From: Cerasicoccus sp. TK19100 | GTDB lineage: Bacteria > Verrucomicrobiota > Verrucomicrobiia > Opitutales > Cerasicoccaceae | DNA length: 64,000 bases | Assembly: GCF_027257155.1 (NCBI RefSeq) | Contig: NZ_JAPWDU010000002.1 | Location: 434,001-498,000, forward strand | Direction of reading: 5' to 3' | Shown here: positions 1-64,000 of the stretch, piece after piece | Position numbering within the stretch: position 1 is the first letter of the stretch | Layout: each line of letters begins with the position of its first letter | Notes under the pieces: generated by a model | Seen by the model: the letters and a program-made list of their open reading frames with translations, nothing else | What the model was told of the DNA's origin: nothing | The model's database searches: none | Made by a program: the position numbers and the translations under genes

Positions 1-15
1 AGCAACACACCATCC

Positions 16-717
16 ATGTTTAAGGTGAAGAAGGGCAAGACGCCCGTCGTCTTCACCATGGAGGACGTGGCCCAGATTCTCGAAACCAAGAAGCCGGAAA
101 CCCAGGAAGACAAGCCCAAGGTAGCCAAAAAGGCCGCCAAAAGCGTTCCCGAAGTTGACGATGCGCCGGTCGAAAACCGCGCCCACAATGCCGCCTCCCT
201 GGCAGACATTCTCGGCTTCAACCCGACCGAGCGTAAGGCCAGTGATGTGCCACCCGGCCGCCAGGTTCCCAAGAAGTGGCAGAAGCACTACAAGCTCCTC
301 TTGGAGCTGCGCCAGCACGTCACCGAAGAGCTGGAAATCCACACCGCTGACACCCTCAAGCGCTCCAACCGCGATGACTCCGGCGACCTTTCCGGCTACG
401 GTCAACACATGGCCGACGCTGGCACCGACACTTTCGACCGCGACTTCGCGCTGAGCCTCGTATCCAACGAACAGGAAGCGCTTTACGAAATCGAAGAAGC
501 CATTCAGCGCATTTTCGACGACGAATATGGCGTCTGCGAGCACACCGGTGAACCCATTGACAAGGAGCGCCTGCTGGCCGTGCCATTTACCCGTTTCTCC
601 TTGGAAGGCCAGCGCCAGATGGAGCGCACCCGCAAGCAAAAAAGTCATCGCGGCGGCGTCTTCAGCAACAACGACGACAACGACCTCTCACTCGGCGGCG
701 ACGACGACGACAATTAA
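16..717 (+). CDS. TraR/DksA-like regulator with degenerate zinc finger
   Basis: The C-terminal half (about residues 90-215) resembles the DksA/TraR family, which acts on RNA polymerase through its secondary channel. It has a helical coiled-coil-like stretch followed by the region where family members carry a four-cysteine zinc finger. Here only Cys174 (in VCEHTG) remains: the other finger positions hold Thr, Phe and Leu, so zinc binding is doubtful. The N-terminal 80 residues are Lys/Ala-rich and low complexity, and the C-terminus is an Asn/Asp-rich acidic tail. The reading frame is open to the window edge, so an earlier start cannot be excluded. The stop codon overlaps the lspA start by one base, which implies co-translation. 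The family call is firm; the exact function is not. Confidence 0.75.
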   Translation: MFKVKKGKTPVVFTMEDVAQILETKKPETQEDKPKVAKKAAKSVPEVDDAPVENRAHNAASLADILGFNPTERKASDVPPGRQVPKKWQKHYKLLLELRQHVTEELEIHTADTLKRSNRDDSGDLSGYGQHMADAGTDTFDRDFALSLVSNEQEALYEIEEAIQRIFDDEYGVCEHTGEPIDKERLLAVPFTRFSLEGQRQMERTRKQKSHRGGVFSNNDDNDLSLGGDDDDN

Positions 718-1286
718 TGCCTGACACCAACCAGGCTGCGCGCAGCACTGCAGGTAAAGACGCTGCCCCGGCCCGAGTCAGCTATGCCCGGTTGTGGATC
801 ATCGCCGTCACGGTGCTGATCCTCGACCAGGTCACCAAGCTGTGGATCGTCAATGCCGTGCCTGCCGGCGCTAATCCTTACCAAGGGGGGATGATCGAGG
901 TCATCCCCAACTTCTTCTACATCATCCACGTGTATAACGACGGCGCGGCGTGGAGCATTTTCTCGGGCTATTCGTTTATTTTAGGCCTACTGGGCTTCGT
1001 CGCACTGGGGGCAATTTACTTTTTCCGCAAACAGCTGGAGCTGCAACGGCCCTTCGTGCAGATCATCTTTGGTCTGCTAACTGGTGGCATCGTTGGCAAT
1101 ATGATCGATCGCTTTGCCTACGGCCACGTGGTCGATTTCCTCGACTTCCACTTCGGCGACTACCGCTACCCCGCCTTCAACGTGGCGGACTGCGGAATCA
1201 CCATTGGCGTGGGCCTCTATATCGTCCTGTCGGTGATTGAGGCGATCAAAGAACACCGGGCCAAGACCGCAGCTCAAAAGCAGTAA
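717..1286 (+). CDS. lspA: lipoprotein signal peptidase (signal peptidase II)
   Basis: Aspartyl protease of the inner membrane that removes the signal peptide of prolipoproteins after lipid modification. At 189 residues it has normal family length with four hydrophobic segments. Family blocks visible are LDQVTKLWI near residue 40, NDGAAWSIF near 78, GNMIDR with catalytic Asp131, and FNVADCGI with catalytic Asp158. Its ATG overlaps the stop of the DksA-like gene, so the two are probably one transcript. The 3' end overlaps the convergent UbiA-like gene by 13 bases. Lipoproteins that need this enzyme occur in the window, for example at 47594 and 56865. Confidence 0.95.
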   Translation: MPDTNQAARSTAGKDAAPARVSYARLWIIAVTVLILDQVTKLWIVNAVPAGANPYQGGMIEVIPNFFYIIHVYNDGAAWSIFSGYSFILGLLGFVALGAIYFFRKQLELQRPFVQIIFGLLTGGIVGNMIDRFAYGHVVDFLDFHFGDYRYPAFNVADCGITIGVGLYIVLSVIEAIKEHRAKTAAQKQ

Positions 1287-2125
1287 GCGATCAGCCCGAA
1301 AATCAGCAAACCGCCGTCCGCATAGCTCCGGCGTAGCTCGATATTGCGTGGCCATTCGGTTAAATCCAGCGCCAGCAAGTAGAAACCGTATAGCCCCAGC
1401 AGCAGTGGAATTCCCGTCAACCGCTTAGGCGCAGCAAGAGCCAACAACAGGCCGGCGACTCCCGTCGTCAGCGCCCAATACTTCAGTTGCGAGGCCCGGT
1501 CACCAAGCGCCAATGGCAGGGATTTACGGCCTAGGACGCGGTCGACATCCATTTCCCAGCGGGCCAACAAAATGCAATTAACGAAGCACGCCAGCCCAAA
1601 CAAGGCCAAGAGCAACGCCAGCCAGAGTAGCGACTGCGTTGATAGTGATTCGCCCCAGAAAAAGGCTCCCACCCCAACCAAGAAAATTGCCGCCACCTGC
1701 AGCTCTTTCGTCCGCCGGATCGCAACGCGTCGCTGAATGCCGACTGTGTAAATCAGGCTAAAAACCAGCACCACCAGCCCAGCCTGAAACTGCGCTGACG
1801 TCAGCCCGGTTATCGCCAGGCATACATCCACAACCAGCACCACCGCCCAGAGCACAAGGAACGGCACTCGATATTGCGCGAGCAGGCGGTGACGCTGCGT
1901 AGGCAGTGCGCTGGGGGCCTTCCCCCGGGCATCCAACCAACGATCTCCAACATAAACCAGCCAGACGGATAACCCCAAAACCCAGAGCGATGAACCACTG
2001 ACCGGCAGGCCCAAGGCATGCCCCAGCACCCAATGCCAAACCACTGCGACACCTGCCGCATCCAGCGCCAGCGAGTTAACCGCCAAGCACAGCGGATTAC
2101 AGGGTCGTTTATCCAGTGATTTCAT
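1274..2125 (-). CDS. UbiA-like prenyltransferase family membrane protein
   Basis: A 283-residue polytopic membrane protein with about eight to nine hydrophobic segments. A polar loop near residues 59-65 reads YVGDRWLDA and a second, near residue 192, reads MDVDRVLGRKSLP. These sit where UbiA-family enzymes carry their two Asp-rich prenyl-diphosphate/Mg-binding motifs, but the first motif is not a perfect NxxxDxxxD. UbiA enzymes join prenyl chains to aromatic rings, sugars or carotenoids, and the acceptor here cannot be predicted. CruF and CrtI homologues lie elsewhere in the window, so a carotenoid or quinone role is possible but is only inference. The gene converges on lspA. Confidence 0.55.
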   Translation of the reverse strand: MKSLDKRPCNPLCLAVNSLALDAAGVAVVWHWVLGHALGLPVSGSSLWVLGLSVWLVYVGDRWLDARGKAPSALPTQRHRLLAQYRVPFLVLWAVVLVVDVCLAITGLTSAQFQAGLVVLVFSLIYTVGIQRRVAIRRTKELQVAAIFLVGVGAFFWGESLSTQSLLWLALLLALFGLACFVNCILLARWEMDVDRVLGRKSLPLALGDRASQLKYWALTTGVAGLLLALAAPKRLTGIPLLLGLYGFYLLALDLTEWPRNIELRRSYADGGLLIFGLIAYCF

Positions 2126-2268
2126 TAGTAAGCATCAATGGCCCAGTTCATTGTATTTGACAAATAAGTAACGCCACCCCTTGATATAAGACCTTTCTCG
2201 CCTTAAGTTGTTACCCTCACCCCACCGCTAACTAACAACACTCCATAACACTAACTCGATATATAAAT

Positions 2269-2604
2269 ATGAAGGTAATAGCTTGGTTGAAACCATACTG
2301 CGGCTGGAGCAATGGCGTTCGCGCTATCTTCAAAAAGTACAACATCGAATTCGAAGACCGGGACATCATCAACAACCCCGACATCTACGCGGAAATGGTT
2401 GAAAAGTCCGGGCAAAGCCTCTCCCCCTGCGTCGAGATTAATGGCATCATGCTGGCCGACGTAAGCGGCGAAGAAGTCGAAAATTACATGCTTAGCAATC
2501 AGCTCGTTGAGCCCAACAGTTCCGAGTCCGACGTCCCCACCAATGCGCCCTGCACCGACGAAGAGCATGAGCGCATGGCCTCGAAGACGATGCGTTTTTT
2601 CTAA
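2269..2604 (+). CDS. glutaredoxin-like protein, single-cysteine active site
   Basis: A thioredoxin-fold protein of 111 residues. The active-site block is PYCGWS with Cys11 and Ser14, a monothiol arrangement. The cis-Pro position reads LSPCVEINGIMLADVSGEE where glutaredoxins usually have TVPxVFI and GG-D motifs. The last 25 residues form an unusual tail with a further Cys (NAPCTDEE). Likely roles are glutathione-dependent thiol exchange or iron-sulfur handling, and neither can be decided from sequence. It is monocistronic, followed by an imperfect hairpin at 2642-2671. Confidence 0.75.
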   Translation: MKVIAWLKPYCGWSNGVRAIFKKYNIEFEDRDIINNPDIYAEMVEKSGQSLSPCVEINGIMLADVSGEEVENYMLSNQLVEPNSSESDVPTNAPCTDEEHERMASKTMRFF

Positions 2605-2641
2605 ACCGAGTTAGCACCCAAGCATATATTTCCCTCCTTGC

Positions 2642-2671
2642 AGAGCGTCATCCATCCGGATGGCGCTTTCT
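2642..2671 (+). terminator. probable intrinsic terminator after the glutaredoxin gene
   Basis: Inverted repeat AGCG-CATCC / GGATG-CGCT with one internal mismatch and a four-base loop, followed by TTTCT. It lies 38 bases after the glutaredoxin stop, between two convergent genes. The U-tract is short, so efficiency is uncertain. Confidence 0.45.
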
Positions 2672-2717
2672 CGTATCGGTAGCCAAGCAATAGGCGCTCT
2701 GGGCACCCGGACCACAC

Positions 2718-3050
2718 TCAATCCAACAGGGTAAATTCTCGCTGGAGCCGGAGTAGTTCGATCACATTACGCACATGCCCCGAGACGCCGCGCAGCGACA
2801 CCGCGCCACGCCCGAAACGTTTCTGCACGCCAATCAGTGCCCCGACCCCGCTACTGTCGATAAACTGAACGTTCGATAAATCCAGGGTAATGCGGTTGTG
2901 ACCCGGAGACCAAAGTGACTCGATGTACTCACGGAATTCCTCGCATACGCTAGCGTCAAAACGCCCGACCAGGACTTTGACCTCCAGCTCAGTTTGTTCT
3001 TCAGTGAGATGATCGAACAGTTTCATGGCTTGAGGTATGACATTAACCAT
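2718..3050 (-). CDS. STAS-domain anti-anti-sigma factor (SpoIIAA/RsbV-like)
   Basis: A 110-residue single STAS domain. The phosphorylation loop FIDSSGVGAL is intact (Asp65-Ser66-Ser67-Gly68), as in SpoIIAA/RsbV antagonists, which bind an anti-sigma kinase only when unphosphorylated. It is divergent from the gene at 3115, which carries both an RsbW-like kinase domain and an RsbU/SpoIIE-like phosphatase domain. The intergenic space is 64 bases, so the two probably share a control region. The natural reading is a partner-switching pair. No sigma factor gene is adjacent, so the final output is unknown. Confidence 0.85.
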   Translation of the reverse strand: MVNVIPQAMKLFDHLTEEQTELEVKVLVGRFDASVCEEFREYIESLWSPGHNRITLDLSNVQFIDSSGVGALIGVQKRFGRGAVSLRGVSGHVRNVIELLRLQREFTLLD

Positions 3051-3114
3051 ACTACGACTACCATAAAGAAAAATACGCTTTCAACAAGCCACTGATTATC
3101 TTTAACTTATTTTG

Positions 3115-4797
3115 ATGAACGGACCAGTCTCCGGCCACCGCTATGTCGTCCCTGCCAAGTTGAGTGAGATCAACGCCTTGCGGGAGCGTTTTAGCATGTT
3201 TCTAGCCGACATGGGGCTGCCCCCCGAGTCCGTGACCGACTGGTTACTCGCGCTGACAGAGATTTTCGCCAATGCCGTGATCCATGGCTGTAAAAGCGAC
3301 GCCAGCAAGGAGATCACGCTGCAGTGGGATATCTGCGATAACGAGATCAGCCTGATCGTCATTGATCCTGGCAAAGGCCCGCCTGAGGAATTAATCCAAA
3401 ACCCCAGCCTGCCCCACGAAGCCTCCACCCATGGTCGCGGCCTCTTTCTGGTGGCAAACCTTGTCGACCAAACCTTCCACTGGCGCAATAGTGCCGGCTA
3501 TCTCTGCCGCGCCATCCGCCAACATAAGGACATCAACGAGGCCCACGCCTCGGAAACCATGGTCGAGAAAGCCATGACCGAGCTCTCCACCTGCTACGAG
3601 AGCCTGGCCGCCTTTTACCGCCTCGGCGAAGCACTGGTACAAAGTGAGACCGTGGTGGATTTCCTCGAACAAGCACTGATCGACCTCCAGGGAGTCGCCC
3701 CGCATGACGAGTGCCACATTTACCTGGGGGAGCAGATCGAGCCAACGCTGATGGCGGAACTTGCGCTAGCCGATGTTGCCGCGACCCCACCGATTGACTC
3801 TGCAAGGCTCAACCAAGTCCTCTTTAGCGGAGAGGAATTTAGCTGGTCGCGCCCCGAAGACATCATGGGCGACCCCATTTTGTCCAACTCCGACAGTGGC
3901 ATCATTTGTCCGATCAGTGCCGCTGGTCAAGTGTTTGGAGCCCTGGTTCTGGCTAATCACTTGGTAAAAATGGATCTGCGCGCCCAGGTGCGCAACACCG
4001 TCCGGACCTTTGCCGACCTGATCGGCATTGCCACGATGAACGCCAGCAATGCCCAGGTCCGCGACCGAGAGAACCAGGCCCTACGCGAGCTCGATATCGC
4101 CTCCGAAATGCAGGACAAGCTCCTGCCCCTGCCCCGCCTGAACTCCGGTGACGGTTGGGAGGCATTCATCCGCCGGCGTACGGCGCGCGAGGTATCCGGA
4201 GACCACGTGGAAATCTGCGAAACACGCGGGGGTGACATTATTTTCTGCATGATCGACGTCATGGGCAAAGGCGTGCCGGCGGCCTTCCTCGCGGCGATGT
4301 TCCGCACCGCCCTGCACATCAGCGTGACGTTTCAGTACTCCCTCGTCGGGCTGATGATGGCACTCAACCGCACCCTGTGTCGCGAACTGGAGGAAATGAC
4401 CATGTTCGCCACCTGCGCCATCGCCCGCGTGCCAAAAAACCTCCGCAAGATCGAGATCGTCAATGCCGGCCATTGCCCCGTCTTCGGCTGCGTGGGCGAA
4501 GGCAAAACCTTTTCCGTGGAGCCCTCCGGCCCGCCCCTTGGCCTTTACACGGATGCAGAATACGCCGCTGAGCGTATCAGCCTCGACGGCCCCGCCCGCG
4601 TCTGGATGGTCACCGACGGCCTCTTCGAGTGGTCGCGAGATGGCGAGATCTGGGGGTGGGAAAATTTTGTGGACTTCATCATGGCCCGCAAGGACCAGAA
4701 TACCGAACAAATCTGGCTCGATCTGCGCGCGGTAATCGACAACGCGCACGAACCTGCCAATGACGACCAAACCTTTCTCTGCTGGCAAAAACTATGA
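3115..4797 (+). CDS. HATPase-GAF-PP2C (RsbW/RsbU-like) signalling protein
   Basis: Three domains are visible in 560 residues. Residues 5-140 form a GHKL ATPase of the RsbW/SpoIIAB type, with ALTEIFANAVIHG as N-box, DPGKG as G1 box and THGRGLFL as G2 box. Residues 165-310 look like a GAF sensor. Residues 330-558 form a PP2C-like SpoIIE/RsbU phosphatase with EVSGDH and DVMGKGVPAAFLAA metal-binding blocks. Kinase and phosphatase for a STAS substrate are thus fused in one chain. A TTG at 3112 directly precedes the ATG at 3115; I prefer the ATG. The stop overlaps the next start (ATGA), so it is translationally coupled to the receiver gene. Confidence 0.9.
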   Translation: MNGPVSGHRYVVPAKLSEINALRERFSMFLADMGLPPESVTDWLLALTEIFANAVIHGCKSDASKEITLQWDICDNEISLIVIDPGKGPPEELIQNPSLPHEASTHGRGLFLVANLVDQTFHWRNSAGYLCRAIRQHKDINEAHASETMVEKAMTELSTCYESLAAFYRLGEALVQSETVVDFLEQALIDLQGVAPHDECHIYLGEQIEPTLMAELALADVAATPPIDSARLNQVLFSGEEFSWSRPEDIMGDPILSNSDSGIICPISAAGQVFGALVLANHLVKMDLRAQVRNTVRTFADLIGIATMNASNAQVRDRENQALRELDIASEMQDKLLPLPRLNSGDGWEAFIRRRTAREVSGDHVEICETRGGDIIFCMIDVMGKGVPAAFLAAMFRTALHISVTFQYSLVGLMMALNRTLCRELEEMTMFATCAIARVPKNLRKIEIVNAGHCPVFGCVGEGKTFSVEPSGPPLGLYTDAEYAAERISLDGPARVWMVTDGLFEWSRDGEIWGWENFVDFIMARKDQNTEQIWLDLRAVIDNAHEPANDDQTFLCWQKL

Positions 4798-5165
4798 GCA
4801 CCATCCTTATCGCCGACGACGACCCGTTAATGATTCGCTTGCTGGAATTTAACCTCAAGCGCCTGAGCTGCCGCCTGCTCGTGTGCCGCGAAGGCCTCGG
4901 TGCTGAGCAGCTACTCAAAGTCGAAAAACCCGACCTGGCCATCATCGACGTGATGCTACCCGGCAAGTCCGGCCTGGAGCTCATTGAGTTCGTTCGATCC
5001 GAGCCCGAGATCGCCAGCATGCCGCTGATCGTCGTCACCGGCCACGGCGAGCATCAAGTCCACGAGCAGCTGCTCGAAGCCGGTGCCAACCACGTGTTCA
5101 CCAAGCCTTTTGCTCCCAGCCTCCTGCAATCCACCGTGCAGGAGTTGCTCAATCAACATGCCTGA
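4794..5165 (+). CDS. single-domain response regulator (CheY-like)
   Basis: A 123-residue stand-alone receiver domain. The acidic pocket is ADDDP near residue 9, the phospho-acceptor Asp lies in AIIDVMLPG near residue 53, the conserved Thr is in VVTGH and the Lys in FTKPF. It has no output domain, so it should act by protein contact or as a phosphate relay. It overlaps the upstream HATPase-PP2C gene by four bases and the downstream HPt gene by eight, so the three are made as a unit. The likely function is to couple phosphorelay input to the partner-switching module. Confidence 0.9.
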   Translation: MSTILIADDDPLMIRLLEFNLKRLSCRLLVCREGLGAEQLLKVEKPDLAIIDVMLPGKSGLELIEFVRSEPEIASMPLIVVTGHGEHQVHEQLLEAGANHVFTKPFAPSLLQSTVQELLNQHA

Positions 5166-5541
5166 TCCCTCCGAAGACGAAGACCCAGCTGGAATTGCGG
5201 TGCTCGACGAAACCTACTTGCAGCGGTGGGAGGATTCGCTGGGCGAGGAAATAATGCCGTCTTTCATCGCCGAATTGCTGAACGAATTTAACAGCAGCTA
5301 CGCCGATAAACTCGCCGAAGCGCGCCAGCATGCCCAGCCCGGGAGCGAGGAAGAGCTCGCATGCGTGGTCCACTTTCTCAAGGGCAGTCTGGGCAACCTC
5401 GGCCTCGCGCGTGCCTCATACTATGCCCGACAAGCCGAATTCGAACTGCGCAACGACACCTTCACTCGCTTCACTGTGTTTGCCGACACCCTGGACGCCC
5501 ACGTGCAAGAGGGCTTGCGGGAGCTGAAAGAACGCTACTAA
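5158..5541 (+). CDS. HPt (histidine phosphotransfer) domain protein
   Basis: A 127-residue protein. The block VVHFLKGSLGNLGLARAS contains the HPt phosphoryl-accepting His followed by the Lys-Gly typical of Hpt domains. The start was placed at the ATG at 5158, because the longer frame upstream lies entirely inside the receiver gene. It carries phosphate between receivers and hybrid kinases; the nearby partner is the receiver at 4794. The N-terminus is short and acidic. The last four bases overlap the stop of the convergent Fic gene. Confidence 0.85.
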   Translation: MPDPSEDEDPAGIAVLDETYLQRWEDSLGEEIMPSFIAELLNEFNSSYADKLAEARQHAQPGSEEELACVVHFLKGSLGNLGLARASYYARQAEFELRNDTFTRFTVFADTLDAHVQEGLRELKERY

Positions 5542-6200
5542 GCTTGCTCCCCCAGCAGCTTTTCCGTCTCCAGAGTCAGCTGTCTGAGCAGAAAACGGTA
5601 AAACAGCCACACCGTTCGATACTGCGAATAGTTAGCCAAGGTCAGCGTGTATTCCTTGCGCGTAGCCTCACTGGGCAGAAAAGGCGGATAATGACATTGC
5701 ACCAAATACACGCCCATCAATAGGCGAATGGTCCGCCCGTTGGCCTCGAAGTAGGGATGAATGTCGAGGAACTCGGCAAACGCCAACGCGCATTGCAGCG
5801 GAGGAAACGCCCAACGCTCTTGCAGCAAATCAAACCATGCGGACATGCGCGCCTCAATCGTTTCCGAGGGTGCGTAATCATAACGACTCTGCGCGGTGTG
5901 CTGAACCCAGGCCGGGCCGTCCCGGTATGCCAAAAAGCGCGTCTGCTGATTTGCATGCGGGATAGTCAGGCGCATTTCCTGTAGTTTGCCCGGCGTCAGC
6001 GGTAACAGTAGTGCCGCAAGCTGTTGGCCTACGCCCGACTCGCTGGCTGCCGCCTCCTTAGGTGCATCGCGTAGCATCACCGCCTGGCGCGCTGCTTCCA
6101 GCCGCGCCTCCCATTCCCGTAAATCAGGATCAGTCAGCACGCGCTCCAGATCCCGGCAATCGATGTTACCGGCGGCGTCTGGCAGTTTGTCGATAGGCAT
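5538..6200 (-). CDS. Fic-domain protein
   Basis: A 220-residue protein with the Fic signature HPYFEANGR near residue 148, matching the HxFx(D/E)(G/A)NGR AMPylase motif, so catalysis is plausible. Preceding helices (DLLQERWAFPPLQ and similar) fit the Fic core. I see no clear (S/T)xxxE(G/N) inhibitory helix. The first 12 codons overlap the 3' end of the PEP-CTERM gene by 35 bases on the same strand. The proposed ATG lies inside the tandem duplication, so the true N-terminus may have been altered when that duplication formed. Substrate and any antitoxin are unknown. Confidence 0.75.
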   Translation of the reverse strand: MPIDKLPDAAGNIDCRDLERVLTDPDLREWEARLEAARQAVMLRDAPKEAAASESGVGQQLAALLLPLTPGKLQEMRLTIPHANQQTRFLAYRDGPAWVQHTAQSRYDYAPSETIEARMSAWFDLLQERWAFPPLQCALAFAEFLDIHPYFEANGRTIRLLMGVYLVQCHYPPFLPSEATRKEYTLTLANYSQYRTVWLFYRFLLRQLTLETEKLLGEQA

Positions 6201-7059
6201 AGCCCAATGCCATCAGCGCAATGACCGATGTAAAGTAAGAAGGCTCAGGAATCGGAGTTACCGAAACGTTGTCCCAGGCGGGAGAGACGGTCGCCGCGCC
6301 TTCGGATATCGACCAACCAACAACGTCGTCTTCCGAGCCAACATTCTGCGCCACACCGATATCAAAAAACGTTAAAGCGGTTTCCGACGAGCTAGCCGTG
6401 AACTGCACTTGATAAGTCGCGACGCCGTCCACGCCTACCTGAATAAACATTGGCGCATAGCCATCGATCAGTAGCCCGGATATACCATCCACCGTCGAAG
6501 TAGCTGAAGTAGGATAGTATGGCGTCTGGCCAAATAAATCAAATTGCAGCACATAACTCTGCCCAATCTCAGTAGCGATCGTCTGAGCCCAGCCTAAATT
6601 ATACTCGAAGGAAAAGGTGACGTCATTCGTCAGTAATCCATTACTATCAAAGTCAGGCTGCTCACTGGAACTGTAGATCCACTTAAAAATATATTCAGTT
6701 GCCTTTAGGTAGTTAACTCGCGTGCCTGCCAACATCTTGTAATCTTCGCCAACATTGTCACTACCGACAAATGTCCAATCCTTGAAATTATAATAAGTCG
6801 CCGCATCAAAATCATACTCGCTGAAATCTCCATTCAGGATCAAATTCTCCGCCGGATTCAGCGCATAACCGGAAACCACGCTCGGCTTGTTTGATGCCGG
6901 ATCGTTGCGGATTTGGATCGAAGCTGCCGCCGATGGTGCCGCCAAAGCTGCCGCAACCAGCACCGCGCCACCCACTACTGCCGGGCGCTTCACGGGCTCT
7001 TGCTCCTTAAGTAAGTCAGGGCTCAATAACTTCTGGGCGAATGACGAAACGATTTCCAT
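6166..7059 (-). CDS. PEP-CTERM surface protein, copy A of tandem pair
   Basis: A 297-residue exported protein. The N-terminus has a charged region, then an Ala/Val-rich hydrophobic stretch ending AAPSAAAS. The C-terminus has the PEP-CTERM sorting tripartite signal: IPEPS, a hydrophobic helix and RQTARRRR. Such proteins are processed by an exosortase, which is not in this window. The body is a predicted beta-rich surface module. About 90 percent of the chain is nearly identical to the gene at 7149, but residues about 80-137 differ strongly between the two. The arginine tail looks like the normal family ending, so this copy probably retains the ancestral 3' end. Confidence 0.85.
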   Translation of the reverse strand: MEIVSSFAQKLLSPDLLKEQEPVKRPAVVGGAVLVAAALAAPSAAASIQIRNDPASNKPSVVSGYALNPAENLILNGDFSEYDFDAATYYNFKDWTFVGSDNVGEDYKMLAGTRVNYLKATEYIFKWIYSSSEQPDFDSNGLLTNDVTFSFEYNLGWAQTIATEIGQSYVLQFDLFGQTPYYPTSATSTVDGISGLLIDGYAPMFIQVGVDGVATYQVQFTASSSETALTFFDIGVAQNVGSEDDVVGWSISEGAATVSPAWDNVSVTPIPEPSYFTSVIALMALGYAYRQTARRRR

Positions 7060-8179
7060 AAAACGTGATTTAAGCTGGTTACTTCAATGAGTTTTTCCAG
7101 TAGCACAAAATGGACCAAAGTCAGCAAGCGCAGAAAATGCGCCTTAGGTTAAATTCGTGTGACGCAAGCAGATCGACAGCGTCTGGCAGTTTGTCGATAG
7201 GCATAGCCCAATGCCATCAGCGCAATGACCGATGTAAAGTAAGAAGGCTCGGGAATCGGAGTCACCGAAACGTTGTCCCAGGCGGGAGAAGCGGTCGCCG
7301 CGCCTTCGGGTATCGACCAACCAACAACGTCGTCTTCCGAGCCAACATTCTGCGCCACACCGATATCAAAAAACGTTAAAGCGGTTTCCGACGAGCTAGC
7401 AGTGAACTGCACTTGATAAGTCGCGACGCCGTCCACGCCTACCTGAATGAACATTGGCGCATAGCCATCGATCAGTAGCCCGGAGATGCCGTCCACCGTC
7501 GAAGTAGCTGAAGTAGGATCATATGGCGTCAGGCCAAATAGATCAAACTGCAGCACATAACTCTGCCCGATCTCTGTCGCGATCGTTTGAGCCCAGCCTA
7601 AATTATACTCGAAGGTAAAGGTTACATCGTTCGTTAGAATTCCATTTCCATTAAATGCTGGCTCATCGCTGGCTTCGTAGATCAATTTTTGAGATATATA
7701 CTCATTTGTTCGAAGGTATTCTTTGCTTATTGGACTGACCCATAGCTCTTGAAATGCGAAATAAACGTCGCTTCCTGAAAAAGGCCAATGAGTAAAAATA
7801 TATCCTGTACCGTGAGTTATTTCAATGTCACTAAAATCCCCATTCAGGATCAAATTCTCCGCCGGATTTAGCGCATAACCGGAAACCACGCTCGGCTTGC
7901 TTGATGCCGGGTCGTTGCGAATTTGGATCGAAGCTGCCGCCGATGGTGCCGCCATGGCTGCCGCAACCAGCACCGCGCCACCCACTACTGCCGGGCGCTT
8001 CACGGGCTCTTGCTCCTTGAGCAAGTCAGGGTTCAATAACTTCTGGGCGAATGACGAAACAATCTCCATATAACGTGATTTAAGCTGGTTACTTCAATGA
8101 TTTCTCACATTAGCACAAAATGGACCAAAGTCAGCAAGCGCAGAGAATGTGCCTTAGGTTAAATTCATGTGACGCAAGA
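6175..8179. repeat. tandem duplication of about 1.0 kb carrying the PEP-CTERM genes
   Basis: Two head-to-tail units, about 6175-7169 and 7179-8179. Each contains one PEP-CTERM gene plus about 110 bases of upstream sequence. The units match almost base for base except in about 6640-6825 (copy A) and 7640-7833 (copy B), where they are strongly diverged, and at a few scattered positions. The junction gives copy B an altered C-terminal tail and places the Fic start codon inside unit A. Confidence 0.85.
7149..8069 (-). CDS. PEP-CTERM surface protein, copy B of tandem pair
   Basis: A 306-residue paralogue of the gene at 6166 with the same signal region, the same IPEPS sorting signal and the same hydrophobic helix. 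Differences concentrate in a central block (about residues 80-140). The C-terminal tail continues past the Arg cluster as RRCRSACVTRI, because the frame runs across the duplication junction into DNA that is upstream sequence of copy A. Whether the altered tail affects exosortase sorting is unknown. Its upstream 110 bases are repeated before copy A, so both genes probably have equivalent promoters. Confidence 0.85.
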   Translation of the reverse strand: MEIVSSFAQKLLNPDLLKEQEPVKRPAVVGGAVLVAAAMAAPSAAASIQIRNDPASSKPSVVSGYALNPAENLILNGDFSDIEITHGTGYIFTHWPFSGSDVYFAFQELWVSPISKEYLRTNEYISQKLIYEASDEPAFNGNGILTNDVTFTFEYNLGWAQTIATEIGQSYVLQFDLFGLTPYDPTSATSTVDGISGLLIDGYAPMFIQVGVDGVATYQVQFTASSSETALTFFDIGVAQNVGSEDDVVGWSIPEGAATASPAWDNVSVTPIPEPSYFTSVIALMALGYAYRQTARRCRSACVTRI

Positions 8180-8275
8180 ATCGCGGCGGCGACATCACCT
8201 CCACAGATGCATTCCAGCCGGGTGGCCCTTCACACTTGAAAAATGGCGGCGCGGGCGTTTGTCTAAACGATTAGC

Positions 8276-9640
8276 ATGAGCCAGGCACTCGACAGCACAT
8301 CCGCTCCAACCATTTCGCGCACCCGCGTGCGGCGACGCGCGGCGCTGCATACACTTGGCTGTCGGCTCAACCAAAGCGAAACGATGATCCTACGCGAAAA
8401 GCTCATTGCGCAGGGCTTTGACATCGTGGACTTTGGGGACGAAGCCGATTTGGCGATCATCAACACCTGCACCGTTACCCGGCTCGCGGATTCCAAGTGC
8501 CGCCAGGCGATCCGCGGCTTCATCCGGCGCAACCCCGAGGCCTACACCGCCGTCGTGGGCTGCTATTCACAGATGGGGGCCAAGGAGATTGCCGGCATCG
8601 AGGGCGTGGACCTCATCCTCGGCAACCACGACAAAATGAACGTGCTGGAATACATCGGTGAGGCCGAGAAGAACCTGGCGCCGGTGATCGTCCGTGAACG
8701 CATCGACCGCGACGACTTCACCATGCACTTTGCGGGCGAGACGCCCTTCGAGTGGCGCGCGAATTTAAAAATCCAGGACGGCTGCGACTTCATGTGCAGC
8801 TTTTGCATCATCCCGTTTGCACGGGGTCGCGCGCGCAGTCGCGAGTTTGGCGACCTCATGGCCGAGGCCCGCCATCAGGTGGAGCGCGGGGTAAAGGAGC
8901 TCGTGCTAACGGGAGTCAACATCGGCACCTACCAGCACAGCGACCGCTCAGTGCTGGAAGTCGTCGACGCATTATCCAATTTGCCCGGTCTGGAGCGCGT
9001 GCGCATTAGCAGCATCGAGCCGACCACGATTCCCGTCGAGCTGTTCGACCGCATGAACGACCCGGCGCACGCGCTAATGCCCTACCTGCACATTCCTTTG
9101 CAAAGCGGCTCGGACAAGGTGCTCACCGAGATGCGCCGCCGCTACGACATCGCCGAGTGGGAGGCCTTCGTCAATGATGCCGCCGCGCGTGTGCCCGGCA
9201 TTTGCATCGGCACGGACATTATGGTCGGTTTCCCTGGCGAGACGGAAAACGACTTTGCCGAAAGCTGCCGCGTGCTGACGGAGAACCCCCTCGCCTACGG
9301 CCACGTCTTCACCTACTCCGAGCGCGGCAACACCCCCGCTGCCCGCCGCGACGACCATGTGCCGATGGAGGAACGCCATCGCCGCAGCGCCCGACTGCGC
9401 CGTCTGTCCTCCGAGCGTCGCTACGCCTTTTACGAAAGCAACCTCGGCCGCGAAACCGAGGTGCTCTTCGAAGACCCGCGCGAAAACACCGCCAGCGGTC
9501 TCACGGATAACTACGTGCGCGTCGTCCTCAGCGGCGATGGCCTCAGCGGCAAAACCGCCGCCGAGCTCCGTAACGAATTTGCCCGCGTCCGCCTGGAGCG
9601 CGTGACTGCGGACTTCGTCGAGGGCAAGTTGATTGGCTAA
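8276..9640 (+). CDS. mtaB: tRNA t6A37 methylthiotransferase MtaB
   Basis: Radical SAM methylthiotransferase that converts t6A37 to ms2t6A in tRNAs reading ANN codons. The N-terminal UPF0004 domain has its three cluster cysteines in TLGCRLN, NTCTVT and VGCYSQ. The radical SAM motif CDFMCSFC lies near residues 170-177, and LTGVNIGTYQ and HIPLQSGSD follow. A C-terminal TRAM-like segment ends the protein. At 454 residues it matches MtaB rather than the shorter RimO/MiaB variants, and the TLGCRLNQSE block is typical of MtaB. Its 3' end overlaps the convergent MYG1-like gene by four bases. Confidence 0.9.
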   Translation: MSQALDSTSAPTISRTRVRRRAALHTLGCRLNQSETMILREKLIAQGFDIVDFGDEADLAIINTCTVTRLADSKCRQAIRGFIRRNPEAYTAVVGCYSQMGAKEIAGIEGVDLILGNHDKMNVLEYIGEAEKNLAPVIVRERIDRDDFTMHFAGETPFEWRANLKIQDGCDFMCSFCIIPFARGRARSREFGDLMAEARHQVERGVKELVLTGVNIGTYQHSDRSVLEVVDALSNLPGLERVRISSIEPTTIPVELFDRMNDPAHALMPYLHIPLQSGSDKVLTEMRRRYDIAEWEAFVNDAAARVPGICIGTDIMVGFPGETENDFAESCRVLTENPLAYGHVFTYSERGNTPAARRDDHVPMEERHRRSARLRRLSSERRYAFYESNLGRETEVLFEDPRENTASGLTDNYVRVVLSGDGLSGKTAAELRNEFARVRLERVTADFVEGKLIG

Positions 9641-10524
9641 ATTTCGGCCGCCTCCAACGGGCCGACCCATGCCTTGCCCAGCAGCTCTTTCAAGCGCTCG
9701 GCGGATGTGGCAGAGGTCTTGGCAATGAAGCCGCGGGCGTGCGTGAAGTGCACGTCGGCTTCCTCCGAAACACGGGTAAACTCCATCGTCGCACTGTCGT
9801 TGAAGCGCCGCAGGCCATGGCCTTCGCTGCGGTTGTCCGGGTAGGCAATGGCAACGACGGAATCGTCCTTGCCCAGAGCCTTCAGGTGGAAGCCAACGCC
9901 AGATGCCGAATCGCCCAAAGGCGCGTTGCGCTCCAGGATGGCAAACACCTCAAACTGCGCACCGTCGGCCTCGATGGTCCACAGCTCACCATGCTTAGCG
10001 AGAAACTCCAACTGCTGCGCCATGCCACGCACATAGCCGGCCCATTCCGTTCCCATCGCGCGCATGACTTCCCATAGCGGCTCACCGGGACGGTGCTCAC
10101 GCTGGGCTGCAAAGAGACGCAAAATCGTCGGATCGATGGGCGAATCCAGTCGGCGCATTTGCTCCGGGGTCACACCGATCCACTCGCCAGTTTCCTTCGG
10201 GCCGAGACAGTCGAAGCGCTCCGTCGACTCCAGCCAGTCGCAGAATTGCTTGGCGTGCTCATAGAGGCCGAGCCGCATCAGCACCAGCGACAGCGCACAA
10301 GTCGGCGTGGCGTCACGGGGAAACTGATGGTGGTCGAAGTTGCTCAGCTCCGGCTCATGACGATGCCCGATGTCCACCACGGCAATGCGCGGATCGGCCA
10401 GCTCGTCCTCCGTCGGGTCGCGGCGCTCAATCGGCGCGGCGCACTCGCTGATCAAAAGGCAGCAGGCCAAAAACTCGTCGCGGTGCGAACCACCGCCGTG
10501 GGTAATAATCTTGTCTAAATCCAT
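9637..10524 (-). CDS. MYG1-family (UPF0160) metal-dependent hydrolase
   Basis: A 295-residue protein of the MYG1 family, related to DHH phosphoesterases. The N-terminal metal-site block THGGGSHRDEFLA and the block SNFDHHQFPRDATPT are both clear, as is a C-terminal GVGFHLKALG segment. Eukaryotic MYG1 is a 3'-5' RNA exonuclease; the bacterial substrate is unknown. I placed the start at the ATG at 10524, just before DLDKIITHGG, rather than an upstream GTG at 10545 that adds an unrelated RPCRRD stretch. It converges on mtaB with a four-base overlap. Its upstream region is the repeat-rich block beginning near 10745. Confidence 0.85.
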   Translation of the reverse strand: MDLDKIITHGGGSHRDEFLACCLLISECAAPIERRDPTEDELADPRIAVVDIGHRHEPELSNFDHHQFPRDATPTCALSLVLMRLGLYEHAKQFCDWLESTERFDCLGPKETGEWIGVTPEQMRRLDSPIDPTILRLFAAQREHRPGEPLWEVMRAMGTEWAGYVRGMAQQLEFLAKHGELWTIEADGAQFEVFAILERNAPLGDSASGVGFHLKALGKDDSVVAIAYPDNRSEGHGLRRFNDSATMEFTRVSEEADVHFTHARGFIAKTSATSAERLKELLGKAWVGPLEAAEI

Positions 10525-10745
10525 GTCCCGCCGACAAGGGCGCACAATGCGCGCGGGGTCAAGCTTTGCCGCAACTGCCTCCCCGACCGATGCCGCCGCC
10601 GATGGCCCGGATTACCACCCTCGCACCTCACCGCGCCAACTACTTTTTCCTTTAATCTTTTCCCTTTTTCCTTCGCCAAAAGCGAAGAACTTTGCCATAC
10701 TTTCGGTATGAAAAGTCGGCACAGGAGAACCCTCCCCAGCTCCTT

Positions 10746-10941
10746 AAGTATCGCCGACTGCGCGACCAAGCGTCGCCGACTGTAGCTCGGAGTGTCGCCG
10801 ACACTTCCCCGGAGCGTCGCCGACGCTTCAAGCGAAACCAGGTGCTGTGTTGGTCACAAACAAGCTGGTATGTTGGTCGAACACACGGGCGTCTTTTGGT
10901 CTCAACCAAGCCGTGCTTTGCTCCAAATCCCGGGCCGCGCT
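10746..10941. repeat. degenerate hairpin-repeat array 1 (22-23 bp period)
   Basis: A non-coding array of short imperfect hairpins. The word TCGCCGAC starts at 10751, 10773, 10795 and 10817, exactly 22 bases apart. After one longer unit, TTGGTC starts at 10850, 10873 and 10896, with a diverged TTGCTC-like copy at about 10919, each 23 bases apart. Arms flank the core and co-vary: AGTGTC-gcc-GACACT in one unit and AGCGTC-gcc-GACGCT in the next; TTGGT-ctc-AACCAA later. Two similar 23-bp arrays occur at 19502 and 57403. It lies between the MYG1 gene start and the HEPN gene. Confidence 0.75.
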
Positions 10942-10976
10942 GGACTCCTCCATTCCTCGGCAAGCGATTGACGTAG

Positions 10977-10995
10977 AAGCGGCATCCTGCCGCTT
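10977..10995. repeat. REP-like palindrome AAGCGGCA...TGCCGCTT
   Basis: Perfect 8-bp inverted repeat with a three-base loop. It lies between the hairpin-repeat array and a second palindrome that shares the AAGCGGC arm, so both may belong to one interspersed REP-like family. No following U-tract, so it is not an obvious terminator. Confidence 0.6.
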
Positions 10996-11016
10996 TCCCC
11001 AGACTAACTGGAACTA

Positions 11017-11058
11017 AAGCGGCTGGCCTGCCCTGAGCTAGTCGAAGGGAAGCCGCTT
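11017..11058. repeat. REP-like stem-loop with CCCTGAGC...GAAGGG core
   Basis: The outer arms AAGCGGCT and AGCCGCTT are perfectly complementary over 8 bp and enclose CCCTGAGCTAGTCGAAGGG. This inner element resembles an intergenic palindrome that is common in many environmental bacterial genomes (CCTTCGAC...GCTCAGG type). The arm is nearly the same as in the palindrome at 10977. The remaining sequence from 11059 to 11293 shows no gene that I can support. Confidence 0.6.
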
Positions 11059-11293
11059 CAACTTTTGAGGCACGCATCGCCCTGCCCTGGGCATGCCAAA
11101 TCTGGCTTTTCCAGCCGTCATGTTTGACTGAAACAGATGTAAAGTACTTTACCCGCCGAGCAAAGCCCCCTATTTTGCGTTCCATGCTCCATCCCGCACC
11201 AAACTTAACTTTTGCTTCATCCACTCCTGACGTAGTTTCCGTTTGGCGGGTTTCTTTGTTAAACGACGTTTTCGTCACATAAAAAGTACTGTT

Positions 11294-11740
11294 ATGGAAG
11301 AGAGAGTTAAACCCTTTGGGCTGTGGCGCTACGGCAAAGAGTTCCTCGATGCCGGAGAGGAAATCAAGGATCCCCGCAAGCCCGAGAATCCACTCGACCA
11401 CTATGCACCAACCCCTGCATTCTACCTCGTTTCACACTCGATTGAACTGTTCTTGAAGTCATACCTCAGAGGAAAGAAAAAGAATCTGAAGGAACTAAGA
11501 AATGTAGGACACAATCTAGTCGAAGCGCTAACCCTATGCGAAGAACTGGGCTTGAATGAGCTCATCGAAGTAAATGAAGAAACCAAAGCTGAAATAGAAC
11601 TATTAAACCAAACCTATGCGTCCAAGGACTTCGAATACTTCAAACAAGGATACTATGAACTTCCATACTATGAGAGGGTGTGCTTCTTCGCAGAAAATCT
11701 TAGAGACGCCACAAAGGACTTTGTACTATCAACGACTTAA
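11294..11740 (+). CDS. HEPN-domain protein, integron-cassette-like
   Basis: A 148-residue helical protein. The block SIELFLKSYLRG followed by ELRNVGHNLVEAL fits HEPN domains, which are often RNases or partners of nucleotidyltransferases in defence and toxin-antitoxin systems. The typical Rx4-6H motif is only approximate (RNVGH). Start at the ATG at 11294, because upstream codons in the same frame are Arg/Lys-rich repeat sequence. Base composition is clearly more AT-rich than the flanking genes. An attC-like site begins three bases after the stop, so this looks like a mobile gene cassette. Function unknown. Confidence 0.65.
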   Translation: MEERVKPFGLWRYGKEFLDAGEEIKDPRKPENPLDHYAPTPAFYLVSHSIELFLKSYLRGKKKNLKELRNVGHNLVEALTLCEELGLNELIEVNEETKAEIELLNQTYASKDFEYFKQGYYELPYYERVCFFAENLRDATKDFVLSTT

Positions 11741-11742
11741 AC

Positions 11743-11803
11743 CATAACCAGACGCTTCTGGACAACGTCGCTAACGCGCCGCGCCAGAGCTTTACGTTAG
11801 AGC
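11743..11803 (+). other. attC-like integron recombination site
   Basis: About 60 bases directly after the HEPN stop codon. The outer arms contain ATAAC at the start and GTTAGAG at 11796-11802, close to the R''/R' core pair (RYYYAAC and GTTRRRY). The inner arms GCTTCTGG and CCAGAGC pair with one unpaired base, as in L''/L' with an extrahelical base. The centre CGTCGCTAACGCGCCGCG is a typical variable terminal structure. The next gene begins four bases after the right arm, which is the usual spacing in cassette arrays. The last R' base deviates from consensus. Confidence 0.65.
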
Positions 11804-11806
11804 AAA

Positions 11807-12217
11807 ATGAGAATTGGTGAAGAAGATTGCTATTTACTGTTGGAGCGTAGGTCCGAAACTGATCCCCATACGTCCTTTGTCATTGAAGGACGATGGGAAA
11901 GCAACGGAACGGTATTGTTTGGGAGAAATGACTCTGTTTTCTTTGAAACTTCTGACAATTGCTTTCGGGCATTTAGATCTTTTGCGGAATTACGGGAAGA
12001 GAGTTTACTGATGAAACTGACCGAGGGTGGAAATCTCGAGTTAATACGAGATCATCACGGGCACCTTGATTTAAGGTATCGTATTGCCTACAGGAGATCA
12101 GGAGCCCATTACTATGTCACCGGCGAAGTCCATTTGGATGGTGAATCTAGGGAAGAGTTTCTCAGGAAATTTAGCATTCTGATATTCCAAAGAAGTCTAA
12201 CCAGTCGGGATATGTGA
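11807..12217 (+). CDS. hypothetical protein, second cassette-like gene
   Basis: A 136-residue soluble protein with no signal peptide or membrane segment. It is predicted to be mostly beta strand (alternating patterns such as FVIEGRWES and LDLRYRIAYRR) with a short C-terminal helix. The family is not recognised. AT-rich compared with the flanking genes. The ATG follows the attC-like right arm by four bases, so it looks like the next gene of a cassette series. It lies 160 bases before a giant RHS gene; small beta-rich proteins beside RHS genes can be immunity proteins, but normally they sit downstream, so this is only a possibility. Confidence 0.55.
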   Translation: MRIGEEDCYLLLERRSETDPHTSFVIEGRWESNGTVLFGRNDSVFFETSDNCFRAFRSFAELREESLLMKLTEGGNLELIRDHHGHLDLRYRIAYRRSGAHYYVTGEVHLDGESREEFLRKFSILIFQRSLTSRDM

Positions 12218-12245
12218 CGAAAAATGCGGGCGCATTTTCGCCACA
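12213..12245 (+). terminator. long hairpin over the stop codon at 12217
   Basis: Near-perfect inverted repeat: TGTG-CGAAAAATGCG and CGCATTTTCG-CACA around a two-base loop. It includes the TGA stop of the upstream gene. There is no U-tract after it, so it may be an attenuating structure or a diverged cassette boundary rather than a classic intrinsic terminator. Confidence 0.45.
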
Positions 12246-12378
12246 TACCCTCCACGTTCTAACCCTCCTCCTTCCAGCCTACCCGGATAGCATGCGCAGG
12301 CCGCCAGTAGCATCGATTATTCATTTTATTAAATTCAGATTGGAATACAGGGACTAAATACTGTATCTAGTCTCGGTA

Positions 12379-15300
12379 ATGCTACGGACGCTGCTATTGC
12401 TTCCCTGCGTCCTTGGCGCCCAATCGGTAAATATCCTTTACGATGCGGGGTTGACTCATCCCGATCCGACCAACCAAGGCTGGGGCGGCAGCGAAGTCTC
12501 CACACCGGGCGCGGATATTAGTCCGGTCGACGGGCTCATTGATGCGCCGGCCAACGTCGGCCCGATCAATGACGCGCAAGGCGCTTCCTGGCAGATTTAT
12601 GACCAACTGGCGTCGAGCAGCCTGGATTCGCCCGCGTATCCGATCAGCTTCGAGGCGGAGCAGTTCAAGGCGCTGTATATCCACGGCTGGGAATACGAGT
12701 TTACGGTCAAGGCGGTGCAGGAAACGGACTTTTCCGGCTTCACCGGCTGGGGGCTGACCAGCGCCAATGATCCCGGCTGGGGCTTTACCGGCGCCTCGGC
12801 GCGCGTCGGGTTTTTCTTTGGCGTAAACGGCAACGGCAGTTTCTGGGTCAGCATCAATTCCGGGACCAAGCACTTCCTGGGCTCGGGCAACGACTTCCAC
12901 ACGATCCGCGCGATTGGCGCGCCCGAGTCGACAGAGTTTGAGTGGTTCATCGACGACGTGAGCCAAGGCCTCGGTAATTTGGAAAGCACGGGCGCCTACG
13001 AGGGCATCATTTTCCAGGCGGGCTCCTCCCCGCGCATTGGCGGCGCGGCGAACTGGAAAAAGGTCTCCCTGCAAAGCCTGGATGAGCCGGCCACTGCGCC
13101 CGGCGGCCCGATCACGGGCACAGTCCTCTTTGGCGGCGATGAAAATTTCTTTCCCGAAAACGGCGTCAATGGCCTGCTTTCGCTCTCGGCGGCGACCAGC
13201 GAAGGCGTGGTGATCAAGGAAGCGCTCAGCGACTCTGGCTACTACTGGCTGGATATAGTTGGCTTGGACGACGTCAGCGCTGGCGCGATGGTGGCCAGCG
13301 TTGCGCAAAACGGCCGTTACCAGACGGTGCCCAGCGGCAGTGATTTCGCGACGAATTCCGTCGTGCCGGTCGATGTGCCCAATCAATACGCCATCGTCAC
13401 CAGCCGCTCCAGCGAATTCGAAAATTATGATATCAACGCCGCCTTCGGCTGGTTTCCCTACACAGACTTCCTGGCGGGCGTCGCCAGCGGCGATGGCGTT
13501 AACCCGCCCATCACGAAGCTGACCGCCTCTACGGGCATTACGCTGGGTGACGAAGTCATTCCGGCGGGCGTCGGCGTGACGACCGTTGACCTGACCGATC
13601 TCGGCGCCAGCTCCACCGATGGCCTCCTGCTCGTATCAGCGGCGGAAAGCGACGACAACGTCGCCCTCGTCACTGCCCAAGCGGACGGGACCTTTACGGT
13701 GAATGTGCGCCAGAATAATTCGTCCAGCCTGGAGCAAGGCGCGTTCTCGTTCGTCTACCTGCCCTTTGCCGACGCCGGTCAAGCCGACCAACCGCTGGTC
13801 GCGCTGGGCCGCGTGCGCAGCGATGGCGCGGTCGCCGATTTTGGGGGCGATTTCATCGTCACCAAACAAAGCAAAGGCCGTTGGTCATTGGCGGTTACCG
13901 GACAGACGAACGACACCGGCACGCTACTGGTGTCGCCTGTCGGCGGCGGGCCCAATAACGCGGACAACATTGTGACCTACGAGTGGAATGAATCCGCAGG
14001 CGTCTGGTTCATCGAATGCCGCGACGGCGACTTTCCGATTGTCGGCCTCGACGATGGCGCCACTGCGGACGAGATCATGTTCAACTTCGCTTTCGTCTCC
14101 AAGGAGTCGGCCTCCCCCATCGTGCAGCCGCCCAAGCTCGACCTGCTCGCGGCGCGGGAAACGCGCGCCAACACCGACAGCCTGATTGGCAACGGCATCG
14201 ACACGGCCAGCGGCGCGCTCATTCGCGGCGTCGAGCTGATCCGGATCGAAGGCGTGCGCCCCATCACTTTTGAGATCGATTACAACTCCCTGCTGACAAG
14301 CATCGACGGCCCCGTTGGCCCCAGTTGGAGTCACAATTTCCAAGCCCGCCTTTACGGCACCAACGGCGGCGAGATCACCGTTTTCTGGAACCAGCATCGC
14401 TACTCCAGCTTTGAGTATTTGGACACGCCGGAGCACGGGCTCACCTACCGCGGGCTCGATGAAGACGTCCGCTACGCCAGCCTGGTCGCGCGCACGCCCG
14501 ACAGCGAATACCCGGACTCGTTCTGGATCCTGACCACGCAGGAAGGCGACGCCTATCACTTTGGGGCAGACGGTCGGCTGGTGCTGGTGGCAAATGTCAT
14601 CGGCCAACCCATCGAGCTTACTTACAATGACGCCGACCAGCTGACCCGGCTGACTGATCCCTACACCGAAGCCTACATCAGCCTCGGCTATAACAGTGAC
14701 GACCGCATCGCCATCATCGCGGACGAGCTGGGGCGGCAGGTCATCCTGCAATACAACGACGCCGGTAATTTGATCACCGTGCCTGCAGCTGTCATGCTCG
14801 AGTCCAAGGTCTGGGGCGATTCGTTTCCCGCGACGCCGATTCCGGACAACAACGCCACCGGCATCAGCGTGCCGATCGAAGTCACCGACGGCGGTTACGT
14901 GAGCGGCCTGACCTTCGACGCCCTGGAAATACAGCACAGCGATCCTGACCAATTGGACGTTTACTTGACCACACCCAGCGGCCGGGAAATCACCCTGCCG
15001 CTAACGCTGACGCCGCCGGACACGATCAACATGGCCGGACTGTCCTTCACCCAAATGCCCGAAGAAGACCGCATGGGCGACTGGACGCTGCACCTGATTG
15101 ACAACGAGTCCGGGCTCACGGGCTCACTCCGAGCCTACGAACTTTCCTTCTATAGTTCGCGGCGCGCCGTAACGTATATTTACGACAGCGAGAACCGCAT
15201 CATCCAGGCCATCGACACGCTCGGCGATCAACTCTTCGCCGCCGAGTATGATGCGCAGGGCCGTATCATTCGGCAGGCCGATGGCCGCCCCGAAACACCG

Positions 15301-16590
15301 GATGTCACAGTGGCCTACCACGCCATCGCCGTGAGCGACGATATCGAAACGGTTTACACCGACGCCTTGGGCAACGACTGGCGCTTCGTCCACGATGCGG
15401 AGCAGCACCTGCTTGCGGTGAGAAATCCACTCGGCGGAACAGGATTCTTCACTTACGACGAAAACGGCAACCGGCTCACCGCGACCGACGCCAACGACCA
15501 CACGACGACCTTTACCTACACCGACCGCGGCGACATCGCGTCGATGGAGGACCCGCTGGGCCACACGACGACCTTTACCTATGGCGATCAGCACGACCTG
15601 CTGACCATCACCGATGCGCTCGACCGCACCACGACGTTTGCCCGCGAGGATGGCCGCCTGACCTCCGTCACCGATGACCTGGATTTCGTCGCCACCAAAC
15701 AGTATTACAGCAACGGCCAAGTCTCCCGATACTCCAGCGCTGACGGGGCGAGCATTGACTACGGCCTCGACAGCAAGGAGCGCGTGAGCACGGCCACGAA
15801 CCCGCGCAACGGCGAAATTGGCCTGCCCTACTCCGACCAGCAAACCAGCTACGACCTGGCCGGCCGCCCGATTACGCAGATCGACTTTGGCGGCAACATC
15901 ACCACCATCGAGTACACGCCGACCGATGAAGTGCGTTCGCAAACCGACCCCGATCTGAACACCTCCCGCAACGACTACGACTACCGCGGGCGCCTGATGC
16001 GGAGCATCAACAACCTGAACGCCACCACCACCTACAGCTACGATGGCAACGGCAACATCATCGCCTCTACCAACGCCATCGGCGAAGTCACAACCTTTGG
16101 CTACGACCACGACGACCGCCTGACCAGCATCACCAATGCGCGCGGCTCGACGATCACGTATACTTACGATGCGCTGGGCCGCTTAACAAAAACCACGGAC
16201 CCGCTCGGGCGCACCGACGAAACGGTTTACGACGCGGTGGACAACATCATTGCGCGCTACGATCCCTCGGGCACGCGCATGCTTTACATTGATTACGATG
16301 CGCGCGATTTACCCGTGCGTATGGAGGACGCGCTCGGCCACGTGATCACCGCCGAGTACGACGCAGTCATGCGGAAAGTGAGCACGACTGATGAACTCGG
16401 CCGCACGACTACGTTTGCCTACGACGCGCTGGACCGCTTGGTCTCGGTGACCGATCCTCAAGGCCGCACGGGAACCAACACCTACTACCGCGACGACATG
16501 CTCGACACGGTAACGCACCCGGTTCATCGGCGGAATACATCTTCACGCGCGACAAGGCGAACAACGTCATCTACATCGTCGATCCCCTGA
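12379..16590 (+). CDS. RHS/YD-repeat secreted protein, N-terminal part (frameshifted)
   Basis: 1,403 residues in this frame. It has an N-terminal signal peptide (LRTLLLLPCVLGAQS), then a concanavalin-like beta region (about residues 30-240) and a further beta region. An RHS entry module follows near residues 600-660 (YNSLLTSIDGPVGPSWSHNF). A domain resembling the proprotein-convertase P domain lies at about 805-927 (DLTLHLID-type block GDWTLHLIDNESG). From about 930 there are many YD repeats (TFTYTDRGD, YSYDGNGNI, FGYDHDDRL). The frame breaks near 16520: the last residues, VHRRNTSSRATRRTTSS, are out-of-frame, while the correct continuation starts at GGT 16521. Most simply a one-base deletion splits one long gene. 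Confidence 0.85.
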   Translation: MLRTLLLLPCVLGAQSVNILYDAGLTHPDPTNQGWGGSEVSTPGADISPVDGLIDAPANVGPINDAQGASWQIYDQLASSSLDSPAYPISFEAEQFKALYIHGWEYEFTVKAVQETDFSGFTGWGLTSANDPGWGFTGASARVGFFFGVNGNGSFWVSINSGTKHFLGSGNDFHTIRAIGAPESTEFEWFIDDVSQGLGNLESTGAYEGIIFQAGSSPRIGGAANWKKVSLQSLDEPATAPGGPITGTVLFGGDENFFPENGVNGLLSLSAATSEGVVIKEALSDSGYYWLDIVGLDDVSAGAMVASVAQNGRYQTVPSGSDFATNSVVPVDVPNQYAIVTSRSSEFENYDINAAFGWFPYTDFLAGVASGDGVNPPITKLTASTGITLGDEVIPAGVGVTTVDLTDLGASSTDGLLLVSAAESDDNVALVTAQADGTFTVNVRQNNSSSLEQGAFSFVYLPFADAGQADQPLVALGRVRSDGAVADFGGDFIVTKQSKGRWSLAVTGQTNDTGTLLVSPVGGGPNNADNIVTYEWNESAGVWFIECRDGDFPIVGLDDGATADEIMFNFAFVSKESASPIVQPPKLDLLAARETRANTDSLIGNGIDTASGALIRGVELIRIEGVRPITFEIDYNSLLTSIDGPVGPSWSHNFQARLYGTNGGEITVFWNQHRYSSFEYLDTPEHGLTYRGLDEDVRYASLVARTPDSEYPDSFWILTTQEGDAYHFGADGRLVLVANVIGQPIELTYNDADQLTRLTDPYTEAYISLGYNSDDRIAIIADELGRQVILQYNDAGNLITVPAAVMLESKVWGDSFPATPIPDNNATGISVPIEVTDGGYVSGLTFDALEIQHSDPDQLDVYLTTPSGREITLPLTLTPPDTINMAGLSFTQMPEEDRMGDWTLHLIDNESGLTGSLRAYELSFYSSRRAVTYIYDSENRIIQAIDTLGDQLFAAEYDAQGRIIRQADGRPETPDVTVAYHAIAVSDDIETVYTDALGNDWRFVHDAEQHLLAVRNPLGGTGFFTYDENGNRLTATDANDHTTTFTYTDRGDIASMEDPLGHTTTFTYGDQHDLLTITDALDRTTTFAREDGRLTSVTDDLDFVATKQYYSNGQVSRYSSADGASIDYGLDSKERVSTATNPRNGEIGLPYSDQQTSYDLAGRPITQIDFGGNITTIEYTPTDEVRSQTDPDLNTSRNDYDYRGRLMRSINNLNATTTYSYDGNGNIIASTNAIGEVTTFGYDHDDRLTSITNARGSTITYTYDALGRLTKTTDPLGRTDETVYDAVDNIIARYDPSGTRMLYIDYDARDLPVRMEDALGHVITAEYDAVMRKVSTTDELGRTTTFAYDALDRLVSVTDPQGRTGTNTYYRDDMLDTVTHPVHRRNTSSRATRRTTSSTSSIP

Positions 16591-16775
16591 ACGGCACAGA
16601 GGACTTTGCCTACAACACGCGCAACCTCCTCTCGCAGGAAGACAAGGATTCCGGCCGCGAAGTCATTTATGCTTACGATGACGTCGGGCGACTACTCACC
16701 TCGACGCCGGACTCGCCTACGGCGACCGACTTTACCCGCACCTACAGCTACGACGCCGACAACAAGCTGCTCGAA

Positions 16776-18722
16776 GTGAAGGCCAGGATTGACGCCGTTG
16801 ACCAGGTGCGCACCAAGCGCACTTACGACGTCCTTGGCCGCGTCGCCACCTACACCAATTACCGTGAGGAAGATGGCGCCACGGTCGGCGAGACGCTCAT
16901 TTATGCCTACGATCAGGCGGGCAATCTGTCGCGCCTGATTTACCCTGACGGCGCGGATGTGCGCTACGCTTACGACGCCGCCGACCGCCTGATCAAAGTC
17001 ACCGACTGGGCTGACCGCGAGACCGACATCACCTGGAACAATCAGGACCGCGTCGAGAGCATCGATTTCCCCAACGGCGTCCAGCGCAACATCCGCTACG
17101 ATGCGGCGGGGAACATCATCTATCGTGAAGACCTGGCCAGCGATGATTCAGTCATCGTGGCCTTTGCCTATAGCTACGACGCCGCCGGGCGCCTGCAATC
17201 GGAGCACACTGCGCCGGAACCCACGACCCTCCCTCCGACCACCGCGACCTATAGCTACGATGAGCGCAACCGCCTCGTCAGCTACAATGGCGGCTCGGTG
17301 CAATCGGACCCCCAGGGCAATTTGCAGCGCGCCGTCAACGTCCCCTCACTCAACCCCAGCGGGGCGATAGTGCAGTTTAACAATCGTGGACGCTTAACCC
17401 AAACGGCCAGCTATGCATTTACCTACAATGAAGAAGACCGGCTCATCGGCTGGCAACCAGTCGGCAGCGCGGAGTCTCAGCAAACGAATTTCTTCGTGAA
17501 TCCCGAGGCGGGCATGAGCCAGGTCTTGCTGCAGACGGGGCCCAGCCAGTCCAAACGTTACGTCTATGGCCTTGGACTTTTCTACGAGGAAGACGCCAAC
17601 ACCAGCGACATTAAGGTGCTCCATTACGACAGCCGCGGCAGCACGGTGGCGATCAGCGATAACGGCGGGGAACTCGTTGGGCAGATCGCCTACTCGCCCT
17701 ATGGCGAGATCATCCACCGCAGCGGCGACACGGACACGCTCTTTTTGTATTGCGGCATGTTCGGCGTAATGACGTCGCCCGAGGGCCTCAACTACATGCG
17801 CTACCGTTGGTATTCGCCGGAGCTGCGCCGGTTCCTCAGCCAGGACAGCCACTTTGGCTCGATTCGCGATCTGAATACGCTCAATCGTTACGCCTATGCG
17901 GGCGGCAACCCGGCAATGATGGTCGATCCGGAAGGCGAGTTTTGGTGGATCGCAGGCGGCGCAGCGGCTGGTGCGGCAGTCGGGCTCACCGTTACCTTCG
18001 TGACCGACCTGATCGACGACGGGCAGATCAATACGCCGGGCGAGCAATACGCCTCCGCGGCGATTGGCGGAGCCGTCACTGGCGCGCTCTTATCCACGGG
18101 CGCCGGGCTGGGCACGGGGGCGGGATTCGCCTTGGCGGCCTTTGCCGGAGGCGCGGGTGCGGCAGCGGAAAACTTGTCCTACGCCGGGCTGACCGGCACG
18201 CAAGTTGACGGCAAGCAGCTTGCCTTTCAAACCATCACAGGAGCAGCGTTGGGCGTCGTTGGCCATGGCGCGGGAAAGGTCGTCAATAAGGCGGGCGCCA
18301 AGTTTTACGCCAAGAGTTTTGGCAGCACGAATCGCTTTATCAAGTTCGCGAACTCCCTCGCCCGCCCCGACAAAATCTCCCGTCGCTTAGCGGTGAGCAG
18401 CTACAGCAACCTCGTGAAACGCAGTGCGAAGAAAGAAGCCATTCAGGGCGCACTTGCGGTGTTCAAGAAACTGCCGGGCGCAGTGCTCTCGGGCATCCAA
18501 AGCCCGGGCGGCCTGTCCAGCCAGCCAATCACCATCATTCAGGATGGCGGGCAGCGCGGCTCCGGCGCGTTCAACATCCGCAGCGAAGCCCTCGGCGCAT
18601 TGAGCCTGAATCAATCGCGGCAATATGGAGAATACATCCACTACAACTTTTACCTGGAAGCGGTGCAGTTAACCAGCCAACCCGTGCCCGTCAACCCCAC
18701 CCACACGCTATCCGGATTTTAA
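16776..18722 (+). CDS. RHS/YD-repeat protein, C-terminal part with variable tail
   Basis: Continuation of the RHS protein in the other frame. The frame carries sensible YD repeats from 16521 onward; the first ATG-like start is not until well inside, so 16776 is only a nominal start. It contains more YD repeats (FAYSYDAAGRL, YSYDERNRL) and the conserved RHS core end RYRWYSPELRRFLSQDS and NRYAYAGGNPAMMVDPEGE near residues 340-388. The tail of about 260 residues begins with Gly/Ala-rich hydrophobic stretches and has no toxin domain I recognise. In polymorphic RHS systems the tail is the effector, but no immunity gene is evident directly downstream. Confidence 0.8.
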   Translation: MKARIDAVDQVRTKRTYDVLGRVATYTNYREEDGATVGETLIYAYDQAGNLSRLIYPDGADVRYAYDAADRLIKVTDWADRETDITWNNQDRVESIDFPNGVQRNIRYDAAGNIIYREDLASDDSVIVAFAYSYDAAGRLQSEHTAPEPTTLPPTTATYSYDERNRLVSYNGGSVQSDPQGNLQRAVNVPSLNPSGAIVQFNNRGRLTQTASYAFTYNEEDRLIGWQPVGSAESQQTNFFVNPEAGMSQVLLQTGPSQSKRYVYGLGLFYEEDANTSDIKVLHYDSRGSTVAISDNGGELVGQIAYSPYGEIIHRSGDTDTLFLYCGMFGVMTSPEGLNYMRYRWYSPELRRFLSQDSHFGSIRDLNTLNRYAYAGGNPAMMVDPEGEFWWIAGGAAAGAAVGLTVTFVTDLIDDGQINTPGEQYASAAIGGAVTGALLSTGAGLGTGAGFALAAFAGGAGAAAENLSYAGLTGTQVDGKQLAFQTITGAALGVVGHGAGKVVNKAGAKFYAKSFGSTNRFIKFANSLARPDKISRRLAVSSYSNLVKRSAKKEAIQGALAVFKKLPGAVLSGIQSPGGLSSQPITIIQDGGQRGSGAFNIRSEALGALSLNQSRQYGEYIHYNFYLEAVQLTSQPVPVNPTHTLSGF

Positions 18723-18723
18723 T

Positions 18724-19452
18724 ATGCGCCTTCGCCTCACAGCTTTGATCGGCATCTGCGGCTTCGCCCAATTCGCGAGCGGCGTGACCCACGTCTATGA
18801 CGACGCCAACCGCCTGACGCAAACGATTCGCGAAGATGGCGCCGCCACGCTTTTCGTTTACGACGATGCGAACAACCTGCTTGCGGTGACGAACATCAAC
18901 GTGCCCAGCGCGCCGCAGAATTTCTCCGCGACGCTGGGCAGCACCACGTCCGCCACGCTGGTCTGGGAGGACACGTCGAACAGCGAAACGGGCTACTACG
19001 TCGAGCGCCGCAATGCCCGCAATTATGAATGGGCGCTGATCGCGGCGCTTCCCGCCAACTCCACCACCTACACCGACAGCCCCCTCGATCCGAACGAAAC
19101 CTACGTCTACCGCGTTTACGCTGTGGGCGCCCCGCAAGGCGACACGGCAATCATGTCGGCCTACTCAGTCGAAGCCGCAGCCGCCGGAGCGGCGAGCGAA
19201 GTCTTCACGATCCGCTCCTTCCAAAAGATCGGCGACCGGCTGGAGTTAAGCTTCACTGCTGAAGCGGGAACCACCTATTCCTTGCAATCCAGCCTCACGC
19301 TCCAAGAGGAGTCCTGGGCTTTGGCGACCTTCTCCCTGACGCCATCTGGCGATTCCAACAGCAGCAACCTCAGCGGCGTCAGCGGCCCGGTGGTCATCTA
19401 CGTCGACATGCCCGAGGGCAGCCAACAGTTCTACCGCCTGCTGCGGCAGTAG
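18724..19452 (+). CDS. secreted protein with YD repeats and fibronectin type III domain
   Basis: 242 residues, starting one base after the RHS stop. A signal peptide (LTALIGICGFAQFASG) is followed by two YD repeats (VYDDANRLTQT, FVYDDANNLLAVTN). A fibronectin type III domain comes next at about residues 58-140 (SAPQNFSATLG, TLVWEDTSNSETGYYVERR, YVYRVYAVG), then a C-terminal beta domain (about 155-240). The short YD stretch resembles the repeats of the upstream RHS protein. It may be a surface partner or a detached RHS fragment with its own export signal. It is certainly cotranscribed in position. No enzymatic motif is seen. Confidence 0.75.
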   Translation: MRLRLTALIGICGFAQFASGVTHVYDDANRLTQTIREDGAATLFVYDDANNLLAVTNINVPSAPQNFSATLGSTTSATLVWEDTSNSETGYYVERRNARNYEWALIAALPANSTTYTDSPLDPNETYVYRVYAVGAPQGDTAIMSAYSVEAAAAGAASEVFTIRSFQKIGDRLELSFTAEAGTTYSLQSSLTLQEESWALATFSLTPSGDSNSSNLSGVSGPVVIYVDMPEGSQQFYRLLRQ

Positions 19453-19501
19453 CGCGCATTTCGGCAAATATGCATGCAATTTCCCGATAACGCGCCCCTC
19501 A

Positions 19502-19708
19502 AAACGATTACTATCGTTTTTCCAAAAGGATCCCCATCGTTTTGGAAAAAGCATTAGGATCGTTTTCAACAACACATTACCATCTGTTGCGCCAACACAT
19601 TAGGATCTGTTGAGGCATCACATCAGGATGTGTTGACCAAACACATGGGAATGTCTCGCTCTAACACATCTGGTTGTGTTGGCCCGAAGCATTGCCAAAG
19701 TTTTCGTC
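19502..19708. repeat. degenerate hairpin-repeat array 2 (nine 23-bp units)
   Basis: Nine consecutive units of exactly 23 bases fill the space between two convergent genes and touch the stop codon of the YdeI gene. Each unit has a 7-base arm, a 4-base loop, a complementary 7-base arm and a 5-base spacer. Unit 1 pairs perfectly (AAACGAT-tact-ATCGTTT). Units 4-8 have a different arm (AACACAT with ATGTGTT-like), usually with one mismatch; units 3, 7 and 9 pair less well. Neighbouring arms also pair across the spacers (TGTTG-cgc-CAACA), so several alternative folds exist. No coding potential and no CRISPR-like spacers. Confidence 0.85.
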
Positions 19709-20348
19709 AAAGAAACTTGTGCGAGCCGTCGCAGCCGGGCATGCGCTTGGAGAGGCCGCAGGTGCAGTCGTTCATGCCGTAGCCATCCATGATGCGAGGG
19801 ATCACCTTATGAATGCGTGAGGTCCGCGTGGCGCTTTGCTTGGCCGAGGAAAAGTGCATCAGATAGGCGCGCTGGCGTCCTGGCGTCAGCTTTTCCCACG
19901 CCTTCTGAAAGCTGGGGTCGACGTCGAATTCAGCCTGCAACTCCTCGGGGACATCGAGGCTTTGGCTCGCTGGTTTTTCAACGGCTTTGCCTTGTTTTTC
20001 ATTATCCGCAGCCTCCTGGATGAGCGCCATTAGCACCGACTCTTGCTCATCGATTTCCGCCACACTGGTAAACTTAATCCGACGCGCGGCCAGCGTGTTC
20101 TCGCCTGGTTTCTCAAGCACTCCTTCAGGATCACTGAGCAATGCGCCTTTGAAAAAGCCAATCGTGCAGCAATCCTTTAACGTCCCGATGATGGCTACGT
20201 TACCACCGTTGATTGAGTAACAGGGCTGCCGCCACTTCAACTCTTCGGAGAGGCCACACGCCAGCAACATACTCCGCAAGCGTTCGAGCTCCGCGCGCCA
20301 AGGGGCAGCGTCATGCAGGTAAGCAGCAATGTCGGAATTCATGCTCAT
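19707..20348 (-). CDS. YdeI/OmpD-associated family protein with CDGSH-type C-terminus
   Basis: 213 residues. The N-terminal DUF1801-like fold (WRQPCYSINGGNVAIIG, CCTIGFFKGALL) and the central Ala/Glu-rich helices (PEELQAEFDVDP, FEKLTPGRQRAY-type block) are those of YdeI family proteins. The C-terminus reads CTCGLSKRMPGCDGSH, a full match to the CDGSH signature (CxCx2(S/T)x3PxCDG(S/A)H) that binds a [2Fe-2S] cluster through three Cys and one His. A single such motif appended to a YdeI domain suggests a redox or iron role, which is inference. It converges on the FN3 gene across the repeat array. Confidence 0.8.
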   Translation of the reverse strand: MSMNSDIAAYLHDAAPWRAELERLRSMLLACGLSEELKWRQPCYSINGGNVAIIGTLKDCCTIGFFKGALLSDPEGVLEKPGENTLAARRIKFTSVAEIDEQESVLMALIQEAADNEKQGKAVEKPASQSLDVPEELQAEFDVDPSFQKAWEKLTPGRQRAYLMHFSSAKQSATRTSRIHKVIPRIMDGYGMNDCTCGLSKRMPGCDGSHKFL

Positions 20349-20400
20349 ACCTCAGTAATTCATTGACCAGTTTGCGAACACGATTCGCCAAAGAATTCAG

Positions 20401-21873
20401 CTACAGGGAAACTAGCTCAACTGCTTCAACCAGACGTTGGTTGGATGAGATTTGCGGGCTTAGACCCGTAGCCGACGTGACATTTTTTACCTCAATTCGC
20501 TCGCAGACTACGTACGGGGACAACTGCTCCGCTGCAGGCAGGGGTTCGCCATTTTCAGGGTCGTCGAGGAAATACATGCCCGTGTAGTCGGCGGGGTGAT
20601 TGCCATCCTCGACATGCAGACCATCGATCTCGATCTCTCGCGGCATGTAGCACGGATAGCCAAAGTCGTGCGCGCCATCGTTATTCATGCCAAGGAGACT
20701 CGGCCAAGTTTCATCGCCACAAGATGGAATCCAACGGCAGTTTCGCACCTTTAGATTTCCTTCCCAGGTGCTCCCATAATCTCCACGCAAATTCACGACG
20801 TGCGCCCCGTAAATCGTACAATTTTCCAAGGTGAGCTTGCCACGACCTATCGCGTTCACCCCCATGTAGCCGAAGGTGCAATTCCGCATCGTGTAAACGC
20901 CAGAAACGCCCATGTGCGTGTCCATACGCGACAGAAAACAGTCTTCGAGCACGATATTTTTGCAGAAATTCGTCGCAATCACGCCCCAACGTGTGCGGTC
21001 ACAAATCAGGTTCATCCGGCAGTTGATCACGCTGAAGTTCACGACATTGTTCGCGTGCATATCATAGGAACCAATCGTGACCGGTTTGCCCGCAGGCCCG
21101 ATTAGGGTGTAGGTCTTGTGAGCACTCGCAAAGCAGTCCCGATAAGTGACATTGGCGCAATGGCTTGCACTAAGAAAGCCCCGGTAAGGTTGGCCAATGC
21201 TGGTCTCACCCGCCACATAATGCGTCAATCCGACGACCTCGGTATTCGAGCGCATAACCTCGATCCCGCGCGCCCAATAGGAGAAGCCTTCAATGTCCAT
21301 GCGGTTGGCATGCGTGGTAAAAACGCCGCCCCGCACCGTCAGTTTCCGCGCATCCATCGGCTGAGCTTTCACCGCAGTGAAAGCATCGTAAGACCAGTCG
21401 ATATCGCCTTCGATGGACCCGTCACGTCGCAGGATAAAACAGTCCTGTTGCGGGTGACCGTTGGATTGATTCAAACCCCGCCGACGGTAAAGCAGCTGGT
21501 TGGCATTCTCGACAAAGACGTAGCAATCGTGCTCGGGCCGGACATCGACCTGGCGCTGATCACGCGACAAACTGCTCAGCTCAAGCGGCTCACTTTGTAA
21601 CGCAGAGCGGACAACAAACAGATACTTCTGGTGATCCTCCACCTCCGTGTCGTCGATCGTAAAGCGCGATGTGCTCCAGTCGGTATCCGTTTCAATGAAC
21701 GCCGTTTGCGCACTGGCACCAAGGTGGTAAGTCGCGTCGGGCTTCGACTTGACTGGCAGTCCATGCGCATTCGCGTGTGCATGTGCTTTGACAATGGCCG
21801 ACAAGTCATCGGTGACGCCATCGCCAACCGCGCCAAAATCTTCGTACGCAACCGGGTCAGTGGGGGAATTCAT
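20401..21873 (-). CDS. right-handed beta-helix protein (pectate-lyase-3-like)
   Basis: 490 residues. It opens with the classic Pectate_lyase_3 start VAYEDFGAVGDGVTDDLSAI, then has repeated beta-helix strands (NVVNFSVINCRMN, NIVLEDCFLSRMD, KLTLENCTIYGAH). No signal peptide is visible, so it is either cytoplasmic or exported by another route. The fold is shared by polysaccharide lyases, glycosidases and phage tailspikes, and no catalytic residues can be assigned here. Many Cys in the coils suggest an intracellular or stacked-Cys arrangement. Function unknown; a carbohydrate-active role is likely but unproven. It lies 52 bases upstream of the YdeI-CDGSH start on the same strand and may be cotranscribed with it. 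Confidence 0.7.
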   Translation of the reverse strand: MNSPTDPVAYEDFGAVGDGVTDDLSAIVKAHAHANAHGLPVKSKPDATYHLGASAQTAFIETDTDWSTSRFTIDDTEVEDHQKYLFVVRSALQSEPLELSSLSRDQRQVDVRPEHDCYVFVENANQLLYRRRGLNQSNGHPQQDCFILRRDGSIEGDIDWSYDAFTAVKAQPMDARKLTVRGGVFTTHANRMDIEGFSYWARGIEVMRSNTEVVGLTHYVAGETSIGQPYRGFLSASHCANVTYRDCFASAHKTYTLIGPAGKPVTIGSYDMHANNVVNFSVINCRMNLICDRTRWGVIATNFCKNIVLEDCFLSRMDTHMGVSGVYTMRNCTFGYMGVNAIGRGKLTLENCTIYGAHVVNLRGDYGSTWEGNLKVRNCRWIPSCGDETWPSLLGMNNDGAHDFGYPCYMPREIEIDGLHVEDGNHPADYTGMYFLDDPENGEPLPAAEQLSPYVVCERIEVKNVTSATGLSPQISSNQRLVEAVELVSL

Positions 21874-21927
21874 AACAACGCAGATTATCGTTCACCCCAG
21901 TCAGACACCGTCTTCCCCCATGGCCAA

Positions 21928-21964
21928 GAAAAAAGCGCCCTGCTCTATCCAGAGTCAGGGCGCT
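21928..21964 (-). terminator. intrinsic terminator after lysS
   Basis: Perfect 9-bp stem AGCGCCCTG / CAGGGCGCT with a 13-base loop. On the minus strand it is followed by TTTTTTC, and it lies 24 bases after the lysS stop. A textbook Rho-independent terminator. Confidence 0.9.
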
Positions 21965-21987
21965 AAAGTTTGCCGAATTGCGATGGT

Positions 21988-23649
21988 CTACTCCGCGCTT
22001 ACTTTGTTGCGCAGAGTTGGGAACAGGATGGTGTCGCGGATGTTCGAGGCGGACGTCAGCAGGATGACCAAGCGGTCGATGCCGATGCCCATGCCGCCGG
22101 CAGGTGGCATGCCGTGCTCGAGGGCCACGAGGAAGTCTTCGTCGAGGTCTTGCGTCTCTTCGCCGACTTGCGCTTCAAACATCTCACGCTGTACGAAGGG
22201 GTCGTTCTGCTCGCTGTAAGCCGGGGCGATTTCCTGGCCGTTGATGCAGAGCTCGAACACGTCCAGTGAGCCGTCGCCGGACTCGTTGAGCTTGGCCAAG
22301 GGGCAAAGCTCCTTCGGGATGCGGGTGACGAATGTCGGCTGGATCAGCGTGGGCTCGATCAGCTTTTCAAAGACGTCGTTGGTCACTTCGAAATCAGCGG
22401 CTTCGGGGTCCACCTGGATGCCCAGCTTGGCGCAGGCGGCCAGCTTTTCCTCGCGACTGCGGCTGAACCAATCAGCATCGCCAGTCGCTTCGATGATGAG
22501 GTCATTGTATTGCGCCTCGCGCCACGGGGCGGCGAAGTCGATCACCTCGTCCTTGCCATAAACCGGGATCTGATACGTGCCGAGCACCTTCTCGCACAGG
22601 TGCAGGATCAGGCCCTTCACGAGGTCCATCATGCCGCGGTAGTCGGAGTATGCCTGGTAGACCTCGAGCATCGTGAACTCGGGGTTGTGGCGGCGGGAAA
22701 GGCCCTCGTTACGGAACACGCGGCTGAGCTCGAACACGCGGTCAACGCCGCCCACGAGCATGCGCTTGAGGTGCAACTCCAGCGCGATGCGCAGGTAGAA
22801 ATCGCAGTCCAGCGCATTCATGTGCGTGACGAACGGACGCGCGGCGGCACCACCGGCCACGTTGTGCAGGCAAGGCGTTTCCACTTCGGCGAAGTCCTTG
22901 TCCCACAGGTAGCGGCGGATTTCCTTAACGATTTCGCTGCGCTGACGGAAGCGCGTGCGGCTCTCCTCGTTGCTGATCAGGTCGAGGTAGCGCTGGCGGT
23001 AAATCTGCTCGCTATCGGTCATGCCATGGAACTTCTCCGGCAGCGGACGCATCGACTTGGAGACGATCGCGTAGTCCTTGATGTGGACCGTGATCTCGCC
23101 CGTCGAGGTGCGGAAAGTCTGGCCGCGGACGCCGATGATGTCGCCGATGTCCACCATCTTCTTGAAGAAGTCGTTATATTCGCCCTCGGGGAGGTCGTCG
23201 CGGGTCACGTAAAGCTGGATAACGCCGTCGCGGTCGAGGATCTTCATGAAGCTCGCCTTGCCCATCACGCGGAAGGTGATGACGCGGCCCGCCATCGAGA
23301 CCTCGGGGCCCATCGGCACTTCCGGCTTCGCGGGGACTTCGGGCAGTTCAAACGGATCGTCCTGCGAAATCTCGCCGGCCTGGATCTTGGCGCGGCGCTC
23401 CATCTTGGCAGCGTTCTGTTTCTCGGCAGCAGCCTCGTAAACCTCGAGCTCGGCTTTCACCGTTGGGTTTGCGTCAAAGAAAGCGGCTTCTTCGGCTTCA
23501 AATTGCGCGAAGGCCTGCTTGCTGGTGTGCGTCTGTTCCCAATTGGCGCGAAAAGGATCGCGGCCGGCTGCGCGCAGCTTGTCGAGCTTTTCGCGGCGCA
23601 CGGCGAAAAGGTCATGGGAATTGTCTTGATCGGGCTGTTTCTGGCTCAT
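21988..23649 (-). CDS. lysS: lysyl-tRNA synthetase, class II
   Basis: 553 residues. It has an N-terminal OB-fold anticodon-binding domain (GRVITFRVMGKASFMKI, IGVRGQTFRTSTGE) and a class II catalytic core. Motif 2 is seen as FRNEGLSRRHNPEFTMLE and motif 3 as GMGIGIDRLVILLT. It charges tRNA-Lys. An insertion of about 40 charged residues precedes the OB fold (residues 30-90, containing QNAAKMERRAKIQ), which makes the protein somewhat longer than typical bacterial LysS (about 500). It is followed by a strong terminator and is probably monocistronic. Confidence 0.95.
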   Translation of the reverse strand: MSQKQPDQDNSHDLFAVRREKLDKLRAAGRDPFRANWEQTHTSKQAFAQFEAEEAAFFDANPTVKAELEVYEAAAEKQNAAKMERRAKIQAGEISQDDPFELPEVPAKPEVPMGPEVSMAGRVITFRVMGKASFMKILDRDGVIQLYVTRDDLPEGEYNDFFKKMVDIGDIIGVRGQTFRTSTGEITVHIKDYAIVSKSMRPLPEKFHGMTDSEQIYRQRYLDLISNEESRTRFRQRSEIVKEIRRYLWDKDFAEVETPCLHNVAGGAAARPFVTHMNALDCDFYLRIALELHLKRMLVGGVDRVFELSRVFRNEGLSRRHNPEFTMLEVYQAYSDYRGMMDLVKGLILHLCEKVLGTYQIPVYGKDEVIDFAAPWREAQYNDLIIEATGDADWFSRSREEKLAACAKLGIQVDPEAADFEVTNDVFEKLIEPTLIQPTFVTRIPKELCPLAKLNESGDGSLDVFELCINGQEIAPAYSEQNDPFVQREMFEAQVGEETQDLDEDFLVALEHGMPPAGGMGIGIDRLVILLTSASNIRDTILFPTLRNKVSAE

Positions 23650-23706
23650 GAGAAGCGGGAAACGCTGATGCCGAGCCGCCCCTGTGGCAAGTTTAAAGGC
23701 GCCTGC

Positions 23707-24825
23707 TTAGCTGCCTTTCACGATTTCGAATTCCCGCACCTCATATTTGCGCTCGTCGGCGATCGCGACTCGTAGCAGTTGGCCCGTTTCGGGGTTCAGC
23801 GCCATGGCCCCCAAAAGTCCGTCGCTTAGCAGGTAATATCCGTCGGCCTTGCGGTCGATAAGGATGCCAAATTTGCCACTGATCTTAATCCCCCGCTCAT
23901 CGACTTCTTCCGTGGGCAAGCTAATGCCAGCGATCAGTCGATCTTCGTCGAGCATGAGACAGTTGCCCAAGTAAATTTTGTCCCCATTGATCGTGAAAAC
24001 AACGTCGTCCTCATCCGCCGAATTCCGTGAAATCTTAAATTTACGGATGTCTTCCCCTCGGGCGATATAGGCGTAGCGGTTATCCCACGGCGGCACCTGT
24101 AAGCTACTGCTTGCAATGCACGTATTGAGCCGCTCCAAGCGAACGGGATTTGCGCTATCCACACGAAAAATGCCATTGCCGCCACAGGCCCCGAGCGTGA
24201 AGAGCACGTCGCCATCGCGATCATGGGCAATCTGGCCACCAAAGAACCAGAAACGGCCCTCCTGTTGGTCTTTGGCTCGCTCTTCCGGGCTGATACCGGG
24301 CTCGCTCTTTATATACTCCAGCGGCACGATGTCCCGCGCACCCGCTTCGGGCGTCCACGTAATTAGCTTCATGTGCGGCGTCGTTCCATTACCGGAAGAC
24401 ATGATAATTTCGCCATCCTTGCCAATACTCATGCCGTCCATCCAATAAGGAACAACGCCCAACGTTTTCTCACGCAGGGAAACGACTCCCAGATAGTTTG
24501 CGGGTACACGATTACCGCCAAATTTGAAGCCATCAATACGCGGGCGGAAATGCGCGAACTCGAACTCATCAGGAGTGTGCAGCGTGCCCAATTCAATGAT
24601 ACGCTGTTCCTCAATAAACTCCCGGTCGGCGGGGCTTAGCTGATCAATCTGGAGCTGAAATATCCGCTGATCCACCGAGCGGCGCACCTCGACACGATCA
24701 TCCGTCGAAGAAATATAATCCGCTTCGAGTGTTCTCCCGTCGAGACTCGTCCAGGTTCGCCCCTGTAGTCCGTTTAACGCTAGCGAAAATACAAACAGTA
24801 ACAAAGTCGGGATAGATAGCTTCAT
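23707..24825 (-). CDS. secreted SHD1-like protein of unknown function
   Basis: About 372 residues with a signal peptide (KLSIPTLLLFVFSLALNGLQG). The start is the ATG at 24825 directly before it, rather than the one seven codons earlier. Mature residues 5-60 (RTWTSLDGRTLEADYI, DQLSPADREFIEEQ) match the SLA1-homology-like SHD1 module common in secreted proteins of Planctomycetes and Verrucomicrobiota. The rest resembles a beta-propeller-like chain with repeats such as IAHDRDGDVLFTLG and DNRYAYIARGED. No catalytic motif. It lies 42 bases downstream of the CAP-domain gene on the same strand and may be in its operon. Confidence 0.65.
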   Translation of the reverse strand: MKLSIPTLLLFVFSLALNGLQGRTWTSLDGRTLEADYISSTDDRVEVRRSVDQRIFQLQIDQLSPADREFIEEQRIIELGTLHTPDEFEFAHFRPRIDGFKFGGNRVPANYLGVVSLREKTLGVVPYWMDGMSIGKDGEIIMSSGNGTTPHMKLITWTPEAGARDIVPLEYIKSEPGISPEERAKDQQEGRFWFFGGQIAHDRDGDVLFTLGACGGNGIFRVDSANPVRLERLNTCIASSSLQVPPWDNRYAYIARGEDIRKFKISRNSADEDDVVFTINGDKIYLGNCLMLDEDRLIAGISLPTEEVDERGIKISGKFGILIDRKADGYYLLSDGLLGAMALNPETGQLLRVAIADERKYEVREFEIVKGS

Positions 24826-24867
24826 CACTTGATCTGAATCCAGCAATCACAGATTGTCGAGGCGAAC

Positions 24868-26130
24868 TTACTCCAGATAGCTCCAGGACTGGACTCGCCA
24901 AAAACGTGGGGAGCCGCCCGGCCAGGCCTCAGACCAACTAACCGTGCTGCCGATGGTGCTTTTGCCGCTGTCGATAATTTCCCAATCCACCAGATTATCG
25001 CTTACCACAATGCTGGTCGGTTGGCCATAGACGACGCTCCAGCTCGCATCGGTCTCGCGCGTGGTGGAGTCGATCTCGACGCTCGCGCCTACCAGTTGAG
25101 CCTCTGCAGGGAAATTCAACCAAGGGACCAGCGCACTTCCCGTGCCCACGGTGACTTCCTTCGTGACCGTTTGGGCGAGTGAGCCGCCCGTGAATGTCAG
25201 TTGGTAGTTGCCAGCATCAGCGGGGATGGCGTAGCCGCCTGCTTCGCCGGTCACGGCAAAAAAATTTCCGCTATCGGGCATCACCGTAACACCGCCAAGC
25301 CCCTCGCCCGGGTCATAAAGCTGGTTGCCGTTTAAGTCCTCCCAGACTGTGCCCACGATGAAGCGATTATAATGATCGGGCGATGAGCTGCGGGCATTGC
25401 AGTAGTTGATCGTCGTCACCTGTGGGCCGATGGCGTTGGTGTTATCATTATCTTCGACGATGCCGACGCCGACATTGCTGTAATTACCCATCAACCCGGC
25501 GCGATGGCCGCGCCCAGTCTGCATGCCGGTGCCGTCGTTGCCGCCCCAATCAATGTTAAACCCGGCGTGTCCGTACGGTCCGTTGCGCGAGTAGGAAAAG
25601 ACGCTGCCACGGTAGCTGGTCCAGCTAAAGCCGGCATCCGTCACCCGTGTGCTTTGGCCGTTGTGGTTTTGCCCATCAACACTGATTAGATAGTTCGAAT
25701 GGTCCACCGCCGCATTGTGCAAACGGACGTCAAACGCCGCTGGCGGCCGGGCCGGAATCGCGGCGAATTCCTCCCGCAAGATGTCTAGGTTGACGTTGAA
25801 AAAACTCACCGCGTTTTGTATCTGAGCATCCGGGACGAGCGACAGCCAGACGCCCTCCACGGTCGGGTTCGTGCGGGCCCGGTTCATCAGCCAGACGTAT
25901 TGCTGCTCCACGCCGCTAGGTCGCGTGCCGTCGGCACTTTTGTGATAGGTCCACTCGCTCTGCGAGAGCGGTGCCTTATGCTCAGCGGAGCGCGCAGTCG
26001 CCCCAGTTAAGGCCGTGGGCTCGCCAATGGCCGGGGGAAATGGTTCCGGGCTCTGGGGTGCGCCGTTGGCGGCAAAGGAGATCAGCCCTAGGCAAGCAAA
26101 GCAAAATTGTCGGGGAAATTTTCGCATCAT
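24868..26130 (-). CDS. secreted CAP-domain (SCP/PR-1) protein
   Basis: 420 residues with an N-terminal signal peptide (FCFACLGLISFAANGAP). A bacterial CAP domain spans about residues 70-245: VWLMNRARTNP helix, HNAAVDHSNYL, QNHNGQS, GHAGFNIDWG, RGHRAGLMGNYSNVGVGI. The last block is the usual signature around the His/Glu cavity. A beta-sandwich of the SdrD-B/Cna-B type follows at 250-330 (GTVWEDLNGNQLYDPGEG), then a C-terminal adhesion-like tail. Bacterial CAP proteins act outside the cell, and their targets are poorly known. The putative Ca-binding D-x-N-x-N loop in the B domain is visible. Confidence 0.85.
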   Translation of the reverse strand: MMRKFPRQFCFACLGLISFAANGAPQSPEPFPPAIGEPTALTGATARSAEHKAPLSQSEWTYHKSADGTRPSGVEQQYVWLMNRARTNPTVEGVWLSLVPDAQIQNAVSFFNVNLDILREEFAAIPARPPAAFDVRLHNAAVDHSNYLISVDGQNHNGQSTRVTDAGFSWTSYRGSVFSYSRNGPYGHAGFNIDWGGNDGTGMQTGRGHRAGLMGNYSNVGVGIVEDNDNTNAIGPQVTTINYCNARSSSPDHYNRFIVGTVWEDLNGNQLYDPGEGLGGVTVMPDSGNFFAVTGEAGGYAIPADAGNYQLTFTGGSLAQTVTKEVTVGTGSALVPWLNFPAEAQLVGASVEIDSTTRETDASWSVVYGQPTSIVVSDNLVDWEIIDSGKSTIGSTVSWSEAWPGGSPRFWRVQSWSYLE

Positions 26131-26160
26131 CCATCCTCATCAAGGATGATGCACATGCTA

Positions 26161-26181
26161 TAAAAACGTGCTCCGGGCACG
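26161..26181 (-). terminator. possible terminator between the radical SAM and CAP genes
   Basis: On the minus strand CGTGC-ccgga-GCACG is followed by TTTTTA, 48 bases after the stop of the radical SAM gene. The stem is only 5 bp, so the call is tentative. It would separate this gene from the CAP gene 31 bases further on. Confidence 0.4.
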
Positions 26182-26228
26182 AGCCGGAATCGCCCCCGGT
26201 GACGCGTTTCACAATTCTTTCAGCTTTG

Positions 26229-27662
26229 TCAGGCTGCGCGGCCAACGCTCTGCGCCGTCAGCATTGCCAACAACTGCTGCAAGCGCGGAAACCAGAAACA
26301 CCCCGCCTGCGTGAGCGGAATACCGTCTGCCTGAGGTTCCCCGATGAGCCCGGCAACGCGCCAGTTTTCAGCAATCGCGGATGAGTCTTCGTGGGCGGGC
26401 CATTCGCTGAGCGGTGGCAACATGCGGCGCTGAATACTCGACATCACGGCATCCGTGAAATCCTGCCCGGGCTTGGGCTCTTGAATCGTGCAGCGCGCCC
26501 CCAGCGACCCGTCGTCCATCGCGGTTTCGTAGTCATCCAGCAGCCGGTGGCAACTAATGGTCACATTGCTCAAGCGCCCGCCCGCCGAAGAGCCAAACGG
26601 CAGGATGTCGGCGCTGGTCTTGGCGAGTTGATTGTAGATGGAACGCTCGCGCTCGCTGCGTCGCCAGTGCTGCGGCGTAAAGTGCTCGAAGCCATGGCGT
26701 GCGAGCTCAGCTGCTGCCGCGGTAAACATCTCGGCGCGCAGGTGGGTGTCGGCTGGCGCGGCCATTCTCCCCTGCTCCACCGCCTTCGCCAACGGGCTGC
26801 CGGGAAACTGCTTCAGCGCATACAAGTCCAGGCCATCGATACCGGTCTCCTCTGCCAGAAAACGGACGTCCTCAACGACCGAAGCAACATCCTGCCTCGG
26901 CAGGCCATAGATCAGATCAACAATGGTCACGTAGCCGAGGGCGACGAAGTTTTGCAGCGTTTCGCGAATTTGGCCGCGGTCCGCGAGGCGTCCCATCGAG
27001 CGCCGAATCTTGGTGTTAGTGCTTTGCAGCCCAATGGAAATGCGGTTCGCGCCGGCTTCACGCCAGGCCTCAGCCTTATCACGCGTGAAGCCCCAGATGC
27101 GCCCTTCCACGGTGATCTCCGTATCGTCGTCGATGGGATATAAGTCCCGCAGCTTACAGATCACCCGGGCCAGATCAGCCGCATCCATGTCACTCGGCGT
27201 GCCCCCGCCAAAGAATACCGAGCTCACGCGGCGCGCCGCAACCGTCGGCCCCAGCCAGCGCGCCTTTCGTTCGAGATCGCAGATCAGGTGGTCCGCATAG
27301 CGTGCGCTGAAGCCCGGCTTGGTCGTGTTTTGAAAGAATGGGCAAAACGCACAGCGGTGATGGCAAAACGGCGTGTGCAGGTAGAGATTCAGTGGCTGCT
27401 TCCGGCGCTGCCAGTTGACTTCCGGTGCCCAGTCCGCGAACGAATCGTCCACCGCCTTACCACCGCCCATTGCCCCGTGTCCATGACGTGGCCCGCCCCT
27501 GACCGGTGGAAATATATCCGCTAAGGGCACCCCAACCCGGGCCATGAATGGCGACTCTGCTACCTGTGTTTCGCATTGCATATGAGAAGCATGCCGGAGG
27601 CTGATCGCTTCCGCAAAAGCATTCGTGAGACGCGGTCTCGTTTTCAGGCAAGGCAAAGCCAT
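26229..27662 (-). CDS. ChuW/HutW-type anaerobic heme-degrading radical SAM enzyme
   Basis: 477 residues. The radical SAM motif FCHHRCAFCPFFQN (cysteines near residues 96, 100 and 103) and the blocks VFFGGGTPSDM, GFTRDKAEAWREAGANRISIGLQS and DLIYGLPRQ resemble the HemN family. The combination with TKIRRSMGR after the IGLQS block fits the ChuW/HutW subgroup, which opens heme without oxygen. HemN-like oxidases and other family members are alternatives. The N-terminal 45 residues are variable; internal ATGs at 27581 or nearby could be the true start. No heme receptor, TonB or other chu/hut genes are in the window, so the context does not confirm the assignment. Confidence 0.65.
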   Translation of the reverse strand: MALPCLKTRPRLTNAFAEAISLRHASHMQCETQVAESPFMARVGVPLADIFPPVRGGPRHGHGAMGGGKAVDDSFADWAPEVNWQRRKQPLNLYLHTPFCHHRCAFCPFFQNTTKPGFSARYADHLICDLERKARWLGPTVAARRVSSVFFGGGTPSDMDAADLARVICKLRDLYPIDDDTEITVEGRIWGFTRDKAEAWREAGANRISIGLQSTNTKIRRSMGRLADRGQIRETLQNFVALGYVTIVDLIYGLPRQDVASVVEDVRFLAEETGIDGLDLYALKQFPGSPLAKAVEQGRMAAPADTHLRAEMFTAAAAELARHGFEHFTPQHWRRSERERSIYNQLAKTSADILPFGSSAGGRLSNVTISCHRLLDDYETAMDDGSLGARCTIQEPKPGQDFTDAVMSSIQRRMLPPLSEWPAHEDSSAIAENWRVAGLIGEPQADGIPLTQAGCFWFPRLQQLLAMLTAQSVGRAA

Positions 27663-27793
27663 TCATTAGGGAATCTAATAACATAAAAGCATGTGTTTAG
27701 ATCAATGAAGACAAAGAAATGACAGAAATCTCACCATTTCCTGACATTTAAAATCTTTAATTGGCTAAAGTAATGGCCATCCACAATTGACCT

Positions 27794-28228
27794 ATGAAAC
27801 AACCAAAACGCCATTCCTCCTCCGGCTTCACTTTGCTGGAGATCATTATCGTCGTGGGGCTCATTGCCGCACTGGCCGGAACGCTTATCGCCGCATTGGC
27901 GAGAAACGACGAGGCCGCCAAGATCAAGATCGAGCAGCAATTCCTGGAGTCCGGCATTCGCGCCCAGCTCATGAGCTACCGGCTGCACCTGAATACCTAC
28001 CCAACGACCGCTCAGGGCTTGCAAGCCCTGTCGGAGAAACCGCAGGATGTCGGTCGCAGTTGGCGCGGACCCTACGTCGATAGAAAGCTGGTCGATTCCT
28101 GGGGCTCCGCATATCAGTATCGGTTCCCCGGCGAGCACAACCGCAGCGATCCCGACATCTGGTCCACCGGCCCCAATGGCATCGACGAAGGCGGGCTCGG
28201 CGACGATATTAACAACTGGGGCGAGTAG
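27794..28228 (+). CDS. gspG: type II secretion major pseudopilin GspG
   Basis: 144 residues. A type IV prepilin signal SSSGFTLLEIIIVVG has the cleavage site before Phe and Glu at position 5 of the mature chain. The C-terminal half has the GspG signature YPTTAQGLQAL and a C-terminal block PDIWSTGPNGIDEGG, which in GspG binds calcium. It forms the pseudopilus of the type II secretion system. No other gsp genes are in the window, so it is either an orphan or separated from its system. It heads a run of four or five same-strand genes encoding exported or membrane proteins. Confidence 0.9.
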   Translation: MKQPKRHSSSGFTLLEIIIVVGLIAALAGTLIAALARNDEAAKIKIEQQFLESGIRAQLMSYRLHLNTYPTTAQGLQALSEKPQDVGRSWRGPYVDRKLVDSWGSAYQYRFPGEHNRSDPDIWSTGPNGIDEGGLGDDINNWGE

Positions 28229-28270
28229 CATCAGACTTGCCTCCCCGGGGTGGCGGCATACGCTGGCGAC

Positions 28271-28876
28271 ATGCAATATCGCCTGTTACTCGCCGCCCTG
28301 GTCAGCACCGCCGTTTTACCACTCCAGGCTGACCAGGAACCCACCCCGCCGCCGGCGGAAGCTGAAGTCGTCCGCGAGGAGGTTATCATTCTGGAGGATG
28401 CTCCCCCGCCCGCGGACGCCAGTGAGGAGGAAAAGGCCGACTACTGGGAGTCCGTCCGCGCCAAATATGAAGCCGCCAAGGACGCCACGGGCGAATACTA
28501 CGACAAAGCTAAGAGCAAAACCGGCGAATACTACGACAAAGCCAAGGATACCACGACCGGCTGGTATGAGGACGCCCGCGACTGGACGCAGGAAGACATT
28601 AAAAAGGCCGGTGCCTGGCACTACCGCGTGTTGGTGGTCAGCCGCAATGATCTGGCCCGCGACCCGGATAAAGTCACCAACATGCTCAACGCCCTCGGTG
28701 CCGAGCGCTACGAATGCTTTTGGGTCGAGCCGCTTGACGAGGATCACACCAAGATCGCCTTTTTCTTTAAAAAATCCGGCTTCAGCTACCTGAAATCCAT
28801 TCAAGCCACGGAGTTTTGGCGCTTCATGCCCAAGGGTGGCGATGCCGATGCCGGCGACGCACCCGGCGCTCAATAA
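28271..28876 (+). CDS. exported protein with KTGEYYDKAK repeats
   Basis: 201 residues. Start at the ATG at 28271 (QYRLLLAALVSTAVLPLQA gives a signal peptide). Mature residues 20-65 are Pro/Glu-rich, followed by short 11-residue repeats (TGEYYDKAKSK, TGEYYDKAKDT) and a Trp-rich end. These resemble LEA/apolipoprotein-type amphipathic helices. The C-terminal 90 residues form a compact domain (WHYRVLVVSRNDLARD, YECFWVEPLDEDHTKIAFFFKKSG) of no recognised family. It starts 43 bases after gspG and so is likely in its transcript. Confidence 0.65.
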   Translation: MQYRLLLAALVSTAVLPLQADQEPTPPPAEAEVVREEVIILEDAPPPADASEEEKADYWESVRAKYEAAKDATGEYYDKAKSKTGEYYDKAKDTTTGWYEDARDWTQEDIKKAGAWHYRVLVVSRNDLARDPDKVTNMLNALGAERYECFWVEPLDEDHTKIAFFFKKSGFSYLKSIQATEFWRFMPKGGDADAGDAPGAQ

Positions 28877-28933
28877 CGCGCCAAGTTTTAGACTCGCTTG
28901 CTCGCCAAAAATCGTAAGGATTTACGGGACATT

Positions 28934-29743
28934 ATGATCAAAAAGATTCTCATCGCTTTAGTACTCATTGTGGTCATTGCCGCAGTAGCGCTCTTTTTCA
29001 CGGTTAATTCCCTCATTGGCGGAGGCGTCACCAAGGCCTTCAACAAATTCGGACCAGAAATCACCGGCACCAAGACCTATATTGAAAGCACCAGCGTCAA
29101 TGTGTTCGACGGCAACATCGGCATCAACGGCCTGTTCGTCGGCAATCCCAAGGGTTTCGAGAAGCCCAGCGCAATGGAAACCGGTGAAATCTACATCGAC
29201 GTCGATCCCGGCAGCCTGTTTTCCGACACAATCGTGGTGAACGAAATTCGCATTCTCGCACCGAAGTTCACCTACGATCAGAATCTCGCCACGAACAACC
29301 TCACCACCCTGCAAAAGCAGATTGATGAGAACATGAAAAAGTTCAAAGGCACCGATGACAAGCCTGCCGAAAAGCCCGAGCAAGCGCCCACCGAAGAGCA
29401 GCCCAAGAAAACCATTATTCTGCACAAACTCGTCGTCAAGGAAGCCGAAGTGGACTTGGCGATCAACCTGGCAGTTGTCAAAACCGGTCGCGCGATCACA
29501 CTCCCGGAAATCAATAAAGACTTCGGCGGTGAGGGCGTGACCCCGGCAGAAGCAGCGGACTACGTCCTGAGCGTCGTGCTGGAGCAAGTTGCCGAAGAAG
29601 CTGCCAAGCTTGTACGCGAAATTACCAACGATCCTAATGCCGTATTGGAGAGCGTCACGGGCGGCAGCGGCTCCCAAGCACTGGAAGACGCAGGCGACGC
29701 CGTCGAAAAGGCTGGCGAGAAGATCAAGGGCCTATTCGACTAA
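28934..29743 (+). CDS. membrane-anchored AsmA-like protein
   Basis: 269 residues. An N-terminal membrane anchor (LIALVLIVVIAAVALFFTV, residues 5-23) is followed by a periplasmic domain with strands such as GNIGINGLFVGNPKGF and LAPKFTYDQNL. This pattern is typical of AsmA-like/DUF748 proteins that span the periplasm. A Lys/Glu/Pro-rich linker (residues 135-160) and a helical C-terminus follow. AsmA-like proteins are implicated in lipid transport between membranes; no specific role here is shown. The start is at 28934, where the anchor begins, not at the earlier in-frame ATG. Confidence 0.6.
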   Translation: MIKKILIALVLIVVIAAVALFFTVNSLIGGGVTKAFNKFGPEITGTKTYIESTSVNVFDGNIGINGLFVGNPKGFEKPSAMETGEIYIDVDPGSLFSDTIVVNEIRILAPKFTYDQNLATNNLTTLQKQIDENMKKFKGTDDKPAEKPEQAPTEEQPKKTIILHKLVVKEAEVDLAINLAVVKTGRAITLPEINKDFGGEGVTPAEAADYVLSVVLEQVAEEAAKLVREITNDPNAVLESVTGGSGSQALEDAGDAVEKAGEKIKGLFD

Positions 29744-29754
29744 GCACTCCTCCC

Positions 29755-29895
29755 ATGGGTCCGTTTCGCCTAACGCCTCAGGAAGCGCGGACCCTCACGG
29801 TGCTGCTGCTCATTCTGTTGGCGGGTCTGATGGGCCTTATGATTTGGGGCGGCGACGCCGAGCCACGGGAAAATATGGCGTCGCAGCAAGAGTGA
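29755..29895 (+). CDS. small membrane protein (46 residues)
   Basis: Single transmembrane segment (TVLLLILLAGLMGLMIW, about residues 15-31) after a short cytoplasmic LTPQEART head, then a polar tail. It begins 11 bases after the AsmA-like gene, in the same orientation, so it probably belongs to that operon. The first 30 residues resemble the N-terminal anchor of ComEA-type helix-hairpin-helix proteins, whose DNA-binding part is absent here; this could be a truncated relic. Coding status rests on the spacing and the amphipathic pattern. Confidence 0.45.
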   Translation: MGPFRLTPQEARTLTVLLLILLAGLMGLMIWGGDAEPRENMASQQE

Positions 29896-29986
29896 CCAAT
29901 GTAACGACTTCGTGACAGCCACCAGCAGAGGTTGACCTCGAGCTATCAAGCCGACTCTTTGGCTTGAGCAAAATCTAGCTGTATTT

Positions 29987-31174
29987 ATGTCGGAATTTTT
30001 CATGATACTCGGGTTCGCGTTGGCGGCCTATGCGATCGTAGCCAATGATTCGATCCAGACGCTTGGCACGTTCCTTAGCTCGAACGCGAAGCGCCCTTGG
30101 TGGATACTATGGGCGTGGATATCTGGCATTATGATCGTCACGGTGACCTGGGGCTGGGTGAGCAATGGCGGAGACCCGGCTTTCGGCCGACTCACCGCGA
30201 AGCACATCCCTTTTCCATCGGAGTATGGCGGCGTCTTTACTTGGGTCTTCATCTTACCCCCGCTTGCGCTCGTCATTCTGACGCGCATGGGGATACCAGT
30301 CAGCACGTCTTTGCTGGTTTTGACTGGTTTTAAAGGCATTGTGGCCGCCCAGGAAGGCAACAGCTACACCGAGGCTGTGGACCTGTTTAAATCCATGATG
30401 GAGAAGTCGCTCGTCGGCTACGCGATCGCCTTTGCCCTCGGGTTTGTCATTTTCTGGCTAGTTACCGCAAAATTAGAAAAACACTTCATTGAAACGCATG
30501 GGGATAAAACGCCTCATCCGTTTTGGACGGTGTTCCAGTGGCTTTCCACCGGCTTTCTTTGGTCGATGTGGCTCGTGCAAGACTTGGCCAATATCTTTGT
30601 GTATCTGCCACGGCAGCTGCACGTCTCCGGTTTAGTGCTGTCCTTGCTGGGCATGGTCCTACTCCAAGGATACCTAATCCGCTCACGCGGCGGTAAGATT
30701 CAGAAGATCGTCACCAGTAAGACCAATACAATCGATGTCCGTTCAGCGACATTCATCGACCTGCTCTATGGCTTGGTGCTCCTGTTTTTCAAGGTCGACT
30801 ACATTCCTAAGCTTTTCGAAGCCATGGGCTTAGCAGTTCCCTGGCCGCCAAAAATGCCAATGAGCACGACGTGGGTGTTCTTGGGACTGCTGGCAGGCCG
30901 TGAGATTGGCTTGGCGCTCTATCTGCGCCACCGCAGCAAAAAGAAAATCCGCAATCTGGTCTTTGGCGATGCGGGTAAAGCCGTTGTCGGTTCGATTGTC
31001 GCGATCGTGTTGGCCATGATTGTCCCCATCATGATCACGCCCGTACCAGAGGAAGTCCAAGAGGAGGCCAGAGCCCAACACGCGACCGAAATTGCCGAAT
31101 CCGAGGAAGCAACCCTTGAAGAGAGCCTGGCGGACGAAGTTCAAGAGGTCCAAACGACGCCAAACGAGCAATAA
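29987..31174 (+). CDS. PiT-like inorganic-anion permease
   Basis: 395 residues with about nine hydrophobic segments. The N-terminal block YAIVANDSIQTLGTFLSSN resembles the GANDxANxxGT signature of PiT-family phosphate transporters, and the protein is flanked by polar loops as in that family. Other PiT hallmarks, including the second inverted repeat of the motif, are not clear. The acidic C-terminus (EEATLEESLADEVQ) is unusual. Function is probably uptake of phosphate or a related anion. It is 91 bases after the small membrane protein and may be a separate unit. The 3' end converges on the NTF2-like gene. Confidence 0.55.
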   Translation: MSEFFMILGFALAAYAIVANDSIQTLGTFLSSNAKRPWWILWAWISGIMIVTVTWGWVSNGGDPAFGRLTAKHIPFPSEYGGVFTWVFILPPLALVILTRMGIPVSTSLLVLTGFKGIVAAQEGNSYTEAVDLFKSMMEKSLVGYAIAFALGFVIFWLVTAKLEKHFIETHGDKTPHPFWTVFQWLSTGFLWSMWLVQDLANIFVYLPRQLHVSGLVLSLLGMVLLQGYLIRSRGGKIQKIVTSKTNTIDVRSATFIDLLYGLVLLFFKVDYIPKLFEAMGLAVPWPPKMPMSTTWVFLGLLAGREIGLALYLRHRSKKKIRNLVFGDAGKAVVGSIVAIVLAMIVPIMITPVPEEVQEEARAQHATEIAESEEATLEESLADEVQEVQTTPNEQ

Positions 31175-31181
31175 TCCCGTT

Positions 31182-31646
31182 TCAATGGTCCAGGTGGACG
31201 TCGCCTTGGTGCTCACCTTCCGGGCCTTGGCCGGGGCGGTATTCTAGAGACAAGCATTCGTGAAATTGAATGACCGGCTGACCACGCCTTGGACAACGAA
31301 CGAGCACCCAGCGGTGGTCTAAGTCCGCACAAAGATGCTGGCTGCGCGGTGCATCGCCCTCCCGTGTGCGGCATTCCCACATCATCTTGGAACGTGCGCG
31401 GGTTTCGTTGTCGGCAACTTCGATTTCCCAGGCGTTTTCATCGTAAACATGCGCCTCGTCGAAAAACTTAGCCTTCAGCTTCTGATGCGCCTCAAAGCCG
31501 GCAAAGCCATGCCACTCATTATCGCCAAATTTCAGCACCAGCCCGTCCTCGGCAAGGATGTCCATAAAGCCCGCCAGGCCTAAGTGTTCGTCGTGACGAC
31601 GCCCCCATTTGCGGATCAGCTCTTTTGCTTCGTCTGCAGAAACCAT
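31182..31646 (-). CDS. NTF2/SnoaL-like protein
   Basis: 154 residues, no signal peptide. The sequence (helix SADEAKELIRKWGRRHDE, then FMDILAEDGLVLKFGDNEWHGFAGFEAHQ, then a strand-rich core) fits the SnoaL/NTF2-like cone fold, which serves enzymes and binding proteins in many pathways. No catalytic residues can be assigned. The C-terminus, rich in Gly, Pro and His (RPGQGPEGEHQGD), is unusual. It is separated from pfp by a terminator and reads toward the convergent permease gene. Confidence 0.6.
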   Translation of the reverse strand: MVSADEAKELIRKWGRRHDEHLGLAGFMDILAEDGLVLKFGDNEWHGFAGFEAHQKLKAKFFDEAHVYDENAWEIEVADNETRARSKMMWECRTREGDAPRSQHLCADLDHRWVLVRCPRRGQPVIQFHECLSLEYRPGQGPEGEHQGDVHLDH

Positions 31647-31658
31647 GCCTCTATGACA

Positions 31659-31704
31659 AGAAAAAGGCCCGAAGTTCCCAAGCTAAAACTCAGGAACTCC
31701 GGGC
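31659..31704 (-). terminator. intrinsic terminator after pfp
   Basis: Stem GCCCGAAGTTCC / GGAACTCCGGGC (12 positions with one mismatch) and a 14-base loop. On the minus strand it is followed by TTTTTC. It is located 78 bases after the pfp stop and 13 bases upstream of the NTF2-like start. Confidence 0.85.
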
Positions 31705-31781
31705 ATTTGAAATTCACTTAACAGCCTCAACTGCCTCTCAGCCTCAGCCACGGCTGGCTCTCCGGGGTAGCCGGACGCTGC

Positions 31782-33029
31782 CTAGTGGGCGACTTCGACC
31801 TTCTTACCCTTGGTCTGGCCAATAGCAGCCAGCAGCTCGTCGAACCAAGGCTCGTCAATGTTGAACGGCTTGCCGCCCTTGATGCGCTCGAACTCGATCG
31901 CGCGCAGGATGTTGCGCTGGTCTTCGTCGTGGCCGATCACGCCGGTCTTGCCTTCGTGTGCACATTGGACGGCGAGATCCGTGCAGCTCTTGATTAGGCG
32001 GAGGTCGTCGATATTGGCCGGAGCCGCACGGCTGAAGTAGCCGCTCTTTTGCACCATGTTTTTCTCGGCACCGAGGGCTTCAGCAAACTTGCTGCCGAAG
32101 TATTTGCCGGGGTTCACGGCGTCCAGCTTCACGTGGCCAAAAGCGTCGCGGGGCACTTCCTGGCCAGCGGCTTCCATCTGCTTGACGATGGACTCCACGC
32201 CCGCGCCTTCGGAGACAAAAATGTTCACGCAGTCGACTTCATCCATGACCTTCTTGAGGCGCTCGGCTTCGGCTTCGAGGTCGATTTCCATCTCGGGGAT
32301 AAAAATCGCATGCACGTCGAGGCGCTCCTTGCTCAGGCCAAGGCCGGGCACGAAGCCACGGTCGCCAAGGATGTTGTCACGGTAGTATTTTGCGGTCGCC
32401 GCAGTCAACCAACCGCAGGAGCGGCCCATGACTTCGTGAACGATCAGCATGCGGGGGTTGGCGTTGTGCTCGGCCACGATGTTGCGGAAATACTTGGCAC
32501 CCTCTTCGGCCGCCGTCCAGGCACCGAGGCTCTGAGCAATCGGGAAGACGTCGTTGTCGATCGTTTTGGGCAGGCCGATGACCTGCAACTCGTAATCATT
32601 GCGGTGCAGGAATGCAGCCAGGTCCGCCGCAGCGGTGTTGGTGTCATCGCCGCCAATGGTGTGCAGCACTTGGACGCCATCCTTGACGAGTTGATCCGCG
32701 GCGACCTTCTGCGGGTCTTCGCCTTCTTTGACGAGGCCCCGTTTCACGCAGTCCTTCACGTTGGTCAGCTTGACGCGGCTGTTGCCGATCGGGCTGCCGC
32801 CATGGCGATGCAGGATCGCGGCGTTTTTGCGCATCTCCGGCGTCACCGTGATGCTGTCGCCCAACAACAGGCCTTTGTAGCCGCCCACGTAGCAAATGAT
32901 CTCCGTATCCGGAGCAATTTCCGTGTAGCGTTCAATCAGGCCACCGATGGCCGACGATAAGCAAGGCGCGAGACCGCCCGCAGTTAGAATTCCGACTTTT
33001 TTAGGTGCTGGCATAGCGAGTCCATCCAA
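31782..33029 (-). CDS. pfp: pyrophosphate-dependent 6-phosphofructokinase
   Basis: 415 residues of the phosphofructokinase fold. GGDDTNTAA has Asp at the position that is Gly in ATP enzymes, and PKTIDNDV has Lys where ATP enzymes have Gly. Both mark pyrophosphate-dependent enzymes that reversibly interconvert fructose 6-phosphate and fructose 1,6-bisphosphate. Other blocks are LTAGGLAPCLSSAIGG at the start and VEVMGRSCGWL-type substrate site (VHEVMGRSCGWLTA). The start at 33029 has GGGAG about nine bases upstream; an alternative ATG lies five codons inside. Such enzymes are common in Verrucomicrobiota and Planctomycetes. Confidence 0.9.
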   Translation of the reverse strand: MDGLAMPAPKKVGILTAGGLAPCLSSAIGGLIERYTEIAPDTEIICYVGGYKGLLLGDSITVTPEMRKNAAILHRHGGSPIGNSRVKLTNVKDCVKRGLVKEGEDPQKVAADQLVKDGVQVLHTIGGDDTNTAAADLAAFLHRNDYELQVIGLPKTIDNDVFPIAQSLGAWTAAEEGAKYFRNIVAEHNANPRMLIVHEVMGRSCGWLTAATAKYYRDNILGDRGFVPGLGLSKERLDVHAIFIPEMEIDLEAEAERLKKVMDEVDCVNIFVSEGAGVESIVKQMEAAGQEVPRDAFGHVKLDAVNPGKYFGSKFAEALGAEKNMVQKSGYFSRAAPANIDDLRLIKSCTDLAVQCAHEGKTGVIGHDEDQRNILRAIEFERIKGGKPFNIDEPWFDELLAAIGQTKGKKVEVAH

Positions 33030-33120
33030 TCAATCTCCCGCCTCGTGGGAAGAAAAAACCAGCACAGCCAGCGTTTTATTAGCGTCGGCGCAGGGCCAGG
33101 AAAGCGTGAGAAACCTGTAA

Positions 33121-33960
33121 TCAATATTTACGCGGACGATATCCCGGCTGGTAGCGCCCGTAGTCCGTCAGCAGGAAAACATCCCGCCGAGGCCAGGCGA
33201 AGCGCACCACGATCACGGCAATAATCAGCGTCAGGAATGCGGTCCACGCCGCTGCCAGCCAGAGGCCGTTTACCAGGCCCGCGACGAGGAAGCTCGTCAA
33301 TACACTGCCCAGCACGGCCAGCGGCAAAAACAACGACCCCGGCGCGATATAGCCCTCCATAAAGATTCGCCCTATAAAATACTGCAGCGGCCACACGATA
33401 ACCAGTGCCGTGAAGAACCAGCCAAAGAAATTAAGCATCGGCACGCCATAGTATGGCCCACTGCTCTCCCAGTGCCAATAACCGCAAACCAGCGTTGCCA
33501 CCGGCTCCAGGGAGACATCGACCATCGTCGCCATAATGGCCACACAAAGCGGAATCAGCCCGGGCTTGAGCATTTTTTCCCGTGCCAGCATGTTGAAAAA
33601 CAGCAGTAGCGGATAGAGCACCACCCACCACGCCAGCGGGATGGCCCAGGGCAGCTCCCCCAGGATGCGCGGTCCAAAGCGACCGGTGTAGCCGTATTCG
33701 CCGAACGGAATCCCCGTCTTGGCACCAAACATTTCGATGCCGCCCGACAACACGCCGATCCACAGCAGCACGACGATCGTCGCCCCCCAACCAATGCGAC
33801 GCACCGCATCGAGAAAAATCACCGCCGAGGCCAAGATCATGAACAGCAGGTCTTCCCAGTGGCCCACGGGCGACTCATATGGGATGGCCACCGCGACCAA
33901 CCCCACCAGAAACCAGATCACATACCAACCGAGTATGATTTGAAACAGTCGACGAAACAT
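33121..33960 (-). CDS. CruF-like carotenoid biosynthesis protein (DUF422)
   Basis: 279 residues with about eight membrane segments. The region GGIEMFGAKTGIPFGEYGYTGRFGPRI and PWAIPLAWWVVLYP matches the DUF422/CruF family, hydratases that add tertiary hydroxyl groups to carotenoid ends. The start is the ATG at 33960, because the longer frame upstream runs into an unrelated Arg/Ser-rich stretch. It is 91 bases upstream of pfp on the same strand, with no obvious link. With the CrtI-like desaturase at 55066 it suggests that this organism makes C40 or C30 carotenoids, though the two are not clustered. Confidence 0.8.
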   Translation of the reverse strand: MFRRLFQIILGWYVIWFLVGLVAVAIPYESPVGHWEDLLFMILASAVIFLDAVRRIGWGATIVVLLWIGVLSGGIEMFGAKTGIPFGEYGYTGRFGPRILGELPWAIPLAWWVVLYPLLLFFNMLAREKMLKPGLIPLCVAIMATMVDVSLEPVATLVCGYWHWESSGPYYGVPMLNFFGWFFTALVIVWPLQYFIGRIFMEGYIAPGSLFLPLAVLGSVLTSFLVAGLVNGLWLAAAWTAFLTLIIAVIVVRFAWPRRDVFLLTDYGRYQPGYRPRKY

Positions 33961-34145
33961 CGCGAAGAATAAGGCGCCCAAATTCTCGCGCCGCAACCAT
34001 GATTCGCGAAGATTTCGCCAACTCGCTGTCCTGGCCTTTCTATCAGACGAAAGTGAGCCGTTTGCGGAGAATGCCCGCCCCTGGTTGCATTTTAATAAAA
34101 TCGCTTGCGCCAAAGGACGTTTGCCCCGATGAATAAACGGTTCCA

Positions 34146-34880
34146 ATGCCAGAACCAGAAGCCATACGTTTGCAGAAGTATTTATCCGAGCAGGGTTATT
34201 GCTCACGCCGCAAGGCCGAGACCCTGATCGAAGAAGGTGTCGTGACCATCAACGGCAAAACCGCCCAGCTCGGCGACAAAGTTGTCACCGGCAAAGATAT
34301 CGTCAAAGTCGAGGGCCAGCGCGTCAACGCGCGCAAGCTCAAGCGCTGGGTCCTCATGCTGAACAAGCCCAAGGGCTACATCTGCAGCCACAGCGATCCG
34401 CACAACTCCAAAACGATTTACCAGTTGGTCCCTCCCGAGCTCGTCAGCGACAAGTTGATCTGCTGCGGCCGCCTCGATAAAGAGAGCGAAGGCATGCTGA
34501 TCCTCACCACCGATGGCGACTTGGCCCAGCGCATCACCCACCCTTCCGGCGGCGTCATCAAGCGCTATCGCGTAAAACTAAGCCGCAAATTCGACACCGA
34601 GCTTATCCCCAAGCTCATCAAGGGCATCAAGCGCGATGGGGAATTCCTGCAGGCTAAAAAGATCGTCATGGCCACCAAGGGGCAAGACGTGGACCGCCGC
34701 CTGGAAGTCCACCTGGAACAAGGTCGGAAGCGTGAAATCCGCCGCATGTTCGAAGCTTTCGGCTACTTTGTGGACAAGCTGGAGCGCTTCCAAATGGGTA
34801 ATCTCCCCATGAAGGGCATCCCCCGCGGCGGCATCCGCGAAGTGACAAACAAGGAATTGGACTTTCTCTTTTCAAAATAG
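34146..34880 (+). CDS. RsuA/RluB-family ribosomal pseudouridine synthase
   Basis: 244 residues. An N-terminal S4 RNA-binding domain (IRLQKYLSEQGYCSRRKAETLI, residues 8-29) is followed by the pseudouridine synthase core. Its catalytic Asp is in CCGRLDKESEGML, and LMLNKPKGYICS and QGRKREIRRMFEAFG are also conserved. RluB/RluE modify 23S rRNA and RsuA modifies 16S rRNA; the target cannot be told apart here. It is followed after 15 bases by the SH3-like exported gene. Confidence 0.9.
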   Translation: MPEPEAIRLQKYLSEQGYCSRRKAETLIEEGVVTINGKTAQLGDKVVTGKDIVKVEGQRVNARKLKRWVLMLNKPKGYICSHSDPHNSKTIYQLVPPELVSDKLICCGRLDKESEGMLILTTDGDLAQRITHPSGGVIKRYRVKLSRKFDTELIPKLIKGIKRDGEFLQAKKIVMATKGQDVDRRLEVHLEQGRKREIRRMFEAFGYFVDKLERFQMGNLPMKGIPRGGIREVTNKELDFLFSK

Positions 34881-34895
34881 TCGTTAGGCTTTCCT

Positions 34896-35768
34896 ATGAT
34901 GAATTTTAAGACCCGCATTTTGCTTTTCCTCGGCGCATGCCTGGCCTCGATCTCCCTCTTTGCTCAGGACCGCATGGTGAATATTTACCTGGAACCCGAC
35001 ATCAACGGCACCATCTATTTCCAGGAAAGCATGGACGAGCTCAATGACCTGGAGCCGCGGCCCTTGCTTGATGGCGGCGGCGCGGGCCAAGGTTGGATGT
35101 TCGTCCAATACCCGGGCAAATACGTGGGCTACGTGCCTGACAGCGAGATCCTCGCCAATGACACCGTCCGCAACGGATCCAAGGCATTTCTGCGCCCCGA
35201 CCTGGCCAGCCCGGTTTTGGCCGTGATCATTGATGGCGACGAAGCCGAAGTTGCCCGCATCGAAAATGGCTGGGCCACCATTTACTTCGAGGGAGAAGCT
35301 CCCGCCTATTTCCGACTCGACGATAGCGCCGCCAGCAGCGCCCCTGCCCTTGCGCCGGCTGCCACGATCGGCAAAGCGCCCCAGAGCGCCTCAGCTAACT
35401 CAGCGCCAGCCAATTCATCCAATGCGGGCAATGCACCAGTACTACAGGAAGTCACGATGCAAGACACGGCCATCAATACTCCCGTCACCGCAGGCATTCG
35501 CCCGATGTCGCAGAGCGTTTCGCGCTACATTCAGGGTAAATTCGAGCGTATCACCGCTTGGGACCGCCTCTTCGGCAGTGACTACGATTACCGCCTCCTC
35601 GACGCCAACGACGACACCGTAGCCTACGTAAAGGTTAACGACACCATCATTTTCGGCACTATTGAAAGCTACTTCGGCCAACGGGTCGAAATCCAAGGTG
35701 TCATGAAGCGCATCAAAGGCAGTGTCCCTCTGGAAGTCACTGCGGATAACATCCGGGTGCTTCGGTAA
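34896..35768 (+). CDS. exported SH3-like/low-complexity protein
   Basis: 290 residues. A signal peptide (KTRILLFLGACLASISLFA) is followed by a beta-rich segment at 25-140 (VNIYLEPDINGTIYF, MFVQYPGKYVGYVPDSE) that resembles bacterial SH3-type domains. A Ala/Ser-rich linker of about 45 residues (SASANSAPANSSNAGNAP) precedes a C-terminal domain (SRYIQGKFERITAWD, DYDYRLLDANDDTVAYVKV). No catalytic motif. It lies 15 bases after the pseudouridine synthase stop on the same strand, and a hairpin after it can terminate both convergent genes. Confidence 0.55.
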   Translation: MMNFKTRILLFLGACLASISLFAQDRMVNIYLEPDINGTIYFQESMDELNDLEPRPLLDGGGAGQGWMFVQYPGKYVGYVPDSEILANDTVRNGSKAFLRPDLASPVLAVIIDGDEAEVARIENGWATIYFEGEAPAYFRLDDSAASSAPALAPAATIGKAPQSASANSAPANSSNAGNAPVLQEVTMQDTAINTPVTAGIRPMSQSVSRYIQGKFERITAWDRLFGSDYDYRLLDANDDTVAYVKVNDTIIFGTIESYFGQRVEIQGVMKRIKGSVPLEVTADNIRVLR

Positions 35769-35783
35769 GAGCCCTCAAGACTG

Positions 35784-35818
35784 AAAAAGCGCAGCCGGCG
35801 TGATTCCGACTGCGCTTG
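35784..35818 (-). terminator. terminator between convergent genes
   Basis: Perfect 8-bp stem AAGCGCAG / CTGCGCTT with a 15-base loop, followed on the minus strand by TTTTTC. It suits the beta-helix gene at 35841 best and could also stop transcription from the left. Confidence 0.8.
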
Positions 35819-35840
35819 AAAATATGCGAGATACCTGCCC

Positions 35841-38800
35841 TCAAGGGCGGAGCATATCAGGACCAAGTCCGGGATTATTCGTTGCCCAAGTGGTATCGAA
35901 CATCAGGCGCTCCTTCATCGTGAGGGTGTCGTCATCGTAGTCCGGGAAGATCACTGTGCGGTTGGTCTCGTAGCCACCGGAGAGATCATCCAGGACGAGA
36001 TTACCCGAGTAGGTGTGGTCGGTGTTCGCGTTTTCATCTACGTCCTCAATCGAGAGATAATCGGCAATGTTGTTCGTGAACGTGCCGCCTTGATTGAATT
36101 CCCGAATGAGAATCTTACCAAAAGCGAGGTCCGGGCCGCCGTCATAAACTTCATCCGGATGCCCAATGCTCAGGCAATTGCGCACCTCGAAGTTCAAGTT
36201 GCCGCGCATGGCAATGCCGTTCTGGCTGTTGCTCACAAATACGCAGTGCTCCATGAGCCAGTCGCGATGGTTGCCGGTCCAATACGGGATGCGACTACTG
36301 CTGATGCGCTGGTCTTCGTTTTCGATGAGTGAGCCTTGTGACTTGCCATCGCCGTAGCCAAATACGCGGCGGATAAGCGCCTGGCGGTTCGGCGGCTGGT
36401 TGGGATTACCGAACTGGATGATGTCGCGGTGCTCCCCGGAGGTGTGGTTGCCCTCGTGGCCGAGCAGCTCGACATTTTCCAGCCAGATGCCACGGCTTTG
36501 CTGGAAGAACGCGTGGTCGTCGGCCACCGTTTGGCTCACCGTGTCAAAGACGCCAAATGCCTTCGTGTTTACGGATGCGGACAGCGCCGTATTGAAGTCC
36601 GACAGCGTGCAATCCTCCATCACAAGGTAAGTATCCTCGCGGGTCGTCACCCCGTTGCCGACATAGCGAAAGGTCTCCGTTGTCTCCCACTCGGTGCCGT
36701 CATTGAGATCGACCGTGACCGTGTAGCCCGTGAATGTGCAATTCTTCAGGCGGACACCGCGGGATTTCTTCAGCGACAACAGCGTCGTCTCGGAGGTCAG
36801 TTCAAAATCGACATTCTCTATGATGAAATGGCCGGTGGTATTTAGCCCGCCCTCCGTGATCTTGGCCCCACTGGCCCCAAGGATGATAACCGGGTCTTCG
36901 GTGGAGCTGGTTGAGAGGGCTTTGCCGTATGTGTTGCCCCAGCTGTAGGTGGTGTTCGTGGCTAGTTGGACGACGTTTCCGCCCGTGCCGATGGCGGCCT
37001 GAAACTCGGCGTTATTCGTTGGATAATGGGTCGGCGTGCGGTCGTGAGCGGCAATGATATCGAGGTCAATCGTCGCGCTGGCGGTGTCGTTGCGTGCGTC
37101 TGTCGCTTGAATAATAATCGCAGTCGACGCAGCACTGGCACTGGTCGGGCACTTGCCGCCAACGAGTCCATTGACCGGCATTTCGACCCAAGCAGGTGCG
37201 GATGTAATCGTGTATTCAAACGGCGGGAGGCCACCGGCAAAGAGCACATCGCAGCTAATCGGGAAAAGATGCTGGCCAGGCTCGACATACTGGTGGTCCA
37301 GTTGTGCATGCTTTGCGGTATCCAGCGTAGAATTGGCGGCCAAGGTTGCCGGTTCGGCGTCAACTTGCAGGTAAACGGTAGCGCCGTTAACCGATTGCCC
37401 GGCAGCGTTTTCGGCATAGATATTCATCGCCGTGAGCGTCTGAGTTGTGGTCGGCGAAAAGGTCAACACATCGCCGCTGACGCTCATGGGGATGCCGGCG
37501 TCGTTGGTATAATTACTCACGTTGCCGATGAAGGCGTCAGTCATGTCGACGGTGACGTCTTCGTTCACAAAGCCGAGATGATGCTGAATGTAGGGCTGCT
37601 GATCAAGGAAAGGCCGCGGCCCGTCGTCGCCGAGTTGGGTCACTTCGACCTGATAAATCTCGATGCGGCGCGTGTCGCCCGTTGCCACCACACCACGAAG
37701 TTGCCAGAAAATTTCGATATACGCAGTGTTTGCGGGAGCGGTGCCAGTGGCAGGCATGATGGTCTGGTTGTCGCCAAGGACGAGGTCTGCCGTCGTTTCC
37801 AAAACCGTGCCATCTGATTCGATCAAGCGCACAAAGTGGTCGGTAGAATTCCAACCCGAGCCAACGACCGCACTGCGGATGACGACCTCGTACGACTCGC
37901 CCTCCTCTGCCGGGAAGCGAAGCGTTAGGTATTCCCAGCTAGCGCCTTCACCGCCAAAGACCATTGCACCATCTGCCGCTCCGGCGTTAGCAGCGGTGGC
38001 GTCGTGGTATAGAGAGGCGGGCTCACTGTGAAATGGCGTCGTGCCGGATTCATCGGTTTCGAAGTCCGATGCGTAAAGTGAGACCGCGCCTGAGACAAAG
38101 GAGTCGATCGTTAACACACCGGTAGTAGCCCAAACCGTGGTGTCCCAAATGGCCGCGTAATTTTCGATAATGACGTTACTGGCATCGCCAACATTGACCG
38201 TCCCGCTGCCAGAGTTATCCCATAAATCATACGAATGCCCCACCGCTGGCACATAACCACCCTGCGGGACCAGCCAAACAGCACCACCATTCGTTCCCGC
38301 CAGGGTTAAAGCACCCGTTGAGTGGCTGACGTCAAAATACTCCGCATCGTCGTCACCAAAGACGTCCAGTTCGATCACGCCCGTGTTGATATCCACATGG
38401 CTGCCGACCTTGATATTGAACTTCCGCTGATTGCCGGAGTTCGTCCCTAAGGGCGCGAAAGCTCCGCCGTTTAAGGTGATGCCATTATCCTGTGTGATAC
38501 TGAAGCCCTCAAGGCGGCCACCGGTTTCCACGGTGGTTGCCGAGCGCACGGAGGCGCTATCGTCATTGGCGTCGAGGAGCAGCCCGCCCGCACCAACAGC
38601 CACCCCGCCACTGGAGAGATGCCGAATCGCCGCATAGCTACCATGAACCGACAATGTGCCGCCTGCTTCAACGGATATCGTGCCACCCGAACCACCGTAG
38701 ACATGGCGGTAAACGGCGGCCTCGTCTACCACCACATTCTCGCCGTCCAGATCAATATCCTGGGAGCTCGACGGCAGGCTGCCACCGATCCAATTGCCAG

Positions 38801-38957
38801 TATCATGCCAGTAGATACCATCGCCACTGGCACCATCGAGATCGTCTGCATCCCAGTAAACCTGGGCGGTTAGCGGGTTGGTCAGGGTTGCGCCAATTAA
38901 AATCAGCGCGCTGGGAGAGAGCAGCCAAGCAAATGGCCGGAGGGTGCCGGTTGTCAT
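35841..38957 (-). CDS. large secreted beta-helix protein, probable polysaccharide-active
   Basis: 1,038 residues. A signal peptide (FAWLLSPSALILIGATLTNPLTA) is followed by an autotransporter-type opening YWHDTGNWIGGSLPSSS and strand-rich repeats up to about residue 290. A jelly-roll CBM-like domain lies near 295-435 (EGESYEVVIRSAVVG, AYIEIFWQLRG). Two Ig/cadherin-like modules run at 450-640 (FVNEDVTVDMTDAF, FPISCDVLFAGGLPPFEY). A parallel beta-helix fills 665-1000 (RGVRLKNCTFTGY, LVMEDCTLSDFN, GIWLENVELLGHEGN). It is probably an extracellular carbohydrate-binding or lyase-like protein; no catalytic residues are identifiable. No membrane anchor or sorting signal is seen at the C-terminus. Confidence 0.6.
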   Translation of the reverse strand: MTTGTLRPFAWLLSPSALILIGATLTNPLTAQVYWDADDLDGASGDGIYWHDTGNWIGGSLPSSSQDIDLDGENVVVDEAAVYRHVYGGSGGTISVEAGGTLSVHGSYAAIRHLSSGGVAVGAGGLLLDANDDSASVRSATTVETGGRLEGFSITQDNGITLNGGAFAPLGTNSGNQRKFNIKVGSHVDINTGVIELDVFGDDDAEYFDVSHSTGALTLAGTNGGAVWLVPQGGYVPAVGHSYDLWDNSGSGTVNVGDASNVIIENYAAIWDTTVWATTGVLTIDSFVSGAVSLYASDFETDESGTTPFHSEPASLYHDATAANAGAADGAMVFGGEGASWEYLTLRFPAEEGESYEVVIRSAVVGSGWNSTDHFVRLIESDGTVLETTADLVLGDNQTIMPATGTAPANTAYIEIFWQLRGVVATGDTRRIEIYQVEVTQLGDDGPRPFLDQQPYIQHHLGFVNEDVTVDMTDAFIGNVSNYTNDAGIPMSVSGDVLTFSPTTTQTLTAMNIYAENAAGQSVNGATVYLQVDAEPATLAANSTLDTAKHAQLDHQYVEPGQHLFPISCDVLFAGGLPPFEYTITSAPAWVEMPVNGLVGGKCPTSASAASTAIIIQATDARNDTASATIDLDIIAAHDRTPTHYPTNNAEFQAAIGTGGNVVQLATNTTYSWGNTYGKALSTSSTEDPVIILGASGAKITEGGLNTTGHFIIENVDFELTSETTLLSLKKSRGVRLKNCTFTGYTVTVDLNDGTEWETTETFRYVGNGVTTREDTYLVMEDCTLSDFNTALSASVNTKAFGVFDTVSQTVADDHAFFQQSRGIWLENVELLGHEGNHTSGEHRDIIQFGNPNQPPNRQALIRRVFGYGDGKSQGSLIENEDQRISSSRIPYWTGNHRDWLMEHCVFVSNSQNGIAMRGNLNFEVRNCLSIGHPDEVYDGGPDLAFGKILIREFNQGGTFTNNIADYLSIEDVDENANTDHTYSGNLVLDDLSGGYETNRTVIFPDYDDDTLTMKERLMFDTTWATNNPGLGPDMLRP

Positions 38958-39247
38958 AGATGATGGGGGTTGGGGGTGTGTTTTTCAGCCTGGGGTAGGC
39001 TTCATCGGCTCCACTTGGATACAGTTAAAAATCACTGTCCCCAAATGGAATCCGCGCAAATACTAACGTTTGATTCACGTTTTTAAAAGAAAAATCAGCC
39101 AATCGAACAAACACGAGGAACTTCGCCCAGTGAACGCCAACTCCGAATCGCCCCCAATCTTCGCGCTCAACCTCCACACAACGAAGAACGCTATCGAATG
39201 CATTTTTAGCTTTGCCATTGGCGGCGGGGGCTTCTGCAATCGCCCAT
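38958..39247. other. intergenic region between the beta-helix gene and folD
   Basis: About 290 bases between divergently transcribed genes. It begins with a G/T-rich stretch (GGGGGTTGGGGG) just upstream of the beta-helix start and then has a mid-GC region. No credible ORF, hairpin array or riboswitch was found; it presumably holds the promoters of both genes. Confidence 0.5.
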
Positions 39248-40129
39248 ATGGAACTGATTGATGGTAATGCCATTTCTGAACAAATTCTGGACGAACTGAA
39301 GGCCGAGCTCGCTCAGCTGGATGGGCCCAAGCCCGGCGTGGCCTTTGTCCGCGTGGGCGAAGATCCGGCTTCCGTGTTCTACGTGAACAAGAAGCAGAAG
39401 GTCGCGGCCAATATCGGCGTCGAGAGCACGCTGCATGTTCAGCCCGAAAGCATTACCCAGGAAGAACTGCTCGCCGTCATTGATAAGCTCAATGACGATC
39501 CGGCGGTGCACGGCATTCTCGTGCAGGCACCCCTGCCCTCACACATCGAGGAACGCGTCATTTTTAACCGCGTATCGCCGGACAAGGATGTCGACGGCTT
39601 TAACGTCATTAACATCGGTAAACTCGTCCAGGAAGACCCAACTGCCTTTGTGGCCTGCACGCCCGCAGGCGTGATCGAGCTACTCAAGCGCAGCGGCGCC
39701 GCCACCAGCGGCAAACGCGTGGTCGTAGTCGGCCGCAGCCTGATCGTTGGCAAGCCCGCCGCTCTACTGCTCATGATGAAGGCCGAGTTCGGTAACGCAA
39801 CCGTGACCGTCGCCCACTCGCGCACCTCGAATCTGGCTGAGGTCGTTGGCGAGGCAGACATCATCATCGCCGCCATGGGTAAGGCCAGCTTCATCACTGC
39901 GGACATGGTCAAGGAAGGTGCTGTCGTGATCGACGTGGGCATCAACCGCGTAGACGACGCCAGCAAGAAAAAGGGCTACCGTATCGTCGGCGACGTAGAC
40001 TTCCCGAACGTATCGCCCAAGTGCTCCCAAATCACGCCAGTGCCCGGAGGCGTTGGCCCGATGACGGTTGCGATGCTGATGAAGAACACGGTCGCCGCCT
40101 ACCGCCGCAGTCTGGAGTCCAACGCCTGA
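39248..40129 (+). CDS. folD: bifunctional methylene-THF dehydrogenase/cyclohydrolase
   Basis: 293 residues. FolD interconverts 5,10-methylene-, methenyl- and 10-formyl-THF. The motifs [12 protein letters not shown] (catalytic Lys), [38 protein letters not shown] and [15 protein letters not shown] are all present. The ATG at 39248 is used because the upstream codons form an Ala/Gly stretch ([11 protein letters not shown]). Followed two bases later by the RDD gene, it is the first of a run of same-strand genes that includes folK, pabB and pabC, so folate-related functions cluster here. Confidence 0.95.
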
Positions 40130-40131
40130 TT

Positions 40132-40755
40132 ATGGCGGAATCCAGCCCCGTGAAGCCTCCTCCGCTGCCCAAGATACCGGTGATTCAGATCGCGGGTCGG
40201 GGTAAGCGCACCCTGTGTGCCCTACTCGATTTTACCGTCATTTTGCTGGTATCGTCGTTTCTGGTGGCCAAGATATTCTGGCCTACGATGTATCCATCGG
40301 CCTGGCCGGAGCTCGTCGAATGGCAGCAGGAGGCCAACACCCAAATCGAGCACTGGCAATCCACTCCGGACGCGCCATATCCCACCTATCCCGACCCACC
40401 CTTGGCCGCGCAGGAAGGTGTGGCGTTTGCCCAAGTCTTCACGGGTATGGTGGTCTGGTTTTACTTCTTTTTCAGTGAAGTCTTTACGCGGGGAAGCTCT
40501 CTGGGCAAATCCGTCTTTGGGCTAAGGGTAATGAGCATGCGCCACGCCGGGCCTCCAACTCCTTTGGAATGCGGAGTCCGGGCCAGCATCAAGGCCTCGT
40601 GCTTTATTATGCCGATAATTTTACTACCGATCAATTTGCTCGTCATGCTCTTGCACCGACAGCGCCAGGCATTACACGATTTAACTGCTTCCACGCTGGT
40701 CGTCGCGATGCCGATGGTGCTGGTTCAGAAAAAGCCGGTTAAGCGCGACGATTAA
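40132..40755 (+). CDS. RDD-family membrane protein
   Basis: 207 residues. It has a signature RGKRTLCALLDFTVILLVSS (Arg plus Asp in the first segment) and a later EVFTRGSSLGKSVFGLRVMS, as in RDD proteins, whose name comes from these residues. Three hydrophobic segments separated by long polar loops, including a Pro-rich loop in the middle (TPDAPYPTYPDP). Function poorly known; some RDD proteins act in ion exchange. It starts two bases after the folD stop and is probably cotranscribed. Confidence 0.8.
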   Translation: MAESSPVKPPPLPKIPVIQIAGRGKRTLCALLDFTVILLVSSFLVAKIFWPTMYPSAWPELVEWQQEANTQIEHWQSTPDAPYPTYPDPPLAAQEGVAFAQVFTGMVVWFYFFFSEVFTRGSSLGKSVFGLRVMSMRHAGPPTPLECGVRASIKASCFIMPIILLPINLLVMLLHRQRQALHDLTASTLVVAMPMVLVQKKPVKRDD

Positions 40756-40848
40756 TTTAACTTGCGGCAACTGCCGGTCGTTATATGTTATGCGGCTTGT
40801 TAAAAACTTAACAAAGCCCCGACTCAGACGTCCCAAAATACTGCGCCA

Positions 40849-42075
40849 GTGCCTCCCGAAACCAATAAACAGCTCATACTGGTCGTCGACGACCAGCCCA
40901 TTAATATCAAGCTGCTCCAACGGAAGTTGGAACGCGAGGGCTATGAGGTGCTGACCGCTTTCAATGGTCAGGAATGCCTCAACATTGTGGCCGACCGAAA
41001 GCCGGATCTTATTCTGCTAGACGTGATGATGCCCGAGATGGACGGCATCGAAACCTGCGAAAAGCTGAAGGAAAACGAAGACACTGAGACGATACCGGTC
41101 ATTTTCATCACGGCCAAGTCCTCCAAGGAGGGCAAACTAGAGGGTCTCGGCGTCGGCGCGGTCGACTACATTACCAAGCCGATCGACTTGGAAGAAACGC
41201 TGGCTCGCGTAAAGACGCAGCTGCGCATTCAGGAAATCTACCGCGAAAACATCGAGCTGCAAACGCAGTTGGGCGAGATCCGCCGCAGCGCAGCCGTGGG
41301 TGCTATCACACAAGGCATCGCGCACAATTTGAATAACCTGCTCGGCGTCGTCGTCGGCTACCTCGATCTGCTCCGCAACGGCTACGACAGCCCAGACATG
41401 GTCAAGCGCAGCGTCTCGCTGATGGATCAGGCGATCCAGCGTATGGTGAACATCATTCGCCACCTCAGCTCAATCGCCACCAGCGAGCGCGTCCAGATTT
41501 CCCCGCTCGAAATTGGCATCCTCATCAATGGCGCGCTGGACCGCTTTAAAACGGAATACGAGATCGAAATGGACATCCCGGTCGAATACTCCATCCCGGA
41601 AACCTACAAGTTCGAGGCCAACAGCGAAGTCTTTGAAAACGTCCTGCTCAAGCTGCTGGTCAACGCTTGGGAGGCCTATTCCAAGAACATTGACGATAAC
41701 CAAAAGGCAATTGCGATCAAGGTCCAGATGTCGGACAACGGCGAAACAATTTTGATCAAAGTGATCGACGAAGGCCAAGGCGTCCCCGCCGACATTCGCG
41801 ACCATATTTTCGACCCGTTCATTACCTCGAAAACATCCGTTGGCCGCGGCCTGGGCCTGACCATGGCACGCCACTCAATGCGAAATCTCAAGGGCGACCT
41901 GACTCTCGTTAACCGCGCTGAGAAAGGCTGCGTGGCCACGATGATCCACCCGATCAAGCAGCCTACGCTGGACCCGGTAAAACCGCCCAGCCCGTCGCAG
42001 CACAGCCCACAAGGGCCCGCAATTATTTCCACGCAATCGGGTAACATTTCCTCGGCCGCCACCCGCCATGATTAA
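40849..42075 (+). CDS. receiver-histidine kinase fusion
   Basis: 408 residues. The N-terminal receiver (about 8-125) has the acidic pair VVDDQP, phospho-acceptor Asp in LILLDVMMPEMDG and Lys in YITKPID. A linker helix leads to a His kinase core with AHNLNNLLGVVVGYL (phospho-acceptor His in an HNxNN box, as in kinases of the NtrB/complex-sensor type), and ATP-binding lobes N (LLKLLVNAWEAYS), G1 (DEGQGVP), F (FDPFITSKTSVGRGLGL) and G2. No sensor domain or membrane segment, so it is a soluble kinase switched by its own receiver. The GTG start was taken because no ATG is near. The 3' end overlaps proC by eight bases. Confidence 0.85.
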   Translation: MPPETNKQLILVVDDQPINIKLLQRKLEREGYEVLTAFNGQECLNIVADRKPDLILLDVMMPEMDGIETCEKLKENEDTETIPVIFITAKSSKEGKLEGLGVGAVDYITKPIDLEETLARVKTQLRIQEIYRENIELQTQLGEIRRSAAVGAITQGIAHNLNNLLGVVVGYLDLLRNGYDSPDMVKRSVSLMDQAIQRMVNIIRHLSSIATSERVQISPLEIGILINGALDRFKTEYEIEMDIPVEYSIPETYKFEANSEVFENVLLKLLVNAWEAYSKNIDDNQKAIAIKVQMSDNGETILIKVIDEGQGVPADIRDHIFDPFITSKTSVGRGLGLTMARHSMRNLKGDLTLVNRAEKGCVATMIHPIKQPTLDPVKPPSPSQHSPQGPAIISTQSGNISSAATRHD

Positions 42076-42871
42076 AGTCGCATTTATCGGCGCTGGCCGC
42101 ATGGCGTCCGCCATGGTGCGGGGCCTCCTGAAAACTGGTCACTACAGCCCGGGCGAAATCGGCTGCACTTGCGGTGAAGATCCCAGCGGTCCCCAGCTCG
42201 CCGACAGCACCGGCATCATATACGAACCCAAGCTGGAAAAATTGCTGGGGCAGTCGGACATCATCGTCCTGGCCTGCAAGCCTCAGCAATTCAACGGCTT
42301 GGATGCGACCATCAGCGCGCTCGCCAAAGATCAGTTAATCATTTCCATCCTCGCGGGCACTACCCTGGCGCGGATCAACGAACGTTTCCCCGAGGCCCGC
42401 AATCGCGTGCGCTCCATGCCAAATACACCCGGACAAATCGGTGCGGGCATTAGCGCCTATGCCAGTGATCAACGCCTGGACGATACCGACAAACAAATCG
42501 TGCAGCTAGTCCTCGGCGCATTGGGCGAAGTGGTTGCCGTACCGGAAGACCAACTCGACGCGGTGACCGCTGTCAGTGGCAGCGGCCCGGCCTACGTGTT
42601 CGAATTTACCGCCGCCATGGCGGAGGCAGGCGTCGCCGCCGGTCTACCCAAGGACGTGGCGGAAAAATTGGCCCGCCAAACCGTCATCGGTGCAGGCCTG
42701 CTCCTTCAGGCTTCGGACGAACATCCCGAAGAACTGCGCCGTCAGGTAACCTCTCCAGGTGGCACCACACAAGCCGCCCTGGAGCAGTTCACCGAAGACA
42801 AGCTGCGCGACATCGTTCGCCACGCCGTGATCGCCGCCAAGCAGCGCTCCATCGAACTGGCGCAAGCCTAA
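42068..42871 (+). CDS. proC: pyrroline-5-carboxylate reductase
   Basis: 267 residues. The NAD(P)-binding motif KVAFIGAGRMASAMVRGL starts the protein, followed by VLACKPQQ, RSMPNTPGQIGAGIS and the C-terminal substrate/cofactor block VTAVSGSGPAYVFEF and TSPGGTTQAALE. It catalyses the last step of proline biosynthesis. The start ATG overlaps the kinase stop by eight bases; folK starts four bases after the stop. The operon context (kinase-proC-folK) is not a known functional grouping. Confidence 0.95.
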   Translation: MIKVAFIGAGRMASAMVRGLLKTGHYSPGEIGCTCGEDPSGPQLADSTGIIYEPKLEKLLGQSDIIVLACKPQQFNGLDATISALAKDQLIISILAGTTLARINERFPEARNRVRSMPNTPGQIGAGISAYASDQRLDDTDKQIVQLVLGALGEVVAVPEDQLDAVTAVSGSGPAYVFEFTAAMAEAGVAAGLPKDVAEKLARQTVIGAGLLLQASDEHPEELRRQVTSPGGTTQAALEQFTEDKLRDIVRHAVIAAKQRSIELAQA

Positions 42872-42875
42872 CGCT

Positions 42876-43352
42876 GTGGCGCGGGCATTCCTTGGGCTGG
42901 GCAGCAATCTCGGCGATCGTCAGGCTACGCTGTTGGACGCGATACAGCGCTTGCAGCAAACCGATGGCATACAAGACTGCCGATGCTCTTCCTTTTACGA
43001 AACGGCTCCCGTTGGGCCAGTCCAGCAAGGCGACTACCTTAACGCCGTGGTGGAAATAAAGACATCGCTTGAGCCGATGGAGCTCTTCCAAAGCTGCCAG
43101 CGTCTGGAAAAGCAGGCTGACCGCGTCCGCGAAGTCCGCTGGGGGCCGCGCACGCTGGACATCGATATACTGGCTTTCGACGACGTTTCACTGAACTCTC
43201 CGGAGCTCACCCTCCCCCATGCCGAGGCCTGCCGCCGCGCATTCGTGCTAGTCCCCTGGGCAGAGTTGGCACCGGATTTTATGCTCTTGGGTAAAGCCGT
43301 GGCTGACTGGCTACAGGAAGTTGGCCACGAGGGCGTTCGTAAGTTTGACTGA
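42876..43352 (+). CDS. folK: 6-hydroxymethyl-7,8-dihydropterin pyrophosphokinase
   Basis: 158 residues. HPPK catalyses pyrophosphate transfer to 6-hydroxymethyl-dihydropterin in folate biosynthesis. The motifs FLGLGSNLGD, FYETAPVG and WGPRTLDIDILAFDD are all clear. The start is a GTG, four bases after proC. Downstream pabB and pabC supply p-aminobenzoate, the other precursor for dihydropteroate; folP is not in this window. Confidence 0.95.
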   Translation: MARAFLGLGSNLGDRQATLLDAIQRLQQTDGIQDCRCSSFYETAPVGPVQQGDYLNAVVEIKTSLEPMELFQSCQRLEKQADRVREVRWGPRTLDIDILAFDDVSLNSPELTLPHAEACRRAFVLVPWAELAPDFMLLGKAVADWLQEVGHEGVRKFD

Positions 43353-43379
43353 CGCCAGCCGCCGCACAGGATAGCACGC

Positions 43380-44720
43380 ATGGCATTGATTGAGCCCAGC
43401 AGTTTGCATCCCGTCGAGGCCTTTGCCCGCCTGCGGCGAGAGGTGGGCTGCTGCTGGCTGGACAGTGGCGAAGGTGCCAGCGAAATACAGCGTTACTCAA
43501 TCCTCGCTGCCCGCCCGAGCCTGACCCTCCGCGCTTGGGGCCCACGCGTTGAGCGCATCACGAAGGCGGGCGTCGAATACATCGACACCGACTCACTGGC
43601 GCATCTCGAAGCCGAGATAAAAACCCGCCGTAATGACGCAAAATTTGCTGGCGGCGCGGTCGGCCATTTCAGCTATGAGTTTGGTCGTCGCCTTGCGGGG
43701 CAGTGCGACAACTCGGGCCGCGCAAGGCATTGGCCGGATTTTCATTTTCAGTTCTACTCGGCGGTCTATGTTTTTAACCATGAAGATGGCGTCGCCTCAC
43801 TGCGCGCCACCGATGATGCCGAGGGGCAGACCGCGCTGAATGAGTTGATGAACATCCTGAGGTTGCCCCCCGCTCAGGATGGCCCGGCCTTCGCCGGCAA
43901 AGAATTCACCGCTAATCGCAGCCGCGAAAACTACACGCAGTCGGTATCTGCGATCCGCGAGTCCATCGCCGCCGGAGACATCTACCAGGCCAATCTTGCA
44001 CAGTTTTTCTCAACGCCATTTCTCGGCGATTCGAGCACTCTCTACAACCGTCTTCGCCGCCACAATCCCGCCCCCTACAGCATCTATCTCGACCAAGGCA
44101 GCCGGCAAATCCTCAGCAGCTCGCCTGAGATGTTTCTGCGCGTCGAAGGTGGGCGCATCATCACCCGGCCGATCAAAGGCACCCGCCCGCGTGGCGAGAC
44201 TCCCGCCGAGGATGACGCCTCCCGCGACGCACTGCTGGAAAGCGCTAAAGAACGCGCCGAGCTGCTGATGATCGTCGATATGGAGCGCAATGACCTCGGC
44301 CGCATTGCTGAGTTCGGCAGCGTGAAGGTCAACAAGCTCTACCAGGTGGAAAGCTATGCGACCGTCCACCACCTGATTGGTGAGGTCGAAGCGCAGCTCA
44401 AGCCCGGCGTGACGCTCGCGGATCTGCTGCGCGCAACGTTTCCCGGCGGATCGATCACCGGTGCCCCCAAATTGATGGCTATGGAGATCATTGCCCACCA
44501 AGAGCCCTCGCCGCGCGATGTTTTTTGCGGGGCCATTGGCTGGCTCGGATTCAATGGCGACATCGACCTTAACATCGCCATTCGCACCATCACTTGCCAA
44601 GAAGGCCGCGCGGATTTCGGTGTTGGTGCCGGTATCGTTTGGGACTCCGAACCCGAAGCCGAATACGAGGAAACCCTCCACAAAGCCAAGGCACTCTTTG
44701 CCGCGCTCAGCGAGCAATAA
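43380..44720 (+). CDS. pabB: aminodeoxychorismate synthase component I
   Basis: 446 residues of the chorismate-utilising fold. The blocks GDIYQANLAQ, PIKGTRPRG with the characteristic Lys in the PIKGTxxRG motif, TFPGGSITGAPK and FGVGAGIVWDSEPEAEYEE favour PabB over anthranilate synthase TrpE. It converts chorismate to 4-amino-4-deoxychorismate with glutamine (needs PabA, not in window) and passes the product to pabC, 40 bases downstream. It follows folK after 27 bases. Confidence 0.9.
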   Translation: MALIEPSSLHPVEAFARLRREVGCCWLDSGEGASEIQRYSILAARPSLTLRAWGPRVERITKAGVEYIDTDSLAHLEAEIKTRRNDAKFAGGAVGHFSYEFGRRLAGQCDNSGRARHWPDFHFQFYSAVYVFNHEDGVASLRATDDAEGQTALNELMNILRLPPAQDGPAFAGKEFTANRSRENYTQSVSAIRESIAAGDIYQANLAQFFSTPFLGDSSTLYNRLRRHNPAPYSIYLDQGSRQILSSSPEMFLRVEGGRIITRPIKGTRPRGETPAEDDASRDALLESAKERAELLMIVDMERNDLGRIAEFGSVKVNKLYQVESYATVHHLIGEVEAQLKPGVTLADLLRATFPGGSITGAPKLMAMEIIAHQEPSPRDVFCGAIGWLGFNGDIDLNIAIRTITCQEGRADFGVGAGIVWDSEPEAEYEETLHKAKALFAALSEQ

Positions 44721-44760
44721 TCAGCTTTGCGACGGCGCACAAACTCTCTAGGATTCCAGC

Positions 44761-45561
44761 ATGCAGATTGTTTTCAATGGTGAGTTTATGGGGCACAGCG
44801 AGGCCAAGATCGGTATCATCGAGCCCGCAGTGCTTTATGGCCTCGGCTGCTTCACCACGATTCGACTGCATGCTGGCAAGCCCCGCTTTTTTGACGAACA
44901 CTGGCGGCGATTCACCGACAACATGCAGCAGCTCTGTATCGAGTTAACACTGAATGCGGACACAGCCCTGGCGCATATCATCGAGCTTGGCCGCCTGAAT
45001 AAAGTCGCCGAAGGCGCAGTCCGCATCTCCTGCCACCCACGCTATGAGGGCGTGGATTATATGATTTTCGTGACGCCGCCGCGCCGCGCGGATCCGCCCG
45101 CCGCCTATCGCCTAACGCTCAGCTCTTGGCCTCACCCGGGTGCCTCTCCGTTGTCCGCCGTGAAGCACAACAACTACGCGCTCTTTCGCTCGGCCCACAT
45201 GGAGGCACGCGCCGCAGAGTGGGATGAATGCCTGCTCGCCGATGCGTCACAACAGGTCATCGAAGGCGCGATCAGCAATTTCTTCTGGGTCGACGATGAG
45301 CAATGCCTCTGCACGCCCTCGATCGAAAGCGGTGCCTTGCCCGGCGTGATTCGCGGCAAAGTTCTGGAGCTATTTCCGGCCATTCGCGAACGCACGCCAC
45401 ACGTTGACCAGCTGCGCCGAGCAACAGAAATTTTCCTCACCAACTCCTCCTTCGAGATTAAGCCCGTCAGCGAAATCGATGGGGAGAAGCTGGCTGGAGC
45501 ATCCGGCGAAATAACAGCCAAGGTCATTCGCAGCTTTCAAGAGGCCTATCCGGAGATGTAA
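44761..45561 (+). CDS. pabC: aminodeoxychorismate lyase (class IV aminotransferase fold)
   Basis: 266 residues. PLP-dependent fold type IV protein: VKHNNYALFRSAHMEARAAEWDECLLADASQQVIEGAISNFFWV contains the PLP-lysine region and the catalytic Lys block, and TNSSFEIKPVSEIDG follows. Next to pabB it should release pyruvate from aminodeoxychorismate to give p-aminobenzoate; a branched-chain or D-amino acid aminotransferase is an alternative given only by homology. It closes the folate gene run. An intergenic of 62 bases separates it from the symporter. Confidence 0.85.
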   Translation: MQIVFNGEFMGHSEAKIGIIEPAVLYGLGCFTTIRLHAGKPRFFDEHWRRFTDNMQQLCIELTLNADTALAHIIELGRLNKVAEGAVRISCHPRYEGVDYMIFVTPPRRADPPAAYRLTLSSWPHPGASPLSAVKHNNYALFRSAHMEARAAEWDECLLADASQQVIEGAISNFFWVDDEQCLCTPSIESGALPGVIRGKVLELFPAIRERTPHVDQLRRATEIFLTNSSFEIKPVSEIDGEKLAGASGEITAKVIRSFQEAYPEM

Positions 45562-45623
45562 CGGCGCGGAAACGTTTTTTTTCTGGCTCTTGGCCTACGG
45601 TATGCTTCAAATGCGGCCCCAAC

Positions 45624-47387
45624 GTGTCATCATCCTCTCCCAAAACAGAACAATGGAACTCGCGGCTGGGCGTCATTCTGGCGGTTGCCGGTAGCGCGGT
45701 TGGTCTGGGTAACTTTTTGCGATTCCCCGGCCAGGTCGCCCAAAACGGCGGCGGTGCCTTCATGATCGCCTACTTTGTTTCCTTCTTGTTGATCGGTTTG
45801 CCGATCTGCTGGGCGGAATGGACCATGGGCCGTCACGGTGGCCAGAAAGGCTACAACTCCAGCCCCGGCATTTTTAACGCAATCTGGCGCAGTCCGGCAT
45901 CGAAATACATCGGCATCATCGGGGTCATCATCCCGGTGGTCATTTATATGTATTATGTTTACATTGAGGCTTGGTGCCTGGGCTACGCGGTCAATTTCGC
46001 CCTCGGCAACCTGGAGTTCACCACCATCGACGAGTCCAAGGCGTGGTGGGCCTCATTCATCGGCATTGAGAAAGACGGGCAGGCCTTCGAGGGCTTTGGC
46101 ATCGGCAATGTGGCGATCTTCCTGTTCTTCGTCTTCATCCTGAATTTTGTGCTGATCTTTCGCGGCATTTCGGGCGGCATTGAGTTTTTCTGCAAGTTTG
46201 CCGTGCCCACGCTGGTGCTACTGGCGGTGGTCGTATTAATCCGCGTGATGACGCTCTCAACCGACGTCACCGCGCCGGAAGAAAACGTCAACAACGGCCT
46301 GGGCTTTCTCTGGAATCCAGTGAAGTCGTTCGTTGTGGAAACCGATGTCGCCACCGGTGAAACGACCCGACGCGAGATCGTCGACAAAGACTTCAAGGAA
46401 CACTACTCGGCCATTAGCGGCACAACCGAGAACGGTGTGAAATACGAGTATGAAACGGTCGGCGTCGTGAAGCAGCTGATGAATCCGCAGCTCTGGCTCG
46501 CGGCGGCGGGGCAAATATTTTTCTCCCTCTCGGTGGGCTTCGGCGTGATAATCACCTACTCCAGCTACATGCGTAAGAACGATGACGTCGTCCTGAGCGG
46601 CCTGTCGGCGACCAGCGCCAATGAGTTTTGCGAAGTCGCGCTGGGCGGGCTAATTACCATCCCTGCGGCTGTCGCGTTTATCGGTGTTGCAGGCTTGGCG
46701 GGCGCGGGCCTCGGCACGTTCGACCTTGGCTTTAAAGTGCTACCACTGGTCTTCTCGGAAATGCCCATTGGCAATGCCTTTGGCGCGCTTTGGTTCTTCC
46801 TGCTCTTCCTGGCGGCCATGACGAGCTCCATCTCCATGCTGCAGCCCGGCATCGCGTTTATTGAGGAAACCATGAAGGCCGACCGCAAACGGTCATGTGC
46901 GATCCTCGGCCTGATCACCGCGATTGGTTGTGGCTTTGTGGTATATTTCAGCGCGGGCATCAAGGCGTTGGACACGCTGGACTTCTGGGTCGGCACGTTC
47001 CTGATCTTTGTCTTGGCGACGATTCAGATCATCCTGTTCGGTTGGGTATTCGGCATTGATCGCGGTTTCAAAGAAGCCCATGAGGGCGCAGCGATCAAAA
47101 TACCCGGCGTGTATCGCTTCATCATGAAGTATGTCAGCCCGCTGTTTTTAATCGTTATTTTCGTGTGCTTTGTGCTCACCAATGTATTCGGGATCAGCTT
47201 TACCGGTGGCGAAGCACATTTGAGCGGCTATGTAACGGATCTTATTGGCACAGAGGATTCCAAACCGAACGTCGTGGCCTGGCTAAGCGTTGGGCTGGTC
47301 GCGATCTTGTTCGCGTTCTTTGCGGTGTTGGTCTCCTCAGTGAAGCGCTACAAGAAACTTCACGAAAACTGGAAGGAGCAAGCATGA
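45624..47387 (+). CDS. sodium:neurotransmitter symporter (NSS) family transporter
   Basis: 587 residues and about 12 membrane segments. The N-terminal block GVILAVAGSAVGLGNFLRFPGQVAQNGGGAFMIAYF is the Na+/substrate site region of LeuT/NSS transporters, including the AVGLGN unwound segment. Insertions of about 50 polar residues in an outer loop (near 240-280) are unusual. The substrate is probably an amino acid. The GTG at 45624 is the best start; an ATG at 45611 is in another frame. Translationally coupled (ATGA) to a 49-residue membrane protein that may be its accessory subunit. Confidence 0.9.
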   Translation: MSSSSPKTEQWNSRLGVILAVAGSAVGLGNFLRFPGQVAQNGGGAFMIAYFVSFLLIGLPICWAEWTMGRHGGQKGYNSSPGIFNAIWRSPASKYIGIIGVIIPVVIYMYYVYIEAWCLGYAVNFALGNLEFTTIDESKAWWASFIGIEKDGQAFEGFGIGNVAIFLFFVFILNFVLIFRGISGGIEFFCKFAVPTLVLLAVVVLIRVMTLSTDVTAPEENVNNGLGFLWNPVKSFVVETDVATGETTRREIVDKDFKEHYSAISGTTENGVKYEYETVGVVKQLMNPQLWLAAAGQIFFSLSVGFGVIITYSSYMRKNDDVVLSGLSATSANEFCEVALGGLITIPAAVAFIGVAGLAGAGLGTFDLGFKVLPLVFSEMPIGNAFGALWFFLLFLAAMTSSISMLQPGIAFIEETMKADRKRSCAILGLITAIGCGFVVYFSAGIKALDTLDFWVGTFLIFVLATIQIILFGWVFGIDRGFKEAHEGAAIKIPGVYRFIMKYVSPLFLIVIFVCFVLTNVFGISFTGGEAHLSGYVTDLIGTEDSKPNVVAWLSVGLVAILFAFFAVLVSSVKRYKKLHENWKEQA

Positions 47388-47533
47388 CTGCGGGTGGATG
47401 GATTTTTATGAGCGTATCAGTCGGTGCCGTATGTGTGCTGTTTTCATGGTGCATGTGGAAAGTAATGACCACCCCTGGTGAGTCCGAACACATGCACGGC
47501 TTCAGCGCCGATGAGGAAACGCCGGACAAATAA
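47384..47533 (+). CDS. small membrane protein coupled to the symporter
   Basis: 49 residues with one hydrophobic segment (WIFMSVSVGAVCVLFSWCMW). Its ATG overlaps the symporter stop. Small one-helix proteins such as MetS accompany NSS-type transporters in other bacteria and are needed for activity; the arrangement here fits that, but the sequence shows no diagnostic motif. Confidence comes from the coupling and the length. Confidence 0.65.
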   Translation: MTAGGWIFMSVSVGAVCVLFSWCMWKVMTTPGESEHMHGFSADEETPDK

Positions 47534-47547
47534 GGCGCGTTTTTTAC

Positions 47548-47628
47548 CTACGGATATCTCGGATGAACGCGGATTAGGCATTGTTAAGCACTTATGATTT
47601 CATCTGCGTCCATCTGCGCTATTCGTAG
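47548..47628. repeat. interspersed repeat with terminal inverted repeats
   Basis: About 80 bases with ends CTACG and CGTAG. The inside contains ATCTCGGATGAACGCGGATT and CATCTGCGTCCATCTGCG. Very similar words (CGGATTxxCGCGGAT, ATCTGCGTCCATCTG) are frequent in intergenic DNA of many environmental bacteria, which suggests a REP- or MITE-like element. It overlaps the first 12 codons of the lipoprotein gene. Confidence 0.55.
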
Positions 47629-48067
47629 TTTAATATTTACGGTCGCCATCCTCACGCTGGCAGGCTGCGGCTCCACGCAAGAGCACCGCGCCAGACAGTA
47701 TTCCACGGCATTTGGTAAGCTCGACGCCCCTGCCCAGGAACGCGCACTGAGCGGTGGCATTGCCATCGGGGATTCGCGGGAAGCGGTTTATATCGCCCTC
47801 GGCGTGCCACAGGGCCAGCGCAAAATCGATAACGTCGAGGTCTGGGAATACGTAGCGCGCCCGGTTCCCTCGGAGACCCCTTTTACCGACGGCTCCACTC
47901 AATATTACCTCACTCCCAACAGCGGCGCATGGTCACCCAAATGGGACGACAATTCCGGCTACCTCTACCTGGAATTTGAAGACGGCGTGCTCGATCTTTA
48001 CGATTACCAGGAGAATGGCTACCCGCTGAAAATGCAGCCCAACGCGGTCATTAATTTGCCCGGCTAG
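47594..48067 (+). CDS. BamE/SmpA-like lipoprotein
   Basis: 157 residues. A lipoprotein signal with lipobox LAGC (Cys near residue 25) is followed by a domain resembling SmpA/OmlA proteins: GIAIGDSREAVYIALGVPQGQRKIDNVEVWEYV fits the BamE-type beta-alpha-beta motif where a Thr/Gly-x4-5 helix recognises binding partners. The first codons (ISSASICAIRS) lie inside an interspersed repeat, and no other start in frame is available before the hydrophobic region. The gene may have gained its start by insertion of the repeat. The role could be in the outer membrane but is unproven. Confidence 0.65.
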   Translation: MISSASICAIRSLIFTVAILTLAGCGSTQEHRARQYSTAFGKLDAPAQERALSGGIAIGDSREAVYIALGVPQGQRKIDNVEVWEYVARPVPSETPFTDGSTQYYLTPNSGAWSPKWDDNSGYLYLEFEDGVLDLYDYQENGYPLKMQPNAVINLPG

Positions 48068-48255
48068 CGTATTCAGTTTTTCTGAACACCGCCTCAGGCA
48101 TCACTCATGGCCAATTAAACGCGGGCGTGTTATCCTTGGCGCATGAAAACGCGCATCGCCCGACTCCTCCGCTTCTTTCCACGGTCCAAGACATTCAACA
48201 GCCCGCAGTTGCCCTCGGGGCGGAAGTTGTTTATCAATGGACGCATCATTTCGTT

Positions 48256-49173
48256 ATGAGCTTGGAAATCCATTTACTGCGCACGTTTTGTGTGGTCGCC
48301 GAGGAGGAAAACGTTTCGCGTGCGGCGGAGCGTCTATACCTGAGCCCGCCATCGGTCAGTGCGCATATTAAATCGCTGGAAGATGAGCTCGGCGTGCGGT
48401 TGTTTACCCGGAGTTCGCGCGGCATGGCGCTAACTGAGGCCGGCCGCTCGCTGTGGGAAGATGCGGAGAGCATTATTCAGCAGACCGCTCAACTGCGTCG
48501 TAAGGCTCAAAGTCTGAGCCAGGACATCAGTGGCACGCTGCGCATCGGTATCAACAACCCTCCGGAGACATTGTATCTGGACGAGATTTTCAACCGACTC
48601 GGGCAGGACTTCCCCACCCTGCGCTTTGATTGCTCCTTTGGCTCCAGCCAAATCATCCTCAACGGCCTGCGCAACGACGTGCATGAGGTCGGCTTTTTCG
48701 AGGGCAAAAACAGCAACCCCGACATCGCCTCCATCGAACTGGAAGAGCGTCAACTGGTCATGATCGCGCCCCTGGCCTGGGCGAACGACCTGCTGAATGC
48801 GCCGGTCGGCCAGCTTCAGGAGTATCCCTGGATTTTTGCCAGCGAGGGCTGTTCTTATTACAAGTTTGCCCACGAGTGGCAGCGGGCCCGCGGCCTGAAA
48901 ATCGACGAGCGCATCCGCTCCGTGAACGACGATTGCTCCACGCTGAGTTTCGTTACTTCCGGCCTTGGCTTGAGCATCGTGTCGAAGCAGATTCTCAACG
49001 CCTCGAAATATGCCGACACCGTTTGCGTGCTGCCGCAGTTTAGCGGCAGCGTCTGCTTGTCCATCGGCTACCTCAAACACCGGCAAAACGACGGCGTCGT
49101 GCAGGCTGCGCTCAAGACGATACAGGAAATCTGGCGCACCAAAGTTAGCACGGTTGCGACCACGGCCAGCTAG
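48256..49173 (+). CDS. LysR-family transcriptional regulator
   Basis: 305 residues. An N-terminal winged helix-turn-helix (LLRTFCVVAEEENVSRAAERLYLSPPSVSAHIKSLEDELGVRLF) is followed by a LysR-substrate binding domain (GTLRIGINNPPETLY onwards). The start ATG at 48256 is that of a typical LTTR; the longer frame upstream is not conserved in type. It is transcribed in the same direction as the downstream MFS and lacZ genes, with gaps of 132 and 57 bases. Control of that set is plausible; many LysR proteins instead act divergently. Confidence 0.9.
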   Translation: MSLEIHLLRTFCVVAEEENVSRAAERLYLSPPSVSAHIKSLEDELGVRLFTRSSRGMALTEAGRSLWEDAESIIQQTAQLRRKAQSLSQDISGTLRIGINNPPETLYLDEIFNRLGQDFPTLRFDCSFGSSQIILNGLRNDVHEVGFFEGKNSNPDIASIELEERQLVMIAPLAWANDLLNAPVGQLQEYPWIFASEGCSYYKFAHEWQRARGLKIDERIRSVNDDCSTLSFVTSGLGLSIVSKQILNASKYADTVCVLPQFSGSVCLSIGYLKHRQNDGVVQAALKTIQEIWRTKVSTVATTAS

Positions 49174-49305
49174 CATATATCTCGTTATAAACGGAAAACA
49201 TTCCAGTTGCGCAATTGTGATTTCGCGCGCAGCCTAGAGGCTGATGTCCGCGTTATCGCTCAGTCTTCCATGCCGCCAAGCCGGGTCTAGCCGCACCTTG
49301 GCTCG

Positions 49306-50547
49306 ATGAACCGCGACCGTAAGAACTACCTTGCGCACTCGCTGGAAGGCGGCCTGTTTATTGGCGGCATGTCGTTTATTGCCGGACAAACGGTGCTCAC
49401 CGTCATGGCCAAAGAGCTTGGCGCGCCCAACTGGGTGATTTCAATTTTGCCGATTGCGATGTTCATGGGGCTCATCATGGCACCAATATTTACGGCCTCG
49501 TTCATTGAGCGCAGTCGCCACATGAAGCGCATTTCAATGATCACCGGCGTGCCGCAACGCCTGGTCTTCCTGGTAGCGGGCCTGGTGATTATTTTCTGGG
49601 GAGAGGAACGCCCAAGCCTCGCGCTGACAGCCCTGGTCCTGGCCCCGATTCTCTCCGGAGCGTTTGGCGGCATCGGCCATGGCGCGTGGATGCAGCTTGT
49701 TGCGCGTACGGTACCGGCCAACCGTCGCTCATCGCTCTCGGCCACGCGCAACCTGATCGCAGCCACGATTAGTATCTTTGCGGGAATTGCCGTGGAGCGT
49801 ATCCTCAGCGCGTATGACGGCGTATTTGGCTTCGGTTTGTTACACTTGATCGCGTTTGCATTTCTGGTGCTGTCGTATCTGTTTTTTACCCAGATTCAGG
49901 AAAACGTGGTTGAGCCAATCGCCATCAAGCGAAGCCGTTCACTACCTGAGTATTTCAATGAGCTCGTGACCATTTTGCGTGCAGACCGGGACTTTCGCTT
50001 TTTTGCGATCATGCGGGTCACGGGACCGTTTAACCAGTTTGTCGTGCCCTATATGACGATCTACGCGATCGACGTGCTGGGTGCCTCGGCAAGTTTTGCA
50101 GGAAGCGCGCTGATCGCGAGCACCGTCGGGCAATTTGTGGGCAACGCGATTGGCGGCGTGCTCGGGGATCGCTTGGGCGGAAAGATGCTACTCGTCATCG
50201 CACGAGTGGCCTTTTTGCTATCCTTTATCTGCGCAACCATGGCGCAGACCTACTTTGCCTTCATGCTGTTTTTCTTCACCACCATGCTGGCAGCGAGTAT
50301 CAACGGGATTGGCAATATGACGCTGATGCTGGAGATCGCACCCGACCACCGACGCCCGACGTATGGTGCCTTGGCGGGCCTGCTAAATGGTCCATCGATG
50401 ATTTTGCTTTCGCTGGTAGGCTCGATGTACTGGACGAGTTTCAACTCCATGCAGTTGCAGGCTCTGATCGCGAGCTGCGGCATGATCATCTCCACCTACG
50501 CGATCTGCAAGGTCCGCGAGCCGCGCCGGAACAAACTCACGCTTTAA
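49306..50547 (+). CDS. major facilitator superfamily transporter
   Basis: 413 residues, 12 predicted membrane segments. Typical features are the first-half loop FIERSRHMKRISMI (between TM2 and TM3) and a similar loop GDRLGGKMLLVIAR in the second half, which is the conserved GxxxDRxGRR-type signature. The substrate is unknown; the adjacent LacZ and LysR genes suggest sugar import, possibly galactosides. A 57-base gap precedes lacZ. Confidence 0.85.
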   Translation: MNRDRKNYLAHSLEGGLFIGGMSFIAGQTVLTVMAKELGAPNWVISILPIAMFMGLIMAPIFTASFIERSRHMKRISMITGVPQRLVFLVAGLVIIFWGEERPSLALTALVLAPILSGAFGGIGHGAWMQLVARTVPANRRSSLSATRNLIAATISIFAGIAVERILSAYDGVFGFGLLHLIAFAFLVLSYLFFTQIQENVVEPIAIKRSRSLPEYFNELVTILRADRDFRFFAIMRVTGPFNQFVVPYMTIYAIDVLGASASFAGSALIASTVGQFVGNAIGGVLGDRLGGKMLLVIARVAFLLSFICATMAQTYFAFMLFFFTTMLAASINGIGNMTLMLEIAPDHRRPTYGALAGLLNGPSMILLSLVGSMYWTSFNSMQLQALIASCGMIISTYAICKVREPRRNKLTL

Positions 50548-50595
50548 TCTTGCTCGGCGCGGATGCCCTTAGTGAATTGCAGGCTTACTTTTTAA

Positions 50596-53715
<3,120 letters not shown>

Positions 53716-53783
53716 CTCTGGCATAGTTGATTCAACGGCGTTTTAGGTTTCACATAGCGCCGATCCCGCTTACGATTCAGATC

Positions 53784-54710
53784 ATGCAGCCCCGCATGTA
53801 TCCTCTTTGTTGTTGCCTGATATTCTTGCTGTTTGCCTGCGTGTGCCCGGCCCAAGTCGAGGTGCCTGAAGCAACTGAGGGCATACGGCTACGCGGTGCC
53901 AATGGCGCAGAAATCGTTGTCGCCGGTGTCTTGGAAGCGCGCCCGGAAGGCGCAGTCTTACTGATGTACGGCCAGCAGTCGACGATTCTCGCTCATTGGA
54001 ACAAGTTCGATCTCGAATTGCTCAAGGAAGACCAGCCCGAGATGTATTACGGCTACCTCGACGCAACCCGCTACAATCGCCCATTCCTGCTGAAGCTCGG
54101 CGTGTTCGAAGGCATCGTCAGCTTTGAGGAAGCAGTTACTCAAATACACCGCGAGCTGAGCAAGCCGCGCTATTACCCGCTGCCGGAAAATGTTAATTAT
54201 TTGATCGAGCAGGAGCCAGATGTCATCCGCTGGAAGGCCCGGGATTTAACGCGCTACAGCAAATTGATGCGTGATCACCAGCAACAGTTGCAGGACTTTC
54301 TTCGCCGTATTTTTCCCAAGGAATCCGTCATCATCGACGATCAGGGCAATGTCCACTTCAAGGACCGCCCTACCCGTGTGGACCTCAATCGTGGCGAGAC
54401 GTCACTCTCCACGATTTTGACCGTGCTGGCAGACACCCGGCGTGCGCCGTCCCGCATCGGCTTGGACTATTTAAAAGAGGTCACAACTTTTCGCGAGGAC
54501 ATCAGTTCCCAATGGAAGGAGCTGCGAAAAGGCATTCCCAACGCCAGCTTCGATGAGGGAAATCTCAACCACCAAAAGCTACCCATACTGATGGACGAGT
54601 CACGGCTGGCGCTCATTGCCCTGCTCAACGAGTCCCACCTACATCAAAGCCACCAACAAAAAATTAGTGACTTCTACCTGTTTATTTACAGCCATACCCC
54701 CAGCTATTAA
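53784..54710 (+). CDS. exported protein of unknown function
   Basis: 308 residues. A signal peptide (MYPLCCCLIFLLFACVCPAQ) follows the ATG at 53784; the longer frame upstream reads through the end of the intergenic gap and is not signal-like. Mature domain one at 25-80 (GIRLRGANGAEIVVAGVLEARPEGAVLLM) looks like a small beta barrel, and the rest is mostly helical with charged residues. No family recognised. The gap to lacZ is 68 bases, so it may be cotranscribed, but no functional relation is evident. Confidence 0.5.
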   Translation: MQPRMYPLCCCLIFLLFACVCPAQVEVPEATEGIRLRGANGAEIVVAGVLEARPEGAVLLMYGQQSTILAHWNKFDLELLKEDQPEMYYGYLDATRYNRPFLLKLGVFEGIVSFEEAVTQIHRELSKPRYYPLPENVNYLIEQEPDVIRWKARDLTRYSKLMRDHQQQLQDFLRRIFPKESVIIDDQGNVHFKDRPTRVDLNRGETSLSTILTVLADTRRAPSRIGLDYLKEVTTFREDISSQWKELRKGIPNASFDEGNLNHQKLPILMDESRLALIALLNESHLHQSHQQKISDFYLFIYSHTPSY

Positions 54711-54800
54711 ATTTTCACCAAACATGGCTCAAAAGTCTTAATACTGACTCGCCGTAACCTTGACTTTGTTACGAAATTTAAAGATTTGAATACTCATCAA

Positions 54801-55085
54801 ATGAGTAAGCGTTTCCTACCCAGCATTGATCAGATTAAGCGAGCTTCCGAAGAACTGCCGGACGCCGATAGCCACGAATCGGAAGAATGCGCCGTGTCCT
54901 TCAAGGTTGGCAGTACCACGCGCGAGCTTTCCTTCAAGCGCGTAAAATTCAACGCAGGCGAAGGCAAAAGTATCTACCGCTGGGTTTACGACGGCAAAGT
55001 CATGATCCGCAACAGCGACATCCAGAAGAGTCGCCAAAAGGAAAAAGATGACGATTCGGTGATTTTCAGCGTATCGGTTCGATAA
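54801..55085 (+). CDS. hypothetical small protein
   Basis: 94 residues, no signal or membrane segment. Basic N-terminus, then a strand-rich core (CAVSFKVGSTTRELSFKRVKFN, SIYRWVYDGKVMIRN) and a Lys-rich C-terminus. An ATG at 54801 is used; an in-frame TTG lies five codons earlier. Family not recognised. Its 3' end overlaps the convergent CrtI-like gene by 20 bases. Confidence 0.5.
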   Translation: MSKRFLPSIDQIKRASEELPDADSHESEECAVSFKVGSTTRELSFKRVKFNAGEGKSIYRWVYDGKVMIRNSDIQKSRQKEKDDDSVIFSVSVR

Positions 55086-56613
55086 ATTTGTCCAACACTT
55101 TGGCCGAGCTAATGACGCCCGGCAGACCGGCACCAGGATGCGTTCCCGCGCCGACAAAATAGAGACCATCGACGTCCTCACTCTTGTTGTGCGGACGGAA
55201 CCACGCGCTCTGCGTGAGTAACGGCTCGAATTGAAACGCGCTCCCCTGAAACGCATCCAGACGATCATGGAAATCCTGCGGCGTGAAGATAAGCTTCGAC
55301 TTTAAGTGCTTACGCAGATCCGGGACGAGGTGGTCTTTCTCCAACGAGGCCAGAATGCGATCCGCGTATTCTTCTTTAATATCGGCCCAATTCTGACCAC
55401 CCTTCAGGTTGGGCACCGGGCTCAGCACATAAAAGCATTCGCAGCCTGGAGGTGCCAAGCTGGGATCCGTGCGCGTCGGCGCGTGCAGGTAGAGCGAGAA
55501 ATCCTCAGCGACGACCTTCTTGTCAAAAATATCGCCTAAAAGCTCCTCATAGCGTGGTCCTAAAACGATGCTATGATGCGGCAGGTGCTCGTAAGTCCGG
55601 TCCGTGCCAAAGTAGATCACAAACAAGCTCATCGCATACTTCATGCGCTCCAGCCGCGGGTCCGTCCACTTGCGACGATGCTCGGGCTTGACGAGCTTAC
55701 GGTAGGTGTTGGCCACATCGCCATTACTAATGACGACATCCGCCTCAAAGTATTCATCGGACTTCGCGGTAAACCGATACCCCGGCACATGGCTGGCGTC
55801 AGCCAAATCCTCTTCCTGCGAGCCCAGAATCGCGCGAACGCCTTTCACCTTGCCGTTTTCAACCACGATTTCCTCCGCCCGCGCACCGGTGATTAATGTG
55901 CCGCCAATGTCTTCAAACAGCTTCACCAAGCCCTTGACCAGAGCCCCCGTGCCGCCCATCGCGAAGTGCACGCCCCAAGTTTTTTCCAGGTAGTGGATCA
56001 TTGCGTAAATCGCCGAAGAACGCAGCGGATTGCCTCCAATGAGTAACGGCTCAAAGCTGAAAACCTGCCGCAATTGCGGGTTCTTGATGTAGTGGCTGAC
56101 GCGCTTAAAAACAGACTGCTCTGCGCGCAGTTTCACGAGGTCCGGAGCGACCTTAACCATCTCCCAAATAGAGTGAAATGAGTGATCGGCCAGATCGGTG
56201 AAAGCGCGATCAAATATTTGCTCACTGTAGGCCAGAAACTCGCGATATCCCGCAACATCCTCGGGGCTGAACTTGGCGATTTCCGCCTCCAGCGATTCCT
56301 TGTCACCACGATAATCGAAGACCTTGCCGTCATCGAAATAGATGCGGTAAAAGGGATCACAGGGCACGATCTCGATGTAATCGGAAAGCTTCTTTCCAGC
56401 GACTTCGGCAAGCTCGTCCAACACGAAAGGCACGGTGACGATCGTTGGCCCAGCATCATAGGTAAACCCTTGATCTTCATAGACATACGCGCGCCCTCCC
56501 GGCTTGTCGCGCATCTCCAGCAAAGTGACATCATATCCCTTGGCCTGCGTCCGAATGGCCGCGGCCAAACCACCAAATCCACTACCAATGACAACTGCTT
56601 TCTGCTTGCCCAT
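55066..56613 (-). CDS. CrtI-family phytoene desaturase/carotenoid oxidase
   Basis: 515 residues. An N-terminal FAD-binding fold (AVVIGSGFGGLAAAIRTQAKGYDVTLLE, PGGRAY), the CrtI block FTYDAGPTIVTVP and a C-terminal motif YFVGAGTHPGAGLPGVISSAKV are clear. CrtI enzymes dehydrogenate phytoene or related carotenoid precursors; CrtN and CrtO-type relatives are alternatives and cannot be separated here. The start at 56613 fits the FAD motif. Together with the CruF-like protein at 33121, it suggests carotenoid synthesis; crtB and others lie outside the window. Confidence 0.85.
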   Translation of the reverse strand: MGKQKAVVIGSGFGGLAAAIRTQAKGYDVTLLEMRDKPGGRAYVYEDQGFTYDAGPTIVTVPFVLDELAEVAGKKLSDYIEIVPCDPFYRIYFDDGKVFDYRGDKESLEAEIAKFSPEDVAGYREFLAYSEQIFDRAFTDLADHSFHSIWEMVKVAPDLVKLRAEQSVFKRVSHYIKNPQLRQVFSFEPLLIGGNPLRSSAIYAMIHYLEKTWGVHFAMGGTGALVKGLVKLFEDIGGTLITGARAEEIVVENGKVKGVRAILGSQEEDLADASHVPGYRFTAKSDEYFEADVVISNGDVANTYRKLVKPEHRRKWTDPRLERMKYAMSLFVIYFGTDRTYEHLPHHSIVLGPRYEELLGDIFDKKVVAEDFSLYLHAPTRTDPSLAPPGCECFYVLSPVPNLKGGQNWADIKEEYADRILASLEKDHLVPDLRKHLKSKLIFTPQDFHDRLDAFQGSAFQFEPLLTQSAWFRPHNKSEDVDGLYFVGAGTHPGAGLPGVISSAKVLDKFIEPIR

Positions 56614-56864
56614 GAATGAGATAAGAGCCAACTCAGCGCGTTTGACAAGCCCCACGTGAATAATTCCTCGCGAGGAAGGAAAGAGCTGCACCTACTCCCA
56701 AGCCAAGAAAACAAATGATCATGGCTCTCCCCCATAAGGCTGAAATGATTACCGTTATACGACCAAATCTTAGTACCATTCAGGTTAAACTTGGAATTCA
56801 TACACGAATACTAATCTATATTTGAAATAAAATTCGTACGCCCCATACTCACTCCTATTATTTG

Positions 56865-57287
56865 ATGGTTAAGCATAACTGGATATTGAATATCGCTGCT
56901 ATTGTGATAATGCTACTGGCATCATCTTGTAATAAACAGGGTAATTCCAGTGTTGATGGTCGGCTAGTAGGCGTTTGGCGACTGAATGTTCCTTTAACAT
57001 TGGAAATCCTCAAGAGCTCAAATATTGATGAAAGCGTGAAGGCTGAGCTTTCTCGTGCGTATCTAAGTTCAGAGTTAGAATTAGACACAGTTACTATTGA
57101 GATATCTAAAGATGGAGCAGTCAAAAGATCGTTTCCAGGCTTTCCTGTTCAGAGATCTGAAGTGGTTTTAATAGATGGTTTTTACCAAATTGGGAATTCG
57201 CCAATAGTATTGCAGAAGGATGGCAATTTGAGGATATCCAGTGCCAGAAGTAATGTTGACCTTGAAGAAGTATGGACTAAGGAGTAG
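56865..57287 (+). CDS. small lipoprotein
   Basis: 140 residues. An N-terminal hydrophobic segment ends in the lipobox-like LLASSC (Cys near residue 22). The mature chain is beta-rich (LVGVWRLNVPLTLEIL, LDTVTIEISKDGAVKRS), similar to lipocalin-like or LPS-associated lipoproteins, but no family is recognised. AT-rich relative to neighbours, which may indicate transfer or a poorly constrained gene. The start ATG at 56865 is preferred over the TTG at 56862. Confidence 0.5.
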   Translation: MVKHNWILNIAAIVIMLLASSCNKQGNSSVDGRLVGVWRLNVPLTLEILKSSNIDESVKAELSRAYLSSELELDTVTIEISKDGAVKRSFPGFPVQRSEVVLIDGFYQIGNSPIVLQKDGNLRISSARSNVDLEEVWTKE

Positions 57288-57402
57288 CAGGCTATAAGAA
57301 GGGCAAAAGTGGCAAAACGTAGAATTAAACATTGATCACCATCAATGCTTAGGGTGTCCTCTATCTGCTCATGGCTGAGCCAGCGCTCGGCTATTCCCCA
57401 AA

Positions 57403-57563
57403 GGACGGAGGTTATGTTGCTGCGACAACACCACTTATGTTGCCTCAACAACAGTGGCTATGTCGACGTAACAACACTACTGTTGTTGGACAAACAACAG
57501 TAGTGGCTTTTTGAAAACACAGCAGTAGGCTTTTCCATAACAACAGAATAAGCTTTCTTATTT
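57403..57563. repeat. degenerate hairpin-repeat array 3 (seven 23-bp units)
   Basis: Units start exactly 23 bases apart at 57403, 57426, 57449, 57472, 57495, 57518 and 57541. A CAACA-type arm begins most units and a TGTTG- or GGCTTTT-type arm lies near the middle; one unit pairs perfectly over 6 bp (AACAAC-actact-GTTGTT). In later units the right arm turns to CTTTT and the next left arm to AAAAC, which keeps pairing across the unit border. A separate perfect hairpin (CATTGAT-cacc-ATCAATG) lies at 57330-57347. It lies between convergent genes, as array 2 does. Confidence 0.8.
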
Positions 57564-57688
57564 TGGCTCAGTTGCTTCGGTTGGCTTGCTCTTCGCCTCT
57601 TCTGAGAGGATTCGTGCCCCACGCCACACATTGAATGAGTGGGGGCAATGGATATCTAGGCGAAGATGATTTTCTGGGGAAAGCGCGT

Positions 57689-59161
57689 CTATGTGGATGT
57701 GGCCTGGCCTTGGCTCGCGATGCGTATTTTGGGAACCGTCAGGAAGAAGGTCGTGCCTTCGCCGGTTCGGGATTCCACCCAGATTCTGCCGCGGTGGAAA
57801 TCGATGACGCGCTTAACGATGGCCAGGCCAATGCCGGTCCCTTCGTAGGGACCATCGACATGCGCTCGCTGAAACGGAAGAAAGATATTTTGAAAGTCCT
57901 TTTCTTCGATGCCGATGCCGTTGTCTTCGATCTTAAAGCGATGCATGCCCTTGACCTTTTCGTCGGCGCAAATGCTGACCGTCGGCTCGGGCTTGTCGTT
58001 GTATTTGAGCGCATTGTAGATCAAATTTGTCCAGATTTGAGTAAAGCGAACGGGGTCGCAGTAGATCGCCGGCAAGTCTCCCTTGATAACGATTCGTCCG
58101 CCGCGCTCCTTGCAGTAGAGCTTCAAACGCTGGACGACATCCTTCAGCATATCGTTCATGGATACGGGTTCGCGAGAAAGCTCCACCTTACCGGCGCGCG
58201 CGAACTCCAATAGCTCCGTGATGAGCGTGTTCATGGACTCTGCCGCGAATTCAATGGTTTCTAGCGCCTCTTTTTCATCGGGCTTCAATTGGTTTTCGAG
58301 GTCCTGCTTCAGCAACTCGGCCAAGCCATAAATGCTGGCGATCGGGTTCTTCAGATCGTGGGCGACAATGTAAGCGAAGCTCTCCAATTCGTCGTAGCGA
58401 CGCTCGATTTCTTCCGCCATTGCGTTGAAGGCGCTGGTCAGCTTGCCAACTTCATCCAGGGAACGGCTTTCCATGCGGGTTGAGAAGTCGCGCATAGTAA
58501 TTTTCTCTGCCATATCCACGAGCCTGAGCAAGGGCTTCGTGACGTGAGTGATAGTGAAGAAAATGACGCAGGCGGCAATCGGTAACACTAAAACAATGGG
58601 AATGATGGTAAACCAGAGCTCGCGTTCGTCAGCCTTCTCCAGTCGATGCACCGAGTGTTCGACTTCGTTTTCAATGCTATTGGAAAGCTCCTCAATCAGG
58701 TCTGCCATTGTGACCGCCACCCTGTCGTTAAGGAGCATGAATGTGGGCTGAGCGTCATCGATCTGCTGTAGATCTTCTTTGCTGAATAGCGCCTCCATCT
58801 CCTCGCTGATGCGATTTAGGCCAGCCTGGAAATCTTCCACTTCCTGGCGCTCGATTGGCGTCAATTCGAGAGCATTGAGCTCATTCAGGCGGTTTTGAAC
58901 TTCACGCTTTTCCTGGACGAAGGTCGTGCGGTATTCGGCATGGCCTGAGAGCGCGTAGCTGTTTTCCGCCATGAGCAAGCGGATGTAATGTGACTCAATG
59001 CCCGCCAAGGCTCGCTGTTTGTCGACGCTTTGGTTGATTTGATCGGCGACGTTACGGTCTATCGATAGGGTATACAGGGACGAAGTAGCCATCAATATCA
59101 TTAGGAACATCATGATGGCCAGTGGGATAGCTATTTTTTGGTTCAGAGTCAGGGAGCGCAT
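57689..59161 (-). CDS. membrane sensor histidine kinase
   Basis: 490 residues. TM1 at about 9-30 and TM2 at about 180-203 enclose a helical sensor region, with a CHASE3/four-helix-like pattern. A HAMP segment follows (about 204-255), then a HisKA domain with FAYIVAHDLKNPIASIYG around the phospho-acceptor His, and HATPase boxes N (QIWTNLIYNALKYND), G1 (EDNGIGIEE), F (FLPFQRAH) and G2 (GTGIGLAIVKR). No response regulator is adjacent, so its partner is unknown; the orphan receiver at 4794 is far away. Confidence 0.9.
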   Translation of the reverse strand: MRSLTLNQKIAIPLAIMMFLMILMATSSLYTLSIDRNVADQINQSVDKQRALAGIESHYIRLLMAENSYALSGHAEYRTTFVQEKREVQNRLNELNALELTPIERQEVEDFQAGLNRISEEMEALFSKEDLQQIDDAQPTFMLLNDRVAVTMADLIEELSNSIENEVEHSVHRLEKADERELWFTIIPIVLVLPIAACVIFFTITHVTKPLLRLVDMAEKITMRDFSTRMESRSLDEVGKLTSAFNAMAEEIERRYDELESFAYIVAHDLKNPIASIYGLAELLKQDLENQLKPDEKEALETIEFAAESMNTLITELLEFARAGKVELSREPVSMNDMLKDVVQRLKLYCKERGGRIVIKGDLPAIYCDPVRFTQIWTNLIYNALKYNDKPEPTVSICADEKVKGMHRFKIEDNGIGIEEKDFQNIFLPFQRAHVDGPYEGTGIGLAIVKRVIDFHRGRIWVESRTGEGTTFFLTVPKIRIASQGQATST

Positions 59162-59594
59162 GCGTTCAGGTTGCTAAGGGGGATTGTCGATTGGGGCGAA
59201 GGCTCTTCATAAGCCGTATTGATGACACTTATAACTAATAAATATCGGCAGATTCTGCAAAAGGCAAAGGTTCAGTGCTCACAAATCGTGTGCAACAGCG
59301 CGCAAATTTTCATTAAGCCGGCTCAGCGCTTTGCTTTTTAATCACGATATCATCGGGTGCCTCCAGTGGGAAAGTTGAAAATGTGAAATTACGAGGAAAA
59401 ACAACCAGCCTCAGGGTCATTGTGCCTCAGGCCTTCACACTCCCAGTCGACCATAGATGGCCATTTGCATTAAATTTCGCCCGAAACCGAAACAACGATA
59501 CGTAGCATCGCTCGGATGTGAGCCAGGCAAAACCCGAATCGAGCCCGCTGGAGACCGCTCGACGACAATCAGCCAGCCCTCTCAGCGATTGGAC
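59162..59594. other. intergenic region of about 430 bases
   Basis: Between the histidine kinase start and the 3' end of the nucleoside phosphorylase gene on the same strand. The left part is AT-rich (promoter-like, for the kinase). Short in-frame stretches on the + strand have no conserved features and I consider them non-coding. The direct repeat CCTCAGG occurs twice near 59410-59435. No RNA gene recognised. Confidence 0.45.
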
Positions 59595-60251
59595 TTATTC
59601 CTCGGCCAGCTTCGCGACTTCCTTCACGACGACGCTGGTCAACGCGCGCCGGACGCCGGAAAGTGGCTTCAAAAAGCGCATTAGCCGGGGTATATCCCCC
59701 CAGTGGACGGCCAAGTGGAGCCCGAGACGAAACGGCGTGGTGACGCCCTTTTCCTGGTCGTAGCTGTGTTGCAGAATGTCGACGGGCACGCTTTCGCTGG
59801 CCAAGTCGCTCACGGCGCGAATAACCGTCAGCGGCAAGTCATGCTTTTGCGCGACTTCGGCGATGAAATCGCTTTCCATGTCGACCAGCGGGGCACCGGT
59901 TTCGGCGAGCAGACGGGCCTTGTCCTCGGCGGTCGCGATGACATCCCGTGCGGTGTGGATCTTCCCCTGCCCCCGGTTAATGAATACTTCGCCACGCTTG
60001 AGCGCAGGGTCCAGCGCGCCGGCATACCCCGCCAAAATCAAATGACTGAGCTGGTAGAATTCGATAAAGCTCTCGGTTCGCGAGGCGCAGTGCGGTGGCC
60101 CCATGCCCACGACACCCACGGCGATTTCCTGCCCTTCCAGCTTGCCAAGCCAGGTCGCGCAATACTTCTCCGGGCGCGCCGCCACGCGCTCGGTCATCTG
60201 GTTAAGCAGGTCCGCGCTTTCAAAAGAACTGGGAAAAACCACGCCGATCAT
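59595..60251 (-). CDS. nucleoside phosphorylase-like protein (HpnG-like candidate)
   Basis: 218 residues. PNP/UDP-phosphorylase superfamily features: HLILAGYAGALDP, ME pair in LVDMESDFIAEVA, and catalytic Asp in RAVSDLA. This superfamily includes MTA/SAH nucleosidases, futalosine hydrolase and the hopanoid-associated phosphorylase HpnG, which releases adenine from adenosyl-hopane. Location 1.0 kb from the squalene-hopene cyclase gene makes HpnG the favoured but unproven assignment. It is divergent from the GYF-domain gene. Confidence 0.65.
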   Translation of the reverse strand: MIGVVFPSSFESADLLNQMTERVAARPEKYCATWLGKLEGQEIAVGVVGMGPPHCASRTESFIEFYQLSHLILAGYAGALDPALKRGEVFINRGQGKIHTARDVIATAEDKARLLAETGAPLVDMESDFIAEVAQKHDLPLTVIRAVSDLASESVPVDILQHSYDQEKGVTTPFRLGLHLAVHWGDIPRLMRFLKPLSGVRRALTSVVVKEVAKLAEE

Positions 60252-60358
60252 CGGGTCGTTGTGTCGGGTAATTCCCTTCGGCGCAATCGATTAAATCGAT
60301 GTATACAGGCTGGCCAAGCCCGGCTTTGTTTGTTCATATTAAATCGCATACTACTCAC

Positions 60359-61204
60359 ATGTCCGACGCTCACGAAAAAATTTGGTACTACGCGGAGTCC
60401 GGCCAACAGGTTGGCCCGTTTACCGGCGACGAAATGAAAAACATGGTCGCCAGCAAGAAAATCGCTGCCACCACCCCGGTGTGGAAAAACGGCATGGCCG
60501 AGTGGACGCCCATCGCCCAAGTCCCGGAATTGGCAGAGGCTCCGGCACCCAAGCAACCCGAGCCTCACGCCAGCGAGGATAGACCCACGAGCCTCAAGCT
60601 TGGTGCCGAGCGTAAATACAAGTCGGTTAACGAGGCTGACGAAAATGCGGATGCCGGTATCAACGTCACTGACATGCTCAATGCCGGCCCTCAGCAAGAG
60701 GGCAAAAAAGCGCCAGCCAAGCAGGAGCCGCGCATCGTGGCGCAGTCGAAGGTTGGCTTCTTCGAGAGCTTTGGCCTGGGTTCCTTCGAATCGGCCTTTT
60801 TCGCCATCACACTGGTTCTTGGCGGCATCGCTTGCGCGATAAAATTCGATTACTGGCACACCATCGTGATCGGCGTCGGCTTCCTTTGGATGTTTGCCGC
60901 CGGCATTGCCCTGATCGTGCGCGCCTTTATGCGGCACTGGGGCTGGGGGCTGGTCTACCTGCTGGTGCCGTTTGGCGCGCTGGTCTATATCATCGTGGAC
61001 ATCAAAAGCGCCTTCAAGCCGCTGCTGCTCTACGTCGTGGGGCTGGCGGCTTGCATTGCCGCGGTGCAATCACCCGGCTTTGAGGAAAGTCCACTTTTTG
61101 AATTCTACCAGGAATACGCCGAGCAGATTGAGGCCGAAATCGAAAAGCAGCAGCAGGAAATGGAAGAAAGCCGCAACGAGCGGCTGGACCAATTTAGCGA
61201 ATAA
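60359..61204 (+). CDS. GYF_2-domain membrane protein
   Basis: 281 residues. The N-terminus (about 5-55, IWYYAESGQQVGPFTGDEMKNMV then TPVWKNGMAEWTPI) is a GYF_2/DUF4339 domain, which binds proline-rich peptides in other proteins. A charged linker of about 90 residues precedes three or four hydrophobic segments between about residues 145 and 245. A short coiled-coil tail (IEAEIEKQQQEMEESRNE) ends the chain. The start is the ATG at 60359. It precedes shc by 54 bases in the same direction, so it may be in the same transcript, but no link to hopanoid synthesis is known. Confidence 0.75.
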   Translation: MSDAHEKIWYYAESGQQVGPFTGDEMKNMVASKKIAATTPVWKNGMAEWTPIAQVPELAEAPAPKQPEPHASEDRPTSLKLGAERKYKSVNEADENADAGINVTDMLNAGPQQEGKKAPAKQEPRIVAQSKVGFFESFGLGSFESAFFAITLVLGGIACAIKFDYWHTIVIGVGFLWMFAAGIALIVRAFMRHWGWGLVYLLVPFGALVYIIVDIKSAFKPLLLYVVGLAACIAAVQSPGFEESPLFEFYQEYAEQIEAEIEKQQQEMEESRNERLDQFSE

Positions 61205-61257
61205 CCTCAGGCCGAATTTCCTTGGTCTTCGCGTAAATTTCGCTATCTCAATCGGTT

Positions 61258-63240
61258 ATGGCGGACACTGTCACATCTTCCACCGGCCCTTCACTTGAAG
61301 GCGTCGATCAGTCCATTGAGCGCATTAAAGATTTCCTGTTTTCGATCCAGGAAAAAGGCGGCTACTGGAATTGTGAGCTACCCATCGACATCACTGTCGC
61401 CTGCGACTACGTGCTCTACCACTACTGGGCCCGCCTGGAGGACAAGCTTCCCAAGGAAAAAATCATCGCGCACATCAAGAAGCGCCAGAATGAAGACGGC
61501 GGCTGGTCCCAGTTTCAGGATGGCCCGAGTGAGATCGGTGCCACCGTCAAGGGCTACTACGCACTCAAGATGATGGGCGAAAGCCCGAATGCCGAAATCA
61601 TGACCAAGGCCCGCGACAAGGCGCTGGACCTCGGCGGCATCCCGGCTCTCTGCACTTGGTATAAGCTCACACTGGCGCTGATCGGCTGCTTCCCATGGAA
61701 AGATTGCCCGCTAATCCCCGTGGAGGTGATGCTCCTGCCGCGCTGGTCCCCCTTTAACATTTACCGTGTCAGCAGTTGGACCCGCAACATGCTCGTGCCG
61801 TTGGCCGTGATCAACCACTACAAGCCCACGCGCATCATCGAAAGCTGCCCCGACCTGAACGAGCTCTACCCGGGCGGCTCAATGGAGAGCGATCTCGGCC
61901 TCAAATGGAGCGAAAAAACCTTCTCCTGGAAGAATTTCTTCCTGGCTTGCGACAAGACCTTCCGCTTCGTCAACAACCTGCCCCAGGGCCTGTTCCGCAA
62001 ACGTGCGCTGAAGGCCGCCGAGGGTTGGATCAACGACCGCGTCACCCACGGCTCCGACGGTATGGGGGCCATTTTCCCGGCGATGATGAATGTCCTCCTC
62101 GCCCTGGAGTGCTTCGGCTACGAGAAGGACCACTGGATTTTCGAAAAGAACTACAAGCACTTCGTCGACCTGACCACCGACGGCGACTGCTGGCCGACCT
62201 ACGGCAAAACGCAGGGCAACACCACCGACGGGCCCGACGAGTGGCGCATCGCGCCGTGCTTCTCGCCGACGTGGGACACCGCCATTGCCACCATGGCCAT
62301 CGCCGAGAGCGGCCATGATCCGGAGGACCCACGCCTCCAAGCCGCTGCCGACTGGTTGCTCGACCGCGAAATCACTTTCCGCGGCGACTGGAAGGAAAAC
62401 TGCGAATTCACCGAAGCCACCGGCTGGGCCTTCGAGTTTAACAATGACTTTTATCCGGACGTCGACGACACCTTCCAGGTCGTCCTCGGCCTCAAGCCCC
62501 TCCTCGCCACCAACACCAAGTCGCAGGAGCAAACGCTCGACCGCGCCATCCGCTGGTGCCGTGCCATGCAGTGCAAAGAAGGCGGCTTCGCGGCGTTCGA
62601 CAAGGATATCAACGACGCCTGGCTGGAAGAAATTCCCTTTGCCGACCACAACGCCATTCTCGATCCGCCCTGCTCCGACATCACTGGCCGCGCGCTCGAA
62701 ACGCTGGCGCTCATGGGCTACGGCCTGGAGGACGATGTCGTCGACCGCGCCGTGCAATTCCTCAAGGACACGCAGCTCGAAGACGGCTCATGGTTTGGCC
62801 GCTGGGGCGTGAATTACATCTACGGCACCGGCCACGCGCTCCGCGGCCTGCACGCCGTAGGTGCCGACATGAGCCAGGGCTACATTCAGCGTGCCCGCAA
62901 CTGGCTGGAAAACTGCCAAAACGAAGACGGCGGCTGGGGCGAATCCATCTGGACTTACCACGACGAGACCACCAAGGGCGAAGGCGAGTCCACACCCTCG
63001 CAAACCGCTTGGGCGCTCCTCGGTCTGCTCACCTTCGGCAACCCGAACCGCCCGTCCATCCAACGCGGCGTCAACTACCTGCTGAACAATCAGAAGGAAG
63101 ACGGCTCCTGGCGCACCCGCCTTTTCACCGGCACTGGTTTCCCGCGCATTTACTACCTGAAGTATGACAGCTACGAATGGAGCTGGCCACTGTATGCGCT
63201 GTCGAAATATCGGCAGTTGGCGAAGACCGGCGAAGAATAA
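61258..63240 (+). CDS. shc: squalene-hopene cyclase
   Basis: 660 residues. Membrane-bound class II terpene cyclase that converts squalene to hopene/hopanol. The catalytic DxDD motif appears as DVDDTF at residues 401-406. QW-type repeats are clear (KEGGFAAFD, EDGSWFGRWGVNYIYGTG, NEDGGWGESI, KEDGSWRTRLFTGTGFPRIYYLKY). Length agrees with bacterial SHC. Hopanoids are lipid-ordering membrane components. Neighbours include a GYF protein upstream and an HpnG-like enzyme. Confidence 0.95.
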   Translation: MADTVTSSTGPSLEGVDQSIERIKDFLFSIQEKGGYWNCELPIDITVACDYVLYHYWARLEDKLPKEKIIAHIKKRQNEDGGWSQFQDGPSEIGATVKGYYALKMMGESPNAEIMTKARDKALDLGGIPALCTWYKLTLALIGCFPWKDCPLIPVEVMLLPRWSPFNIYRVSSWTRNMLVPLAVINHYKPTRIIESCPDLNELYPGGSMESDLGLKWSEKTFSWKNFFLACDKTFRFVNNLPQGLFRKRALKAAEGWINDRVTHGSDGMGAIFPAMMNVLLALECFGYEKDHWIFEKNYKHFVDLTTDGDCWPTYGKTQGNTTDGPDEWRIAPCFSPTWDTAIATMAIAESGHDPEDPRLQAAADWLLDREITFRGDWKENCEFTEATGWAFEFNNDFYPDVDDTFQVVLGLKPLLATNTKSQEQTLDRAIRWCRAMQCKEGGFAAFDKDINDAWLEEIPFADHNAILDPPCSDITGRALETLALMGYGLEDDVVDRAVQFLKDTQLEDGSWFGRWGVNYIYGTGHALRGLHAVGADMSQGYIQRARNWLENCQNEDGGWGESIWTYHDETTKGEGESTPSQTAWALLGLLTFGNPNRPSIQRGVNYLLNNQKEDGSWRTRLFTGTGFPRIYYLKYDSYEWSWPLYALSKYRQLAKTGEE

Positions 63241-63612
63241 TCCTCGCCGTTGAATCCTCACGCCCACGCTGCTGGTAAACCAGCTCAAGACCATTGCGGC
63301 ACCACCAAGCTCTTCATTGAATCGGCAGAAATGACCACCGAACCTTTCCTCGATAATGACGGGTTGCGCGTTGATAACTGCGAATGTGACGCCAATTAAG
63401 CCCCTCGTTGGACGAACGTTTGCATCCAGGTTTTCGCAGTCCGGGTTTGAAAGCTGATTGGCTCAGCACCGCCAGGGAAAGTTGCGCAAGCCCCTTTTGC
63501 GGAAGATCTAGACCCCCAATCATGACAGCGAAAAATCTCCTACGGATTATCTAAAGGCAATTCAATCGCATTTGCTCGACCTACCACCGAAGTTCAATTA
63601 ACAGACAACGTG
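63241..63612. other. intergenic region downstream of shc
   Basis: About 370 bases without a credible gene. A short palindrome CTGGTAAACCAG lies near 63274 and could contribute to termination after shc, but has no U-tract. A 69-codon frame on the minus strand has no recognisable features. Nothing else is evident. Confidence 0.45.
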
Positions 63613-64000
63613 ATGAAAAAATGGATTCAAGATCTAGATAAGACCGAATTTGGAGAAGGGACATACTCCCAGTCATACCAAGACACTCTTTTGGACATTA
63701 TTTTTGAGAATATCGGCACGGTAAATAACCCTCCGTATTGCGTTGAATTTGGCTACAACTGCGACTCCCTTACCGGTGGTTCGGGCGCAAATGTCGCCAA
63801 GTTGATCCTGGACCATGGCTGGAAGCACCTCCTGCTCGATGGGGGTAATGAAAATCCAGCAATCAACCTGCACCAACATTTTCTTTACTCGCATAACATT
63901 TGCGAAATTTTTCGTAAGTACAACGTCCCGCAAGAGCCGGATTACGTCTCCATCGACGTCGATTCGACCGATATGTGGCTTTTTGATGCAGTCTTGAAAG
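63613..64000 (+). CDS. FkbM-type methyltransferase-like protein, 5' part
   Basis: At least 129 codons, open to the window edge. The sequence YSQSYQDTLLDIIFENIG followed by YCVEFG and GGSGANVAKLILDHGWKHLLLDG is the pattern of FkbM-family proteins, in which the VEFG stretch forms the SAM-binding site and the second block the following strand. DYVSIDVDSTDMWLFDAVL resembles the downstream core. The start ATG at 63613 is the first available. Substrate unknown; such proteins often occur in polysaccharide or glycan gene clusters. Confidence 0.6.
   Translation, partial: MKKWIQDLDKTEFGEGTYSQSYQDTLLDIIFENIGTVNNPPYCVEFGYNCDSLTGGSGANVAKLILDHGWKHLLLDGGNENPAINLHQHFLYSHNICEIFRKYNVPQEPDYVSIDVDSTDMWLFDAVLK

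What the first reader, a model, noticed from the sequence alone, without database searches (positions are those of the whole stretch)
19502..19708. Nine-unit 23-bp array of alternating, partly covarying hairpins between convergent genes
Nine units of exactly 23 bases, each 7-base arm, 4-base loop, 7-base arm and 5-base spacer. The arm changes along the array (AAACGAT/ATCGTTT at the left; AACACAT/ATGTGTT-like at the right) while pairing is partly kept, usually with one mismatch. Arms also pair with their neighbours across the spacers, so several alternative folds exist. It is not a CRISPR (no conserved repeat plus unique spacer) and not a coding repeat. Two comparable arrays lie elsewhere in this window, which suggests a genome-wide family, perhaps with a role in transcription termination, mRNA ends or nucleoid structure. 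I know of no named element with this design.
Basis: partly seen in the sequence, partly recalled or inferred. Interest (0 to 1): 0.72.

Follow-up and report, generated by a model that had tools for sequence, protein, structure and literature searches.

The report
Species-specific dispersed arrays of 23-bp units
A marine bacterium (Cerasicoccus) carries about 40 scattered, rigidly 23-base-periodic DNA arrays between its genes; sister species have arrays at some of the same places but spell them in their own way, which looks more like protein-binding DNA arrays evolving in concert than like RNA hairpins.

Summary
In detail: nine 23-bp units at 19502-19708, far beyond chance. It belongs to a genome-wide family: at least 37 arrays here in two sub-families, at least 13 in Cerasicoccus frondis, a few in C. 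maritimus, none in a fourth congener, and no convincing match elsewhere in the order or in GTDB. Spacing is exactly 23 in 367 of 377 junctions. Arrays are polar mosaics; some copies are 91-94% identical at unrelated loci. An array beside lipB/lipA occurs in three species, yet 40 of 42 arrays are most similar to arrays of their own genome: concerted evolution with species-specific half-sites (ACAACA- versus ACAACC-). The hairpin/covariation reading fails: real arrays fold no better than chimeras of same-position units, and arms do not covary. Membership in GTAG-tagged, RAYT-linked REPs fails. Best reading: a new BIME/STAR-like dispersed mosaic repeat made of tandem two-fold-symmetric sites (core TTK-N3-MAA) for an unidentified DNA-binding protein. 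The family and its DNA-level evolution are shown; the protein is inferred.

The parts
19502..19708 (.). The finding: 9-unit, 23-bp-periodic array of sub-family 1 (cores CGAT / ACAT)
   Evidence: sub-family copies
19502..19570 (.). Outer run of three AAA..TTT units (the longer outer run marks the polar end)
19571..19685 (.). Inner run of five AACA..TGTT-type units
19686..19708 (.). Closing outer-type unit, diverged (GAAGCATTGCCAAAGTTT)
57401..57556 (.). Second array in the window, sub-family 2 (cores GCC / ACAGTRG / ATAGC), 7 units
   Evidence: L066
57557..57586 (-). Conserved external end of the second array (reverse complement of GCCAACCGAAGCAACTGAGCCAAAATAAG)
10834..10920 (.). Possible third, decayed array of four weak units beside another repeat (22-bp GTCGCCGAC type)
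   Evidence: (L064); weak

Best explanation
This is one copy of a Cerasicoccus-specific dispersed intergenic repeat of about 130-230 bp: a polar, mosaic array of mostly 6-10 units of exactly 23 bp, which spreads to new loci and is homogenised within each genome. Each unit boundary is a two-fold-symmetric site with the core TTK-N3-MAA (TTT-N3-AAA in outer units, TTG-N3-CAA in inner units) next to variable half-site words that are used in both orientations and differ systematically between species. Shown: the family, the fixed spacing, the polarity and mosaic make-up, the shared position in three species, the within-genome homogenisation, and no sign of selection for a particular fold. Inferred: that the arrays act as double-stranded DNA, as tandem binding sites for an unidentified symmetric DNA-binding protein that tracks the species-specific words, either in chromosome organisation or as the substrate of the enzyme that copies them.
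For: Family and rarity elsewhere. Spacing of 23 in 367 of 377 junctions although 18-30 was allowed. Columns flanking the spacer are the most conserved (T17 97%, T18 95%, A1 92%, A2 95%), and columns 19/23 match as T..A 154 or G..C 88 against 50 mixed. Half-site words used in both orientations. Copies 91-94% identical at unrelated loci. Array of the same polarity beside lipB/lipA in three species while 40 of 42 arrays have their nearest relative in their own genome. ACAAC followed by A in 98 of 103 half-sites here and by C in 59 of 62 in C. frondis. No fold selection.
Against: No binding protein was identified. Position-specific similarity comes partly from common descent, so conservation of the core is not pure proof of binding. 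The change of words could come from copying alone, without a co-evolving protein. The mechanism of dispersal is unknown; no clean empty site was found.
Confidence: 0.45

Rival explanations
1. REP/BIME-type elements: non-autonomous units mobilised by a RAYT (Y1, IS200-like) transposase that recognises single-stranded hairpins.
For: Y1_Tnp counts follow array counts in the genus (8, 3, 2, 0 in G000, G001, G003, G002). Four Y1 genes have an array within about 3 kb. Dispersal, mosaic make-up and species specificity are BIME-like (PMC2817692).
Against: The Y1 genes examined are flanked by their own, different inverted repeats, unrelated to the arrays. The GTAG tag is absent from sub-family 1 (4 GTAG/CTAC in 86 units) and lies mid-unit in sub-family 2. 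Hairpin arms are not maintained. In L114 the array cuts the Y1 gene rather than flanking it.
Confidence: 0.17
2. Miniature transposon: the units are binding sites of a DDE-type or other transposase encoded elsewhere, as the repeated sites in the ends of Tn7- or Mu-like elements.
For: A conserved end (GCCAACCGAAGCAACTGAGCCAAAATAGCGTTTCC) and near-identical copies at unrelated loci. Repeated protein sites at fixed spacing would fit.
Against: The other end is variable and no terminal inverted repeats or target duplications could be defined. Host genes only between two inverted arrays 15 kb apart. Array positions are partly old.
Confidence: 0.15
3. RNA-level element: tandem hairpins in transcripts that act in termination, 3'-end protection or processing.
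For: Arrays fold better than dinucleotide shuffles (z -4.6, -5.9). Gene 3' ends face arrays somewhat more often than 5' ends do (17 convergent against 6 divergent).
Against: Chimeric arrays of same-position units fold equally well. No arm covariation. No G.T excess over A.C in sub-family 1. Few terminator-like matches. No Rfam match.
Confidence: 0.12
4. Functionless minisatellite DNA, expanded by slippage and exchanged by recombination between copies.
For: Copies differ by whole units; arrays lie at several synteny breaks (L114).
Against: Units within one array are more diverse than same-position units of different arrays, so arrays are not local expansions. Single-base indels are nearly absent. 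An array is kept at one locus in three species.
Confidence: 0.11

Closest known systems
Bacterial interspersed mosaic elements (BIME-2 and large REP clusters; PMC2817692, PMC8266576)
   Same: Intergenic, dispersed, mosaic, species-specific arrays of imperfectly palindromic units; known BIMEs bind proteins (gyrase, IHF, Pol I).
   Different: No GTAG tag at a hairpin base, units of 18 bp at rigid 23-bp period, no kept hairpin arms, not flanked by the genome's RAYT genes, conserved one-sided end.
STAR elements of Staphylococcus (PMC3532100)
   Same: Intergenic arrays of short repeats with a conserved start signature and variable unit number; autonomous in each species; function unknown.
   Different: STAR has 14-bp direct repeats with 40-44-bp spacers that stay locus-specific; here units are symmetric, spaced by 5 bp, and homogenised across loci of a genome.
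CRISPR arrays
   Same: Tandem partly palindromic units with a leader-like conserved end.
   Different: No constant repeat, no unique spacers of guide length.
Eukaryotic satellite DNA (general knowledge, analogy only)
   Same: Fixed periodicity, within-genome homogenisation, different spelling in sister species.
   Different: Short arrays dispersed in gene gaps of a bacterium.

Membership tests
REP / BIME (GTAG type) | Conserved GTAG-type tetranucleotide at the 5' foot of each palindrome | tested here: not met
   Sub-family 1: 4 GTAG/CTAC in 86 units; sub-family 2: 94 in 333 units, mostly at unit columns 6-11, i.e. in the middle
REP / BIME (GTAG type) | Palindrome kept by compensatory change | tested here: not met
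   Arms not more complementary than arms swapped at the same position; real arrays fold no better than chimeras
REP / BIME (GTAG type) | Cognate RAYT gene flanked by the same repeats | tested here: not met
   RAYT flanks carry other repeats; one array cuts a RAYT gene in C. maritimus
REP / BIME (GTAG type) | Intergenic, dispersed, multi-copy, species-specific | tested here: met
CRISPR | Constant repeats separated by unique spacers of similar length | tested here: not met
   5-bp spacers, variable units
MITE / miniature transposon | Terminal inverted repeats and target-site duplication | tested here: inconclusive
   One conserved end, variable other end; empty site rebuilt
Intrinsic terminator arrays | G+C-rich stem followed by T run more often than in shuffles | tested here: not met
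   In four loci 1, 2, 0, 2 matches against shuffle means 0.7, 0.5, 1.0, 0.8; the one at the finding lies outside the array
Known structured RNA (Rfam) | Match to a covariance model at gathering score | tested here: not met
Operator-like protein-binding array | Symmetric core at fixed spacing | tested here: met
Operator-like protein-binding array | A protein that binds it specifically | not testable with these tools
   needs pull-down, DAP-seq or ChIP

The most novel reading that the evidence does not exclude
A bacterial counterpart of fast-evolving satellite or operator arrays: a dedicated chromosomal DNA-binding protein recognises hundreds of half-sites in about 40 arrays per genome, and protein and half-site vocabulary co-evolve so fast that sister species spell arrays at the same genomic position differently.
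Probability: 0.25. Interest if true: 0.85.

Novelty: new variant of a known kind. Interest (0 to 1): 0.57.

Why it matters
Concerted evolution of dispersed arrays at a shared position, with a whole half-site vocabulary replaced between sister species, is satellite-like behaviour that I did not find described for bacteria in the papers searched. It implies either an efficient conversion or copying process acting on short, divergent repeats, or a sequence-specific partner that drags hundreds of sites with it. Either can be tested in culturable species (Cerasicoccus frondis, C. maritimus). It also shows that repeats which fold well against dinucleotide shuffles need not be RNA structures: a chimera control reversed the first impression.

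Tried and rejected
RNA structure: fold z-scores against dinucleotide shuffles looked strong but vanished against same-position chimeras (one search was a failed run); within-unit, across-spacer and enclosing pairings were all tested. Naive column-pair covariation gave high z values that reflect unit types and shared ancestry, so it was not used. RAYT mobilisation: suggested by counts, not upheld by the flanks. Larger transposon between two inverted arrays: only host genes. Replication polarity: no clear link of array polarity to local GC skew (21 of 50 positive). Phage or plasmid origin: no hits. Rfam: none. Wider distribution: hits in Treponema and Deinococcales MAGs are near-perfect simple tandem repeats; pattern hits in the rest of the order look like AT-rich chance, as in the reversed-pattern control. 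Empty site at the L062 locus: array present only in this species, but the gap was rebuilt, so no clean insertion site. The whole genome was not available as a file, so arrays were counted from searches and fetched stretches, and the counts are minima.

Full report
Observation. The window lies at 434001-498000 of contig 2 of a 5.07-Mb genome. The genus is Cerasicoccus, inferred from its same-genus relatives: G001 has the contig lengths of C. frondis NBRC 105381 and G003 one of C. maritimus NBRC 105382. The array at 19502-19708 has nine units of exactly 23 bases. The best 8-unit sum of paired arm bases is 47 of 56, against at most 33 in 60 dinucleotide shuffles of the window. It sits between an RHS/fn3 gene and a DUF1801/OmdA gene that face each other. 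A second clear array lies at 57401-57556 and a weak one at 10834-10920.

Family. DNA and pattern searches show at least 37 arrays in this genome: 10 of sub-family 1 (cores CGAT/ACAT, the finding) and about 27 of sub-family 2 (cores GCC, ACAGTRG, ATAGC), by my count. A three-unit edge pattern (AAMA-N10-TKTT-N5) with up to three mismatches hits 143 places, against none for the reversed control. Counts with two mismatches are 105, 56, 3 and 0 in G000, G001, G003 and G002; other genomes of the order show only AT-rich matches like those of the control. A strict pattern over 84,980 GTDB species finds only Cerasicoccus, apart from simple tandem repeats in two Treponema MAGs and one Deinococcales MAG. 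Viral contigs, phages and plasmids give none.

Anatomy. Outer units have AAA..TTT edges and inner units AACA..TGTT edges. Arrays are polar: one end of many sub-family-2 copies carries GCCAACCGAAGCAACTGAGCCAAAATAGCGTTTCC, the other end varies. Copies differ by whole units and are mosaics; L080, L081 and L161 are 91-94% identical over 217-248 bp at unrelated loci. Over 377 junctions found with spacing free between 18 and 30, 367 are 23 (the arrays were first found with a fixed phase, which favours 23 to some degree). The most conserved columns flank the 5-bp spacer: T17 97%, T18 95%, A1 92%, A2 95%, with columns 19 and 23 matched T..A 154 and G..C 88 against 50 mixed. Half-site words occur as left halves and, reverse-complemented, as right halves.

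Is it an RNA structure? Arrays fold better than dinucleotide shuffles (z -4.6 and -5.9). But if each unit is replaced by the same-position unit of another array of its group, the chimeras fold as well or better (mean z of the real arrays +0.10, +0.60 and +0.89 on the + strand). Left and right arms of a unit, arms across a spacer, and enclosing arms are not more complementary than arms swapped at the same position, and in several groups less so; that deficit may reflect linked half-site types. Sub-family 1 has no excess of G.T over A.C mismatches (52 to 44); sub-family 2 has one (282 to 161), which comes at least partly from systematic columns. Terminator-like matches are few. Gene context, by a heuristic ORF caller, is 17 convergent, 24 tandem and 6 divergent. 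So hairpins look like a by-product of the vocabulary, not what selection keeps.

Evolution. Beside lipB and lipA, this genome, C. frondis and C. maritimus all carry an array of the same polarity; in C. frondis only a short 5' piece of lipA follows the array, and in C. maritimus 2.4 kb separate the array from lipB. The fourth congener has none beside its lipB. Yet 40 of 42 arrays have their closest relative in their own genome, and these orthologous arrays are less alike than paralogues within this genome. The half-site ACAAC continues with A in 98 of 103 cases here and with C in 59 of 62 in C. frondis; C. maritimus adds the word GTACAGC. At L073/L116 the flank is 93% identical between species while inner units have each species' spelling. 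At the L062 locus the array is present only here. The arrays are therefore dispersed, gained and lost, and homogenised within each genome.

Interpretation. Rigid spacing, a symmetric core, reuse of half-sites in both orientations and genome-wide change of one word fit tandem binding sites for a symmetric DNA-binding protein, or for an enzyme that copies the arrays. Shown: family, spacing, symmetry, polarity, concerted evolution, no selection for folding. Inferred: the protein and its role. RAYT mobilisation was taken seriously because Y1 counts follow array counts (8, 3, 2, 0) and four Y1 genes have an array within about 3 kb, but the Y1 genes examined carry their own, different repeats. In C. 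maritimus an array sits where a Y1 gene that has 308 codons in C. frondis is cut off; arrays also lie at other synteny breaks, so they may mark rearrangement points.

Known kinds. BIMEs (PMC2817692, PMC8266576) share dispersal, mosaic make-up and species specificity but rest on GTAG-tagged hairpins and RAYTs, which are not met here. Opitutus terrae, a verrucomicrobial relative, was reported rich in GTAG REPs (PMC3733652), so REPs proper occur in relatives and this is something beside them. STAR elements (PMC3532100) share a start signature and the intergenic array form, but keep locus-specific spacers. I found no description of such arrays in Cerasicoccus. I file it as a new variant of dispersed mosaic intergenic repeats.

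Noticed in passing
L119:2767-3037 (C. frondis) and L118:2959-3022 (C. maritimus): Possibly a third array type with AAAACCCACYRGTGTTTT-like units near 23-bp period, distinct in sequence from both sub-families.
   Followed up: no
L130, L126, L132 (Treponema MAGs): Near-perfect tandem arrays of 23-bp palindrome-bearing units (for example GTGTTAGACTAACACTAGCCCGC), apparently an independent parallel to the finding.
   Followed up: partly
L114:3418-3607 (C. maritimus): An array lies exactly at the point where a Y1 (IS200-like) transposase gene, intact with 308 codons in C. frondis (L113:3979-4905), is cut off.
   Followed up: partly
L103, L104, L105, L107, L110, L111: Several different RAYT genes, each flanked by its own long inverted repeats; L110 has a regular 48-bp BIME-like cluster.
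   Followed up: partly
L070, L093, L113 flanks: Another dispersed repeat, TTCGTGTCCTTCGTGGTTAA, lies next to several arrays, as if gaps that hold one repeat collect others.
   Followed up: no
upstream of L061, L074, L079, L081, L085 arrays: A degenerate 18-bp tandem repeat (CCAACCGAAGCAACTGAG) continues outside the conserved array end.
   Followed up: no
L073 and L116; L067 and L117: Synteny between species holds on only one side of the array, so arrays coincide with rearrangement breakpoints.
   Followed up: partly
10769-10829: A 22-bp repeat (AGCGTCGCCGACACTTCCCCGG) next to the weak third array; looks like a separate repeat family.
   Followed up: no
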